From Bisporella sp. PMI_857 (Eukaryota > Ascomycota > Leotiomycetes > Helotiales > Helotiaceae), in the NCBI GenBank assembly GCA_021307315.1, contig JAJSPD010000077.1, positions 144,179 to 208,178 of the forward strand: a stretch of 64,000 nucleotides of DNA, written 5' to 3'. The stretch's first letter is position 1; every line of letters starts with the position of its first letter. Shown piece by piece: positions 1 through 64,000 of the stretch. The position numbers and the translations under genes are program-made. The notes under the pieces were generated by a model that was given only the letters and a program-made list of their open reading frames with translations, ran no database searches and was not told where the DNA came from.

Positions 1-1038
1 CATTGAAAGTAAATCGATACCCCATAGCAGGAACCGGTGATATGTCTTTAGCGCAAACTTTGACATATCAAGTGGTTCTGGTATAGCCAGTATTATCATG
101 ATATTATCACGATATATCGACCCCCAAATCGCCATACAATACGCGGTGCAGTATGATATTGTTGATTTGAATACCCGCCACGCCTAAATCAGCAATATCA
201 TCTAATACCGTGGTACATGGTAGCACTACTATGTACTGCGCAAGGATACAAAACCCTTGTTTAGCGCGTTTTACAACCTTGTAGATATTTCATGAAAATA
301 ATACATTATTTCAAAAACATGCAATAAACCTTGCAAAAAAAGCTTTTAGTGGTATTATAGTATTATCGCCGGATAGTATTGTATTATATATTCATATTAA
401 CACTACATTTTTTACAGTAATTTCATACTAGTACTGCTGTGACGCCAAGAAATTAATGCTATACCCACTATGCCGCCGATACCAAGAGGCCGCAATACTA
501 TTATTCGCACTAAACACAAGCAAAGGCAAACAATCTGACGAAAAACGTCAGACACCTTGCCACCTTTATTATTGCTGTAATGCCGCCTCCTCTCCTACTC
601 CTCCTCTCAATTATCAGGCTTAGAGAAGGGATTATTTTGTTAACCTTGCCATCCTTACTGCTAGGAGTCAGACTGATCTAGTACCACATTAGTACTAGAT
701 ATGCCATTATCAAACTAGATCCAAAACGACTCACTAAAAGGATCTATCCAGATCGAATTTAATGATAGCATTTAGACCTGAAATATACCTTATTGCAAGG
801 GACGTTATTTCGAACGTTCACAGCGCTGCCCGATATATATTAAACTATATTATAGAAGTACTAAGTTTTATTGCAAAAAAAAAAAATAAGGAGCCCTCAG
901 TTAAAAAAAATTTGATATACAAATCCTAATACGTTAAATATCCTGATAAATATCTTTGTACAAACATGAAAATACACAGTGGAAATAAAGCAAAATCACG
1001 GTTGCTAGACATAAACAGTGGGCTTTTTCCCTGTAAGC
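1..1038. other. Intergenic, AT-rich, no gene seen
   Basis: No credible open frame or RNA gene is visible. The sequence is AT-rich with many short ATAT and TAGTA palindromic bits and a 12-base A run near 875-890, which resembles old RIP-affected repeat DNA. Nothing more specific can be supported. Confidence 0.5.
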
Positions 1039-3215
1039 TCACGTTGGACATTTCTTTTTCTTCTTTTTCTCTTTTTTTCCTTTCTTATTTAAAACTTTCA
1101 ACCTCTGTTCCAACTCACTGATCTGCTCTCTCAGCAGCTGTTTTTCAACCTCAACATCTCCATCTTCATCGTCTTCTTCCTCACTTTCTTCCTCCTGGTC
1201 CCCATTTTTATTGGAATTTTTAAAATCATCTACCGCAGTGCCCTGAATACATCCCCCATTGACACTCTCAACCGTGTCTTTATTTTTGCCGCACATCTCG
1301 TCATCCTCGGGAGCCTTCACCTCACCCAGCCACAACAGGACCTGAGACGTGTCCATTCGCCGTTTCTGTACCATCTTAGCCTCTTCCAGTTTCCCAAGAG
1401 AGGTGTAGCACTCCTCTAGCTTCTGAAGCGCAAGAGTATCCCTATCATCCATAACCTTGTTATGGAAAAATTCTTCAAGGTATTCAATCGCTTTCTCATA
1501 GTCCTTTTGATTACACCTTAGCGTACTCAAAGTGTGCTTCAGGTCCTTCCTCGTGATGAGGAGGTCTTCTTCTAGCTTCCCACCAGCATTGGCTTTGATT
1601 CGCTCAACTCTTTGGAGCATATCTAGAGCTACTTCTTCAGCTTCCCCCGCCATCCCTGGATCAGATTGTAGCATATAAAGTGTCAGCCCGAGAAGATCAA
1701 TAGTGTAAGCGTGATCTAGTCCATTCTCCGTTTCTGATTTTCGTATCCCTCGTCGAATAATATTCACTGCAGCTCGTGTCTGGTTGATTGAGCTCCCATC
1801 AAGGTACACAACGAAGTCGCCCCAAAGCATTAGAGTGGTGAGATGGTAAGAGCCAATATTATTTTCCACATGCTCGATACAACTTCGATAAACAGTAAAG
1901 ATGACATTAGCGAGCTGCTGCGAGTCCTCCATTTGTATCTTTTGAAGAATGAGAAGGACTTGCACAAAGCGATGGTCCTTGCCAAATCTCTGCTTAGCCA
2001 ATTGTACGGCATGTGAGAGAAAACTTGCAGCCAAATCGCGCTTTTGTTTCCTTATCATACGCAAAAATGATTCCCAAATCGCTGGTAGAGAGAAGAGTCC
2101 GCAATCAGCGCTTTTCTGAATCCCCACCACTTTTTCTAGAACTTGAAAGGCTTGTCGCATCCCCTTAAAACTGATTGCGAGCCCCGACTGTCCTAAAGAG
2201 TCGTAGTTTCGTAGACTAGTTGCCACACCAACAAGAAGATCATCATGAATGTCCTCCTCAACTTCGCGTTCATTCGTGACTTTCCACCTTTTTTGAGACA
2301 AGTAGCTGAGGTACAGTTCTTTGGCATTGAAGAGCATAGCTTCGCAGAGTCCCATGATATTGGTCTTGCTCATAGCCGTTGGGATTCTTATATTGATGCG
2401 AGGTGAGGTAGGGACAGCAACTGTGCTGCCAGAGGAACTTCTTGAAGTGGGTGTTGGATCTCGAGTCGTTCCAGGGGAAGAAGCTGGAGCTCCTCGAGGC
2501 CCACGACTAGGTCCTGGAATTGACGGTTTCGTACCATATTTTTTCCAATCCCACTTTTTGAATTTTCGTTTGTACATTGACTTACTATTAAAATAATGCT
2601 TTGTTAGTATGAAACTTATAGGAGGGGGAGGGAGGGGGATTAAATAGCTAACGTGGCATGAAATCTTTTCTTGGCCATTTCCTCCATCATCATCTGACAA
2701 GTGTAGTTTTTTTCGATATACCAATACTTAATCTCATTCTTTCTTGCGGCCCATTCAGCCGGGCTTGGCCCGGATTCTTTTCGAGATGGTATTGGTAGGG
2801 GTGAGGCTTCAGGATTTCTAACGTGTGCTAGCTCACCTTCCTGCGTATTTTCGTCCTGGACTACGGGATCGGAGGTCCGTTGATCTTTGGTATTCGGGTT
2901 AGCCGTGCTGCTCAGAAGATGTGGAGGTTCAGGTTCGATTTGTGGGTCCCAGAAAGGATTGATACCCATTTGCTGGATTTGTTCCAGAGCAATACAACCC
3001 CGGGGAATGGAGAATGCATCCCTGCTGGGGTCGAGGCTGCCACTATTTAATGAGATTATTTTGGGGAGCTCAGTCAGTCCAGTTGAGGCTTGCATCATAC
3101 CGGCGTCGATGAGGAAATCGCTGAAGTCGATATCGACGTCGGGGCTTGGAATACCATTTGGAGGTTGCATCCAGTCGTCATGGCCTCCATTATATTGGCT
3201 TGAGAATTGAGCCAT
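1039..3215 (-). CDS. Clr5-domain protein with TPR-like helical region
   Basis: Two exons (3215..2653 and 2584..1039) give a 702-residue protein. The 68-nt intron 2585..2652 starts GTTAGC, has an ACTAAC branch site and ends TAG. Splicing it rebuilds one continuous Clr5 domain (about residues 150-200): the first half (EWAARKNEIKYWYIEKNYT) is in exon 1 and the second half (YKRKFKKWDWKKYG) in exon 2, which strongly supports the model. The middle is alpha-helical with TPR-like stretches such as YEKAIEYLEEFF and YTSLGKLEEA. The C-terminus has an acidic run followed by a predicted coiled coil and a lysine-rich tail. Clr5 domains are short DNA-binding-like modules common at the N-terminus of fungal proteins of unknown role. 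The start ATG at 3215 was chosen because the frame is open from there and no better upstream ATG is seen. The exact cellular role is unknown. Confidence 0.85.
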
Positions 3216-5333
3216 AGTTGGGCTGGGGATCGTTGATACGAGTGTTGAGAGGCTGTCGAGTGTTTCCAGATGAGACGAAGAGTTTGGCGGAACCGCAGCA
3301 ATCAGCTACATATAGAGACCAAAGATTCGCTGACTGAAAACACAACGTCTCTATGGAAGGAATGATAGGTTTATACCTTAACCGAAACACAAAACATCAT
3401 GCTCGCTGCCGAATGTTGCCAATCGATTCGTTGGGCAAAGGCTTAGATTCAAGCCCGAACCGTAGCGAAAGACCGTACTTTCGCATAGGCACGGTTAAAA
3501 ATGCAGGGGATTGCGTTTAGATTCAGACAGTAGTTTCAGTGCTATCGAATGGTTGTGTTGGAGAGGAGCGGCTGATTGGCAGTGTCTCATCGCTGACGTG
3601 GATGTGGCAGAGCATCTTTGGCAGCCTGAGGCAATTGTGCATCAAAGTCCGTCAACATTGGAAGACAATCCTCTGCTACGACACAAGCCATTCCAATTTT
3701 GGCCCTAGTTTATGATAGCGATTGAGGGACTAGAGATTGCCGAGGGGGCGAGGACCTGCATCCTGTTTGAAAGTACGAACCTTGTAGATATCCCAAGCCT
3801 TTGAAGGTGACTTCTCGCATTCCGGCCCTGCCAATGTGTCGATTCTCCACCGTCAAAGATCGTGCCTTTGGCTCAGGGTGGGAAATGACCACTGGCGGAT
3901 CAAAGGGTCTAAAAGAGATTTTATATCCAGTAACCTACCTACACAATCTTCAGGAATGCCAGGAACTTTTGTCCATTCAAGAAAGCGCCACAATAATCTA
4001 TCTAGACTTTCTGCCCTTCAGCAAGGCTACGCTCAATATTTGCACCTGCAATAGATCGGAGCAGCCCCTCCAAACGTGCTGCTTGTCAGAGCAGCACTAG
4101 TCAATGTAAAGCAGAACTTTCTGCTAGTCAAGTTAGAAAGCCCGCCCCTTCAGAGGAACTTGACTTAATCCCCCAATGTGCTTTAGTACTTTTGTACTTA
4201 CGAAGTCCTAGCAACACAAACTATGCATTCCATCCCCTTCCATGCAAGTGAACTTCCATAATGTATAGGACAATGTAGCCTTCTTTTGTACCAATGTTCT
4301 GAGGGATGCGAAAGCCGCAAGCAGAACAAAAGAACTGCGTGAAAGTCTGATTTCAGAAGACTGGGATGGAATTGATCCAACTATAAATATACAGCTCCTC
4401 TTTTCTCCATCTGAATATGTTCTCACTTATCAATATCGTGATATCCAATGGGAATTGAAAAGAGACACTATCCATTCTTTTTATTCCAAAGCTGCAGAAA
4501 TATGACATACAAGCCCCAACATCAACGTCATTCAAAGTCTCGCCAGGTAGAAACACAACAGCCGACCACCTCCATCCAACAATCGCCAGCAAGTAGCCAT
4601 GAGCAGCGGGAAAATGAAAGTTCCAGAGCAAAAAGAATAGAAGAGCTCGTCGCTCCAGCTTTCAACACCTCTTTCGCTGGGGAATACAACATTGAATTAG
4701 AATTGGACATTCCGAAGCACTCCAACATCGCTCCACTAGTAGCTGGCAATCCCAGCACTCAAAATCAGCGAAAGCAGCACGTCTCAATTCCACGGCCCTG
4801 GGACCAGCAACTCACCAATCAAGTCCATCAGCAAGACGGCTATAGTGACCTTGGCCAATCCCCGCTTGTTGTATGGATAAATCAGGGTCCTGTCGAAGAG
4901 CCCTTCAATTGTATTGGAGAATTGATTTTGATTTCTAGATGTCATGTGACAGAGGAATTTCCACAGCGAGGTGCTCGATGAAATGGGATAAGGGGGATTC
5001 GGGGGTAGGGATGGAGAAGGTAGGGATACGGCCGGCGCAGAACGTTCTTCGACGGATTACTCGATTTCAATAGCATGCTGATGTCTTCCCTTTGTTATGG
5101 CACCTTTTAAACATAAAACAATCAGGGAGTTGCACTTTTGTATGTAGCTGAACAGCTTCACCTTTTTGATATAAATTAAGCGATTCGGAAATATATCCCC
5201 AATTAGCAGCCACCTGATCAATGGTGCTCTCAACAATCAATGGTCGGGCTCAGTCACCACCAAGGCAGTATTAAACACCTAAAATTACACCACGAAATTG
5301 AATGAATAATTAGGCAGAAAATTTCTAGTTATT
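3216..5333. other. Intergenic with short unproven frames
   Basis: About 2.1 kb between the Clr5 gene and the aldolase. Several frames of 60-100 codons occur on both strands (for example 3511..3708 and 3801..4100, plus strand) but none shows a known domain or good splice context. The longest, 4448..4981, is listed separately. Confidence 0.5.
4448..4981 (+). CDS. Hypothetical hydrophilic protein, doubtful
   Basis: A 177-codon ATG-started frame. The predicted protein is rich in Gln, Ser and Asn, has no signal peptide or membrane segment and matches no family I recognise. Its length is unusual for chance in this gap, but composition and isolation leave it doubtful. It could be an exon of an undetected gene or a spurious frame. 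Confidence 0.25.
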   Translation: MGIEKRHYPFFLFQSCRNMTYKPQHQRHSKSRQVETQQPTTSIQQSPASSHEQRENESSRAKRIEELVAPAFNTSFAGEYNIELELDIPKHSNIAPLVAGNPSTQNQRKQHVSIPRPWDQQLTNQVHQQDGYSDLGQSPLVVWINQGPVEEPFNCIGELILISRCHVTEEFPQRGAR

Positions 5334-6125
5334 CTAGTATCCTCCAGTAACATCGTCCTCGATCGGTCGGAACTGCACAGTTTTTGGCTGATCCGTGATT
5401 CCCCGTCGAACGGCTTCCTCCATAATCGCAATCGTTGCAGTGGCTCCTATTCTAGTCACACCGAGAGACATGACATGAAGAAGATCATCTAAAGTGCGAA
5501 CACCACCGGCAGCTTTGACCTGGACTCCAGTCTTTGACTTTTCCCTCATCAGCTTGAGGTGAGAAACGGTTGCACCCTTGTAAGAATACATGCCGTTTGC
5601 CTGTTTGACAAAACCATAACCGGTGGAGGTCTTGACAAAGCCCACACCAATGGAGGAACAGATTTCGCAGAGGCGAATAATATTGTCCTCGCCAAGATAG
5701 TCATTCTCAAAGATAACCTTGAGAATGGCACCGTTCTGAATGACGACGTCATTTATTTGACGGATCTCATCAGCGACATAGTTCCAATCCTGTCCCAATG
5801 CTTTGCCAATATTGATAACCATATCTATTTCCTTGCCCCCAGCAGCAGCTGCAGCAGCAGCCTCAAATACCTTCACCTCTGTCGTGCTGTTACCGTGCGG
5901 GAATCCTATAACAGGGCAGATGAGAGTATCTGATCCCATCAATTCATCCCGAGCGAGTGGAATCAAATAAGGCTTAACACATGCTGTAGCAACAGAATAT
6001 TTCCTGGCTATGCGCAGACCGGCCACAATGTCGGCGTCGGTCATCGTTGGATGCAAAAGTGAATGGTCGATCATTTTGGCGATTTGGTTCAAGGTGACTG
6101 TGATGGTATTGTCGTTGGTAGCCAT
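5334..6125 (-). CDS. Deoxyribose-phosphate aldolase (DERA)
   Basis: Intronless, 263 residues from the ATG at 6125. It cleaves 2-deoxyribose-5-phosphate into acetaldehyde and glyceraldehyde-3-phosphate, in deoxynucleoside breakdown, presumably in the cytosol. Class I aldolase residues are present: Schiff-base Lys165 in GFVKTSTGYG, the second lysine Lys204 in VKAAGGVRT, and Asp101 in DMVINIG, matching the Asp102/Lys167/Lys201 set of the bacterial enzyme. Length is normal for the family. The frame extends nine codons upstream to a TTG at 6152, but the ATG at 6125 has A at -3 and G at +4 and is the sensible eukaryotic start. The nearest intact neighbour is a beta-hydroxyacid dehydrogenase 2.7 kb away on the same strand. 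Function is confident from motifs. Confidence 0.95.
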   Translation of the reverse strand: MATNDNTITVTLNQIAKMIDHSLLHPTMTDADIVAGLRIARKYSVATACVKPYLIPLARDELMGSDTLICPVIGFPHGNSTTEVKVFEAAAAAAAGGKEIDMVINIGKALGQDWNYVADEIRQINDVVIQNGAILKVIFENDYLGEDNIIRLCEICSSIGVGFVKTSTGYGFVKQANGMYSYKGATVSHLKLMREKSKTGVQVKAAGGVRTLDDLLHVMSLGVTRIGATATIAIMEEAVRRGITDQPKTVQFRPIEDDVTGGY

Positions 6126-8872
6126 GATACGAAATGTTGTACTAGCTTTCAAAGGTTGAGGTTGTGATTGTTTGCCGTGTCAGTTCTGAATCCGAAGGTT
6201 GTTGCTCTAGAGCATCGCGAATGTAAGTGAAGTAATATATATTGCCTGATGAAAAGAATTTTCACTTCAGCTTCCGCTTTCACTCTACCTCAATGCAACA
6301 CCTCCTCCGCCTCGATCAAGCGATGCTTCCGGGATAGTATTTTCAAGTCGGGTTCTCAGCTACCACCTTGAAATGATACACCAATACCACCGGATGCGGC
6401 ATGTTTATTCCATCGGAAGTGGCATGCATGATTGGTGTATGCTTCCACCGGAAGTGGCATGAGGCTAATCGTTCAAAAACCAACATTTTCCACCAATCAT
6501 AGAATAGATCGCAAGTCGTAGTTTCACGGTGTGATACACTCGGCATTTTTAGATTGGGATCAGATTGGGATCTGATGTGGACTAATCGATGTAGACTCCA
6601 AGATGCAGCATGTAAAAGTGGGCGGAGCTATGACAAGGAGTATTATGGTCCTTTCCATAATTTAAACTCGTGCGAAGACCACACGTCTCCCAATACCACT
6701 TTTCCGATAGTGGCCAATATTCATGGAGCATGTTTATTCTAAGTGGAATGATACACATCATATTTCTGGCGGGCCTTTATTATGTACCGCTTTACAAAAG
6801 ATTTCTCTGAATTCTTGAGTCACCTACTTTTAGGGGTCATTCAGCTTTCTAGCAACAAGACTGTGAATCGAACCAATATATGTAAAGGCACCAGGCTCAC
6901 AAAAACAGTCATTTCATGCTGTTCAGACTCTAGAAAAGTCTCTCTGATACCAGCTTGCATTGCTCGACCAGACGGGTTCACAATCACGTGGATTTTCTTC
7001 CATTTTAATATATCCTACTCTGGATATAGGCAAGGTGAGCGAGTCGCGTCCGTAGCAGCTTCAACCACCCCTACCACATTGTGAGGCATAGATAGACTCT
7101 AGGGGCATCATGGCTCAAGGAGGGTAAAGAGCTCTTGGTGACTTTTGCCACCGGGCTTTATTTCCTCTTTAGGGGAAGTTAAAAGGTATCCTTGAAATAA
7201 CTAGCGCTGATATCGAGTCAAGCATCCGCTAAGCGACCTTCCCATGCTTGGCGCAAAATAAACGGGTCATGTCATGTTCCCTTCCAACACGCAACCTTCT
7301 GATTTAGACTTCAGCACTGTATGCATCTTGATCAACCTCCCGATTCCCAACTTTGCTTCATACGATTCCTAGCTGAGAGGGTCAAGTGTTGTCATTATAC
7401 AAAGAGTGACGCTGGCCGTCAAAAAGGTGTAAAGCCATGAATTGTCACTGCGTACATATCAGACGCTGTCTTGAAAATTTCAGTTAGATCCAACATATAA
7501 TAACTTAAGAGCCGGGTCTCGGCAAGCTCTTATTGAGTGCTGGGCCTGAACACTAAAGGTTTGTGCTGAGGTGGATAAATCCACTAGTTTGGGGATAAAG
7601 TTAGATGATGGATAAGTGTCATGGTGATATAACAGGCAAGGTCAAGAGCTAGTGCTTGCAGTTGTACGATTCTTGTCTCGTTTACAGCTTTGTCATCGAA
7701 CCTGCCTGTTGATGCCCTGCCTTCAGGGCCAGCGAGCATGACACCAGGCGCCAATATTTGAAGCCTAGGTGGAAGGGAGGGATGCCACCGTCTCAATCTT
7801 AATTTCAGAGCAACGACACGTTGCAATAGATACTGAATATTAGTGCCCCAGTATACTGACTGTTTTTGCTCGAACTTCGCCGGCTCCCGTAAAGATCTGA
7901 CAGAGCCGACTCTACAAATTTGGATAGCTTACATATCGAGGACTTGTAGTATAGCAGTGAAGCCATATTCGCAGACACATCTGAAGTCGAATCAGACTAA
8001 GAGTTGATTCATCTACTACTTCAATGCCACAGTCAGCATCTAAGGTGCTAAGAGAAACCCACAAAGCGTCGAGCAAAATGTCTTGATCTCATATATGGCT
8101 ACTAACAACGTTTCCTAGCTTGAATGACTCGGTCTGTACCCTGCAGACCACCAACTTTTCAGTGAAGTCCAAGAGCCTGCGCTACTCTTAACACACCGCC
8201 ATATAGCAACTAAGCTAATCCGGGCTCCCCGTGGTATAGTTAGCTTCGCAACAGTACCCAAGTTTGTACTGGTTCTAGTGATCCCATTAAAAGAATACCA
8301 AGGGGATCGTGTCTCGGACCAGCAAGTATATCATTCACCAAAGGTTTGGGACTAACGCCGATTCGAACGAATTCTACCCCCTGAGCCTGCTCAAGATATT
8401 TGAAGCTGAGTACTATAGCGGCGAGTACAACACTCGATTTCCCATGGTTGAAGTAAGGCCATGGTCGCGATCATGTATGCTAGATACCGTGTGTCGGAAG
8501 TGATTCTAGTGAAAAAGTAGCATGATGAACCAGCGAATTCGATGGAAATAACTGTCAATCAACAGATCAACAATCTCGGCTGGTGTCAGCAGGGAACTCA
8601 ATTAACTTGAGGCAGAATTACAATTTGGGGTAGTTGCGGTGCCTCGATTCGTCTTTGAAAATATGCATAAACTTGAATCAAAAGGATGCGTTGTACACCT
8701 TACTTGCCATATTGAATACCTCAGGAGTGAAGTTCAGAAGTGAATGTTGATTATCTATAGGCATGTAGATCTTGTAGGGTCTGGCAAGTGTTCTGAAAGG
8801 TATAGAAACCATGTGCACCACGGCAAATTTAACAGTCCTTTGCACACGTGTAAGATACAGTGTTCGAGGGCA
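6126..8872. other. Long intergenic stretch, no gene recognised
   Basis: About 2.7 kb without a convincing gene. Near 6360-6470 there are repeated bits of the type CCGGATGCGGCATG / CGGAAGTGGCATG, and a related CATGTTTATTC motif recurs near 6724. Frames at 6782..7084 and 8309..8503 are short and unrecognised. It may hold decayed coding sequence, but I cannot identify any. Confidence 0.45.
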
Positions 8873-9742
8873 TCAAGCTCTATTGCCGTAAGGCAGTTCT
8901 GCCAACACTTTCGTAAGAGCGATCATGTCTTCATCGCCCATCCCTGCTTGTATTGCTCTTTCATATAATGATCCGCAGAGACTAATGAAAGGTGTTTGGG
9001 CGTTCGCAATCTTCGAAGCGGACATGATCAGCTGAGTGATATTGTAGCAGTCGTCAATCGCTGCCTGCGGCGACCAATCCTGAGCCAACATCTTGCCGAT
9101 TTTGAGCTTAGAGTATGCAGAGGCCATCGGCCCAGCGTTCAGCACTTGCCCGAAAGCTTCCATATCCAACCCCTGAGCACGGGCGAGATTCATAGCCTCA
9201 GCGAGGCCGGCTGTCATGGTAATAAGATAAAGGTTAACGGCGTACTTGGTCTTCAAGCCCATTCCGATACTACCGCAGTAAATAGCGTTCGACGTGATCG
9301 GCTTAAGAAGCGGTTGTACGCGCGCAGCAAGCGCCTGATCGCCAGCTAGCATACCAACCAGGTTGCCTTGCTCCGCTGGAACCTTGCTTCCACTGACAGG
9401 CATCTCGATGAAGGATCCTCCAGCTCGCTGAATTTCTTCAGCGAGATAGTGGCTGAAGTCGACAGGTACCGAACTTGCGTTAATCAATGTCTTGCCACGA
9501 ATTGCCTGCTTGAAATCATCATCTAATATTGATAGAATCGCGGGTGCATTGAAAAGCATTGTAAACGTAACATCGGAGTGTTCAACCACCTGAGATGGCG
9601 TTTTGGCGACATGACAACCAGCTTGTTGGAGAGCCGGGTATTTCGCTGGGCTGCGATTCCATACGGTGACCTGAAAATGGCGGGCAAGGTTGAGCGCCAT
9701 CGGTGATCCCATGACACCGAGTCCTATGAAGCCTACTTTCAT
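8873..9742 (-). CDS. Beta-hydroxyacid dehydrogenase (3-hydroxyisobutyrate dehydrogenase-like)
   Basis: Intronless, 289 residues, ATG at 9742. The Rossmann NAD(P)-binding motif GFIGLGVMGSPMA is at residues 4-16. The substrate-binding signature EMPVSGSKVPAEQGNLVGMLAG lies around 113-134. The expected catalytic lysine fits Lys166 of KYAVN (K-x3-N). A C-terminal all-helical 6-phosphogluconate-dehydrogenase-like domain follows. Members oxidise or reduce small beta-hydroxyacids or semialdehydes such as 3-hydroxyisobutyrate and tartronate semialdehyde; the substrate here cannot be told from sequence. The compact, intronless form resembles bacterial members, so an old transfer is possible but unproven. 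It faces a decayed aldehyde dehydrogenase about 1 kb away, which could once have been a pathway partner. Confidence 0.92.
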   Translation of the reverse strand: MKVGFIGLGVMGSPMALNLARHFQVTVWNRSPAKYPALQQAGCHVAKTPSQVVEHSDVTFTMLFNAPAILSILDDDFKQAIRGKTLINASSVPVDFSHYLAEEIQRAGGSFIEMPVSGSKVPAEQGNLVGMLAGDQALAARVQPLLKPITSNAIYCGSIGMGLKTKYAVNLYLITMTAGLAEAMNLARAQGLDMEAFGQVLNAGPMASAYSKLKIGKMLAQDWSPQAAIDDCYNITQLIMSASKIANAQTPFISLCGSLYERAIQAGMGDEDMIALTKVLAELPYGNRA

Positions 9743-10749
9743 GATGCCGGTTATATGTTAGTATAGAGGACATTCAACTTAGGTATTATCGCGATGAGAT
9801 GAATACAAAGTGGAACATTTCAGCAAGTGGTAAATTCTTTTTGTAGTTTTTTTTTTTTGGATTCCTTTGCGTAGCTGGGCCGCTCTTAGGCGCTTATAGC
9901 CGAGGGTGGAGTGCCTTTTGTCCTTATGGTACGTAGAGAACATCCTCAAGGCTGGACTTTCTGTAAATATAAATGTCACACGTCACGAATAACTCGTTGA
10001 TAAAATCTTGCAGTATACACACCGAGGGGGTACAGGCTTTATATTGTCTAAGGCTGTTTATTAGCCACTAATGCTACACTAGTAAGGGCTCGTTATAATC
10101 AAGAAGAAAGGAGGATTTCTAGCAAGGGAAAGGAAGTCAATATAGAGAATTTTAACATAACTCATATTACTATAGCGTTCTTCGTAAGGATATACTGTTT
10201 AAGCGTCATTTCTAAAGCATATTGGATATGCCTGATATCGATGGAGATTTTCAAGGCATCCGGCTGTGACGATTGCCTAATTCGGAACTAACTGCCGATC
10301 TGATCCGATGCTAATGGCTCGAGTTTGGAGTGATGACACATTCATAGCCTCCTTCGTTTGGTAACAGGAGTCCCAGGTATGTATTCCTGTTCGGGCAAAA
10401 ATATATAGACGACTTGCTGTTGCTCAGCGCTAGGATGGTACCAAAATTGTGCTCGTTCCATAGCATTGCTGAAGATGAATACGAAGCAGCATCTCCACGG
10501 GGCCTTAAACTACAAATATCTACTCTACGCCCCCCTAAATCAAGCTTAACGACCCTGATCTCTTTCACAATAGTTCCTTTATTAATATTAATAGCGCTTA
10601 TGTCAACGCCATATCCGACAAATATTTCTACGTCATCGGCTCAGCCCCAAACCGCTCTTTCACTTCATGCCTCAACGACAGCCCGAAAAATGTTGAAACT
10701 ATATAAGTCTCATCACGCAACACGTTCAGGCCGTACCGCAACCTCAACC
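9743..10749. other. Intergenic, 5' remnant region of a decayed dehydrogenase
   Basis: About 1 kb. No intact gene. The last part (from roughly 10650) may contain the eroded N-terminal coding sequence of the aldehyde dehydrogenase pseudogene that follows. I could not place it in a single frame. Confidence 0.4.
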
Positions 10750-11607
10750 ACGTAAATGCACTGAGCTACTACTGAGTAGCACAACTTGAATGTACCTACC
10801 AAGGATAATCTTGCTAAGATTTTGACCTACGAGCTGGTAAAACCCTTGCCTGAGTTGATAGGAGAGCTTGATCATTCTTTAGGCTTCACCTGGTGGCTTG
10901 CTAGGAAGGTCGGGCGGATTCAGGGTGGGTGCGACAGCGTAGCGGCAGCACCAAATCCAATTCAAGGGGTATTCGTTGACAAGTAATCGATTGGCATCGG
11001 CGTTGCTCTGGTGCCTTGGAACTTTTCAGCTGTGATGGTTTCTGGGCAAAGCCGGGCTTCATTTACTGCAGGTTGTACCTGCTTATCAAGCCTTCTCTTG
11101 AGACACTGTTTACTTATCTCGCGCTTGCTCATCTACCTACTCAAGCGGGGCTTCCTCCTGGGGTTTTCAATGTGCTTACTATCTGACTCAAGAACACCCC
11201 TTCCCTTGCAAACCATTCTTCCACCAAGAATGTCACCTTCACAGAATATACCGACGCGGGCAATATCGTTTTTGGTCCATGTAGTTAAAACCTCAAGAAA
11301 AATATGCTTGAATCGGGGGGAACTTTCCGTTCTGCGTCTTTGACGCTGCTGATCCGGAACACACGATCACCGAACTCATGCCCTTAAAATGGGGGTATGC
11401 GGGTCAAGCTTCAGTCATAGCAAGTCGAGGGTATGTCCAGCACGGCGTGTATGGCCAACCTGTCCCCATGACAGAGAGAACACAGGGAAAATAGTGGTTG
11501 GACATAGGACTACAGAAAAGGCAACTCCTATCACCACACCTCAGGGTCTGACAAGGCATCCTGCACTTGTGCATGATGCTGTTGAAAAGAAGCGAGCCTT
11601 GCTCTGA
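10750..11607 (+). pseudogene. Aldehyde dehydrogenase (succinate-semialdehyde type) pseudogene
   Basis: Recognisable ALDH blocks appear in order but in broken frames. The first is around 10800-10920 (KDNLAKILTYELVKPLPE, then LGFTWW). After an in-frame TAA at 10984 comes GVALVPWNFSAVM, the family PWNFP block, near 11005-11040. An ELGG-like block (LESGG) lies near 11305. A shifted frame then gives LMPLKWGYAGQASVIASRGY and ERTQGKIVVGH to about 11607, where a GQAC-type catalytic block should be. The catalytic cysteine position reads Ser (GQAS instead of GQAC), and the N- and C-terminal parts are missing or unreadable. With stops, frameshifts and a lost catalytic residue, it is dead. SSADH-like identity is inferred from block similarity recalled from the family. 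Confidence 0.75.
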
Positions 11608-12030
11608 GTGAAAGCAAAGCGTATCGAAAGGCGAAATTCGCCGCAGGTAATGGGGATGGGGACAGTGATGGTATCAGTGGGTGTTTCATGTCACCTATTA
11701 TCCTAACAAATACGACCCGGACCCTGCTGCTAACTCGAGAAGAGGCTTTTGCACGCTCTGTGAAGTTTAAGGAGGTTCGTAGAAATCCCTCATAAGTGCG
11801 TCTACCCTGACTTGGAGGGAAATGAATTAGTAAGTCTTTTTTGAAGCAGGATGAATGAGATGGTCCTAAATATGACCAAATGTGAACAACAACAATATTG
11901 CCAACAAATATGGTCATTTTTGGCGGCAGAGACAAATGAGGGTGAACACATAATCAAAGGCTAAATGCTTGTCCTTGCTGGAGGAGGTATAATTGTCCTG
12001 ACTCCGAAGTTTGTAATTGAGAAACTATGA
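11608..12030. other. Gap between two pseudogenes
   Basis: About 420 bases with no recognisable gene; possibly the eroded C-terminal part of the aldehyde dehydrogenase. A 134-codon minus-strand frame (11531..11935) shows no family features. Confidence 0.4.
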
Positions 12031-12871
12031 TCATAATTTTGCCTGAGATACTCCATTCTTAAAGGAACCGTGCCTATCTTCACCAGAACTAAATCTTGAC
12101 GCACCACCAATACTTTCAGGTTCGATAATCTTGGTACCTCGATCAAATTCTTGACTTAGTGCATCGAAGAAGGACTTAGATTCCCATGCAGAGTAATAGC
12201 AACTCTATCGATCCGCATTCATACACCCTTGCGGAAATCTCGCGAGATTTTCCGCTATCTCATAAGCCTCTTCGTAGGCTTTCCCCTTTGGGGCGACTCG
12301 ATTTGCAAGGCCCATTGTAAGAGCCTCTTGAGCTCCTACCGGCCGACCTGTAAAAGCAATATCCAGGGCGTCTGAAACTAATGATAGCTGGGGGACGGAT
12401 TGATCCAGCATAATCATAGGTACGCCAAACCTCCTAAAGAAAGGCCAAACACGGCATCTTCCTCGGCGACTCGGATGTCTCCCAGCAAGCTTAATTCCAA
12501 GCCACCAGCTACAACATACCTAGCGACGGCGCAAATGACAGGTTTCTTAATTATCATCCGTGTTGGCCCACACGGACCGAGGTTACGTCCTTATACCCTA
12601 GCAGCAATGTTTAGACCAGTGTATTGAGAGCCACGATCACCGAGCTTCGCACGCTCTTGTAGGTCAAATCCGGCACAAAAATTGCCGCCCACACCATAAA
12701 ACACACATACTTTTTGTTTGGGGTCATTTTCGAACGCGAGGAATGCCAACCAAAGTTTTTGTGCTGTGGGAACATCGGCTGCGTTACGTCTGTGTGGTCG
12801 ATTCAAAGCAATAGTTGTGATGACTTGATAGTAACAAGAACTTGATTTAGCTCTTTACAGCCCTCTGTCAT
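12031..12871 (-). pseudogene. Enoyl-CoA hydratase/isomerase (crotonase) pseudogene
   Basis: Read from 12871 down, it spans the full length of a crotonase of about 265-280 residues. Blocks in order: ITTIALNRPHRRNAAD, FCAGFDLQE, then (after a TAA) GRNLGP and KKPVICAVA, VVAGGLELSLLGDIRVAEED, TGRPVGAQEALTMGLANRV, ARFPQGCMNADR, and after a TAG YYSAWESKSF ending at the TGA at 12031-12033. Lesions: TAA just after NIAARV (near 12598); a one-base loss near 12430 between VFGLS and the GVP-like block; TAG right after MNADR; and a probable extra frameshift near the start (about 12830). Both stops fit CAA/CAG-to-TAA/TAG changes, i.e. RIP-like C-to-T. Crotonases hydrate enoyl-CoA or isomerise CoA esters; this copy cannot make a full protein. 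Confidence 0.88.
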
Positions 12872-14306
12872 GATCGCTTGCGCTAGGAGCGAACAGCCTT
12901 GGGAGAGGTACAATCGTTCTAGGAGAGACGATTGCGAGTGATGGGAAAGCTTTCTCCGCGACAGCCTTTGATCCTGAGTGGAATATCGGAAGGTTATATC
13001 CTAGTGAAATGCAGGGTGATCAGAGTGAGGGAGCTCTAGCTCGGTAAGATGGTCAGATTTAGTGGGCTCGGCTGGGCTTATAACCGAAAGATGATGCGGG
13101 CCTTACAGTTATGGTCCATTGCCGCAGCGTGAGCCTCCTTGCAGTTACATTAGGCACTGTATAAGGTCAAGTCGTGGAGCAACCGCCGAACAACATATAT
13201 TTGTTCGTGTTCGTGTAGAATATGAGCACACTCTGTTATACAAACTATACGACTATGACACCTTCCAATCCATCAGTCCATCCACCGTACTCCCGCCCGA
13301 TCACACGCATAAGCTTTAGTGTGGCACCATCCACGTGTTGGCCTATTTCGAGACAGCAGCATGCATTGATCTGCTATACGTAAACCGTGATAGTGGCCAT
13401 GAAGGCCTGTCATAATTTAGATAAACCCTCATCGCGGTTGCCAAATTGCCGTTCATATATGGGACTCCATCTACTTGTGGATAACCCAGATCTTAAGCTG
13501 TGCTTTCCTTGTTTCCCCATCCTATATCAAGAATTTTGGGATCGATGGTGTAATTTACATTGCCCTCTAGCAAGGTAGGCGCTGTGAAGACAGGGAGTGG
13601 CTGTTGTTGAGATAGATTTGAGTTCAAGTCTGTGAAGTCTGTGTAGCCAACGGGGAAGGACAGTATGAAGGGCGAGCTAATATCATCGCTTCAGTCCATT
13701 TCTGGAGGGTTTGGTAAGATCCAAATTTGGTTGCGGAGTAATCCGGTGGTAAGGAAGCCAAAATGGGATATGCATTAGAGAAAAGACGAGGAAAGGACAA
13801 CTAGGCCTCAGTGGGACCCGAAACTATCCTCTTGGACACCAAAACAGTCCATTAAAGCATAGTCAGGCTGATTTTGCTGGTCGCTCGGGTTGCTTAGGTT
13901 ACTCAGGGCGTGCTAAGGCACGCCTAAGCTCTGCTGAAGTTTGCTCACCCTCGGCCGGGGTTAAAGCGGCCACTGCTTACGGCCCGAGACCAAAACGGAA
14001 CCGACGAAGATGGGATTAGAGTCTATCTTTTCTGGCAATAACTTTCGGTGTTATCACCATAACCCTCAGTACATGAGCACATCGCACTTGAAAAACATAT
14101 GATGTGGGGTGGAGGGATCTGATTCAAAATACCTAGAGCTAAGGGCTTCCTCGCATATCGCGAGTCACCAAATATCGCAAACTCCACGCGAAGCCAACCC
14201 AAGCAAAGACAAAGGCAATACCTACCTTACCGAAGGATCAGAATCTTTCGGTTGGAATTCAGATGGTTTTTTAGTATCAGCCCAGAACAGAGCTTTGACC
14301 TGCCAC
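12872..14306. other. Intergenic, no gene recognised
   Basis: About 1.4 kb. Only short unrelated frames (13119..13319, 13387..13578, plus strand). A GC-rich inverted stretch near 13905-13935 (GTGCTAAGGCACGCCTAAGC) could form a small hairpin. Nothing else stands out. Confidence 0.45.
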
Positions 14307-17300
14307 CTAACCAAGAGCAGCTCGCAAATACTGTTTTCGCATGTTACTCTGTTATTCAACATTTGGTGGATCAGTACTTACCTGAAGACGCGTCGAGTCC
14401 AAATCTGCCTTAGTTATGCCGCCATTTGATAATGTCAGAGCTACAAGGTCCTTCTTACGTTCTTGGATTGTCACCACTTTCTACCTTAAGGTTAGTAAAC
14501 GCTCAAGAAATATCATTGGTGAAGGTACCTCTTCAAATGAGCCTCGAATTCTGTACCGAATTGTCTTTACCGCTTTCTTCTGACCAATGCGATGTACGCG
14601 GCACAATGCTTGTTCTTCTATCATTGGGTTCCATTGTGGCTCCATTAGATACACGGTTGATCCCGCTGAGAGATCTAATCTAATTTGTGTGAGAAATTTT
14701 GCCACTGAATGGATATAAAGTAGGTTTGTCTCATACCCAGCCCCACCACATGTGATTGATACAAGTATCACCTGAATATCAGGATCTTCTTGAAACCTTT
14801 GAATAGCAATTGGTCGTTTATTAGCAGACATCTTCCCGTCAATCCTCGTATAGAATATTGCCGCATCCTTAATGACCGACTCGATCAGATCAAGGGTATA
14901 TGTCCAATATGAAAATATAACACTTGGTTGTCATATTAGCAAAATTCTGTGACGGGGGGTCAGGAAAAGTTTAACTGACCTTTTATCTCCTAGTTTAGCG
15001 CCTTTCAGCGATGTTAGAAGTGCCTTAACCTTGGTGGGAATCTCTGCAGGGCTCATTTTCGGCAGTTTACTCGGCACCAGAGGTTGTGCTGGCGCAAGTG
15101 TCACTTCAGTGCCGGTACAATTTCGCTCCTGAGAACAAGTCGGGCATTGATCGTGTCTGATTCCCTGATTCAGACAGAGTCCACAGATCAGTTGGAGGCA
15201 ATTAAATAATATAGGGTCGGGTAATTCCATAGAGCTTGCATCTAATTCTTCTGGCATGGTTTCCGCAACAGAAGTATCGCAAAGCGAACAAAAAGCGGTT
15301 CCATTTTCTAGCATCTCCTCAATCGAGCTCTGGGCTCTAACTGATGTCCAGGCACCTTTGCTAGAGTGGGCAATCGGCTTCCTGGCTTGCATTAGACCGT
15401 GGTTGCAGATTAATCGGAGCTGATTCAGCCAGGACAATGCGTTCCTGTATGTCCCCTGTTCCTTGCCGGCTATTGCATCTGCGACCGCCCCAGCTGCTCG
15501 GAACTTGACCTTCTCGTAGGCATCACTCTCTTCAGGACTGAAGTGAAGGTGGTAGACCTCATCATGTCGGTCTGGGAGGTTAATAACAGACCTGGTCCGG
15601 AATAGTGTTACAAAATTGACCAACGTCTTAACACGTAGGCAACCTATCTTATCATTCCTATGCCAAGGCTGGGAGATATCCTTCTCGAAAACTTGTGGAT
15701 TGGAATAGGGGTAAACCTGGAGAAACTTGAATAGACTTGCAAGATCTGTTAGTCTGTTCTGAATTGGTGTTCCTGTTACGGCCCAGCGGTGTCGTGCCTG
15801 TAATGCGCAAGCTGATTTGGCAATAATGGTTGCTGGGTTTTGAATGATATGTGCTACTGCAGTAAGCAATATGTCGATGAAAGCGAGGCTGTTTATGCCT
15901 ACCTTCATCTAAGACTACACGGTGCCAAAAGACCGAAAACAGCGAATTCAATGTCGCGGGTGTTGACGATTTGCTTCGTTCCTGTTGATATTTTCTCCAC
16001 TGCAGCGATACAATTTTATATGTCGTGATAACAACATTAAAATGGACAAGTTCTTCCAATACTAGTTTTGCAGGACCATGGAAGGTGGTCCAAGACAGAG
16101 AATTTGGGGCTAGATGCCTAGTGAATCTTAGTATAGTGCAACGGTTTGAATGAACGGCAATTACCTGCGTAGTTGCGTATCCCAGCTTTCAAGGACTGTT
16201 TGCAGATCCACGGTTAGTTTCAACACACTGTCATTACTGTATAAATAGGGGACTTACGAGGAAGAGGAACCACGAGCAGGGTTGCCCTAGAAGGCTCCAG
16301 CGAGCTAAATAACGTCGTATTGCTGTCTGTGAGACCGCTGTAAGGGTGTGCAGCTATAAGAGAAATGACGCTGAGAGACTTTCCTAAGCCCATTTGATCT
16401 GCTAAAAGACCTCCATAAAAATTGGAGGGTTTATCTTGTTCCACTGATCCTGTCACATTGTTGATATAGCTACCGTAATATCAATACCGGGATAAATTTC
16501 AGGGTGACTTTTTGTTACTGACCAAATCTGACCATTGGAGTTGGTTGCCTTTGACCAAATATCTTTGCCTGCCTTATGATACGCCATGCCTTGCTCTCGG
16601 CTAACCATAAAGGTCAAAGCTTGTTTTTGGTGACTAAAATGGAGTTAGTTACTATAAAATATTAAGGTAGTAGTATACCTGTAAAGCGGAGTCAAAACTG
16701 CGGGCGGCGCTTCGGTTTCGGTAAGGTGGTGTTCTGTATTCAATAGCTCGAAAAGATCTGGCCGCGTCTCCATTTTCTCTACGTCGAAATTCTGTAAGTG
16801 TGAGCAGAGCGAGAATGTTGTTATGAACTCTTCGTCATCCTCGCGGAGGAGCTGCGGGTTCTTGTACATCACGTCTTTCTCGCAGTTTATTGGATCTTGC
16901 AGAAACAAGACATTATCCAAGAGCCATTCTCCTAATGGATCTGATAGTAGTGCTGGCCCATAGATAATGATATTTAAATTTGTCACTGCTTCGTCCCCAG
17001 CCCTTCTAGACTTCTGGTAGATCGACTCTTCGACGGAACTTACAGGACTAGATTGACAGTGTAGCTGTAGTGTGCATCCTGCGTCTTCCAGCGCTTGAAT
17101 TATTTGAATAGCAGTCGTTTCAAGTTTTCCGTATCTCGAGTTCTTTTGGCTTCCTTCATCTAGCCGCCATAATTCATCGGGCTTTCGCAATATGACTTGT
17201 ACGATGCCACTAACAACTCGAACCTGTCTTTCAGGATGAACTATAAGATCAGCCAACTGCCAGCAAGTTAGTGATGATATGTAAGGGCACTCGAACGTTC

Positions 17301-17621
17301 ATATTATACCATCCCAAAACATATTTTCTCATCTGGACCATCTTCGTGGCCTCCGGCTTCAACCAGATCTGAAGCCTTCGAAGTTATTTCTAGCTCTGAT
17401 AACGTTGCACCACACAATTGTAACAACTCCGTGTCATGACCGGTCTTGTCTTCTAGATACTGGGGGACACGACTCGGATTGTAAGCAGACCAGGTTGAAG
17501 ACAGGCTAGCTGATGCAGCCTCATCAACATCTGTTGGTGAGAGTTTGCGCCGCTTATTCCTGTGGCTTGAACGGCGACGGGTGGCGGGCTGTTCAACCTC
17601 CTTTTGGTTCTGAGACGACAT
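14307..17621 (-). CDS. SNF2-family ATPase, RING-containing (Rad5/HLTF-like)
   Basis: Multi-exon gene from ATG 17621 (MSSQNQKEVEQP, basic NLS-like SHRNKRRK) to TAG 14309..14307 (ending LQYLRAALG). Helicase motifs in order: I, LLADQMGLGKS (about 16400); DEAH box rebuilt exactly by removing the 49-nt intron 15854..15902 (VVLDE-AHIIQNP); III, TGTPIQN; a C-x2-C...CxxC...CPTC RING-like insert (about 15310-15130); IV, SVIFSYW; V, GGAGLDLSAGS across another intron; VI, QALCRVHRIGQ. This order, with the RING between the lobes, is that of Rad5/HLTF/Rad16-type DNA translocases with ubiquitin-ligase potential in nuclear DNA repair. About nine introns, mostly with clean GT-AG ends, are needed. One problem: between IWSVTKSHPEIYPG and YINNVTGS (about 16450-16500) the frame slips by one base and I find no acceptable intron, so the gene may carry a frameshift. 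It diverges from the NACHT gene with 290 bp between starts. Confidence 0.85.
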
Positions 17622-17911
17622 AACGAAAGCTTTATGCTATATAGGCTTCGAACTCGTCAAACTAAAGATAAATTCCACTTCCGGTTCTCAGTTTGTCGAC
17701 AACGAAGCGCAAGACCATGCGTTTGGGCTTGCCTGTTTGCAGTTAAAATGGCTAGGACTGGAACATGCGACTCAGCCACGTTGGTCAGCACCGCAAGCCC
17801 CGCAAGCCCCACGCTCCGCCTTAGTTGAGGCAACAGATGTAGACGTGACAATGAAAGCTTCTCCATCGTCGTTTCTTTTCTACAAAGGTCGAATTCAACA
17901 GGCGTTAGGTT
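17622..17911. promoter_or_regulatory. Shared divergent promoter region
   Basis: A 290-bp gap separates the start codons of the SNF2 ATPase (minus) and the NACHT gene (plus), so both promoters must overlap here. No clear TATA box or repeated operator was seen. The role is inferred only from gene arrangement. Confidence 0.5.
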
Positions 17912-20900
17912 ATGGCGGCTTCTGATGTTCAGTTAGCAACCTTCCAAGCCGCCTTTAATCGCTTAAAGCAGACTGTCAGCTTTGATGACGCTTGCGCCTT
18001 CCAATCTACAACATTGAAGGATGTTTGGAATGCGGCAAAAGAGATCCAAAATGCCCAGCGTCAACGCCGCTCGCTGCGTAATATGGCTCGCCTAAAGCCA
18101 CTTCTTGAGTCACTAGACAAATATTCTAAAACGATTGGGGTGTTGTGCAACGGCACACCGTTTCTACCTTGGATCTGGGTGAATTATTCCCCTTCACAGA
18201 GCTCTTCGGGACCCTCCAGAAAAGTCACTAACTTTATGTAGGCTCCTATCAAATTGATGCTTCAGGTTAATTCTAGAGATTGCGGATATGCAACTCTCAA
18301 GCTGACAAATGTCTAGCTTGCAAACGAACACTCAAGTGTGTTAGATCAGCTTCTAGATGCTTACATGCAAATAGCGGAAGCTTTACCGCGTTTCGATCGC
18401 TTTCAGAACGCGTTTCCCGAGGACAAGAACCTCCAGAATTCTTTGGCAATGGTGTATGAAGATATACTTGAATTCCATAGATCCTCATACCAGTTCTTCA
18501 GACGAGGCTGTAAGTCACATGTATTTTCAATGTCAAAAATAAATCAAAGTGCTCATATACCACAGCATGGCATGTTTTCTTCGACTCGATGTGGAAAGAC
18601 TTCGCGGTTCGATTTCATGGTATTCTAGGAAGCCTGGCCAGGCACAGGGAACATGTCGACAAAGAAGCCTCATCAGTTGCCATTTTGGAGGCCAAGCAAT
18701 GGAGAACCCAACATCAACAATACGTTGAGCGACAAGAAATTGAGAGACAAGACTTCGTTCTGCATGAAGCAGTAAACTGGCTAGCAGTCGAGGATCGCCT
18801 TCAGGAAGATGAACTCAATAGGCTGGCTAATCTACGACACCCAGGCACTTGTAGGTGGATACTTGGCACGTCTCCCTTAGAATCATGGATCGGCAGTCTA
18901 GGCGGCAATTCTACTTTATGGTTAAATGGTATTCCTGGTGCAGGTCAGTTATTAGTTCTCTCCCTTCCTGCTTTGCCGTCAATCTGTTCAATGGGTTCTC
19001 ATACTGTATCGGGACTCATTTACTGCTCAGCAACATAGAAGTTAAGAGTGAATGTATTGACTTGTTGCAGGCAAGAGCGTTCTAGTCTCTTATATCATTC
19101 AACATCTTCAACTTCGGCCAGACATTACTGTTACCTATTTCTTTTGTAATAATGATACTAAGGATCAGCTCTGCAGTCTAGTATTACGGACATTGGCGGT
19201 CCAGTTACTGAGGTCTCAGCCTGATCTAGCATCGCACATTTTCGACAATTACCGTAGATGTAGATCCACACCGTCACTACCACAGATCAAAAAGCTCCTT
19301 CCCGACCTCATGGCGGCATGTCCTAATCCTCACATTATTATCGATGGGCTTGATGAATGCAGCGAGAAATATCAAAGAGCTATCCTTGCTGAGTTACTAG
19401 CATTAGTGAAATATCCCAACACCGCCGTCAGAATTATGATATCTAGTCGTGAAGAGACTTATATTAGTCGGACTTTACAGAAAGTTCTCACAATTTCGTT
19501 GACAGATAAGAAAGAGAACCTGAATGCAGACATTCAAGAGTATGTGAGATGTAAATTGGCACCTCTACGAGACTCATTTGGGGACGCGAATGTCGATGAA
19601 GTTGAAGTAACGGTGGCAAGGAAAGCGCACGGTAAGTAATTGAATTAAAACTTGGCATGAGATACCTAAGTATGTTTTAGGGATGTTTCTATGGGTTCGG
19701 CTCATTATCAAGGAGCTAGAAGACCGCCGCAGTGTTTCGGAATTGCGTGATGCTGCGAATAACCTTCCTCAAGGTTTGCATAAGGCGTGAGCTCTGTTCC
19801 TTTCTCCTTCAATGTACGAATTTAAAGTGGAGATTTAGTTATGGTCGGATCTTGGAGCGCATTCGAGATCAATACAGCGAGTATAGCCGTCACAAGGCGA
19901 TCCGTATCTTGGAGTGGATGGCGTGTTCTTTCCGGCCCCTCAAAGTGCACGAAATTCAAGATGGGATTTTCTTCGAACCTGACAATATGGAATTGAACCA
20001 GGAAACTAAATTGCATCCTAGCGTTATCGAAGTCTGCAAGCCAATCATCCAAATTGGGGTAAACAAGACGCTGGCGTTTGTCCACTTTTCTGCCAAGGAG
20101 TAGGTTCATCACTTTCCTCAGTCTCCAGCTAAACTGGTTTAACACTTCACTCTTAGGTATATTCTCCATCAAAGAAGCGGAAATTTCATAAGTGAAAGCC
20201 AGGCACACCACAACATTGCATACAGTTGTGTTTCATACCTGCTTACAAGTTCCCAAATTTTCGGATCTTGCGTATCCGAATATGAAAGCCTACTGCGCGT
20301 TGCCTTGGGCTTCCATGGCCTTCATCCTTATGCACACGAATTCTGGCACAGCCACGTCGTCCGCCATGCTGAAATGCAAGCCGCCTGTCACGCACCGCTT
20401 TCAAGTGATCTAGTTCAACAACTCGGAAAACTAGAGGCGTTTCGAAAGGCGACAGTATCTCGGGCATTCCAGAGGTTACTTCTCGATCAGAAAACCATAC
20501 TGGAAGTCGAAAAGGTGTTGCCACCATTGCATGAGAACCGAGGAACACGAATGTTATTGAGAGACATTAGACTCTTTCAAGGCATGATAAACCAGAACAA
20601 TTCAGGCTGTGGAACATACCATAGTAAGTTTGATCAGTAGGAGATCACCCTTCCTAGTTCTTAGATCAAACTGATAAGACGAAGGTATGCGAAAATATGA
20701 GATGGAAAATGATCCAACTCTTTTGAGCGACATAAACTACCGCTACCAAGATATCTTAGAGCAATTTCTCCGCACTGATTCACTTCCCGGGGTAGATGAC
20801 CAAATCCTGAGAGCCTCCAAGGAAATTTATGGAGATTCGGCCTTTCTGTGTCGCTATCGGCCATGCACAGGCACTTTGCGTGGATTTTCGGATGCTGACA

Positions 20901-22169
20901 AACGAGATAGACACGAAGCTACCCATATTAGAAGTTTCAAATGCGGAGATAAGAAATGCGACTTCTACGCCGTTGGCTTTGCAACAAAGACAGCGCTGCA
21001 GCGGCATAGCGAGATTTACCATAGCAATGTTGGCCAACAATTGATCATGCCAATACGTCAGCGTCGCCAACCGGTCAACCTTCGGGAACGTTTCCAAATC
21101 GATGGCATTACCCAAACGTCAATTGCGAGCAACGTTACTAATTCAACCAATAATCCCTCACAAGGTGATCCCAATCACCATAGAACGTTTGATCAAATCT
21201 TGAACGAGCAACGAGAAGCACATCGACGGGTCCTCTCTCTCTATAAGAAGAGCCAGAATGAAGACTATACTAAGCGACCGAAATATGCAGAAGTTCGCGA
21301 AACTATGGAGGCTCTTTCCGAACTCAACAGAAAGCCTAGCGGTATGTTAGATCTACAGAAGGAGCAGAAACGGCATGAAGACTGGATGCGAAAAGGCCAA
21401 AACCTATTCGGCAAAGCAAACGTTCCATTTGATATCCTCAAGAGTCACATGGGACACGTCCTAGAGCGAAACACGGACTGCTTTAATATCAATTCAGACA
21501 AGCCCGGGGCCTCATTGGACTCTAAGTTACACAGCCGGGGAGATCCGATATTTCGAGAGGTTTACTGTATTTGCCGTCGTGTTGAAGATGGTATGATGAC
21601 CGAATGCGAGCTCTGCCACGAATGGTATGTATTTAAGCCGCTTAATTTAATAATCTATGCTAATTTATATTAGGTACCATGACAAATGTTTATACATTGC
21701 TCGAGTAAAGATTAAGGACGATTATAAGTACACTTGCCATATTTGCAATTGGCGAGTCAGACTTCCTCCTGATTCTGCTCGACCTGAGTTAGAAGATCTG
21801 AAATCTTGGCAAGACGAGATCCCCTTACTACCATTCCAGCCTGACGAGGAAGAAATCCTTTCAAAGATCATCGACAATGCACAAAAGTTCCGGACTTACA
21901 TCTCTCCATTCTGCAACCCCGCCAAGGGAATAGCAGAGGAAGTCGAGATCAAACGCTTTTACCTCCGCAAGATTGAAGGAGCCGGGATTCTTCTTACATT
22001 CGAGACCAATTTCTTCCAACAGGAGCTTCATAAATGGTCACCAGTCGCACTCGAGCCTCCGCCAATTCTTAAAGTCCTAAAATCAACCCGCGCCTCGTCC
22101 AACGAAACTTCAAAATTCTCATGGCCCAACATGGCGTCAACGACCACTATAAGCTTCCCCAAAACCTAA
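17912..22169 (+). CDS. NACHT STAND NTPase with C2H2 fingers fused to a Lid2/JARID1-like PHD tail
   Basis: Ten exons: 17912..18178, 18242..18265, 18317..18509, 18566..18943, 19071..19631, 19681..19786, 19839..20099, 20157..20623, 20679..21624, 21674..22169. They keep frame throughout (1232 residues); splice sites are GT-AG. The exon 9 acceptor (20678 or 20684) is the least certain. Domains: an N-terminal helical region of fungal NACHT proteins (NGTPFLPWIW); Walker A GIPGAGKS (about residue 283), rebuilt across an intron; Walker B HIIIDGLDEC (about 376); a winged-helix-like segment (LEWMACSFRPLKVHEI); C2H2-type pairs (about 805-875). Then comes a segment resembling the C-terminal part of Lid2/JARID1 H3K4 demethylases: EQKRHEDWMRKGQNLFGKAN, PHD finger CICRRVEDGMMTECELCHEWYH (about 1045), TCHICNWRV, and RFYLRKIEGA...ETNFFQQELHKW. 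No JmjC domain is present. STAND proteins act as signal-sensing switches in fungal self/non-self responses; the role of the fused tail is unknown. The finger and Lid2-like parts share one unbroken exon, so the fusion is not a modelling artefact. Confidence 0.85.
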
Positions 22170-23081
22170 AAACAAGCCAACAAGACTTAAAGGATATACC
22201 AGCGAGCTTTCGTCGTCCCGCCCTCAAATCTCCAGCCCGCTTCAAAACTCCGAAAGAAGAGAGAGAGGGAGAGAGGTAGTTGGGATACGGATATAGATAT
22301 TGAGCTCTTTTCAATGGCCCTTGATTTCCCGAAACACGAAAAAATGAGGGATGCCATAATATAGGAATGGGGAAGGAGCACCGGCTTTTTTTCAGCAGGC
22401 AAGGACAGGATCCATAATTCATATTGGTTTTTTAGACTTAGTACGAAATTCTTGGTGTTTTTCGATAGGAGGGTGCTTCAAAGCACTCGCTTTTCTATTC
22501 ATGATAGAATTCATCTTGGCAGCGGTTGGCATTTTGCGTTATCCTCTTTTAATTCTAATACATAGGTTTTGAGCTTCCATTACGAAACTGACTAGCACCA
22601 TTGTTTTCAGCTGAGTAGAAATAGGGCTATGGCTGTTGAGGATGATATTAATATAGAGAATAGAGATATATCTTAATCCAAGCGTTCGTATTTGTTGATG
22701 TGCTTGTGAGTAGTTCAAGATTGCCGAGCCTCGATTGCAAGACATTGAGACTTCTCGGCAAGAAAGGAGCACTTGAAATGATTCGAAGGGCAGCTAGCAA
22801 GTGATTTGCGTACTTCGCTTTAAATGAAAGGCTCAGAAAATCCCAGTGCTGAGGTGTAGAATAGTTTTTTCTGACTGTTTAGTAGGTTTTACAACTATAA
22901 AAAAAAATCTGCCCTTTTTTTTTTCTATAATTCCACTTTTACGGGCACGACCTGTACGTGTTAGATTTTTTTTGGATTTACTTTTGCTGTAGCTTGACGA
23001 CCCGTAACGCTTTTTTTCAGGTAGTCAGCGTGTTATTGCTACTATCTCGAAATTTGTTTTATACGCGTAATTCATAAACAG
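22170..23081. other. Intergenic; out-of-frame relic of the Lid2-like tail, then AT-rich DNA
   Basis: The plus-strand frame shifted by one (about 22090-22278) still encodes MAQHGVNDHYKLPQNL, which resembles the next block of Lid2 C-termini. The original tail therefore probably ran to the TAG near 22278 and was cut short by a one-base change. The remainder to 23081 becomes increasingly AT-rich with no gene. Confidence 0.55.
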
Positions 23082-23256
23082 TGTCACGGCCGGCGCTGTG
23101 CATCTACGGGTACAAGGGGTAACGGTGGTATAATACGAGAGAATCTAAAGCCAAAGAAGAGAGAGGAGCTCGGGGGGAGCTCGCTCTATATACGTTAGGA
23201 GCTCTGGCCGGCCATAGCCCAAGTAACCCTTGTAATCACGGGATGATCATGTGACA
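23082..23256. repeat. LTR-like segment TGTCACGG...GTGACA
   Basis: A 175-bp GC-richer island inside AT-rich DNA, beginning TGTCACGG and ending TGTGACA. Similar termini recur at 60254..60437 and 63800..63992. TG...CA ends with inverted TGTCAC/GTGACA are compatible with a solo LTR. No clear target duplication was found, so the assignment is tentative. Confidence 0.35.
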
Positions 23257-23410
23257 ACTATGATAAATTTTAGTTAACATTTAACCGGGATTTTTATATA
23301 TATAGTCGCGGGTAGTTACTACTATACTAAAATATTCTCCGGTTGACAAAAAATTGAACTACTTTTACAGCAAATAATGTTAAAATTATTATAATCCTTT
23401 TAATCTGTTA

Positions 23411-23465
23411 ACGTAATCCACAAGCGAGTGGTCAACACAAGCGAGTGGTCATATTTTTCTTGGCA
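23411..23465 (+). repeat. Left terminal inverted repeat of pogo/Fot element
   Basis: 55 bp, starting ACGTAATCCACAAGCG and identical to the reverse complement of 25189..25243. It includes an internal tandem direct repeat of CACAAGCGAGTGGTCA. Confidence 0.9.
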
Positions 23466-25188
23466 CAACACAAAAAGTTAAATAACACAACAATTAAACA
23501 ATTAATTAATTATAGCTATTCAAATTCGAAATTTCCAAGTTTTATTCTAATATTTTGACACGTTCGTACGTTATAACTAAATTCTTTGTACGATTTACAA
23601 CGTTGTTGTTGTAGTGCGGAAACTTTCGTACGACTACTACTTTCGGCTAAATCAGTCTGTAATTGCGTATTAACGTCATTTTAAGCTTGAAAGTTTTATA
23701 TATCTCGTAAACTAAGTAATTCTTTTTTTTGAATTCGACGCTTTTTCGTATAACGACGCCGACTAAATTTATTATTTGCTTTACGCAATGTAGCGTTTTT
23801 TTCGCGTAACAAAACTAATTCGTAAATTGCACGCGTTGCACTTTTAGCAAACTAATTTACATTTAACAAAAGCGCAGTTTGCGAGCTATTTTGATATTGT
23901 ACAATTTTTTTTTTATATATTTAGTATATAATTGCGTTTCGATTACGTTGTGCAGCGTTTTTGGCTTTTAAGCTAAAAGCAAGCTAAACGAATTGTCGAA
24001 AAAGTTAAAGTAAAAAGTTTAATATCAAACTGTAAAATTATATAATTTAAATTGTACAGTACAAGCTTTGTTTCGCAAAACTTTTTTTGAATATTTGATT
24101 CTGTTATTGTTGTACGAAATGCACTGTAAAAAGCTGAAAAAAGGTTTTTTTTAGAAATGTGTGTTATATACGCACGCATTAATTTTTCAATTTCTGTACT
24201 GTATAAACGTTTCAACGCGCAAAAACACTTAATATTAAGTAGCTAAAACTTGTAAAATGAATATATAAACATATACAACGTTATAATATTGTGTTTTTTG
24301 CAATAAAGCTCAAATTCGGTCGAATAATAGTTTTCGTAACCGTCAAAAATAAAAGCCGATATTACTTTTTGTACAACGTTTTGTATATTAATTAAAGTGC
24401 TAAATCTAATTTAAACTGCGTTTATTTGTTGTTCAATTATTTGCTGTAACTGCAATTATTAATCGTCCGGCAATTAACTGTTTTGTACTATAACAATAAG
24501 TAAGTTTGCTTGTAATAATAATATAAGCAGTAGGTAAAGCCGTACAAACTAACACTTTGAATAATGTAATTTATTCGCGGTTTTTTTGTTGTACAGTTCG
24601 AAGTTTATTTTGCCGTTTAGCGTTGTTACAACTATTTCGGACGAAATTTACTTATTAAAAACCAGTTTCGTTAAAGTTGTATATATTTTTTCGTTAATTC
24701 GTATTTGTTAATTGTGTTTCGTACAGCCGAAACTACGCGTTATACACGTTCGGATTTTCGCATTTAGCTTTTTAATAATAATTTTCCGATTAAAACGCGT
24801 TCGAAGCTTTAGTTGTCGTTGTACGAAATTTAAGTTTAATTTTGCCGACGCGTTTCGCGTTTCGTTTCGCAAGCAATCGATTTGCTATATTTTAACATTG
24901 CTTATTCGAAAAAAAAACGATCGCGAATTAAGTCAAAATATGTGTACGATAGTTTCTTTTTTTAATTGACTTAATTTTCGATTTGCTGGTATAGTATTTT
25001 GCTTTGCGAGTGTTTTCGAACTCGACAGCGTAATAATGTATTAAGCACATTATATATTCGTGCAATTTTAGCAATATGTATTCGAGGTTATTTTGTACAG
25101 TTTGAACAGCTAAAAGCATGTCCGATTCTTTCCACGTACGAACTATTTGTAGTTGTTGTATAATTGTTGTGTAAAGTCAAAAGTTTAA

Positions 25189-25243
25189 TGCCAAGAAAAA
25201 TATGACCACTCGCTTGTGTTGACCACTCGCTTGTGGATTACGT
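25189..25243 (-). repeat. Right terminal inverted repeat of pogo/Fot element
   Basis: 55 bp, the perfect inverted partner of 23411..23465, followed by TA. Confidence 0.9.
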
Positions 25244-25333
25244 TACGCGATTTTTGGATTTTTTGTCCAAGCGGGCTTGCCAAGCCTCAGGGTTAGAGGT
25301 ATCCTGTGAGGGTAGCAAACGTTGCAATAGTTA

Positions 25334-26711
25334 CAGTACTAGTCATTAAGTTTCCGGCAAGGATCATATCACCCCGCACCCTACATAATCCTATAATTAT
25401 ATATAGTTGAATTACTATTAAATTTGTTTGTAGAATCATGTACAAATTGGGTTATATTAAAGCTTAAAGTCTTCTCTATTCAAATAACTAGTAAAAATCA
25501 AGATTGGATTTATTGTATCTCTAATATTTCGTATGCCACCTATCGGCCGCGATACAAGCCTCGATTCGACTCGGCATGCTTTGATACAATTTATCAAACA
25601 CTTCTTTATCTATTGTATCCTACGCAGCTTGCAAACAAAACTCTAAACGTTGGCGATTATTTTCCGACTTTTCTTTGCAAGTTGCGACTTTAGGAAACAT
25701 TTCTACAACACGTTTTTTCAACTTTCACCAAATATGCTCGATCGGGTTAAGGTCTGAAGAGTAAAGTGGCTATAGAGTAACTGTAACGTTGTTGTATATA
25801 AACCAATCTTTAACAGTATAAGCTGTATGTATCCGCGCGTTGTCCTGCATAAATATATACCCGGGATCGTTGTTTTGATAGTGTGGGAAGAATTCGTTGT
25901 TAAGCACTTCGAGGTAAGAATTCGTACTATACTCATGCTTCTTTGACTCAAAATCTCGATTTATTATATAAAGGTTCGAACGGCCAAGGTCCTAAAAGCA
26001 TCTCCAGACTATAACTCTCATTTTTTTGCTCGCAGTATATGTTTGAACTATTCGTTTTTCCCATTTTTGATCAGAAGTACGAAACACCCATTCGTTGGCC
26101 TTTCCGCGTCTTCGCTCTACAGAGCACTCGTCACTTCACATGAACATGCCCTATTCTTCCACGTTCCTATGTCTATTTTCTAAGCACCAAGCAAGTCGAC
26201 GAGCTGCGTGAGCTTCTGTAAGTTCCGGACGGCGTTTTGCTTTCCAATTGGTGATATAGTGCTTCTTTAAAATCTTTTTAATAGTAGACTTCTTGATTGT
26301 AAAGTTAAGCTCTTTGATGACCTCTGCGTATGTGTGTTTAGGGAAAAAGCGTACATGTCGTACAAGGGCTCGTTCATCGCGTTCGGTATACTCTTTCGGC
26401 CGGCCAGCTCGTACTTTAGTTTTTTCTTCGCAGCGTAAAGTGTCGGCTTGTATTGTACTGAACACGGTCCCGCGGGGCTGGTTTAGACCAATAGCAATTG
26501 CGGTAGGGCTAAAGCCCAAAATATGGCCCTTTATAATCTTTCCTCTTTCATAAGGACTCAATTCATAATTAGGAAGTCGATTCCCAGAAATAGCACCTAA
26601 AGGATGACGTTGAGGTGGCATGGTTGTATGGTTGTAAAGGAAGATAAAAAGCGTGTTCGCGTTCTCGCGTTTTAAAGTGGGGATTTGCCGGAAACTTATT
26701 GACCCTCACTG
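25334..26711 (-). mobile_element. Tc1-like transposon, RIP-damaged
   Basis: A 1,378-bp element starting CAGT and ending ACTG, flanked by TA (25332-25333 and 26712-26713). Imperfect terminal inverted repeats share TAAGTTTCCGGCAA and outer CAGT. It holds one transposase pseudogene on the minus strand, described separately. It lies about 90 bp from the pogo element. Confidence 0.85.
25521..26621 (-). pseudogene. Tc1-like transposase, inactivated at tryptophan codons
   Basis: From ATG 26621 the first 156 codons are open and contain paired helix-turn-helix regions and the GRPKEYTERDERAL linker. Beyond the first TAG the same frame continues with SDECSVERRRGKANEW, MQDNARIHTAY and SSDLNPIEHIW to a TAG at 25521. 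The acidic residues give a DD34E catalytic triad. Six internal stops (TAG/TGA) each sit where relatives have tryptophan: before GMF, before SDEC, after RCF, after VTL, after HIW and after QAA. That is TGG-to-TAG/TGA, a G-to-A change on this strand and a RIP signature. The frame is otherwise intact. Confidence 0.88.
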
Positions 26712-26713
26712 TA

Positions 26714-26879
26714 AGACTAACTAAACTCTACCATTTCTTTTCGGCCTAGAATCTTTGTAATAAAATTTATTCTACAAGCTGATTTGTCGTCAGATCTAGA
26801 TTTGTGACACACACTTAGTTATGTAGGGATAGCCGCAGTCATGATATCCCAATCCCATTTGGCAAGCTGGTGATGCTGC

Positions 26880-26921
<42 letters not shown>

Positions 26922-27485
26922 GCGGAGACGGACCGATGCCTGTATATCTCCCAAGCGGCAGTGGCTAAAAATGGGGATTGACCTCCTGTCCATTCTTCAC
27001 AACCGCGTCCCTCTCCGTCCAAGACCTGCAATGCTGCGGAATCGTAACTTTGTATCCATGTCCCCCGTAAAGACTCTAACGCCAACTTCAACACAATCTG
27101 GGGAGCAGCGCATTGCGGGGTAGAGGCGCGTTCCCTCTCCATTACCGAGGGGATGTGTCACTTCCCCGCGATAGCACAGTCCTCTGGAGCTTTCCTTCCA
27201 GCCTTTTAGAACTTGGAAAGCTCCCGCAGGCCAAGACGGGGCAAGGTCCCCGCAGCTGTCCGCTTGAGTCTCAAAAATCTCGCTCGTGGCGTAAAGCATA
27301 GAGCGGCAGCATTTGTATACTTTGCAGGCTTTCTCTTCCTTAGCCAGCCACGAGTATATATGTTCTATGTTTTCCTGGGTCCTTCGTTCCATTCTACTCA
27401 TAACCAGAACTATCTGCTTCGTCATTTGCGTTTCTACTATCCTACAATCCTATACACCAATCCCTACCCAAGAAATCTTTGCGCC
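26714..27485. other. Transporter upstream region with poly(A) tract
   Basis: Contains a 38-base A run (26881..26918) and no convincing gene. Longer frames here (26819..27425, minus; 27213 onward, plus) look spurious. The 3' part serves as promoter and 5' leader of the sugar transporter. The A run could be the tail of an old retroposed copy or simple slippage. Confidence 0.5.
26881..26918 (+). repeat. Poly(A) homopolymer, 38 bases
   Basis: An uninterrupted run of 38 A. No recognisable retroposed gene lies immediately 5' of it. Confidence 0.95.
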
Positions 27486-29095
27486 ATGTCCGAGGACAAA
27501 ACGGAGGCGCATCAGGGACCATCGGTCACGCAAGTTCTGTCGTCCGAGAAGTACAACAATTGGTCTTTCGATAACTCTGTTGTTCGATTATATTCCATTC
27601 TGGTGCCCGCATGTCTTGTGGTTTGCGCCACAAATGGCTTTGACAGCTCTTTGCTCAATGGTCTTCAGTCTGGTACGTGTGCATTTTGTGAAGATAACGT
27701 TCAGGTGCTAATACCTGCCAAGTCAATGCATGGAAAGAGACCTTCCATCATCCTAAAGGTGCAATCCTGGGGTTCATGACAGCCTCATATCCCCTTGGCG
27801 CCGTGCTCTCCACGCCGTTCTCTGCTCCTATATCCGATAGATTTGGTCGCAGGTGGACAATCCTCTTCGGAAGCATCATCATGGTCGCTGGCACCATCAT
27901 GCAAGCCGCCTCAAACACAATCGGTGTGTTCATAGGCGCCCGTATCATTGTTGGCTTCGGAATCACTCTTGCACTTGCGACTGGCCCCATTCTCATCTCC
28001 GAGCTTGCTCATCCACGCCACCGCGTTGTCTTTACAGCTCTCTACAATACGAGTTGGTACCTAGGAGCACTTTGCGTAGCGTGGATTACATACGCCTCTG
28101 TAAATATCAACAATTCCTGGTCCTGGCGTCTCCCAACCTCCATACAAGCCCTTCCCGCAGTTCTGCAAATCATATTCATCTTCTTCCTCCCCGAATCACC
28201 TCGCTGGCTCATCTACAAAGATCGCTGTGAGGAGGCCCTCCAGATCTTGATCAAATATCACGGCGATGGCGATGCACAAGATGAGCTCGTTCATGCTGAG
28301 TACCGCGAGATCACCGAGACATTGCGGGCAGAGAAGGAAATCAAATCCGCGGGCTTAAAGCTATTTATTTCATCACCTTCAAACCGCAGAAGGATTCTTA
28401 TTCTAGTTTCGCTCGCAGTCGCAGGACAGTGGTCTGGAAACGGCCTGGTCTCATACTACCTCTCGAAAATCCTGGCCACCATTGGCATCAAGAACCAGCG
28501 CAAACAAACCTTCATCAACGGCCTTCTAACAACGACCAACTGGTGCACAGCCGTCTTTGCCGCGTTCATGACGGGCAAGGTCCAGAGGAGAAAGATGTTC
28601 GTGCTAGGCGGTATCGGAATGTTTCTCACCTTTTCCGCCTTGACCATCAGTGTCGGCCTCTACAATGAGCGAAACTCTTCCGCTGCAGGTAGAGCGGCTT
28701 TGGGATTTGTCTTCATCTACTACACCACATACAACATCTGTCTCAATCCGCTCTTCTACTTATACCCGGCTGAGATCCTTCCATACAGGATGCGCGCCAT
28801 GGGCATGAGCATTCTAGTCTTCTCAAATAAACTAGCGCTGTTCTTTAACCAGCTAGTGAACCCTGTTGGACTCGATAGCATTGGCTGGAAATACTACTTT
28901 GTGTTTGTAGGGTGGATTGCGGTCGAGACGTCCATCTTTTATTTCGCTTATCCGGAGACTTTGGGGCATAGTTTGGAAGGTATTGGTCAAATCTTTGATA
29001 GGATCGATGAAAAGGCGGCAAAGAAAGCGGAAAAGGGCTTCACGGACGTGGAGCATGTTTCTAATGTAGCTATTTCGTTGCCGGAGAAGCAGTAA
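27486..29095 (+). CDS. MFS sugar transporter (sugar porter family)
   Basis: Two exons (27486..27672 and 27723..29095) give 519 residues. The intron restores NGLQS-VNAWKETFHHPKGAILG, a join typical of fungal sugar porters. Family marks: SDRFGRRW between TM2 and TM3, PESPRWLIYKDR after TM6, a second-half VQRRKMF loop, and hydrophobic segments consistent with 12 TMs. Length is normal. It resembles the lactose/cellodextrin permease branch of plasma-membrane sugar/H+ symporters, but the substrate cannot be set from sequence. It converges with a GH3 glucosidase lacking a signal peptide, and a Zn2Cys6 regulator lies beyond that. This suggests import of a disaccharide or oligosaccharide followed by intracellular hydrolysis. 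Confidence 0.92.
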
Positions 29096-29727
29096 CGTGG
29101 GTTGGGCTGCAGGTGGCTCCCTCTTTACATGTGATGATCAGACCATATGACATAGCTTGCTTAGTTCTGAGTAAGAGATTTCAGAAGTTTGGTGCACCAA
29201 GGTTTAATTCTTGTAACCAGCTATTGGTAGAATGGAAAGAATTAGTATTGAAAGGATATTGGACCATTGTTCTTAACTATGTGCTTTTTAACCAGCAGAC
29301 TATTGGATAATTCAATATGCCATTCATCATATCATGCCATCAATCCCCTATCCACCATCGCTAGCATAGTATACTCTCGCGCGCCGACTCTTGGATTCTA
29401 CGCTTAGGTAGTGGTTTGCTTTGGAGATCTTTATTTTTACTCAGGTATTTCGGAATGTTTCAGGCGTAAAACCTTCAAAGAACTGATTGATACTTCTAAC
29501 TACTAATTGCACTTCTATAACCTCACAAGATCTACACTATTCACACCGAGAGCCACAACTACATCATAGTACTCGAAGATCTCCGATGTTGAGTCTGGTA
29601 AGTATCTTCCCAAAACGGCTCTCCTTCCGTTAGATGTAAACATCCGCCTAGCAAAATGAAGTTGGGTTTGATAAGCCCCAGACTAGGAAAAGTATGTATA
29701 ACTCCCATGTGCAACAAAAGCAACAAT
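29096..29727. other. Convergent 3' intergenic region
   Basis: About 630 bp between the stop codons of the transporter and the GH3 gene, which point at each other. It should hold both 3' UTRs. No further gene is seen. Confidence 0.6.
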
Positions 29728-32676
29728 CTAACCCCTTACATATCTCTCAGCGGTACAGAACTCAGCAACAACCCCCATATCTCTGCTATGCCGCGCAGCT
29801 AAGACTTCAAACGCTGCATTCCCATCCACAACCCACTTATGCGGCTTATCATCCCAATACGCGACACTGACCCAGTCCAACGTAGTCCTAGCCGTGACCC
29901 TCTGTCCCGGCTCAACAAACACCTTTTCCCAACCCTTCAACTCCCTTACAGGCCTGACCAGCCCCTGGGTAGATATTTGCGTAACATAGAACTGCACAAC
30001 CTCCTTCCCAGCCACATGCCCGACATTCACAACATCGACTTCTATCTCGATCGAAGCGGAAGGATCCCGAGCTAGATCCAGTTTTGTGGTGCTGAGACGA
30101 ATATTTGAGAATTCGAAGGAGGTGTATGATAAGCCGAAGCCGAAGGGAAATTGAGGTTCTATTTTGAGCCAGTCGTAATATCTGTACCCAGCGAAGATGC
30201 CCTCGCCGTAAACAACAGTGTCATTTCCGCCTGGGTAGTTGAGGTATGATGGGTTGTCTTCGTAGCGGCGGGGAAAAGTAATGGGGAGCTTGCCGCATGG
30301 ATTGACAGTGCCCAGGAGGACGTCAGCCAATGCATTTGCATGCTCTTGTCCTTGGTACCATGCCTGTTTCGCTTAGTTAGCAATTTATTCCAGGTTTTGT
30401 TATGTGAGGACCATGGAGTTAACTCACCTGTACAAATGTTGAAAGGCGGTCTATCCAAGGCATGGCGATTGGGGACCCCGTTTGATTCACCAATATACTA
30501 TCGGGCTTGACGTCAAGGATTGCTGAGATCAATTCATTTGACACTCCTGGAAGTGCGTAACTCGGCTGGTCGCTCGTCTCAGACTCCCATTCTGCGTCCT
30601 TACCAAAGACCATGATGACGACATCACTGTTACGAGCCAGATCAACGGCAGCACCGAAAAGGTCCTCTTTAACCTCCTCGATGAATCCGATCCGTCCGCC
30701 GTCTTTGACTTCCTCTCGAGGCAAGTCTCCATTTGGTGTGATGTCGTATGGTTGAGACTCTCGGCTGATTGACTCTAGTTGTAGCTCGTAAGATCGACCT
30801 GCTTCCATTGGGATGTCGATGCGTTCTTCAGGTGATCCGTAACTCATGAAGAGTGCGGACTTGGGAGAGTCCCAATGGCGGTCGATATCGAGGAGTATTT
30901 TACCGTCAAGCATTAGCTTTGCTGGGCCGCAAGTGGAGAGTGAAAGCGTGTGCATCCCAGTGGTTTTTGGGGTTAGGGTCGTTCGAGCACGATATGAATA
31001 CCGTTTTCCATTCATCAACTCCGCAGGGAGAGCATCATAACAGACCAGGAAGGAGCTACGGCGATTTTCTATGTACAGGGGAGTACCAGAGTGCTGCATG
31101 TTCGTCCAGTATGACATTGTAAAACCCGACTCACCTGTAACTGGATCCCTCATAATTGTAGGGTCGATGAGTGGAATGTATCGATGCATCCGCATGCCTG
31201 CCGCGTGCTGAACGTCGATTTTCAAGCCATAGCTGTCGAGTGCCATCTTGATGGAATCGAACGGCGTGGTACGGTAGTGGGGAACCAAATTTGAACTCCC
31301 GCCACCGGACTGAATCGCCCTTCCTGCATTTGGGCCAATAATAGCGACACGCATATTCTCCCTTAACTTCAATGGAAGTGAAGTCGTCTCATTTTTCAGC
31401 AAAACAATGCCTAAAAATGTTAGTCATCTTTGAGAGTTTTAATGCCTATTCGGAAAATCTACCCTCAGCTGCACTTCGACGAAGAATAGTCCTATGTTCA
31501 GGCAAGTCAATTGCTTGCTCCTTTGGCTCCTTCCAATCTGGCTCTACACTCTTCCCTGTCTTATGTAAAAGCTCGAGAACTCTGATGGCGCATCTCTCAA
31601 TGTCTGATTCATCGACGAATCCATTTCGGTACGCCTCAATTAGGTACTTGCCCCTCCGCCGAACAGGACCTGGCATTTCAAGATCCATTCTGCCTAGATA
31701 TCAACTGAATGCTTTTTCTTATATTCAGGTGATTGCTTACCCTGCCTTAATGCTAGGAACAATCGTATTAGTACCAAACCAGTCACTCATTACAAGGCCA
31801 TCCCAGCCCCATTCCTCTCTAAGGATATCCTTCAATAGAATTGCATTTGCTGAACTAAAAGTTCCATTCACCTTGTTGTATGCTGTCATGAGGGTCCACG
31901 GATTGCTTTCCCTGATAGCAATTTCAAATGGCTGTAGGTGAATCTCGCGCAACGCTCTTTCCGGGATGATAGCGTCGACAAAAAATCTGCGTGTTTCTTG
32001 ATCGTTAGCAGCGAAGTGCTTGATGCAAGCACCAATGCCAGCAGATTGGATCGTATTGATGTATGTAGCAGCAAGTTTGCCACTCAGAAAGGGGTCCTCG
32101 CTATACGCTTCGAAATTTCGCCCACCCAGTGGCGTTCTCGGAATACACACTGCACCGAACATCTTAGTATAAGACACAAGCGGGAGCGGAGGGCTAAAAC
32201 TGGGAGTGACATTACCTGTTGGCCCGAGCAAGACATCTACGCCCTTACTCCTGCATTCTGCAATCAGAATCTCGCTCACGGCTTTGATTAAATCCAAATC
32301 CCAAGTCGCTGCCAGCGAAACTCTACTCAAGTTAGCATTCACTAGCCAGAGCGCGTCGTTTCGGAATCACCTGCCCAGTAGGCAACGATGCAGCGCTGAC
32401 ACCGTCAGCAAATAAGCCTCCCCGAACGCCAACTGGACCATCCGAAAATTTCATCTTGGAAACTCCAACTCGAGGGATTGCTTCGGTACGCCACAAGTCA
32501 CTGCCCGCGAGGAGCTGTACTTTCTCCTCCAAGGTTAATTGGGCCAAGATCCTTGCCGCGAAGGTCTTCGCTCCGTCATTCTGAGTCCTTGACGGACCCA
32601 AATTCGACTTTACGCCATTATCGACACTTTTTATGTGGCGGTAGTCTTGCGCGTTTGAGTCTGTGTTGAAAACCAT
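29728..32676 (-). CDS. GH3 beta-glucosidase with PA14 insert, intracellular type
   Basis: Five exons (32676..32375, 32322..31741, 31689..31463, 31410..30428, 30363..29728) give 909 residues. GH3 features: KMKFSDGPVGVRG near the N-terminus, KHFAANDQETRR, nucleophile Asp (about residue 280) in GLVMSDWFG, and DLEMPGPVRRRG. The C-terminal domain has VAIIGPNAG, a PA14 segment (about 460-600, TMSYWTNMQHSGTPLY onward), likely acid/base Glu in EWESETSDQ, AWYQGQEHANALADVL, FPFGFGLSYTSFEF and a fibronectin III-like end. No signal peptide is present. It hydrolyses beta-linked gluco-oligosaccharides or glucosides. The first intron needs a GC-AG splice (32374..32323) to keep frame; the nearby GT donor breaks it. 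The other introns are canonical. The acid/base neighbourhood (TSDQ instead of the common GxDR) is slightly unusual and may alter specificity. Confidence 0.9.
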
Positions 32677-33132
32677 GGTGAAGTGTGGTGAGAATCATGT
32701 TCATGTGGGCATATCCCAACCTGATGCAAGCAGCAGCATATATGTGACGGATGGCCGTTTCAGGTACATTGGAAGTTTACAAAGTCTAATCATCTTAGGG
32801 TTAGAGGATGAAGCCCGCTGCTCCCCGGTGCGCTCCTCCAATGACTCTTTGGAAGTATAGACATGGAAATGCCCAGGGGCGGAGAGATAGTCCGATCCCT
32901 GCAGGCGGGGGAAGTGGGCCCACATGCATAGCCTTCAATTCCTTTCCCCTCCTCTCTTCCCCGGCATTGTAAAAACAATACTACGGATGGAAGAGTTAAG
33001 ACCACTGGGCTGTTGTGTAATAGCGATACTACCTATTATGATCTAATAGGAGCACATTCCCCTGCACGGAGTCATCCTATTATGCCACAACTTGAAGGAT
33101 ACGAACACTGATGGGGAAAATTCTGCTGAATT
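32677..33132. promoter_or_regulatory. GH3 promoter region
   Basis: 456 bp between the 3' end of the regulator gene and the GH3 start, same strand. It must hold the GH3 promoter. No clear CGG-N-CCG operator was identified by eye. Confidence 0.4.
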
Positions 33133-35612
33133 TTAAGAGGACTGAACATGATCTAAATGACGCAGAATCTCCATATCCTTTGCAACAATTGGCGACAACG
33201 GCGCAACCTCAGCCTCCATCCGACGTTGCACATAAGTAATGATGTGAACCTCTTTCGGAAGGATCAAGGCTATATCTTCATACTCGTGCATTGCCATAAG
33301 CTTAATTAGAATCGCGGCGGCGAAGAAACTGGATAGGTATCACAGTGTGAGTCTACTAATTTTGGAGTGAAAGTCTAGGCAATGCCCAGGTAAGACAGGA
33401 CATGGATGGCAGCGTACCTTCTACATGGGTTGATAGGAACCTGAGTAGTAGCAAAACTATCCCAAAGAACCCCTGCATGCAACGGTCCTTGGATTGCCGC
33501 CCTGAGCGAGATCTCTGCGCCTCGTTTATCTTCCTCTGTGATACTATTCGCATCATCTACATGCAGAATTTTGTAAACAAACGCTCTGAATATGATCGCC
33601 TTAGCTGCGCAATACCGTGCCTTCAGGAACCCGAGAAGCTTTTCACGAACCGAGCGCTTAAATGGTGTCAGCATGTGTTCATATTCCAACGGCAATTCGT
33701 CTATGTTTGGGAAGAGCAGGGATGGAGGGAGATGCGTTCTCCAGCTCTCTAGTTGGTGATCAAGCTCTTGAATTATACTCGCTATAGGAGCTGCCATTGA
33801 GCCGGGTGAGGATTTATCGAGTAGATCGGAAGTGTTAGGGGCGTCGGCATCATCCTCTACTCTTAGTTAGCCATGAATGAAACAAACTGTTAATGGAGAG
33901 ACTAAAGCTCAGAAGTCACATACTACTGTTGTATATGTAGGAATGAATTCGGTTCAAGAGCCTCCTCAAGGCAATCTGAGCAAGCAGGACAAAGTTGTAA
34001 TCGTCCACCGAATCGATAATTTCAGTTCCATCTTGAAATGGGAGAGGGATGAGATTTTCGAAACGGCTGATACCAGTTGGGGGGAATTCCAGTTCAGCAA
34101 GAATCTGGCTACGATGATGTTATTTCTTGGTAGTTTTTGTGGATATACAAAAATTCACCTTTCTTGGAGATACGCAACCCAATAAATTTGCGACTGTAAT
34201 GGACTTACTCGCGGCTCACTAATGCCTGTAATAAGTAAAGGGTCACTATTTGGAAAAGAGCCGTCATAGAACATACACTTGAAGCAAGATCATGATTGTC
34301 ATGCAAGCTTGATGCACAGCATTCCAGTGCTCATAGATCCGCATTTTATGTGACCAAAAAACTCTTTTGGCATATTTTAGTATTCGTACGCAGTTGCCGA
34401 AAAATTAAGATAAAAAAAATCTTAACACGAAAGGAATCGAGAATATCTCGATGCAAATTGAGAGAATACTATACATACCCCACCAGTAAGAAAGCCTGAC
34501 ACGATTTCCAAGTTATGCTAGCTTCGGCTTGCAATATTGCGTTTCCAAGGATGAAAAATTCCTGAGCAATGTCGAAAGTCTCTCCAGGATCATCACCATC
34601 TCCATCCATTCGATGTTGCCATATTCTATCTCCAATATCAATGGCAGACAGAGCTCCCAAGGCAAAGACAAGGAGAACAATGCTCGTGTTCACATTCAAC
34701 CCAAAGCCATCGCTGAGAACAACATTCAGAATATGTTCTTGAAAATTGGCTTTGGTTAATACCGGAGTATGAGGATGCGAATTTTCAAAGTAGTAACGAG
34801 TGAGTAACCTTATCTCGTGCAATGTAAGTCTGTCTAACCACCCAGCCTCTCCTGGTGCTGTGAAGATGTTTTGGAGTGAGATTGCAGCGGTCAGTTGCTT
34901 GGGTCGCGCCAGCTCAACCTTCAGAGGATATCCGACGTCTTGATGCAGGGATATATTCTTAAAGTACGGCCACGATAAGATGTTTTGCGGTGGCGTGGAG
35001 TGCCGGAAGGGAATGGCGAGTCCAAGCTCCTGGATTTCGATAGATGAACATGTTTGGGCGTGCTCCGGATATAATCCATCGGCTCTGTGACTGGGTAAAG
35101 ATGGCGAAGTCGAAACCTCTCCGAACTGCGACGTGGAGTTGCCAAAGTGAGCCGCTGGCAGAGCAGATGGAGACCGACCATCATTTGGAAAAGTTGTTGA
35201 TGTCGTATGAACCACGTCATCTAGGAGACGATTGTCTAGCATGCCCTTTTTATACAGACCATCTATCTTAGCTTCTATTCGCGTCAGAGTAGTCTGGATA
35301 GCTGGAAGCGCAGTATATTTCCTAAAAGGCACGCGGCCATAGAGTTTAATTAATTTGAAAATAAGTAACTATCTATAGTATAATGGTCTTACCTAGCATT
35401 GTTTTCTGTATAGACACAAGGAAGCTTCAATCTCTCACAACGGCCGCAACTGGGCCGGCCCTCATCGCACTTGGACTTTCTCTGCCGACAACATTCGCAG
35501 GCCTCCAAGGATTAGTTAGCAACCGCAGCTTTCCCCTGAGGTCGAGGACGGATACATTTGCCGCCATCCTTCTTCCACTTGTCTGGGACTCTGATACAAG
35601 TGCATCAGACAT
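33133..35612 (-). CDS. Zn2Cys6 transcription factor with fungal TF domain
   Basis: Starts MSDALVSES at ATG 35612. Removing a short intron (GTATCC...GCTAAC...GAG) yields the zinc cluster ACECCRQRKSKCDEGRP / SCGRCERLKLPCVY with six spaced cysteines. Exon 3 (about 35310 down) begins KYTALPAIQ and contains the linker and the start of the fungal-specific TF domain (LTRYYFENSHPHTPVL). Later exons give WNAVHQACMTIMILLQ, IYWVAYLQES/QILAELEFPPTG (joined across an intron), NPCRR/SFFAAAILIKLMAMHEY, and a stop at 33133. Junctions between about 34500 and 34170 are tentative. Nuclear DNA-binding regulator; its place upstream of the GH3 gene and near the sugar transporter suggests it controls them. Confidence 0.82.
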
Positions 35613-37719
35613 GCTTTCTATATTGCAGGCTCCAAGCTGACTGACGAATGAAAATTGGGTTCAGGGTGGTCGCTAATGCATAGATGCACATATGTATAAT
35701 GATCAATTTCATGAAAGAGCGGGGTGTATTTTCGGTAGGAATAGAATTCGTTTAAGGTTTGATTGGCACGTGATTACAGGTCCTTTTTACCGTTTTTGAA
35801 TAGTAGAGTAAAATCACGATATCACGTAATCGGAGTTTTTCCCGCACCTGGGGTGCGGCCAATCAGATTGAATTGAAATATTTTTCATTTTATATAATAA
35901 AATATACGGCAAATATCTCATATACCACCATTTGCCTGTATTATTTCTGAAATACCACACTTTTGTTTGGACTCTTTCTCATATACCACACTTGTGGTAT
36001 ATGAGATAAAAGCACGTAAAGCAATGGGATATGAGAAAGAGTCCAAACAAAAGTGTGGTATTTCAGAAATAATACAGGCAAATGGTGGTATATGAGATAT
36101 TTGCCGTAAAATATAAAATAAAGTATTTTTAAATATTGCGTGAAATAATTGTGATTTTTTTATTTTTCTTTTACGACTTAACTTTAATTAAACGATATTT
36201 TTGTACAAAATTTGTATATATATATACAAATCTTGGATATGTAGTGTGTTTCACTTTTTTGAGGCTTAATTGGTTCATCGTTAATGAGTCAGCCTCACGT
36301 GTAAAAAACCCCAGTTTTGGCTCGCTTACTAATCAGAGTCCCTGCAGCCAAGCGTCTAGCGTAGCGCTAATAGTATACGATTTAATCGATTTTATTTTAC
36401 CTGGCTCTTTTCTTGCTGAGAGTATTAAATTTCCCTGGGACCTTCCAGGGAATTTTGAGGAGGCACATGACCCGGAAAACTTGGCAAAATCATATGACAG
36501 TGGCAGATTTTCCGGGAGAAGTTGCCATATTATATAGATATATATATAATATTGAAAAATGAACAAAATGATGCCCGGGTCTTTGGCATGGATTAGCTTA
36601 AATATATGACTCTATGCCAGCTTCTTGTTCTACACCACTTTATCAAGCTTAAGCTAGAGCAATAATTAGTCATCATAATTTATTTGGTTTTAGGTTGGAA
36701 TTGAAGCAGATAGGTCAACCCTTCCGTCTTTACTATTGTGGCATTTCACAAAGAGGTAGTTAGTCGATCATATAGGATTTCAATTCGGTGAACTTGAGAA
36801 GCGGATCAGATCCAAACCTAATAGAGGAGGTGCTCAAACCGCAACAATCTAGATCTTCACAGCGCTTCTCCATACAGCCAAGAACAAGCCTATTTAGCGC
36901 TGAGTAACTAAATTAGAATCCCTACTTGGTGCCTGCATCTAGATCTACACGAGCCGCAACCGCTTCTGATTCCGGGGATGTTCGCCATAAAGAGACTAAG
37001 TCCCGAATCAGGATGATGAGTAAGGCTCTTGGCAACCCTTTTCCATGTAATACACCTGTTCATTAATTTCGGGGTCGCAAAAGTGGGTTCAGTGGAAGAC
37101 CACGCACGGGAGAGAGCGCAACTAAACTTAATTCTCCTGCATTACGAACTTCAAAATTCGCCAATGCCAAGAGGCTCTACTTCTATGCCTTGCATGTTCT
37201 TAGCGGATAGGAGAATTTGACATGGAGGATATGCACCGAACAGCAGTGTGCAGAACATCACCAGTATGAGAAAATCATGATTGTCCAATTCTCATACCTA
37301 AGAATATAAAGCTTTCGGACCTGAGATATTAAGCTTATCCTTCAGAAACCGCAGTGGGAACTCCCAAGGTACATAGGTAAATATACAGTAGAAAGTGAGG
37401 TAACCTCGTGCGCCCTGCTGAACCCTAACTCTTTCGTATCTGTACTGTGATTATCCAAGCAAAGGATAAAATTCTTCTCCGGTAGAAAGAATCCACAACG
37501 GAGCAGCCGAGTTTAGGAGATTTCTGGAGCTAGTCGAAGCAATCGCTGAAGGAGGAGCATCTGAAAACATATATAAATCCAGAGATTGCCCCTCTGCGAA
37601 TCCTCCAAATCTCCATCCTCGTTCTCGTCATCTTTCAATCACTCGATATCCTCTCTCTACCTGAGCATTTCACAAAACGAATTCCACACTCGTCACTTCG
37701 AAACTAGCTCTCAGGCAAA
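35613..37719. other. Gene-poor stretch with fold-back element
   Basis: About 2.1 kb. Holds the 200-bp inverted-repeat element at 35907..36106 (listed separately), AT-rich flanks, a TATATATA run near 36220 and unrecognised short frames. The 3' end (37560-37719) contains ATATATAAAT, a likely TATA region for the secreted-protein gene that follows. Confidence 0.5.
35907..36106. mobile_element. Fold-back MITE, MULE-like (78-bp arms, 9-bp duplication)
   Basis: Arms 35907..35984 and 36029..36106 are perfect inverted repeats of 78 bp beginning CGGCAAATATCTCATATACC. A smaller palindrome (CTCATATACCACA / TGTGGTATATGAG) lies at the inner edge of the left arm. Both sides carry the same 9 bp, TAAAATATA (35898..35906 and 36107..36115). 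A 9-bp duplication plus long inverted repeats and no coding sequence fits a Mutator-like MITE. The AT-rich duplication could partly be chance. Perfect arms suggest recent origin or strong hairpin-driven correction. Confidence 0.8.
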
Positions 37720-38216
37720 ATGCTCTCCTCCAAATGCATCTCGATCATTGCCATCATGGTAACAAGCGCCATGAGCTCTCCCACTGGTACACCCCAATCC
37801 ATCTCGAACATGAGAAAAAAAGGAGAGCACTGACCCCAACCGCAGCGCTTCCTCTCCTTCCACGTGACGCCAACGGCGACGTGATTGATACCAGCGTAGA
37901 ACCTCGTGCAGGAGCAGCCCGCTACTTAAACTTCTACAAAGATGACAACTGCCAGAACTTCATCTCCCAAATCGAGGTTGTTCCAGGCATGTACTCGTGG
38001 GATGGATGCGATGAGGCTGTATCGGGCGCCAACTCAGCTTTTGCGTATTTCTACAGTGGGCAATCTGTCAAATTGAATTTTGGTGGGTTGAGAGAGTGGA
38101 GCAGTGCGTCATCGAACTTTTATTGTCTTCCACATGAGCAGAAGGTGCTTAAGGATGGATGTCAAGGGAGACCAGGAAAGAGCGGGATTAAGGGATACTC
38201 AATTTCTTCAAAGTAG
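37720..38216 (+). pseudogene. Small secreted cysteine-containing protein, frameshifted
   Basis: ATG 37720 opens a signal peptide (MLSSKCISIIAIMVTSAMSS), but this frame stops at a TGA near 37833. The downstream frame, open from 37734 to 38216, carries the mature part: FYKDDNCQNF, SWDGCDEAV, NFYCLPHEQ, KDGCQGRPG, with four cysteines. The switch lies at a seven-A run (37815..37821); one extra A would join the signal peptide to a KKRR Kex2-like site and the mature domain. No intron restores the frame. So either the gene is newly broken, the locus varies in the population, or the assembly lost a base. Small secreted four-cysteine proteins are typical effector-like or cell-surface proteins; no family is recognised. 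Confidence 0.65.
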
Positions 38217-39401
38217 AGTAGATCACTCATATATGAGAGATGTTCGGGTTGAAGGACTTCGCTTGATGTTAATTAGAGAAGTGGTTGGTGCGGTTGAGGA
38301 CCTTGGAGCTGGCTTTCGTTTATTTATTTGTCAGGTGTTAACTCCTTTTGAAAATTATATAGTCCTAATAACTTGGTTGTGGTGGCTATCTAATGAAGGC
38401 AATATGATTTGGGTGGAGTGATGTGGGTGAAAAAATTCTCCCTTGCCAAAAAACCGCAGTAAGGTAGATAGGATAGAGTGGCACATATCAGCTTCATTAA
38501 TATTAAGACTAACCTCTACCATTTCTACTACGCCCTGAATCGTTTACTTATACCCAGCTCTGGCTAACCCTTACAAATTGAAATCCGGAACTCTACCGAA
38601 CCCTTATTACTCCTTGGTACGCGACATTCTTGCGCCTGGCAGTTTATATACGCCTGTGTTTACAAGGGTGTTTTGAGTATCAATTTGGGACTTTAAATAA
38701 GTCACTTTCAATGTTTTTTGGGCTATTGTATCGCTAGGAAAGCGATACAAGAGTTGATAGATATTTCGAGGCAACTTGACAATTCGGCTTTTCAACTATG
38801 TATAAGGATCTTGGTCAATCTAGCTTACATTGGTTAAATAGTTCAGAAGTCGTTCTACAGTTTTCTGAAATTTAGCTTCTTACAATAATATTGGAGTTGG
38901 GAATAGTTTCAAAATGTATATTCCGGAACGCTATGTTCTTCTCCTAAACGCTACGATATTAAAACGCAATAAACTTACCGGAGTAAACTTATTTTATAGC
39001 CTTAGCCATGATATTAAATTCACTGCTTATTTTGATGCTAAGTCTTTCTGTTGCAAAGATGCAAGCCCCGTAGCGCAACATTGGTGCCTTTGTAGTTGCC
39101 AGCTCATGCGTGAGTGACTTTTGGGAGTCGTCGCCTGACTTCTTTGAAACCTTGTGCACAAATCCCAATGGCCAACTGGAGTTAGAGGCGGGCGATGGAG
39201 TCTTGCCAACTCCGCACTTACCGGTCAGACGCTTGTAGGGTCGTAACGTTGAAATGATGCGGCGCTGCCTAAGGTTAAACTGTGCATGAGTTCCTGCAAC
39301 TGTTTGGTGAAACAACACCGCGCCTCACCTCTACTTCTCACATTTTGCTTTATTGTTCCTATTACTTGGAATTGAAGCTCAGCGATATATTAGCCGCCAT
39401 T
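38217..39401. other. Intergenic, nothing recognised
   Basis: About 1.2 kb without a gene I can support. Short frames only. The 3' end is the promoter region of the SnoaL-like gene. Confidence 0.5.
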
Positions 39402-39944
39402 ATGCGTAAGGCAGCTGTCCTTCTTGCCGCCTTCCTCAATATTGCGAGAGCAGCACTAGCTGACCCCGCACCCATCCCATTTTATGACCTCCCAACCATC
39501 GTCCCCGGATCCTCGTTCACTGCACATCCATTCGACGTGGAAGCAATCCGTAATACCATGGCACACTACCCACTCTGCATCGACGGCAAGAATTTCGAGG
39601 CGCTCGACCTCGTCTTCGCCCCTGACGCTGTGGCTAACTACTCAGCGCCACTGAATGTCCTGACTCCCCTTTCTACAATCAAGACTGTGCTCGAGAATGC
39701 CCTCATTAAGGTGAATACGCAACATGCGTTGAGTACGCAAGTTATCGATGTTATTTCTCCAACTGAGGCATTTTCTGTCACGTATTACACTGCAACGCAT
39801 TTCGGGGTGGGGAACTATGAAGGGCAGATCTTGGTGGCCTATGGACAGTACCAGGACGCATGGGTGAGGCAGCCAGATTTGAGTTGGAAGATATCTCATA
39901 GAAACTTGGTCTATATGGTTAGTTCTTTCCCCGCACCAGTTTAA
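39402..39944 (+). CDS. Secreted SnoaL-like protein
   Basis: Single exon, 180 residues from ATG 39402. The N-terminus MRKAAVLLAAFLNIARAALA is a good signal peptide with cleavage before DPAPIP. The remainder fits the alpha+beta-barrel SnoaL/NTF2-like fold: IRNTMAHYPLCIDGKNFEAL (helical opening), VFAPDAVANYS, then beta strands ending YQDAWVRQPDLSWKISHRNLVYM, a typical SnoaL C-terminal strand pair. The open frame extends upstream to 39282, but that part lacks a reason to be coding. The SnoaL-like fold holds cyclases, isomerases and non-catalytic binders; no specific reaction can be assigned. Confidence 0.8.
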   Translation: MRKAAVLLAAFLNIARAALADPAPIPFYDLPTIVPGSSFTAHPFDVEAIRNTMAHYPLCIDGKNFEALDLVFAPDAVANYSAPLNVLTPLSTIKTVLENALIKVNTQHALSTQVIDVISPTEAFSVTYYTATHFGVGNYEGQILVAYGQYQDAWVRQPDLSWKISHRNLVYMVSSFPAPV

Positions 39945-40219
39945 TTACAATTTTTTTTTTTAATTTTTTTTTTTTTAATTTTAATCTTTGCACTGTGGGC
40001 GGTGAGATTCTTAGTTCACGGCTAACCATTGACAAGGGCCCTGGCATTGGCAACTTTTCGATCTTTTCTTAAAGATCCCTTTGTACAGGATAAGAACAAG
40101 GTTAAGTTTAAGAAATTAGTTGGAAACAAAAGTCACGGAAAGCCAGAAAACGGAAATAGGAGTTAAGCTTGTTTTATCCCCAATCCCAATTCTTTTCATT
40201 GTTTATCTCTAGGAAATTA

Positions 40220-40403
40220 CGGTAGACTCTGGTTATATATAAATCTCTCGTTATAATGAATTTCTCGAAAATCCTGAAAAAACACTACAGGGATATTTTG
40301 CATGAGAGCAGGGGTGGTTATAACGGATTTCTTGTTGGAACGGAAATTTTTCTCTTCCGCTTAAACATTTTTTTTTTGGATCCGCTTTAGCCGGAGTCTA
40401 CTG
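40220..40403. mobile_element. Small TA-flanked MITE
   Basis: 184 bp flanked by TA (40218-40219 and 40404-40405). Terminal inverted repeats of about 16 bp: CGGTAGACTCTGGTTA on the left against CAGTAGACTCCGGCTA on the right (reverse complement). No coding capacity. The TA duplication and GTAGACTC termini fit a Tc1-mariner/pogo-derived MITE. Confidence 0.7.
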
Positions 40404-40589
40404 TAACAAGGACATCCAAGCCGGCGTCTAAAAAGCATAAATGGCTTGCAGCGGTAGATAGCTATGTTTGAAATACAAGTAGGTCTACTTTTTTCCAAAC
40501 TCGGTTTACCTGATGAGGCTGTCTACTCAAGTAATCTTAGTTGCAATTTGCAAGCAATATCGCTTACGGGAATTATCGCAATCTGAACA

Positions 40590-41009
40590 GGAATCGATTA
40601 AAACGTGCACAAATAGCGTCTCCACAATTACCCACTATTTCCTTTATTAAGGGATTTAAGCGAAACCTGCATATGCGCTTTTCTATTTTCAGAATTTTGC
40701 TATGCTGCTGTACTAAGCGAACTACGCTAAGCCTAATTGTATTTGAAATCGGATTTTTGTTTTTGAAATAAACCGCGTCATCAAATATATAAAAGTATAT
40801 ATTTAATCGATTTGTTTAATTTAAATCTATCGGATTTCAATAAACTAAATTTTATTTTTAATGGTTGTTGTTTAATATAAGTATTATATTGTAAAATTGT
40901 ACCAAATTGCAACACGAAACTTTCACAAGTTCCGCACTTGCGGAAATAAAAGCGGCATGCCATAATATTTGGTGTGTTGGCGCTATTCGTGCACGTTTTA
41001 ATCGATTCC
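40590..41009. repeat. Inverted repeat pair of a decayed element
   Basis: The 29-bp segment 40590..40618 (GAATCGATTAAAACGTGCAC...) is repeated in inverse orientation at 40981..41009 with one mismatch. In both orientations it translates to NRLKRA(Q/R)IA, so it may be two opposed fragments of one transposon coding region, or long inverted termini. Confidence 0.5.
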
Positions 41010-43197
41010 AGTTAAAGTATTCCTCCACAGCCAACATACTCCTTAATGCCTCCGAGCTCGACCACAAGCATTGTTGGCCTACTTATAGTGATGCTGAGCA
41101 TCCTCGCATGCCATGCCGCCTGCGACATCTCCTCTCCCGGTTCTAGCATATTTCCCCAGCCAGCAACATCGCGCCTCCACAGTACTCTTTGTAACTAGGC
41201 CTTTGTTGGTGACGCAAACTCCGGTATTATCAAATCAAGAATTTCAGAATTGCCCAATTCTTTAGCGCAAATAAATGCTTCCGTCGCATCTCTCCACGCA
41301 ATACTCGACTTGACAACCCAATCATCTTTCAACGACCAGAATGAGACAAAAAGGTGGTGGTTCCAAAGCCACCAAAGTCTAAGTAGCATGACGCCTACGG
41401 AAATCTCTGCGCTGATAAGCTCCATCCTTTCATGCCCTTCCTTATTGGCATCTTCATTTCGTCCAGGATGTTAGTTATCTATCAAGGGCATTCTTGACAC
41501 GCATCGTCATACTTATTCTTGGAGCCGCAAATGTAGGGTTGAGATTTGAGGTTTTTGGGACTAGGTCTAGGAATGGGATGTGGTATAGCCATGTGCTTTC
41601 ATGGCTTGGCCGATTGTTGCGGTTATGTTTGGGTGCTGATTTCTCAAGGAAATAATAGGAAGAAGTTGGAGACAGGGAGAGAGAAGCCGGTTAAGCAATA
41701 GAGAGTGGCGACTATCTGAAGGTCATTTTGGACTAACTATCCCTCTCTAATGTTAATTAGAACTCAATGATACGAGACCATGGACCATCATCTATTGAAG
41801 CATTTGAGAAATTAGCTGGGGATGAGGTCACGGAAACCCTTAACTCGCTTAATTTTATTCGCTTCACTCTCACCCTCGCGCCAGTTGTATTGGTTTGCGC
41901 TATTTGCTTGCTCGTGCCTTTCAAGCCTTGCTGGCTAAAATTGTCAAGAACTAAACCTGTAGTGGGATACCAGTGGGGGTGATATCGCCTTGCTGAAAAA
42001 TGTCATCGATTTGATGTTGAAATAGATAACTGGTGATAAGAAAATTCCGACGGAAGGTGTTGAATTGTAGCTCAGGTGGTACCAGACCATAGGAAGCAAG
42101 GTCATCTTGAGGAAGAAAGTTCTGGTCTCCTTTCCGGAGGCAATATAAGTGCAGAGGCAAAGTCGCCCCGATTAGAGGTGGGGCAAAGCTCAACTTGTTG
42201 TATGCCTTGATGAGGGCCAGGGTTTTCTACATTCAATATCTCATCCAAGTCTCAAGCAAACATTATTGAAGTGAGAAACCTTGATTCATCTAAAGGAGAA
42301 GAAAACGAATGTTGTATACACATTGTAAGCTAAGACCAACCCTATTCCGTACATAGATCACGTGAGAGATCACATGACCCATATGGTACTCATCAAACAT
42401 CGGATCTGATACTATCCTGACATCCATTTAGTGTGCGGTATTACCCATGTTAATGTGTTATATATTGTATAGCAGAGGAAAGTAAACACCATAGACAAAT
42501 TAAACGAAACCTTGCAATACTTGCGCTGTCTAGAGTTGGAATCGGGCATGGAAAGGCGCGGGGTAGTCAATGTACTGGGCAGGTTATACTTCTGATGATG
42601 GGAAGGAGTTACAACGGTAGCAATAGAGGATAAGGAACCCGGAATCGAAGTCTAATTCCACCAACAAAGCACTGCACTTTGCCCAGGATCCTCACCGTCG
42701 AGAGAGACATCGCACGTAAGCCATTTAGCAAACACTTTAAAAACTATAGGATCGGGATATGATAACTTGCTTGGTCGGGCGATTAGTCATTGATATCGAT
42801 TCTTACCGCCCAGGTCTGGGTTTGTGTGTAACTAGATGCTGGGACGATGTGCGAGGTTTGAACTGTCTGGAAATGATAGGTTTGGGTGAGCCGATGGTAT
42901 TACTCGATGCTCTATTTTTCAGTTCTTTTGGATACCTGTAATGAGTACAATTCTCTCGACATGATATCTAGAATATAAAAACTCGTCAAAAATACTACCA
43001 TTGATACTACGTGGCCAGAATGCTGGAATCCCATAATCCAATTAACCATCCAGACGCCACTTTAAAGTCTTCCAACTCTCCAAACACACAAAACGATTGC
43101 GACAGATCTTGGCTTCCAAAAGTAGTCGGTGGGGTGTCCCACGCTCCCTGAGTACTAGTCCTTGGCGCCACGAAGAGGCTTCTGCCATGCCGAGGGG

Positions 43198-43221
43198 TTT
43201 TTTTTTTTTTTTTTTTTTTTT
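43198..43221 (+). repeat. Poly(T) homopolymer, 24 bases
   Basis: An uninterrupted run of 24 T in non-coding DNA; no associated element seen. Confidence 0.95.
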
Positions 43222-43585
43222 GTAATATAAATTGCAGTGATGAGATGCCTTGTGAGGAGCTTTCGGAGACGATGATGCCATGGATTGTTGAATTTGCCGT
43301 ATGAGAAAATCATGAACTTGCTATCATGAGAAAGATTAACCAGAATCTTGCAAGACTGTTCCCCCAAATCATCTTAATCCGGCGATGTGTCCACTCTGCA
43401 CTCCAGAGCGAATTCTAGAGGAAAAAGAGCTAACTCGGTCCGACGAATTTCCGATGTCTTGGTTAGCACAAGCAGGATGAACGGCAGGATGCAAGTACTA
43501 GGTTGCGTCACAACCCATGGCGATTTGCATCCGCCTCACCATCTTGTATTTGATATATATATTTATCGCACAACAGTGACCTCTA

Positions 43586-44300
43586 TTATATTCTTTTGCT
43601 GATGCTATTGTGTTCCGGTCCAGCTTGGTGTGGGCAAGTCCGCTTGTGCCGTTTGCAGTTGTCCTTACGCGAAAATCCATTTTGGGAACCATCTTGACTG
43701 TATTCGCATGTTGCGTAAGGACAGTAAAAGCGTCTGTCCGGTGCGCCAGGATCGTCTGGATGAACAGACCCCTTGTGGCGTTGCAAGTCTTTGCGGTAAG
43801 GGAATTTGGCGCCACAAGAGCCGGAGTTGCACTTCCACAACTTTTCATGATATTTGTTGTGTTTTCTAAGTCATCTTAGTTGTGCACTGGCGAAATCAGA
43901 AATGATAAATTTACCGGTAGTCTTTTTGCTTCTGAAATTCACGACAACATCGAGTGCACTGCAGGATATTGTCTTGAGCCTTGCCGGTACTTTGCTCCAG
44001 GTCCAGCAACAGCAACTCAGAGATTGTGCAATTAACTCCACCGCTTTCATGGAAGAAGTCCAGAAATGACGAAACCCAAGAAGGGCGTTGGGACGGATCA
44101 GATTGTGTATCAGAAGATTCATGGCCAGAAACTGTGGTAGGACAATTTCGATTAATTGAAGAACAATTTGGCTGAGAATAAGAGAGATCATCATCTTGAT
44201 TGGGAGGTTGTGGGAATGAAGATGGTGGCGGGGTCTCGAAGCTTCGTAAGGGCCGTTGATCACTGTAACACCTTTCGAATATGAACTAAGCGGAGACCAG
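43586..44300 (-). CDS. C2H2 zinc-finger protein, 5' end unresolved
   Basis: The last two exons are clear. The upstream exon (from about 44275 down to about 43913) reads RPLRSFETPPPSSFPQPP, a low-complexity Ser/Pro region, then SSFLDFFHESGG and CTRCCREFQKQKDYR. A short intron with GTAAAT...TAG joins it to KHNKYHEKLWKCNSGSC, completing the first finger (CxxC...HxxxH). Further fingers follow: CNSGSCGAKFPYRKDLQRHKG, then FYCPYATCEYS...FSRKDNCKRHKRTC. This is a typical fungal C2H2 putative transcription factor. The frame is closed upstream of about 44280 by a TAG, so the first exon lies farther 5'. An ATG near 44370 is a candidate, but I could not connect it in frame. Confidence 0.65.
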
Positions 44301-45358
44301 TAGCCCCCGCAGAGATCTGCAAAATGTATCTATTAGTAGACTACAGATTGTCGAGGATATCAGAGTGTTCCATACCACAGGTATATCAGGACGAATATTA
44401 ACGGTACGAACACTTTCTAGTGCTTGGTTTGGAGACTCGAAGAGCAAAAGAGGGTCGAGGGTCAAGCCGCAATTTATAGGCGTTTCGACCTGGCTCCAAC
44501 GCAGTCCCTCGATCAGGTGACTGGGGAGGGGGTGGCCTCACAAGTTGCAGGGTTGGGTGCGTTTCCCGGTTAGAGGCCAATGAAAGGGCGAAATGCTAAG
44601 CTTGCACAAAGCCACGAAAAATGGCAGCCATTTAGAGCTTCCCTCGATTCTGCTTATGCCCAGCGAACGAGGGGGACGGCCTCTTCCCCGTGACCATATT
44701 GCACGCCTCATTCTGCTTTCCGAAGACAACTGCATGCAAGAGGCAGAAGGTCGAAGTACGACCAGAATGCACAACAGTTTCGTGTGCTTCCACCACCATT
44801 TCATTTCTAAGCCGATCGATCATGAATCATCAAGAGTCTTCGGAGGCATAAGTCAACAATCGAGACGCATAGCGCTATCTCCAAGCTGATTCACGCCTTT
44901 CCAATCATACCCCCGAAAGTAGGCTCTAACCAACCTAAACTGACATGTCCCTCGTTCCAAGGCTCACCTCTCTGCAGAGTGGCCTCCTTCTCAGCCTCAT
45001 TATATACGAGGCTCGCTTCCGTCCTGTCCTTTCCATGCCCTAATGCGCTCTGCGTGCCTCCATCTCGTTCTTCAAGATTTCTAGACTTCCTAGCCACCCA
45101 TACTGCAACAGACTTAAAATCTTGAGGCCATCTCAATATGGGAGACTTCAATTTCACCAGTGCTGCCTTGAAACAGCTACGGGACCTTACTCGCCATCAA
45201 CCACAGCACCTCCAATCAAAGAACATCTCCTTTGTATCTCAACCACCACCAAAGGCAATACCTGAAGTCCCCTAGTTTGTGCTCTCTGACGAATGTAGAA
45301 CTCTCGCTCCATTTCGACAGCATCGAAAAAGCAGTCGAGCAAACGTTCTTCTAAGATC
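44301..45358. other. Intergenic, unresolved 5' ends
   Basis: About 1 kb holding the missing 5' exon(s) of the C2H2 gene (minus) and possibly of the La-motif gene (plus). An ATG at 45138 opens 46 codons (MGDFNFTSAALKQLRDL) that could be the LARP N-terminus, but no intron linking it to 45359 was found. Confidence 0.4.
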
Positions 45359-47217
45359 TTGTTGACCAAAAAGACTTCAAATAAGTCCGTATCGATCATT
45401 TCTACCAACGTCAGCCCAACATCCAGTAAGTCTACAGTGTTGCGACCAGATGCTCCGGTCTTTCATCCCTCGGCAAGAGGTACGGCATCCACCGAACAAC
45501 CATACAAGCTTCCTCGTGGCGACAAGAACTTAATCAACAAAGTGATCAACCCAGATTCCTACACTGAGCTCCAACTCGTTGAACTCAAAAAATCGGATCA
45601 CTATGGCTATATCTACCAAGCTAGGCAACTAACCACTGAGCTTCTATTTGAGGTCAAAGTGTATTGTCTCAGTCAACAAGACCAAGAGCAAAAGAAAAAT
45701 GCGAAACGCAATTTGAGAGAGTGGAAGTCACGACGCCGATATTGGAAATCTTTCCAGGAAAATGGGTTGGTTTTCTTGATTCTTCGATACCCTAAGCCTC
45801 AGGCTGAATCGCCGTCTCCAGCTGGTCCTGAAGATAGAAAGCTCTCATCCCCACTTGGTATGTACAGGATCTACTGCGAAAGAGCTAACAAGAGTCCATT
45901 TGTTTCATGCTGAACGAATTAATAGCACAAGTTGATGTGAGCTCCGGAGAAAACTCTATGCTTAGAGAAAATATACCCCAGTTCCAACCCTCCGCGATCA
46001 GGGCTATTTTAGAGGACTCTACCAGCAAGATCCCAGGTCAGCACAGAACTGTCCTATTGCCGCCAGCTGCTATATTTTTTTGCAACTTCGGACATAGATC
46101 ACAGGAGCAGCAACAGAAGGCGCGCAGGTTATAAAGGGACAGGCGTCGTAAAAGGAGAGCAAGTATAACATCTGGCGGTGACAACCTTCAGGATAAACAA
46201 ACTGCCGATCCAGAGGGCTTTGTGCCTAAGCACCCAACCACATACTCGGATTTCTTTTCATCGCAATGGGGTGGCTTAAATTTTACAGAAGACGAACTCT
46301 CCCGAGACCAAGATTGGTATTGGTCAGGTGAAATGGGCTGGCGAAGGGAAATGGTCATACTGGAGGAGAATGGGCATTCAAAATGGGCATATCGTTGGTC
46401 GACTCAAGGCGGCTATTTGAACAGGCATATTACAGGGCCAGAGCTCAAGCCCACGACTGTTTACTATGGACCCGTCGTGGACTTCCGTCTAATTTCACCT
46501 AGCCAACTAGACCCTAAACCTATACAACTAGAGACACAGGACAACCTTGGTAACTTTCACAGCAACACTGATCAAAATGGTACCTCATTAGCTGATTGTA
46601 CGTTAGAGCCTCTTCATTCTATTCACCCTCTTCGTAAGGATTGGCCTGCTACCTTTTCCACGTCAGAAGTTGTGGCTTCATCTCGCGACATAATCCAAAA
46701 TCAGCTGTAAGTCGCGTTCTCTAAAATACCCTGAGGATTTTACTAAGCTAATGTGTAAAGTGAATTCTACTTCTCAACAAACAACCTCCACTCAGATACA
46801 TACCTTCGCAAACACATGGATTCGCAAGGCTTTGTCCCCCTTTGCTTCGTTGCCAACTTCAAGCGCCTCCAATCATTGACCCAAGATATCGATGTCCTCC
46901 GCTCTACCTGCATGGAATCAGATATCATAGAACTTAGAAGGGATATAGACGGCGTTGATCACATTAGGCCAAAAGAGGGGTGGGAGAAAATGGTATTAGA
47001 GATGGAGCAGCGGGATCTGTCCGCAAGAAATGGTGGACCGAGGATGGGGATGTGGTCAGAACCTTGCCTTTGTGGAATTGGGGAAGGGGAGCGAGAGTTG
47101 GTGATGAAGGACAATTTTGATATTCACTTTGGCGATTTTGTTCTCAAGATAGCTAAGAGTCGTCCGCCTGGGGCTAAAAAGCGGAGTTTCTCAACTAAAC
47201 TTCCGGAAATGAAGTAA
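45359..47217 (+). CDS. La-motif (LARP-like) RNA-binding protein, probably broken
   Basis: Three open segments. 45359..45913 has a low-complexity region with STVLRPDAPVFHPS, and a possible 36-nt intron (GTATGT...CTAACAAG) to 45907. The segment 45907..46131 ends ARRL before a TAA at 46132-46134. The same frame then continues through RDRRRKRRASITSGG to the 46707..46760 intron. That canonical intron rebuilds the La motif NQLEFYFSTNNLHSDTYLRK / HMDSQGFVPL / CFVANFKRLQSLTQDI, followed by GWEKMVLEMEQRDLSARNGG, the usual context in fungal LARP1-like proteins. LARP proteins bind RNA 3' or 5' ends and modulate translation. The TAA (a possible CAA-to-TAA change) is not removed by any intron I can find, so the gene is probably non-functional or mis-modelled; the La-motif identity itself is firm. 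Confidence 0.6.
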
Positions 47218-47849
47218 TGAATGGAGAGAGTAATGAATCTAGATAAATGCATTTTGGTAAATTTAGAAAGAGCTATTTTGGGGTACTTGGTATTGTGGTA
47301 AAGCATCAAGAAGTAGGGAACTATGCGCAGACTTACTTCTAGGAAGGTACCGCGGGGGGGGGAGGGGAGGCCGCGGTTGATGATGCGAAGGGCAGATGTA
47401 GCCTAATGTTGTTTATTTCATTACGGATAGCCTCAGTTTGATAGCGCAATACAAATCATAATTTGAGGACCTACGGATCCTTGAGAGCATTGCCGAAGAT
47501 TTTCTGCTCAACGGTACCTCGCCAGTGCTGGGGCCTCAGACACCCATTCATCAACCCATATACTTAGCTGGATCTGCCTTTCCTCTTTGTTTTGCTCTTC
47601 AGGCGGTCACAGGCTTTTTAGCCAGCTTACCCAATACCAGGCTTTTTTTTTCACTCTATTTGAGCCTCTAACTCGATTCAGTGACCTACTTGAGCCTTTA
47701 CAGCCACACTGTTTAGGGATGGGAAGTTCTGTGGCATCTTGCTAGGTTCTACCAAATTAGTCCATTCAACGGCCACCGAATCTACTCAAAAGAGATTATA
47801 TTCAGTGAGGAGAGCTCTACTACCAGATTTAATGGAAGTTCTCTGCTCG
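47218..47849. other. Intergenic
   Basis: About 630 bp. Contains a G9 run near 47350 and no gene I can support; it ends in the eroded 3' part of the aminopeptidase pseudogene. Confidence 0.45.
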
Positions 47850-49481
47850 AAGCGTGACTCCGAAATAATAGCACTTTCATTTCCGAATACAATTCTCTCG
47901 GGGAAGCCGCCAAGCGATTGTGAATAAGTTGCTACTACATGAGCAACAAGCTATACAAGATCAGCACTGATTATAGAAGATGTGAACAAGAAAGAACTAA
48001 TTGCCTTGGCGCTAATCACCTACGCATCGAGGTTCAAATTGCTCAAGGTATCGCACAGCCGATGATAACAAAAGTCATACTAAGCTCCGGCTACTCCCTT
48101 AAAGATCTCAGCTTCTTGCCTCGTTTTATTTCCCTCTGCGCCAGGGCTGATACCGCCGGCGGGGATTCCTCGCTTGAGGAAGGCAGTATAGTCGCTTCGT
48201 CCATCAAAAGGAATCAGTCTAAAACACAGCTTAATTCTAAAAAGGTGAGAGCTGGGGATCACTTACGTGTAGCTCTGTTTTTGGTCTCTGTAGAACTTTA
48301 TATACAGATTGCGACGCTGTTCAGATCCCATCCACTAGACAGCGTTTGTGGCATTGTACACTTGACGTGCGAAATTTGGAGACGCAAGCATGTCGAAGTC
48401 CATCACCATACCAATATTCAAGTTCTCTATGTCTGGTATTTTCGACATGTAGTACTCAGACCCCAATAACCACCTTCTTCCACAGTCTACCAAGCAAATC
48501 GAACGCAGTTCTTCATTGTGCTACATCTGGCTAGATGTGTAGCCACTTCGAGCAAAGCAATAGTTCCGCTGCCATTATCATTGATACCAGGACCCTCGGT
48601 GACGCTATCGCTGTTTGCTCTCAAAAGGACGCAGTTCTCTGGGTCTCCTTCCCAGGGTTGTGCAATAATATTTGTTGTCCCAACAGTTCCCACAAACGAA
48701 TCAATGAAAGCAGTCGTTTTGATTGTCTCGCCGACTCATAGAATTGCCGGATATGGATCGGCATCTGCGTTGGTCGTACTAAATGTGGCAATTTGATGCC
48801 TCCGGGGATACTGCAACGCTCCTTCCCAGTGTTTTGGGAAACCGTAGACAATAGCCGCAACCGCACCAGCTTTCCCAGCTTGTTCCGATATCTCCCATAG
48901 CGCGCAATCACCTCGAGGAAGAAGCAGAGGAATAAGCACAACAGACCCATTGTTATCAGAATAGCAGTCTGTGGAGTTACAACCGTAATTCTTGACTTCT
49001 GTCAATAGTCCAGAAATGAGCTGTCGATCTCTCATTGGTGGGTCCGTAACATAGGCATTGCCGATTGTAGCACGCTGCCGTTAATGGACAGTCTGGGGTC
49101 GGAAATATAATTTGCAAAAGCATCGAATTTCTGGTTCTGGAGAATGTAGTAGCTTCCGAGTTCATCCAGTGTGGAGTGATATAATCGAGTGTAGCGTAAT
49201 GTCCTGTACGACTAACCTCAGTAACATTATCGCGGTAGATGGTGGACCTCATTACCTTAACTGCCGATAACACGAGGGGAGTGGCCGTACTCCTCTACGC
49301 TAAGCTGTGCAAACTCGGACAAGTCTTTAGCACAGTCAAAAAGTTTATCAACAGTGATATCCTCGAGGAGAGCTGCTGAGGTGAGGGGCTGATTGGAATA
49401 GAGATGAATTTGAGCGGAGGGTGTAAGATGGCATTCGACAGCGCTGACCATATGGAAAATAGAAAGAAGTGAAAGAAACAT
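47850..49481 (-). pseudogene. Secreted M28 aminopeptidase pseudogene
   Basis: ATG 49481 gives a signal peptide (MFLSLLSIFHMVSA). M28 blocks then follow in several frames: LDELG-like and FDAFANYISDPRLSINGSV; a PA-domain part CNSTDC, RGDCALWE, AGAVAAIVYG; NIIAQPWEGDPENCV; GPGINDNGSGTIALLEVA; FAW then TAG then TVEEGGYWGL; after a frameshift EYYMSKIPDIENLNIGMVMD and FDMLASP; an intron; IPFDGRSDYTAFLKRGIPAGG; then TAG; YDFCYHRLCDTLSNLNLDA; VAHVVATYSQSLGG. Lesions: at least three frameshifts, TGG-to-TAG in the FAWW block, a second TAG, and the metal-ligand block reads ANSDSV where relatives have AHSDS. Active relatives are secreted zinc aminopeptidases. Confidence 0.85.
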
Positions 49482-52400
49482 GATTGAGCTATACCGAAGG
49501 ATGTGACCAGATATCAAGAGTTGATAGACAAAATCATTCAAAGTATTATCATCGCAAAGCGACGATTAAATAGCCTACAGAACTCATGCGAGATTCCGGC
49601 TTGCTGTTGGAAGTCTCGGATAAAGGAATTGGGTTTTATCCATATTGGTCTCCTATAAGATAGCCGAATGTTGCTGGGCATTGAAAGAGGGTTGCATATG
49701 ACACAGGATTGAGGTATGGGAGCAGGCAGAGACCCCACTTCTAGAAAACCAAAACAGTGCGAACAAACAACACCATACATTGGCACCCTCAACTTGTGCA
49801 AATACGCGCACAATCTTTTTTGGAGCTGAAATAGAGTTTGTGGCTCCAGATACTTGAAAACGATGCAAGTTCTTCGATGCGTACGAGAACGGGAAGGGCA
49901 GATCATCAATGCAGCCATATAATCGACAGAGAACTAACAGTCAGTACGGTGACGTCCACTCCATGGTCGTAATTTTGTTGCGGGGTTCTCTTATGAGCTC
50001 ATTCGAATCAAGTCCGCTACATAAGAGCATAAGATGATAGGATTACATCTGCGCCAATGCTCTCAATCCATGTCATTATAGATATCGCCACTAACTTTAT
50101 CATACCATATATGATATGCAGAGACGCGACAAGATCTACTGGCTAAGAGCGGTTTGCAAGGAAGACTGAGCCGCGGACAAATAGCCAGGCTATTGGGATG
50201 TACACCTGTCAAAGAGCTGGCGTCCACTCTAGGCTGCAGCATAAGGCCCTAGAACCTGCAAGGCGTAATCGATATCTCGGGACTATTCCTAATCTACTTC
50301 AGATGTTACCATTAATTCAGACTCTACTACTAACTTCAAGCATAGATAATGTAACTAAATCTTTACTACTTAACTTAGTTGTTATTATAATTAAAGGAGA
50401 AGTGTTTAGGGGTTTTTTACTAGAGTAGTATCCTCTAGATTCAACTGATTTAATATTTATTAAACATAAAAGTCCTTTAATCTAGCCATGTGCAGAACCC
50501 ATCTCAGGTTAGGGTTTGAGTGACGGCGGTCACCTAGTGCGTTACATGCCGAACTAGGAAGTAGGAAGGAGCGTTGCTGCTAGCTTCCCACATCAGTCAC
50601 ATGTATCGCAACACCAACGCTTTGACAGTATTGAGGGCCTCCTCATCCTCTATCCTCCCCCCTCAACGCTACACCAGTAGCTCATTCAATTTTATTTCAC
50701 CCCAAGCCACTGGCATTCATCTTAATTCTGCAATGTACTACGGCTTTGGTGTGTCGGCCGTGAATAGGGAATCTGCCTCCGCCTCCAGCCCTTAACCCTG
50801 GCAAACCGAAGGAGGGAAGCGGCGGTATTACCGCCTATGTGAGCCTTGACTTTCTTCACAACATCTCTAGATAAACCCAACGTCTGCGACCATGTCGTCC
50901 CCCATCTACTATAGTTTCCTGAACTAATGTGTAGTGTTGAAAGCCTGTGATCCCTGCCGACTGAGGAAGCAAGACCGGCTTTGTTTGGAAAGTTAGGCCT
51001 ACAAGTGTTCTTACCAAGCAAGACAAGACCTTTGTTAAAATGTTAGACGGGCTAAAGAGCCTAGGGAACAAATTTGATCGGCTTCCTACTCTTGTGGCCA
51101 CCGGATTCGGCCTCGTGCAGACTACTCACACTAGCCAGCCCTTGTTCAGCATGAAGTAAATGACCCCTCTACCTTTCTTCGACACCCTCTTTAACGCCAC
51201 AAGGCCGGTCATACACACAAGCAAACGCTAGGGCCCTTCTGCAGAGTAACTGCCGGTACCGTCATGCATCTGCTGTTCACAAAATTCGTACATGGTCTGC
51301 CATACAATAGCTCATGTTTCAGGCTCAGCCATCGAATATTAGGGATTTGAAGATTCACGGGAAGGTGGTTAGCGTTTCTAGTCAACGTTTAGCAAGAAGT
51401 ACGGGCTTGCTTTTGGACGACGTTCTGCAAGTTCATCCGTTCGTGGGTATGTAGTCACAAGCTCCTAGAAAGCGACAATTCTCGACTTAACCCAGGAAAT
51501 AATGCATTGTTTGTCAACCGCGTATTTTGACTCGTTTAATTTCCACTACCTTTTGTGGACAGGCAAAATTTTGTCTTGGACGTCCTTACTAGAGTGCACT
51601 CGGAGGGGTTCGTCATAAGAGCCAGAAACGCCTAAGTCCTATCTCTGACATTGTATGTATCCTGCTCGTGTTTACTATGAACGAGGGAGACATATATGAT
51701 ACTTATAGGTTTTACCACGAATCTACCTTTCGGCGTCTTGCAAGTATATATTCTTCAACACGTGCTGCAATGCTCATTCATTGCACATAGAATTTCTGGA
51801 GCCTATCGGTATCCGCGTCACTCGCTTGCCAAATTCTAGTTACTTGGTATGTCTCGAGTTTGTTTGATTTCCCCATTGTACTCATACGTTTAAGCTACCT
51901 AGTAGGATGGGATTCAGCCCGGGGCGATCTCATCAAGCGCATGTTTTGGTATTGCGTGATCATGGAAGCGTAGGAACTGCTTTAAGCAGTCCACCAAACA
52001 AGCCCGTCTTAATTAGATTATAGAAGTTTGTATCTTGAAATTGAGATTACACCCTCTGACATGGTAACACTTGCGAACACGGTAGGCTTCCTAAGTATTA
52101 ATACGTCTTTCACTGAAGATAATCACCGTAGGAACCATTTGTCGTATTTAGAGCACCACTATACTTCCCAAGCTGCACCTCGACAACCGCGTTCGGATAT
52201 CCACTGAGCAATTAGTGGATGCACGTCCTGTCTGAAGATACTGTCCCACTATCATTGCTGGCCAACTAGATCCATTAATAAGCAATGCAGAATCACCGTC
52301 CAGAAATGTGTTGCTAAAGCAATTGGCATCACAGCTTATTCAATAGCTTAGCATGCCCCACGAGAACTCTAGTGGGTTGAAGATGACCCGACCCACTCAC

Positions 52401-53479
52401 TAGCTCGTGAGAATTGGTACGGAAGATTTAGCTAGCCTATAGATTTCAGCTTGTCTGCACCTGCCAGTAGCAGTTCTCTCTTCACAGCAGACCTTGGCTT
52501 AGAGCTTGTTTAACGCTGCCCTTACATGTATTATGTCTAAGTTGCAATTTTGAGGAATAAGTATTGTAACGCAAAGTACAGAGCCTACCAAACGTTCTTG
52601 TACAAGGCTCTGCACTTCTTGAGACGCATCTCGCAGGAGGATGCTGAAGGAGTTGCGGAATGCTTCCACGTATGCTCTGAACTCCCAACCCAACCTTCCC
52701 AAAACCGCTCGCTCTTCTGGAACTGCTTCTAGGGTTGTCTTAGTTGGCCGCTTGCGCTCTCATCACGTCTTGGCGCAAAAGGCTGTATGGGAGCTTGTGT
52801 TTTTTGTGAACGGAATATCGGAGTCTCGCCGATAGTCTACGAAATGAACAAAACAGCTTGCTTCAAATAGGTTCATGTCTCATTTATACCTCCTATTTAT
52901 TGCCACTCGGTTTCTGCCCCATCTCCCAAATCAGTGTCGTCTAATCGGAAATTCGGAACTGGACTTTGGCGCTGCCCTTGCTAGTCTAGAAGATCTCCCC
53001 AGAGCCAACTACTACTGCTGCGCCTTGTCATCGCCGGGATTCCGCCGCCTCCGAAATCAGGCTTCCTTCGGGTAGAAGTTAGGTACAGCTGGAAGTAGAA
53101 TGAAGCAATAAGACCTTTATACACTTGAAGTAGTGACCGGGTCCCCATCTCTCTCCCTCTTCTGTTACCTCCCTCCTGCTCTCTTCCTCCACTGCCCCAT
53201 TCCTTTTCCTACGAGCCCCAGCTGGCGCCTACCCTCATTTTGTATTTTGAAGTAACCAGCATCCCTGGGCGAGATCTCCTCGCCTAACTCCCGGAGCACA
53301 TGCCTTCCCCGCGTCGTAGGTATTGACCATGCGTTGACGTACATCTTCCAGTAAGGTGTCAGGGATTGAATGGTTATAATAGCAGACGGCGTGTCCTGTG
53401 TGTGGTATCGTACTTCAGTCCTCCGCACGACGGGGGGAAAGGGAGGGCAATGCTATGGTCCATGCGTCTAGAGATCTAT

Positions 53480-53600
53480 AGTTAGAAGATCTTGTCGGGC
53501 TGAGCAAGTCTAGTAAGAAGTATGTATATCACGTATACTAATAATATCACAATAACAAGTACGAGAATACTATTTGAGTTCGGCACGAACCTCCTATCCT
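53480..53600 (+). repeat. Dispersed repeat copy A
   Basis: Ends with CAATAACAAGTACGAGAATA and then CTATTTGAGTTCGGCAC. The same string, slightly changed, occurs at about 60150..60250 (plus) and inverted at 54136..54230. ...TATTTGAGTT... ends resemble fungal copia LTR ends, but that is only a suggestion. Confidence 0.5.
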
Positions 53601-54135
53601 AAAAATTGCTAGCTACTTCTATAGAACCTTCGTAGCCAGTTCGAGTGCTGGGGACTCCCATTACTCCGTCAAGGGCCTTTTACACCTAGATCCCGTAGCT
53701 CCCTAACCGGATTAAATAACACTTCCTATCATGACAGCATAGCATGCTAGGAGCGCCGCCACCCAAAGATTGCTAGAAATGCCTAGGGCACTGTCCCCAA
53801 GTATCCGCGATTGGCCAAGGAGTAATCGTCCCTAGCTCGTTCCACGTCTTAAGATAATTAGGTGTCCGAGGATCCTGATCGCAACATGATTGTATTTTTG
53901 CGAAGCTGTAAAGTGCGCAGTTGCGCAGGGTTTCTTTAACCCGCACTTGGAGTACTCACCTTTTGCCTTATAAACCACATGCATATAATTATGCACCCAC
54001 ACGATTATTTCAAGGAGTATTATGTAACAAAGCAAAAAGATCACGGGATGACGGGGAAGATCACCTGACGGAGTTCAGGAGGATCTGGAGACTCCAGCTG
54101 CACCACAAAGATTGTATATAAGCGGATAGCTATTC

Positions 54136-54230
54136 CTCAAATAGGAGCTTTGTGCTTAACTCAAATAGTATTCTTGTTACTAGCAACCAGATATGCAACA
54201 CTTATACCTAACATACTCACTTCCCTTTAG
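54136..54230 (-). repeat. Dispersed repeat copy C, inverted
   Basis: The reverse complement reads TAACAAGAATACTATTTGAG and then TTAAGCACAAAGC, matching copies A and B. Confidence 0.5.
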
Positions 54231-54440
54231 ATATCCAGTCGACTATTTTAATCTTCAACCAAGGATTACCTTAGTCGTAATAAAGAAACAGGGATGGATT
54301 TTCCCGCGTTAAAACGCAACTTTAGATAAGTAAAGTCTTTGTATGGAAGTTCTATACACATACAAATTTTGGCAAGAATATATGTTAGGAGCTTGCTACA
54401 GGAAAAAAGTACGTCCTTCGATAAGACCTGCCTCGGTGCT

Positions 54441-55215
54441 CTAAGGATCATCAATATCAGCATTAAGCACAACACCAGACGAAGTCCCCCATACCGGGTT
54501 CTGGAACACCTCCGCACAGTGCCTAATATGAGCCTCTGTATCATATCTCGCTTCCACAATAACGCTACTCGTCTGCGAGCGGAACTGCTTGATCCAATAC
54601 ATATAGCAGTGCACAACATGCCAGCGCCAGGTCACATGGAAACGCGAATCTGGGTTATCTGCCATAGACATGACCTCGGACATACTCAGCTCTTGAGTAT
54701 GATTTCGATCGGCATAGTAGATCCATGTCCCATTGGGTCCGTCTCCCAGTGTTTCGAATTCAGCGGTGAGTTCAGCGTCTTGACAGTATGGTTGCATCCA
54801 TGCAGGAGATAAGGAGTCGTAGACGCAACCAAGTGAGATTGCTTCAGCTGTTGAATTTCCGCAAGCACAAGACCGGCGACTTTCTGGAACATTGTGTTGG
54901 TGTTCGAGATGCTGGTGCTCATGATGAATGGCTTGCGGACGTTTGCGAACAGCTTCGCTAAAGATACCGAACAAACCCCAGAGTGCAAGTGCATAGAGCA
55001 CCATATCCCTCACTATCCTTAGATACCGTCGGATCTTTTGCTTTCTCTCAGACTTGTAAAGCTCGCCCAAAGCTTGCTTGTAGTCTTCATGTGCGCTCTC
55101 ACTTTGCAGAAGCTTCTCGACTGAAGCATTATCGTGGTCACTGATTAGGAACGCAAATTAGATACCTCTACAAACTGAAGTAGTGGAAATTTTACCCTAA
55201 ATACACGTTCTCCAT
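54441..55215 (-). CDS. UstYa-like membrane protein with two HxxHC motifs (RiPP locus, left)
   Basis: Two exons: a 20-nt first exon 55215..55196 (MENVYLG) and 55140..54441, giving 239 residues. One transmembrane helix at about 52-68 (MVLYALALWGLFGIF) follows a charged N-terminus (RKQKIRRYLR), so the bulk faces the secretory lumen. A cysteine module, CACGNSTAEAISLGC...WMQPYC, is at 98-126, then a WIYYADRN stretch. The two signature motifs are HVVHC (181-185) and HIRHC (211-215), 30 residues apart. Paired HxxHC motifs after a single TM define UstYa/DUF3328 proteins, which oxidise and cyclise Kex2-released peptides in dikaritin pathways. The cysteine module is not part of the classic UstYa pattern I know, so this is probably a divergent branch. 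A paralogue sits on the other side of the repeat-peptide gene. Confidence 0.8.
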
Positions 55216-56960
55216 CTCTCCCTTTAAATCTACAAATTTCCGAAGAGCGATATTCTGGGGATTTTCCTGGATCTGTCCAAGAAAGTGGCATCTACGAGAG
55301 TAGAGGAGTCTTTGGCAATGGAATATACTCGGTTGATTGAAAGCCTGAGATATATCTATCAGTTATTGACGCTTCCTCTTTTGAGACCTATAGTATCGTG
55401 ACCCTCGATAAGTTGAGACATAAAAGTAGAGAGAAATAAAGACAGAGATGAATAAAGTTTCGGCACTGTCTGAAGCGGAGGAGCAAGCAGTATCAAGGTA
55501 CCGATAGCGGAGAGCCTACTTTCTAGTGCATTGTCTTACTTGAGGCTGCACTGCCACGGACTTTAGCGCATCCAGGGCGCCTTCTCGATGCATAACCTAT
55601 CGTGTATGCTATGCTACGGAGAAAGGTGTTCACCACTTTATTGACAGCTTCAGCTATGGAAATCATCATCATGCTAATTCCTGAAAATGTCCGTAACCGA
55701 ATAAGCCATGGGATTGCCAAGTGACCCTACCACTGGCACTGCATCACAGCTGAGCCAAATCAGCCAGATCTTCACCTGAAATGATATTTGCTTATTTGCA
55801 TATCAATCAGCCAATAACCTTACCAAAGTAGGTCGAAGTGAGCATCCTTGGTCAGTAGACATTTTTTCGGTATACGAAGACCCTGCATCCGAGACTCTGC
55901 ATGCAGCTAAACAACCAGGATCTAGTGGCATGATCGCCTGCCACGATGGCGCAAGGTTTAATAGAGCTTGGCTTTGCAACGGTTGACATCGGTGTAACTT
56001 CATAAACCAGTTAAAACGGTGGGGCTAAAGAGCTTCAGCGACCGTACGCGCCACCCAATGGTATACCTTGACAGTGGCGCATATATTCAACCGCGAAATT
56101 GACGGGCATACTTATTCTTATAACGATGGGCAAGTAACGCACTTGGCGATCTCTCTGCATAAGACTACATAGGGTACGTCATATAATAATAAGTGGAAAG
56201 GTGGCGATGCAAAATGGTAGTAGATTCAGATTTAGCGTTGTATTTAAGCCCCTCAAGCGCAAACAGTGCCTAGAACAAATATCACTTTATGGAGCTCAGC
56301 AATAAGACTAGCTTTCTGGATAAAAGTTAATGCGACCTTGACATGGGTGCTGGATTAGGCATATTGCGGAGACATTCAATAGCAGCATCTAAGGGAAAGC
56401 CTTCAAGAGAAAAGGTCTGAACTTAAAGCGACGTCAGAGTCTGTCTATTTTTAGCTCTAGATCCCTGCACAATCTGCATCTGATATTGATACCATCTTTC
56501 AATACAATGGAGGTCAATATTTACAAAAAAAAGACATTGGAAGGGCTGTCTCTATTGACCGACGACGGCAAGTTGTTAGGAGGGGAATAAGCCCTGGCTC
56601 AAGTGACGCTGAGAGTCAAAACAGCATACTCTTTGCAATAAACCTAAATGAAGCAAATGTATCACAATTTAACTATGTTGTGCCAAGGCAGTTAGAAACG
56701 TATTAATGCGAGAGGAAGGGAACACCATGGGTTGAGACTGAGCTGGCATATTCTCATTATGTGCCTAAACCTCCACAAGTTTCAAAGTAAAGACTGTCCA
56801 TCCATACAGAAATTTGGCCTAGCACTCAAATCGCATTTGAAATCTGTCTGTGGAGACGATGCGCCACCTTCGAGCCCCTAGTCCGCTCGCAAACCCTTAA
56901 TATCCCACCACCCCCTAAATCCATCATTTGGAGAGGATTTCCCGTGAGCTCAGCTTACCC
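55216..56960. other. Intergenic within RiPP-like locus
   Basis: 1.7 kb between the left UstYa-like gene and the precursor, which are on the same strand. Minus-strand frames 55803..56003 and 55523..55720 could splice together (ending GSLGNPMAYSVTDIFRN) but match nothing I recognise and contain stops. It may be a decayed gene. The part nearest 55215 is the promoter of the left UstYa-like gene. Confidence 0.4.
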
Positions 56961-57380
56961 CTAACGATTCTCGGAGTCGGGCTTGACTGCATTCAAAGCA
57001 GCGCCACGCTTTTCCGAGTCCGGCTTCACAGCGTTCAGTGCTGCTCCGCGTTTCTCGGAGTCCGGCTTCACAGCGTTAAGGGCGGCTCCACGCTTCTCGG
57101 AATCTGGCTTGACGGCATTCAAAGCCGCACCGCGTTTCTCAGAGTCTGGCTTCACTGCATTCAAAGCCGCACCACGCTTCTCAGAGTCTGGCTTGACGGC
57201 ATTCAAAGCCGCGCTGCGCTTCTCAGAGTCTGGCTTCACTGCATTCAGAGCAGCATCGCGTTTATCGTCGGTGTATGAGCGGACAGGGAATACTAGGGCG
57301 TCGTTTGGAATAGGTGCGGGCGCAGAGCTTGCCAAGCTGAACAGAGCAGCGGCGAGGACAGCATTGGTGTAGAAACGCAT
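56961..57380 (-). CDS. Repeat-containing secreted precursor peptide (candidate dikaritin-type RiPP precursor)
   Basis: Single exon, 139 residues, ATG 57380. The signal peptide MRFYTNAVLAAALFSLASSA is followed by a short pro-region APAPIPNDALVFPVRSYTDD ending in KR. Then come seven tandem 14-residue units. Unit 1 is DAALNAVKPDSEKR, unit 2 starts with Ser, and units 3-7 start with Gly; the last ends ENR at the stop. Each KR is a Kex2 site, so processing would release up to seven near-identical dodecapeptides (G/S/D)AALNAVKPDSE. At DNA level the units differ at many third positions but encode the same residues, so the peptide is under selection. The architecture matches UstA-type dikaritin precursors and other Kex2-processed repeat proteins. 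There is no aromatic residue in the core, unlike ustiloxin or phomopsin. Alternatives: a pheromone-like or surface repellent peptide. Two UstYa-like genes flank it. Confidence 0.88.
   Translation of the reverse strand: MRFYTNAVLAAALFSLASSAPAPIPNDALVFPVRSYTDDKRDAALNAVKPDSEKRSAALNAVKPDSEKRGAALNAVKPDSEKRGAALNAVKPDSEKRGAALNAVKPDSEKRGAALNAVKPDSEKRGAALNAVKPDSENR
56964..57257 (-). repeat. Seven 42-bp tandem repeats encoding the core peptide
   Basis: Units in coding order: 57257..57216, 57215..57174, 57173..57132, 57131..57090, 57089..57048, 57047..57006, 57005..56964. No length variation between units. Non-silent differences are limited to residue 1 (D, S or G) and the Lys-to-Asn change in the final EKR. 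Confidence 0.95.
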
Positions 57381-58656
57381 CTTGCAAAGGTGAAAAATGG
57401 ATTGACACTGATAGATTGGAAAGTAGTTTATCTCTAAGGCGTTAAGTGGTACTGAGGGAATGTTTATGATTGAAAACCTGGACCCGTCAATAGGTGTTAT
57501 ATACCCTACGTTCTCGGAAGTGTAAAGAGTTATGTGGGACGTGCTTCAAAGGCTCCACTGGGAAGTTTACATGGGTCCATGAACTAGTACTCACATCGCT
57601 GGCTTTTAGTTCAGAGGTCGCAAGCGTTATCAGAAACCGAAGCATTGCATGAGCTGAAGCAGGGTTATGTTAGTGTTGCTTTATGGCGGTGGCATTGCTA
57701 GTGACGCAAAAAATAAATGAAATGTCGAAACTGGCAGTGCATTACTGTATAATATCAAGTTATAAAGTCATCGTACCCGAAAAGATGCCCATATCCAAGG
57801 ATGCATCAACCGTGCTAACAGAATTTATAGGTGGAATACCATACATATTTAATAAATGCTATTAAATTAACGGTTTGATTTATTTCAGGATGATTTAAAC
57901 TTATTCAAGTTATGTGTCCCATCCATATATCCCTATCGTTACATTTAAAGTTCAAGGATTACATTACTATAAAATAAAAGTATTTTCTTCTGCTTTGGTA
58001 TATCCTACATAACGGTGGTTCGCTTTATGGCGCCATGTAGTGCATGTTATAAATATCTTATCATCAGTGCGCAGTACTAGGGATTCGTTATGGTCGACAA
58101 TTTTCCTGCATTTGACCCTACAAGTAATATATAAGTCGATATTACTAGCTGCCATGGGCTGAAGGATTTTAGTAACCTACGGCCTTTTTATAATACCTAT
58201 AGAGCATAAATAATATTATATTCATAACATGTAAGCCGTGGGATTATTTACACCGAGTGCGGCCCGAGTTTTCACCCAAAAGAGTGAGGAAAGTTCCTAA
58301 ATGGCAGAAATATTGCTCTTATGTGCTGCATCTTCCTCAAACTGAGGCAACGCCAGAAACTCGGTAAAATGCTACCTGTACTCCGATACCTTACATAGAA
58401 AGCTATCAGCCTAAAATGCACATTTTCGGGCGGCACGAGGAAGCTCATTGTGGGTCGCATTCATTCAGCTGCGGCCTACACGGTACGTTGCCGACCCCGG
58501 AGCGCCATTGATGTTTGTGATAGAAGGGAACTAATCAATTTTTATCACTTAACTTTGTCCTTTCTTTCTTTTATCTTAACCAAGTCAGTTCTGAGAGCTT
58601 TTTCACACATAGCCCAAATCCGATACACCTTTCTTTAGCGCAACGAAACAACTCAG
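57381..58656. promoter_or_regulatory. Divergent promoter region of precursor and right UstYa-like gene
   Basis: 1.28 kb between the starts of the precursor (minus) and the right UstYa-like gene (plus). A TATATAAC-type sequence lies on the minus strand near 57500, about 120 bp before the precursor ATG. Frames inside (57683..57865, 58450..58638) look spurious. Confidence 0.5.
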
Positions 58657-59407
58657 ATGAATAGGTAAGTCATTGCGTTGACCTTTATTTTCACAAACTC
58701 ATTTATGTAGAATGAAATTGTTTAAGCAAATGACTTCGTCGAATAAGACGGATACCCATGGCGACAAAGCCAACTACAGCCTCTTGCATGAGTCCAGCGA
58801 TGACGGCCAAAGTCTAGACAGTGATCTAGATGCCACGCGTAATTCTAAGGCAAAATTCAAAAGCGGCCATTACTTGGTCCTCCTCGTGAAGAGTGTACTT
58901 ATCGGATTTGCGTTCTGGGGACTCTGCAACCTCGGGCAATTAACTATATCCAAGTTTCCCAAGCCCGTGTCGTGCTCTTGTGGCGGGACTACCGTTGCGG
59001 AAGCGCTCTCCAGGGGTTGCATATTCACGCCACTGGCACTTGGATGGCTACCGCCTCAGTGCCTGGACATGGAGCTTTCGGACGATTTCGATAAGCAAGG
59101 CCCACTTCCGGGAGGTGAATGGCCATATTGGGCTGAGCTTAACGGCACGACTCGTCTCACCCGTGAAGAGATGGGCTTGCTAGCGGAAGTTGGCGGTGTC
59201 TTCTACACGACACAAGAGTGGCATATTATGCACTGCATGTACACATGGCGCAAGCACTACCGGTCTAAGTTTACTGGGGTGACAGTCGAAAGGAGATCTA
59301 ATGGAATAGACCATATCCATCACTGTGAGGGTATTGTGTTGGACAGGGCTCCACTGCAGAAGATTTGGACGATGGCTGGCGTTGAACTTAACGCAGATTT
59401 AGGTTAA
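58657..59407 (+). CDS. UstYa-like membrane protein with two HxxHC motifs (RiPP locus, right)
   Basis: An 8-nt first exon (58657..58664, MNR) and 58711..59407, giving 234 residues; if unspliced, translation from ATG 58712 would give 231. TM helix at about 58-77 (LVLLVKSVLIGFAFWGLCNL). Cysteine module CSCGGTTVAEALSRGC...WLPPQC at 91-120, WPYWAELNGTTRLTREE, then HIMHC (174-178) and HIHHC (204-208), again 30 residues apart. It is clearly paralogous to the left gene: same motif order and spacing, and same tiny first exon with a phase-2 intron. Likely an ER/Golgi-lumen oxidase acting on the processed peptide, by analogy with UstYa/UstYb pairs, where two homologues are often needed. Direct evidence for activity is absent. 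Confidence 0.82.
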
Positions 59408-60253
59408 AAGTTCAAGCAATAATTGTAACGTCATAGCATCGATTTATAGGTTAGGAGGCCCCCTGTAAGGAGAGACGTTACTTAGCTAGCTATACTGCGC
59501 ATAGTAACCACGAATATAAGGAATCTACGGGTACTACAAGGAGAAGTATCTTCTACTGAGCAGTCCTGTAATCCAACATCATTGCCACGTTGTGATGCTT
59601 ATGCCTATACATTAGAGTATCGAGTCCAAATAACGGTACTATTTATAAAAGCTGCTTAAACAGCACTATTTTTATAGTAGTACTTCAAGCTGATTGCTTA
59701 CAACCGGTAGTAGCCCTTGTTGCTCTAGTATGACGGCCCTTCCTATACTAGGATAGCAATGGCACCTAGTACGGGAGGCTAATTTGAAAAAAGGCAAACT
59801 TCCTTGTTAAAATTGAAGCAAAAGTCACCAGACGTATAAGATGTTTTTTTTATAGTAGGCTACTAGAAGCTATGAATGCGAGTTATTATTTCAGCCTATA
59901 TATGTCTTTTAGTTAGTCCTTTCAAATATTTGGCATCAAGAACAAGTCTTGGAAATTTCAAAACTAGGCAGTTGAATAATTTCAAGAAAAGCTTCCCATA
60001 GATTGTATAGTTGATCTAGTTGAATGAAATACATAAGATACTAAACCCGAGGCACATTGTCTACACTCTCAACCCCCTAAGCTGTAGAGTTAATTTTGCT
60101 ATACTAATAACTAGTGTTACGGTTCTATGAGCGCTTCGCAGAATAGAAGATATACAACAAGTTGGTAGTCTGAGCAGAAGCAAGTGTATCACATATAGAT
60201 ATGTAATCCCAATAACAAGTATAAAAATACCATTTGAGTTAAGCACAAAGTTC
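59408..60253. other. Intergenic with dispersed repeat copy B
   Basis: About 850 bp. No gene seen. Its right end (about 60150..60250) carries repeat copy B (CCCAATAACAAGTATAAAAA, then TACCATTTGAGTTAAGCAC). Confidence 0.5.
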
Positions 60254-60437
60254 TGTCACGGAGAAGTGGGTCCGCACATGCTCATAAGCGTGCGACCCAC
60301 TTTCTCCTAGGCTACAAGAGCCTGCCTGGCTTGATTTTTAGTTCTACAAGTAAAAATACACACATGCCGAATACGTTGCGCTAGCTCTTATGAGCTAGAA
60401 CCGAGCTCTCGAAGGACGTACAAGCTACTCCGTGACA
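60254..60437. repeat. LTR-like segment TGTCACGGAG...CTCCGTGACA
   Basis: 184 bp with perfect 10-bp inverted ends. An internal palindrome near the left end (AGTGGGTCCGCAC / GTGCGACCCACT) could form a hairpin. It abuts the AT-rich relic. Solo LTR or small non-autonomous element. Confidence 0.45.
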
Positions 60438-63400
60438 TAATTTTATAAAAAAAAACAATTATTAAACGAATATATTACTGCAGTTTTAGTTCTAAAAACA
60501 GTTTTATTTACAGCTATTATTAACTATAGTAAAACAAATAAAAGTTTTTAAAGATTTGCACATTTTTAACGAAGTTTGCTATAATATTTACAAAACTGTA
60601 TATATTGTTTATAAACTAGCTAACAATAATTAAAAATAGTAGCAATGTAACAACCGGTATGCCCAAGGTGCGACACGGAGGCCATGGCACGGGATCAGGA
60701 GGCTGAAGATCAGGGTATAAAGGGTTTCAGAGCCGATACGAAGGAAAGTCGGAGTCGCCTATATAAAGGGCCTGCTCTAACTCTCTACAGTTGTTTTTTA
60801 TGTTTTTGTATTTTTTGTAAGTAGACCTATAAAGCAATTACTGTCAGCTTATTGTACGCACTTTTATATGCTTTTATTCTAGCTCGTGATTTTTTGCGTC
60901 GTTATATTATACAAAAACATCAAGTTAGCCGAAAACGGCCTTTTTATAATATTTTATTTTCGAGTTTATTTTACTATACCGGACTTAATTCGGTGCAAAG
61001 TTATATTAGATATTTTTAAATAGCCGAAATTCTAGAAATTTTTCGGACAACTAGTAAACTTGGGTTTAGTTCAGCGCGTGCAGCTAGTAAAAATCGTCGT
61101 AAAAACGTCCAAAAAAAATATTAAAGATTTTCAAGAACTTTTTTTACGCAAAAGAAATTGCAGACAGAAAACAAGCAGCAACAAGCTAACCGGAAACTTG
61201 TTTTTTTATACACTTTATATTTACTACCGAATTTTTATCGATATAAGTTATTATGTCGGCATTACAACTATAAAACTACGTTTCAGCCGACAAAGCGCAA
61301 AACAGTCAGACTTTTACAAAAAAGTCAACTTTTACTTAAATGCTTTTTTTATTTAAATTTCGTACAACTTAACGTGCGCGAAATCTTTGCAATTACAGCA
61401 ATTCTGATAAAATGCGCGGCATTATTCAATTATTAAAAACAAAAGCAAGCGACGCGAAACGTATATAGCAAAACAATCGCGCGAAGTTTCTGACTTTGCA
61501 AAACTTAATTGCAAAACTAATTCGGCTAATTGCCTAATTAGTCTAAAATCAAAACAAACGTCGACTTGCTATAAATCCGTTGTATTACTAAAAAACGCTA
61601 CGTTTCAAAACTTTAAACTTGCGACAACTATTAAGAAATAGTTTTTTATACGAAGCTAGCTATTTAACACACAATTTTCAAAATTAGCTACAAAAAACTT
61701 TTAACGCTAATTAAACTTTTATTTTTTTTGCTTTAAAAAAACGAAGCTAACAAAAAAAAAAAATTCTTTAAACAAAAGAAATAGTTTTACTTACTATTAA
61801 TAAAAAGTTTCTATTCGAAATCGTTTAATAGTTAACTTTAATTACTATTCGACAATTCATTTTTAAAAAGCTTTAGTGTAAAAACAACTAAAAAACGAGC
61901 TAAAAAATACTTAAAAAACATTTACTTGTTTAAAAAAAGTTTTAACAACGCGAAAAAAATATTAAAGCTTTTAGCTACTTATTATTTAACTGAACATAAA
62001 ACAAAAAAAACGCGAAACGAGTTTTATAATATAAAAATAAAAAGCGCTAGCTACGCTAGTAAAACGTTTTTCTAGTTTAAAGCTAGATTCTTTAATTTAA
62101 CTACTAAAAAAAAAATAAACAAAGCAGAATAGTTCTTTTTTATGTAAACTAAAATATCGAACTTTTTTCGATTCGTTTTCGTAAGTTTTAAACACTAATA
62201 AAAAAGAAATTTTACGGAAATAATATACGCTTTAACAGCTATTAATATAGAAATTCGTAGAATTGCTTAGCTAAACACTTTTTACACTAAAAAAGCTTAC
62301 AAAACAAAAAAGCTAATTGCAAAAAACTTTTATTAACACTAAAAATTTCGGCTATAGTTACTACGAGTACACAAAACTTTAGTTCGAGTATTTATTTTTT
62401 TCGACACAAATTTTTTACTTCTGCTAAAAAAACTTTTATTACTTACTTTATTAATTGCTTAAAACAACAACAAAAAAAACGTGTTTCAAATATAAAAAGT
62501 TTAAACACTTTGCTAATAAATGCTTACAAAAACTTACGATTAAAAAAATCGTCGAAAAAAATACAGAACAAAAACAAAAAAAACTAGTAGTAAATAAAAA
62601 GCATAAAAATCAAAAAGAAAACGACGAAGTTTAAGCAAAAGCTCGTTTTTAAGCTTACGTAAATATAATTTGTTAAAGTTAAACTTAACAAAATTAATAA
62701 GTAAAAAACAGTTTTTAGTTTCTTGCTAGTTTAGTATAAATAAAACTAGAATTTTATTGCACTTGTTAACAAATACAAAAGCAAATAATTACTTTTTTAT
62801 AAATCGTTTTTTTGCAATTCGTTTATTTAATGCTTTTAACATTTTTATTCGACAATTACTTTACTTTGTACTAATTAAAAAATTTCAAAAAAAAAATATC
62901 TAGTCGCATATTTTAATACATTCGTTTATACTTGACTATTAATAGTCGGCGGATATACAATTGCTTTTTTGTAATTTTAAACTTAAAAAATTAAAACGCT
63001 ATTATTAGTAATAAATAGTTAAGTTATTTAAAATAAATTAAACTTAGCTCGAAATCGACTTATTTAACTTTTCGAATATTTTTCGACTAAGTTATAGTTT
63101 AAAAAACTAATAATTTCTTATAAATTCCGAAAACTTATTAACAGTTATAACAATTACTAAGTAAATGCAAACAAAAAAATTAAACGTTAAAAGTAAAAAA
63201 AGTACAGCGAATAAAAAAATCACGTTTTATTTTAATAGCACTTATTCGGAGTTTTGTATTTCGAGTTTTTTTTTCGAATTTTATATAAAAACTTTCCGAC
63301 TTTAAAAAAAAGTAAAAACACAATTTTTAAAGCTTTTTAAAATAGTCGACATTTGCTAAATTAGCGCTAATACGCTATACTTTAACATAAAATCAAGTAG

Positions 63401-63799
63401 CACTAAGTTTTTCCAAACTAGCTTATACAAAATAAATCGAATTATTAAAGAATTAAAAGCTGCGAAAAATATAAAAACCGAACAACAAATCCGTTTTAAA
63501 CTATTAAAATTGTATAATTGTTTCAAAACGTATTTTTTAAAATAGTATTAAACAAGCTACTTTTTTATCGCTTGTATAACTACAAGATTTAGTTAAAAGT
63601 TTCTTTATTTAGCTATTTTTTTTTTGTACCGACCAATTCGCAAAAAGCTAAAAACAGTAAAAAAAGTATTTGCTAAAGCAATTTAAGCAAAAGTTTTATA
63701 ACTTACAGCAAAAGCTTTTTCGCGTTTTTTGTTTTATTCGTTAAAAGCTTAACAGTAGTTTGCGTTTTTGCATCGACTATTAAAAGCTTAATACTTTAT
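60438..63799. mobile_element. RIP-type AT-rich relic of a retroelement (tentative)
   Basis: About 3.4 kb of extremely AT-rich sequence with no real frame. A less-altered island at about 60650..60850 (GTAACAACCGGTATGCCC..., then a TATATAAAGG TATA-like box) resembles an LTR promoter. The block is bracketed by LTR-like segments at 60254 and 63800. Class I origin is an inference from flanks; the interior is too mutated to identify. Confidence 0.5.
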
Positions 63800-63992
63800 T
63801 GTCACGGTCCTCAATATCGCACCAGACGCCCATTGGTTCGCTTACCAGCTCGCCTATTTGTGGTCACGTGGTCATGGTCTTTATGTTAGGGATGCCACAG
63901 CAACAGCTACACCTTTCCTTTTTAGTTTAGTATTCTCGTAATTGAAGCACCTATTCAGCGCCCTTACAGGCCATAGGATCGTGATCGTGACA
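63800..63992. repeat. LTR-like segment TGTCACGG...CGTGACA
   Basis: 193 bp with inverted TGTCACG/CGTGACA ends. CTTTA occurs on both sides (63794..63798 and 63993..63997), one base off on the left, suggesting a 5-bp target duplication as for Gypsy-type LTRs. GC content is normal, in sharp contrast with the AT-only sequence to its left. Confidence 0.55.
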
Positions 63993-64000
63993 CTTTAACT

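What the first reader, a model, noticed from the sequence alone, without database searches (positions are those of the whole stretch)
54441..59407. Candidate undescribed fungal RiPP cluster: repeat-peptide precursor between two UstYa-like genes
Seen: a signal-peptide protein with seven KR-bounded 14-residue repeats lies between two paralogous single-TM proteins, each with two HxxHC motifs 30 residues apart. Known: dikaritin pathways (ustiloxin, phomopsin, asperipin, victorin) combine Kex2-processed repeat precursors with UstYa-family (DUF3328) oxidases. Inference: this 5-kb locus is a minimal dikaritin-like cluster with a new core peptide. No peptidase, methyltransferase or transporter was recognised next to it.
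Basis: partly seen in the sequence, partly recalled or inferred. Interest (0 to 1): 0.93.

Follow-up and report, generated by a model that had tools for sequence, protein, structure and literature searches.

The report
Minimal fungal repeat-peptide oxidation gene trio
Three neighbouring genes of the fungus Bisporella encode a repeat protein with seven near-identical 14-residue units and, on either side of it, two related proteins with paired HxxHC motifs; together they likely make a secreted peptide that is predicted to be oxidised by copper enzymes even though its repeated unit has no aromatic residue, the kind of residue at which the characterised relatives are closed into rings.

Summary
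In Bisporella sp. PMI_857 (Helotiales) a 139-residue protein with a signal-like start and seven [D/S/G]AALNAVKPDSE-KR units lies between two paralogous proteins, each with two HxxHC motifs 30 residues apart. Silent changes fill 13 of the unit's 14 codons while the protein hardly varies (dN/dS 0.017), so the peptide is under strong selection. Relatives of all three proteins come from contigs of one length (32,926 bases), most likely one contig; the two HxxHC genes also pair in three more places. Against strict linkage: 4 of 5 precursor relatives, Chlorociboria's among them, share no contig length with an A or B relative. The UstYa label is only partly supported: neither protein reaches Pfam's PF11807 cut-off. 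They belong to a divergent group with ten more members in this genome, five within 4 kb of a PF11807 gene and one beside a second repeat precursor. Best reading: Kex2 releases the repeats and the HxxHC pair oxidises them as copper enzymes, as CctR (DUF3328) does to its peptide. The unit has no Tyr, Phe, Trp or His, so a ring closed on an aromatic residue is excluded for it; aliphatic C-H oxidation, or none, remain. New variant of a known kind; product unknown.

The parts
54441..55215 (-). Gene A, divergent UstYa-like protein, 239 aa (B0O99DRAFT_600805): exon 1 55196-55215, intron 55141-55195, exon 2 54441-55140
   Evidence: spliced translation equals P0060 letter for letter; AlphaFold2 model mean pLDDT 86.3
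54606..54620 (-). Gene A first HxxHC (HVVHC, residues 181-185)
54516..54530 (-). Gene A second HxxHC (HIRHC, residues 211-215)
56961..57380 (-). Precursor gene, 139 aa, repeat protein with Kex2-type sites
   Evidence: five relatives
57321..57380 (-). Predicted signal peptide, residues 1-20 (read by eye, no predictor run)
   Evidence: sequence itself; N-terminal part conserved in the relatives
57258..57320 (-). Pro-region up to the first KR (residues 21-41)
   Evidence: RSYTDDKR kept as RSY.(D/N)DKR in 3 of 5 relatives (P0055, P0056, P0057); P0059 has RSYADDNR
56964..57257 (-). Seven 14-residue units [D/S/G]AALNAVKPDSE[K/N]R
   Evidence: spacing 14 six times, dN/dS 0.017
58657..59407 (+). Gene B, divergent UstYa-like protein, 231 aa from 58712, or 234 aa with inferred exon 1 58657-58664 and intron 58665-58710
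   Evidence: relatives
59222..59236 (+). Gene B first HxxHC (HIMHC, residues 171-175)
59312..59326 (+). Gene B second HxxHC (HIHHC, residues 201-205)

Best explanation
The trio is a repeat precursor with Kex2-type KR sites between two divergent UstYa-like proteins, which are predicted to oxidise its peptide as a pair of copper enzymes. Proposed course: the precursor enters the secretory pathway by its signal peptide (read from sequence); a kexin-type protease cuts after each KR and the KR is trimmed (inferred from sequence and from the KEP literature), giving GAALNAVKPDSE, DAALNAVKPDSE and SAALNAVKPDSE; a Ste13-type peptidase may then remove the leading XA, leaving ALNAVKPDSE (inferred: some units of the Chlorociboria relative begin directly with ALNAV). 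Proteins A and B, each held in the membrane by one helix with the HxxHC pair on the lumenal side (helices modelled, topology inferred), would bind copper and use O2 at those motifs (inferred from CctR) and oxidise aliphatic C-H bonds of the peptide: hydroxylation, desaturation, or a crosslink not made on an aromatic ring. Leu, Asn, Ala, Val and Pro of ALNAV-x-P are the likeliest sites, since the Lys is Arg or Glu in relatives. That A and B work as one heterodimer is a guess from their repeated pairing and from CctR being a dimer.
For: Selection on the peptide: across the seven units 153 silent against 26 replacement pairwise nucleotide differences, dN/dS 0.017; replacements only in the first residue and the last unit's K/N. 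Relatives of B (P0043), precursor (P0059) and A (P0061) all with contig length 32,926; A and B at 10,344 (P0064, P0016); neighbouring tags LARI1_G005526/5527 (46,269) and LOCC1_G008020/8021 (21,599). A and B form two clades joined to each other (A 99/95, B 93/94, A+B 95/96; 40 rows, unrooted). Two HxxHC motifs in 61 of 67 A hits and 40 of 53 B hits P0001-P0053, the rest largely cut-short models. Ten further divergent paralogues in the genome; 5 of 10 lie 1.3-3.7 kb from a PF11807 locus, 4 of them within 2.5 kb, while 0.5% of the genome lies within 2.5 kb of any UstYa-type gene and 0.05% between two such genes at most 5 kb apart (window pair left out). A second repeat precursor lies beside one of the ten (L036:1753-2451 - and 3290-4045 +). 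CctR (DUF3328) is a copper-dependent, O2-using C-H hydroxylase, a homodimer, inactive when its HxxHC residues are mutated (PMC12435403, parts 1 and 2 of 3 read). The double HxxHC is proposed as a marker of RiPP-related DUF3328 proteins (PMC12048977, passages). One kexin-type P_proprotein match in the genome.
Against: PF11807 cut-off not reached by A or B; in the paralogue alignment 2 of 11 members match at E up to 1, best 0.054. Profile comparison with seven canonical UstYa frames of the same genome is weak: A 72% probability, B 4.8%, paralogue set 86.5%, aligned mostly around the HxxHC motifs. Four of the five precursor relatives (P0055, P0056, P0057, P0058) share no contig length with any A or B hit; in Chlorociboria precursor (47,008) and A relative (122,975) are on different contigs and no B relative was named. 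At the other 9 paralogue loci no repeat precursor was accepted; the detector's one further hit there (L033:152-424, a 91-aa frame with RR sites and no signal-like start) I judged spurious. No expression, mass or activity data.
Confidence: 0.58

Rival explanations
1. The precursor gives an unmodified linear signalling peptide, in the manner of an alpha-type pheromone or another KEP hormone; the neighbouring HxxHC genes act on something else.
For: Every unit starts with XA (DA, SA, GA) after KR, the Ste13-type motif of alpha-pheromones (passages of PMC9769878). No aromatic residue for the known ring closures. 6120 of 7878 KEPs have no DUF3328 neighbour (PMC7329392 section 7). No canonical pheromone repeat WCxxxGQPC (recalled) was found elsewhere in the genome (0 hits), nor a tandem with a looser pattern (10 scattered hits, control 6), so the usual pheromone gene is unaccounted for.
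Against: Sits between two HxxHC genes, with a likely copy of that arrangement on another contig; [quoted passage not shown] The unit has no Cys or Trp, which the canonical pheromone has (recalled). Lachnellula and Chlorociboria are listed under a wide-spread KEP type G-2 in which 121 of 138 are annotated as pheromones (PMC7329392 Table 2); whether the ALNAV precursor itself falls in that type could not be checked.
Confidence: 0.27
2. A fuller dikaritin-type cluster cut short by the contig end: tyrosinase, methyltransferase, peptidase or transporter genes lie beyond window position 64000.
For: The contig ends 4.6 kb after gene B in AT-rich sequence (28% G+C from 60001).
Against: In the 54 kb to the left no tyrosinase, methyltransferase or peptidase match was seen among the frames scanned; one sugar/MFS transporter lies 25 kb away. 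The unit has no Tyr for a tyrosinase to act on.
Confidence: 0.08
3. The neighbourhood is coincidence: an unrelated KEP lies among UstYa-like genes in a gene-poor contig end.
For: Gene-poor region; Chlorociboria precursor and A relative unlinked.
Against: Only 0.05% of the genome lies between two UstYa-type genes at most 5 kb apart; the arrangement likely recurs on the 32,926-base contig.
Confidence: 0.06

Closest known systems
Kex2-processed repeat proteins (KEPs; Umemura 2020 PMC7329392; Le Marquer 2019 PMC6339444, passages only)
   Same: Signal-like start, tandem near-identical units separated by KR; genes of 1758 of 7878 KEPs have DUF3328 neighbours, 1.7 each on average.
   Different: AALNAVKP is in no paper of the held library (of the 442 papers with the letters ALNAV inside any word, the 20 listed were unrelated; supplements not searchable here). 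No aromatic residue, whereas 65.6% of the repeated sequences of DUF3328-linked KEPs have Tyr.
Dikaritins: ustiloxin, phomopsin, asperipin-2a, victorin
   Same: Repeat precursor plus HxxHC-type oxidase genes close together; ustiloxin has two such genes.
   Different: Those rings use Tyr or, in victorin, Phe (passages); the unit here has neither. No tyrosinase, methyltransferase or peptidase found beside it. Enzymes below the PF11807 cut-off.
CctR, DUF3328 hydroxylase of cyclochlorotine (PMC12435403)
   Same: One membrane helix, lumenal HxxHC(x)nHxxHC domain; hydroxylates an aliphatic C-H of a peptide.
   Different: Acts on a non-ribosomal cyclic peptide; homodimer; here two sister proteins and a ribosomal precursor, activity untested.
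Own-genome pair on contig C44 (L036)
   Same: Repeat precursor with signal-like start (AVGQVGAVGEVGDVGAVGEVGQVGY-KR) 0.8 kb from a divergent HxxHC protein; no PF11807 match on that contig.
   Different: One enzyme gene seen; repeat ends in Tyr; unrelated repeat sequence.

Membership tests
Kex2-processed repeat proteins (KEP) | Signal peptide at the N-terminus | tested here: inconclusive
   Hydrophobic segment read by eye, conserved in relatives; no predictor available
Kex2-processed repeat proteins (KEP) | Several near-identical repeats bounded by Kex2 sites | tested here: met
   Seven units of 14 residues, KR between them
UstYa / DUF3328 (PF11807) | Score above Pfam's curated cut-off | tested here: not met
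   B 13.8 bits against 25, A no match; at E up to 0.1, 21 of 47 B-family rows and 11 of 66 A-family rows match, best E 1.1e-4 and 2.1e-3
UstYa / DUF3328 (PF11807) | Double HxxHC motif | tested here: met
   Both proteins, 30 residues apart; two motifs in 61 of 67 A hits and 40 of 53 B hits
UstYa / DUF3328 (PF11807) | One membrane helix and a helical domain carrying the motifs on two helices | tested here: met
   AlphaFold2 models: A helices 178-194 and 209-220, pLDDT 95-98 there; B helices 168-188 and 195-209, pLDDT about 62-85. Lumenal topology inferred
UstYa / DUF3328 (PF11807) | Profile similarity to canonical members | tested here: inconclusive
   hhalign 72% (A), 4.8% (B), 86.5% (paralogue set)
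UstYa / DUF3328 (PF11807) | Copper-dependent oxidase activity | not testable with these tools
   needs protein
Dikaritin RiPP cluster | Class-defining DUF3328 enzyme next to a repeat precursor | tested here: inconclusive
   precursor yes; enzymes carry the motif but stay below the cut-off
Dikaritin RiPP cluster | Tyrosinase, methyltransferase, peptidase or transporter in the cluster (not in every accepted member) | tested here: not met
   none near; one sugar/MFS transporter 25 kb away; right side only 4.6 kb; short exons could be missed
Dikaritin RiPP cluster | Aromatic residue in the core used for ring closure (true of the characterised members; not a formal rule) | tested here: not met
   [D/S/G]AALNAVKPDSE has none
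Dikaritin RiPP cluster | Modified product | not testable with these tools
   needs LC-MS
Ascomycete alpha-pheromone | Cys- and Trp-containing repeat (recalled) | tested here: not met
   repeat has neither
Ascomycete alpha-pheromone | XA or XP dipeptide after the Kex2 site | tested here: met
   DA, SA or GA in all seven units (motif from PMC9769878 passages)

The most novel reading that the evidence does not exclude
The two sister proteins form a heterodimeric copper oxidase, part of a large divergent UstYa-like group that the present profile does not see, and they install an aliphatic C-H oxidation or an aliphatic-aliphatic crosslink in an aromatic-free ribosomal peptide: a fungal RiPP class that searches keyed to PF11807, tyrosinase or Tyr-bearing cores pass over.
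Probability: 0.22. Interest if true: 0.8.

Novelty: new variant of a known kind. Interest (0 to 1): 0.55.

Why it matters
If right, UstYa-type chemistry on ribosomal peptides does not need an aromatic ring and can do with two enzyme genes, and counts of such pathways keyed to the PF11807 profile are too low: two repeat precursors of this one genome have only sub-cut-off HxxHC neighbours. The seven copies, silently diverged but alike in protein, also show from a single genome that the peptide is the selected product.

Tried and rejected
Enzyme tails mimic the core: both HxxHC proteins end in GV(V/E)LNAD, which resembles GAALNA of the unit. Shuffled cores match as well in 267 of 2000 (A) and 378 of 2000 (B) trials over the whole protein; over the last 15 residues in 38 and 71 of 2000, but that stretch was chosen after seeing it. 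Similar tails occur in distant relatives too, so it is not used as evidence.

Searches that led nowhere: PDB folds for both models; viral contigs for A, B and precursor; PDB sequences (none; one chance match, E 0.39); NCBIfam. Pfam 'Gp6_C-I' and others on the precursor, 'Collagen' on the C44 precursor and 'Reov_VP3_GTase' on A are taken as composition or chance matches. The antisense frames over the repeat array are mechanical. One search (UstYa, heterodimer) matched only unrelated papers among the 10 of 31 listed.

Alpha-pheromone search: one search gave 0 hits; one search was mistyped by me (26 bases, last codon out of frame) and is discarded; one search gave 10 scattered hits. Inconclusive.

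The precursor search scored only the 7998 candidates sharing most words. Genome family counts are lower bounds by the tool's own statement. Relative P0058 changes frame inside the repeats; it was left as it is.

Dropped rows: alignment A1 holds the window's B and 46 of the 54 hits (left out: P0001, identical to the window; P0013, P0014, P0016, P0043, P0047, P0053, P0054, cut-short models). A2 holds 66 of the 67 hits (left out: P0075, a fragment). The tree used 29 relatives, A, B and 9 of the 10 paralogues (C219 left out). In one search P0054 was not counted.

Full report
WHAT WAS CHECKED. The window is the last 64 kb of contig C260 (208,178 bases) of a 55.6-Mb fungal assembly. A protein identical to gene A is deposited as B0O99DRAFT_600805 of Bisporella sp. 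PMI_857 on a contig of the same length, so the source is that fungus (Leotiomycetes, Helotiales).

THE PRECURSOR. The 139-residue protein at 56961-57380 (-) has a signal-like start, a short pro-region ending in KR, and seven 14-residue units in exact register. Thirteen of fourteen codons of the unit vary silently among the copies; replacements occur only at the first residue (D, S, G) and in the last unit (K to N). Over all 21 pairs: 153 silent and 26 replacement nucleotide differences, dS 2.2, dN 0.037, ratio 0.017; 13 of 16 variable columns are third codon positions. The copies are old rather than a fresh expansion, and the peptide is what selection keeps. The stretch AALNAVKPD is encoded seven times in the genome, all here. 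Relatives (five hits; sequences): P0055 with seven such units, one of them AAVNAV; P0056 with four DAALNAIKPESEKR; Chlorociboria P0057 with three ALNAVEPENEKR alternating with a second unit; P0059 irregular, with eight ALNAV, six of them ALNAV-x-P; P0058, whose frame changes inside the repeats. The Lys is not conserved. The repeats of the window, P0055, P0056 and P0057 have no aromatic residue; P0059 has one unit with W and F and one ALNAVH.

THE FLANKERS. A and B are each other's closest paralogues (41% identity), with one hydrophobic helix, conserved Cys, and two HxxHC motifs 30 residues apart. Profile comparison of the two families is clear (100%, E 5.8e-66). In a 40-row unrooted tree each forms one clade and the two join each other (the program warns of long branches among the outer paralogues, so their order is unsure). 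Pfam's UstYa profile (PF11807) scores B at 13.8 bits against a cut-off of 25 and does not list A; 21 of 47 B-family and 11 of 66 A-family rows match at E up to 0.1. The model of A is confident (mean pLDDT 86; 95-98 around the motifs) and puts them on two helices, as described for CctR; the model of B is weaker (70). No solved structure resembles either.

A DIVERGENT GROUP. The genome holds 75 PF11807 exon matches, merged here into 48 loci, and, by single-protein searches, at least 10 more relatives of A and B outside the window. None of those ten places is among the 75. Five of ten (C13, C200, C226, C275, C199) lie 1.3-3.7 kb from a PF11807 locus. Stretches around all ten were fetched (some cut by contig ends) and scanned for repeat precursors: one was accepted, at C44, beside its HxxHC gene, and one hit in L033 was judged spurious.

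LINKAGE ELSEWHERE. Equal contig lengths link B, precursor and A at 32,926 bases, and A and B at 10,344, 46,269 (Lachnellula arida, tags 5526/5527) and 21,599 (L. occidentalis, tags 8020/8021). Against: four of five precursor relatives share no contig length with A or B hits, among them Chlorociboria's, whose A relative is on another contig; among named hits Aspergillus and Claviceps appear only in the A list and Oidiodendron only in the B list; Hypoxylon appears in both, in different species.

MECHANISM. The CctR paper (PMC12435403; parts 1 and 2 of 3 read) shows a DUF3328 protein to be a copper enzyme that uses O2 on an aliphatic C-H bond, through the HxxHC pair, as a dimer. The KEP survey (PMC7329392: outline and abstract, section 6 part 1, section 7 and passages) reports DUF3328 neighbours for 22% of KEPs and Tyr in 65.6% of the repeated sequences of those. 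Described ring closures use Tyr, or Phe in victorin (passages of PMC7329392 and PMC9233826). The regular unit here has none, so if A and B act on it they must use other positions. A kexin-type domain is present in the genome. The XA dipeptides suggest Ste13-type trimming (PMC9769878 passages). Shown: anatomy, selection on the peptide, gene pairing (by equal contig lengths and tags), motif conservation. Inferred: secretion, cleavage, copper, oxidation, heterodimer.

NOVELTY. A KEP with HxxHC neighbours is a known kind. The variant is the aromatic-free unit, the enzyme pair below the profile's cut-off, and the lack of other pathway genes close by. Searches of the held library for the repeat and for Bisporella or Lachnellula with RiPP terms (15 of 37 papers listed) showed no description of this locus; supplements could not be searched and most subscription papers are not held.

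Noticed in passing
L036:1753-2451 (-) and L036:3290-4045 (+) (contig C44): A second repeat precursor (units of AVGQVGAVGEVGDVGAVGEVGQVGY-KR behind a signal-like start) 0.8 kb from a divergent HxxHC protein; no PF11807 match listed on that contig.
   Followed up: partly
window 54441-59407, enzyme C-termini: Both HxxHC proteins end in GV(V/E)LNAD, resembling GAALNA of the peptide; not significant over the whole protein by shuffling, and kept in distant relatives.
   Followed up: yes
own genome, contigs C275, C101, C197, C200, C68: UstYa-rich genome: 75 PF11807 exon matches in about 48 loci, several in groups (C275 57-69 kb, C101 663-675 kb).
   Followed up: partly
L033:152-424 (-): A 91-aa frame with two long repeated segments and RR sites, without a signal-like start; judged spurious as a precursor.
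   Followed up: partly
window 60001-64000: G+C falls to 28% at the contig end.
   Followed up: no
window 18514-22166: Neighbouring frames with NPHP3_N/NACHT-type and PLU-1-like matches.
   Followed up: no
Lachnellula gene B models P0013, P0014 and contig models P0016, P0047: Gene models stop right after the first HxxHC plus M, suggesting an intron there that Bisporella gene B lacks.
   Followed up: no
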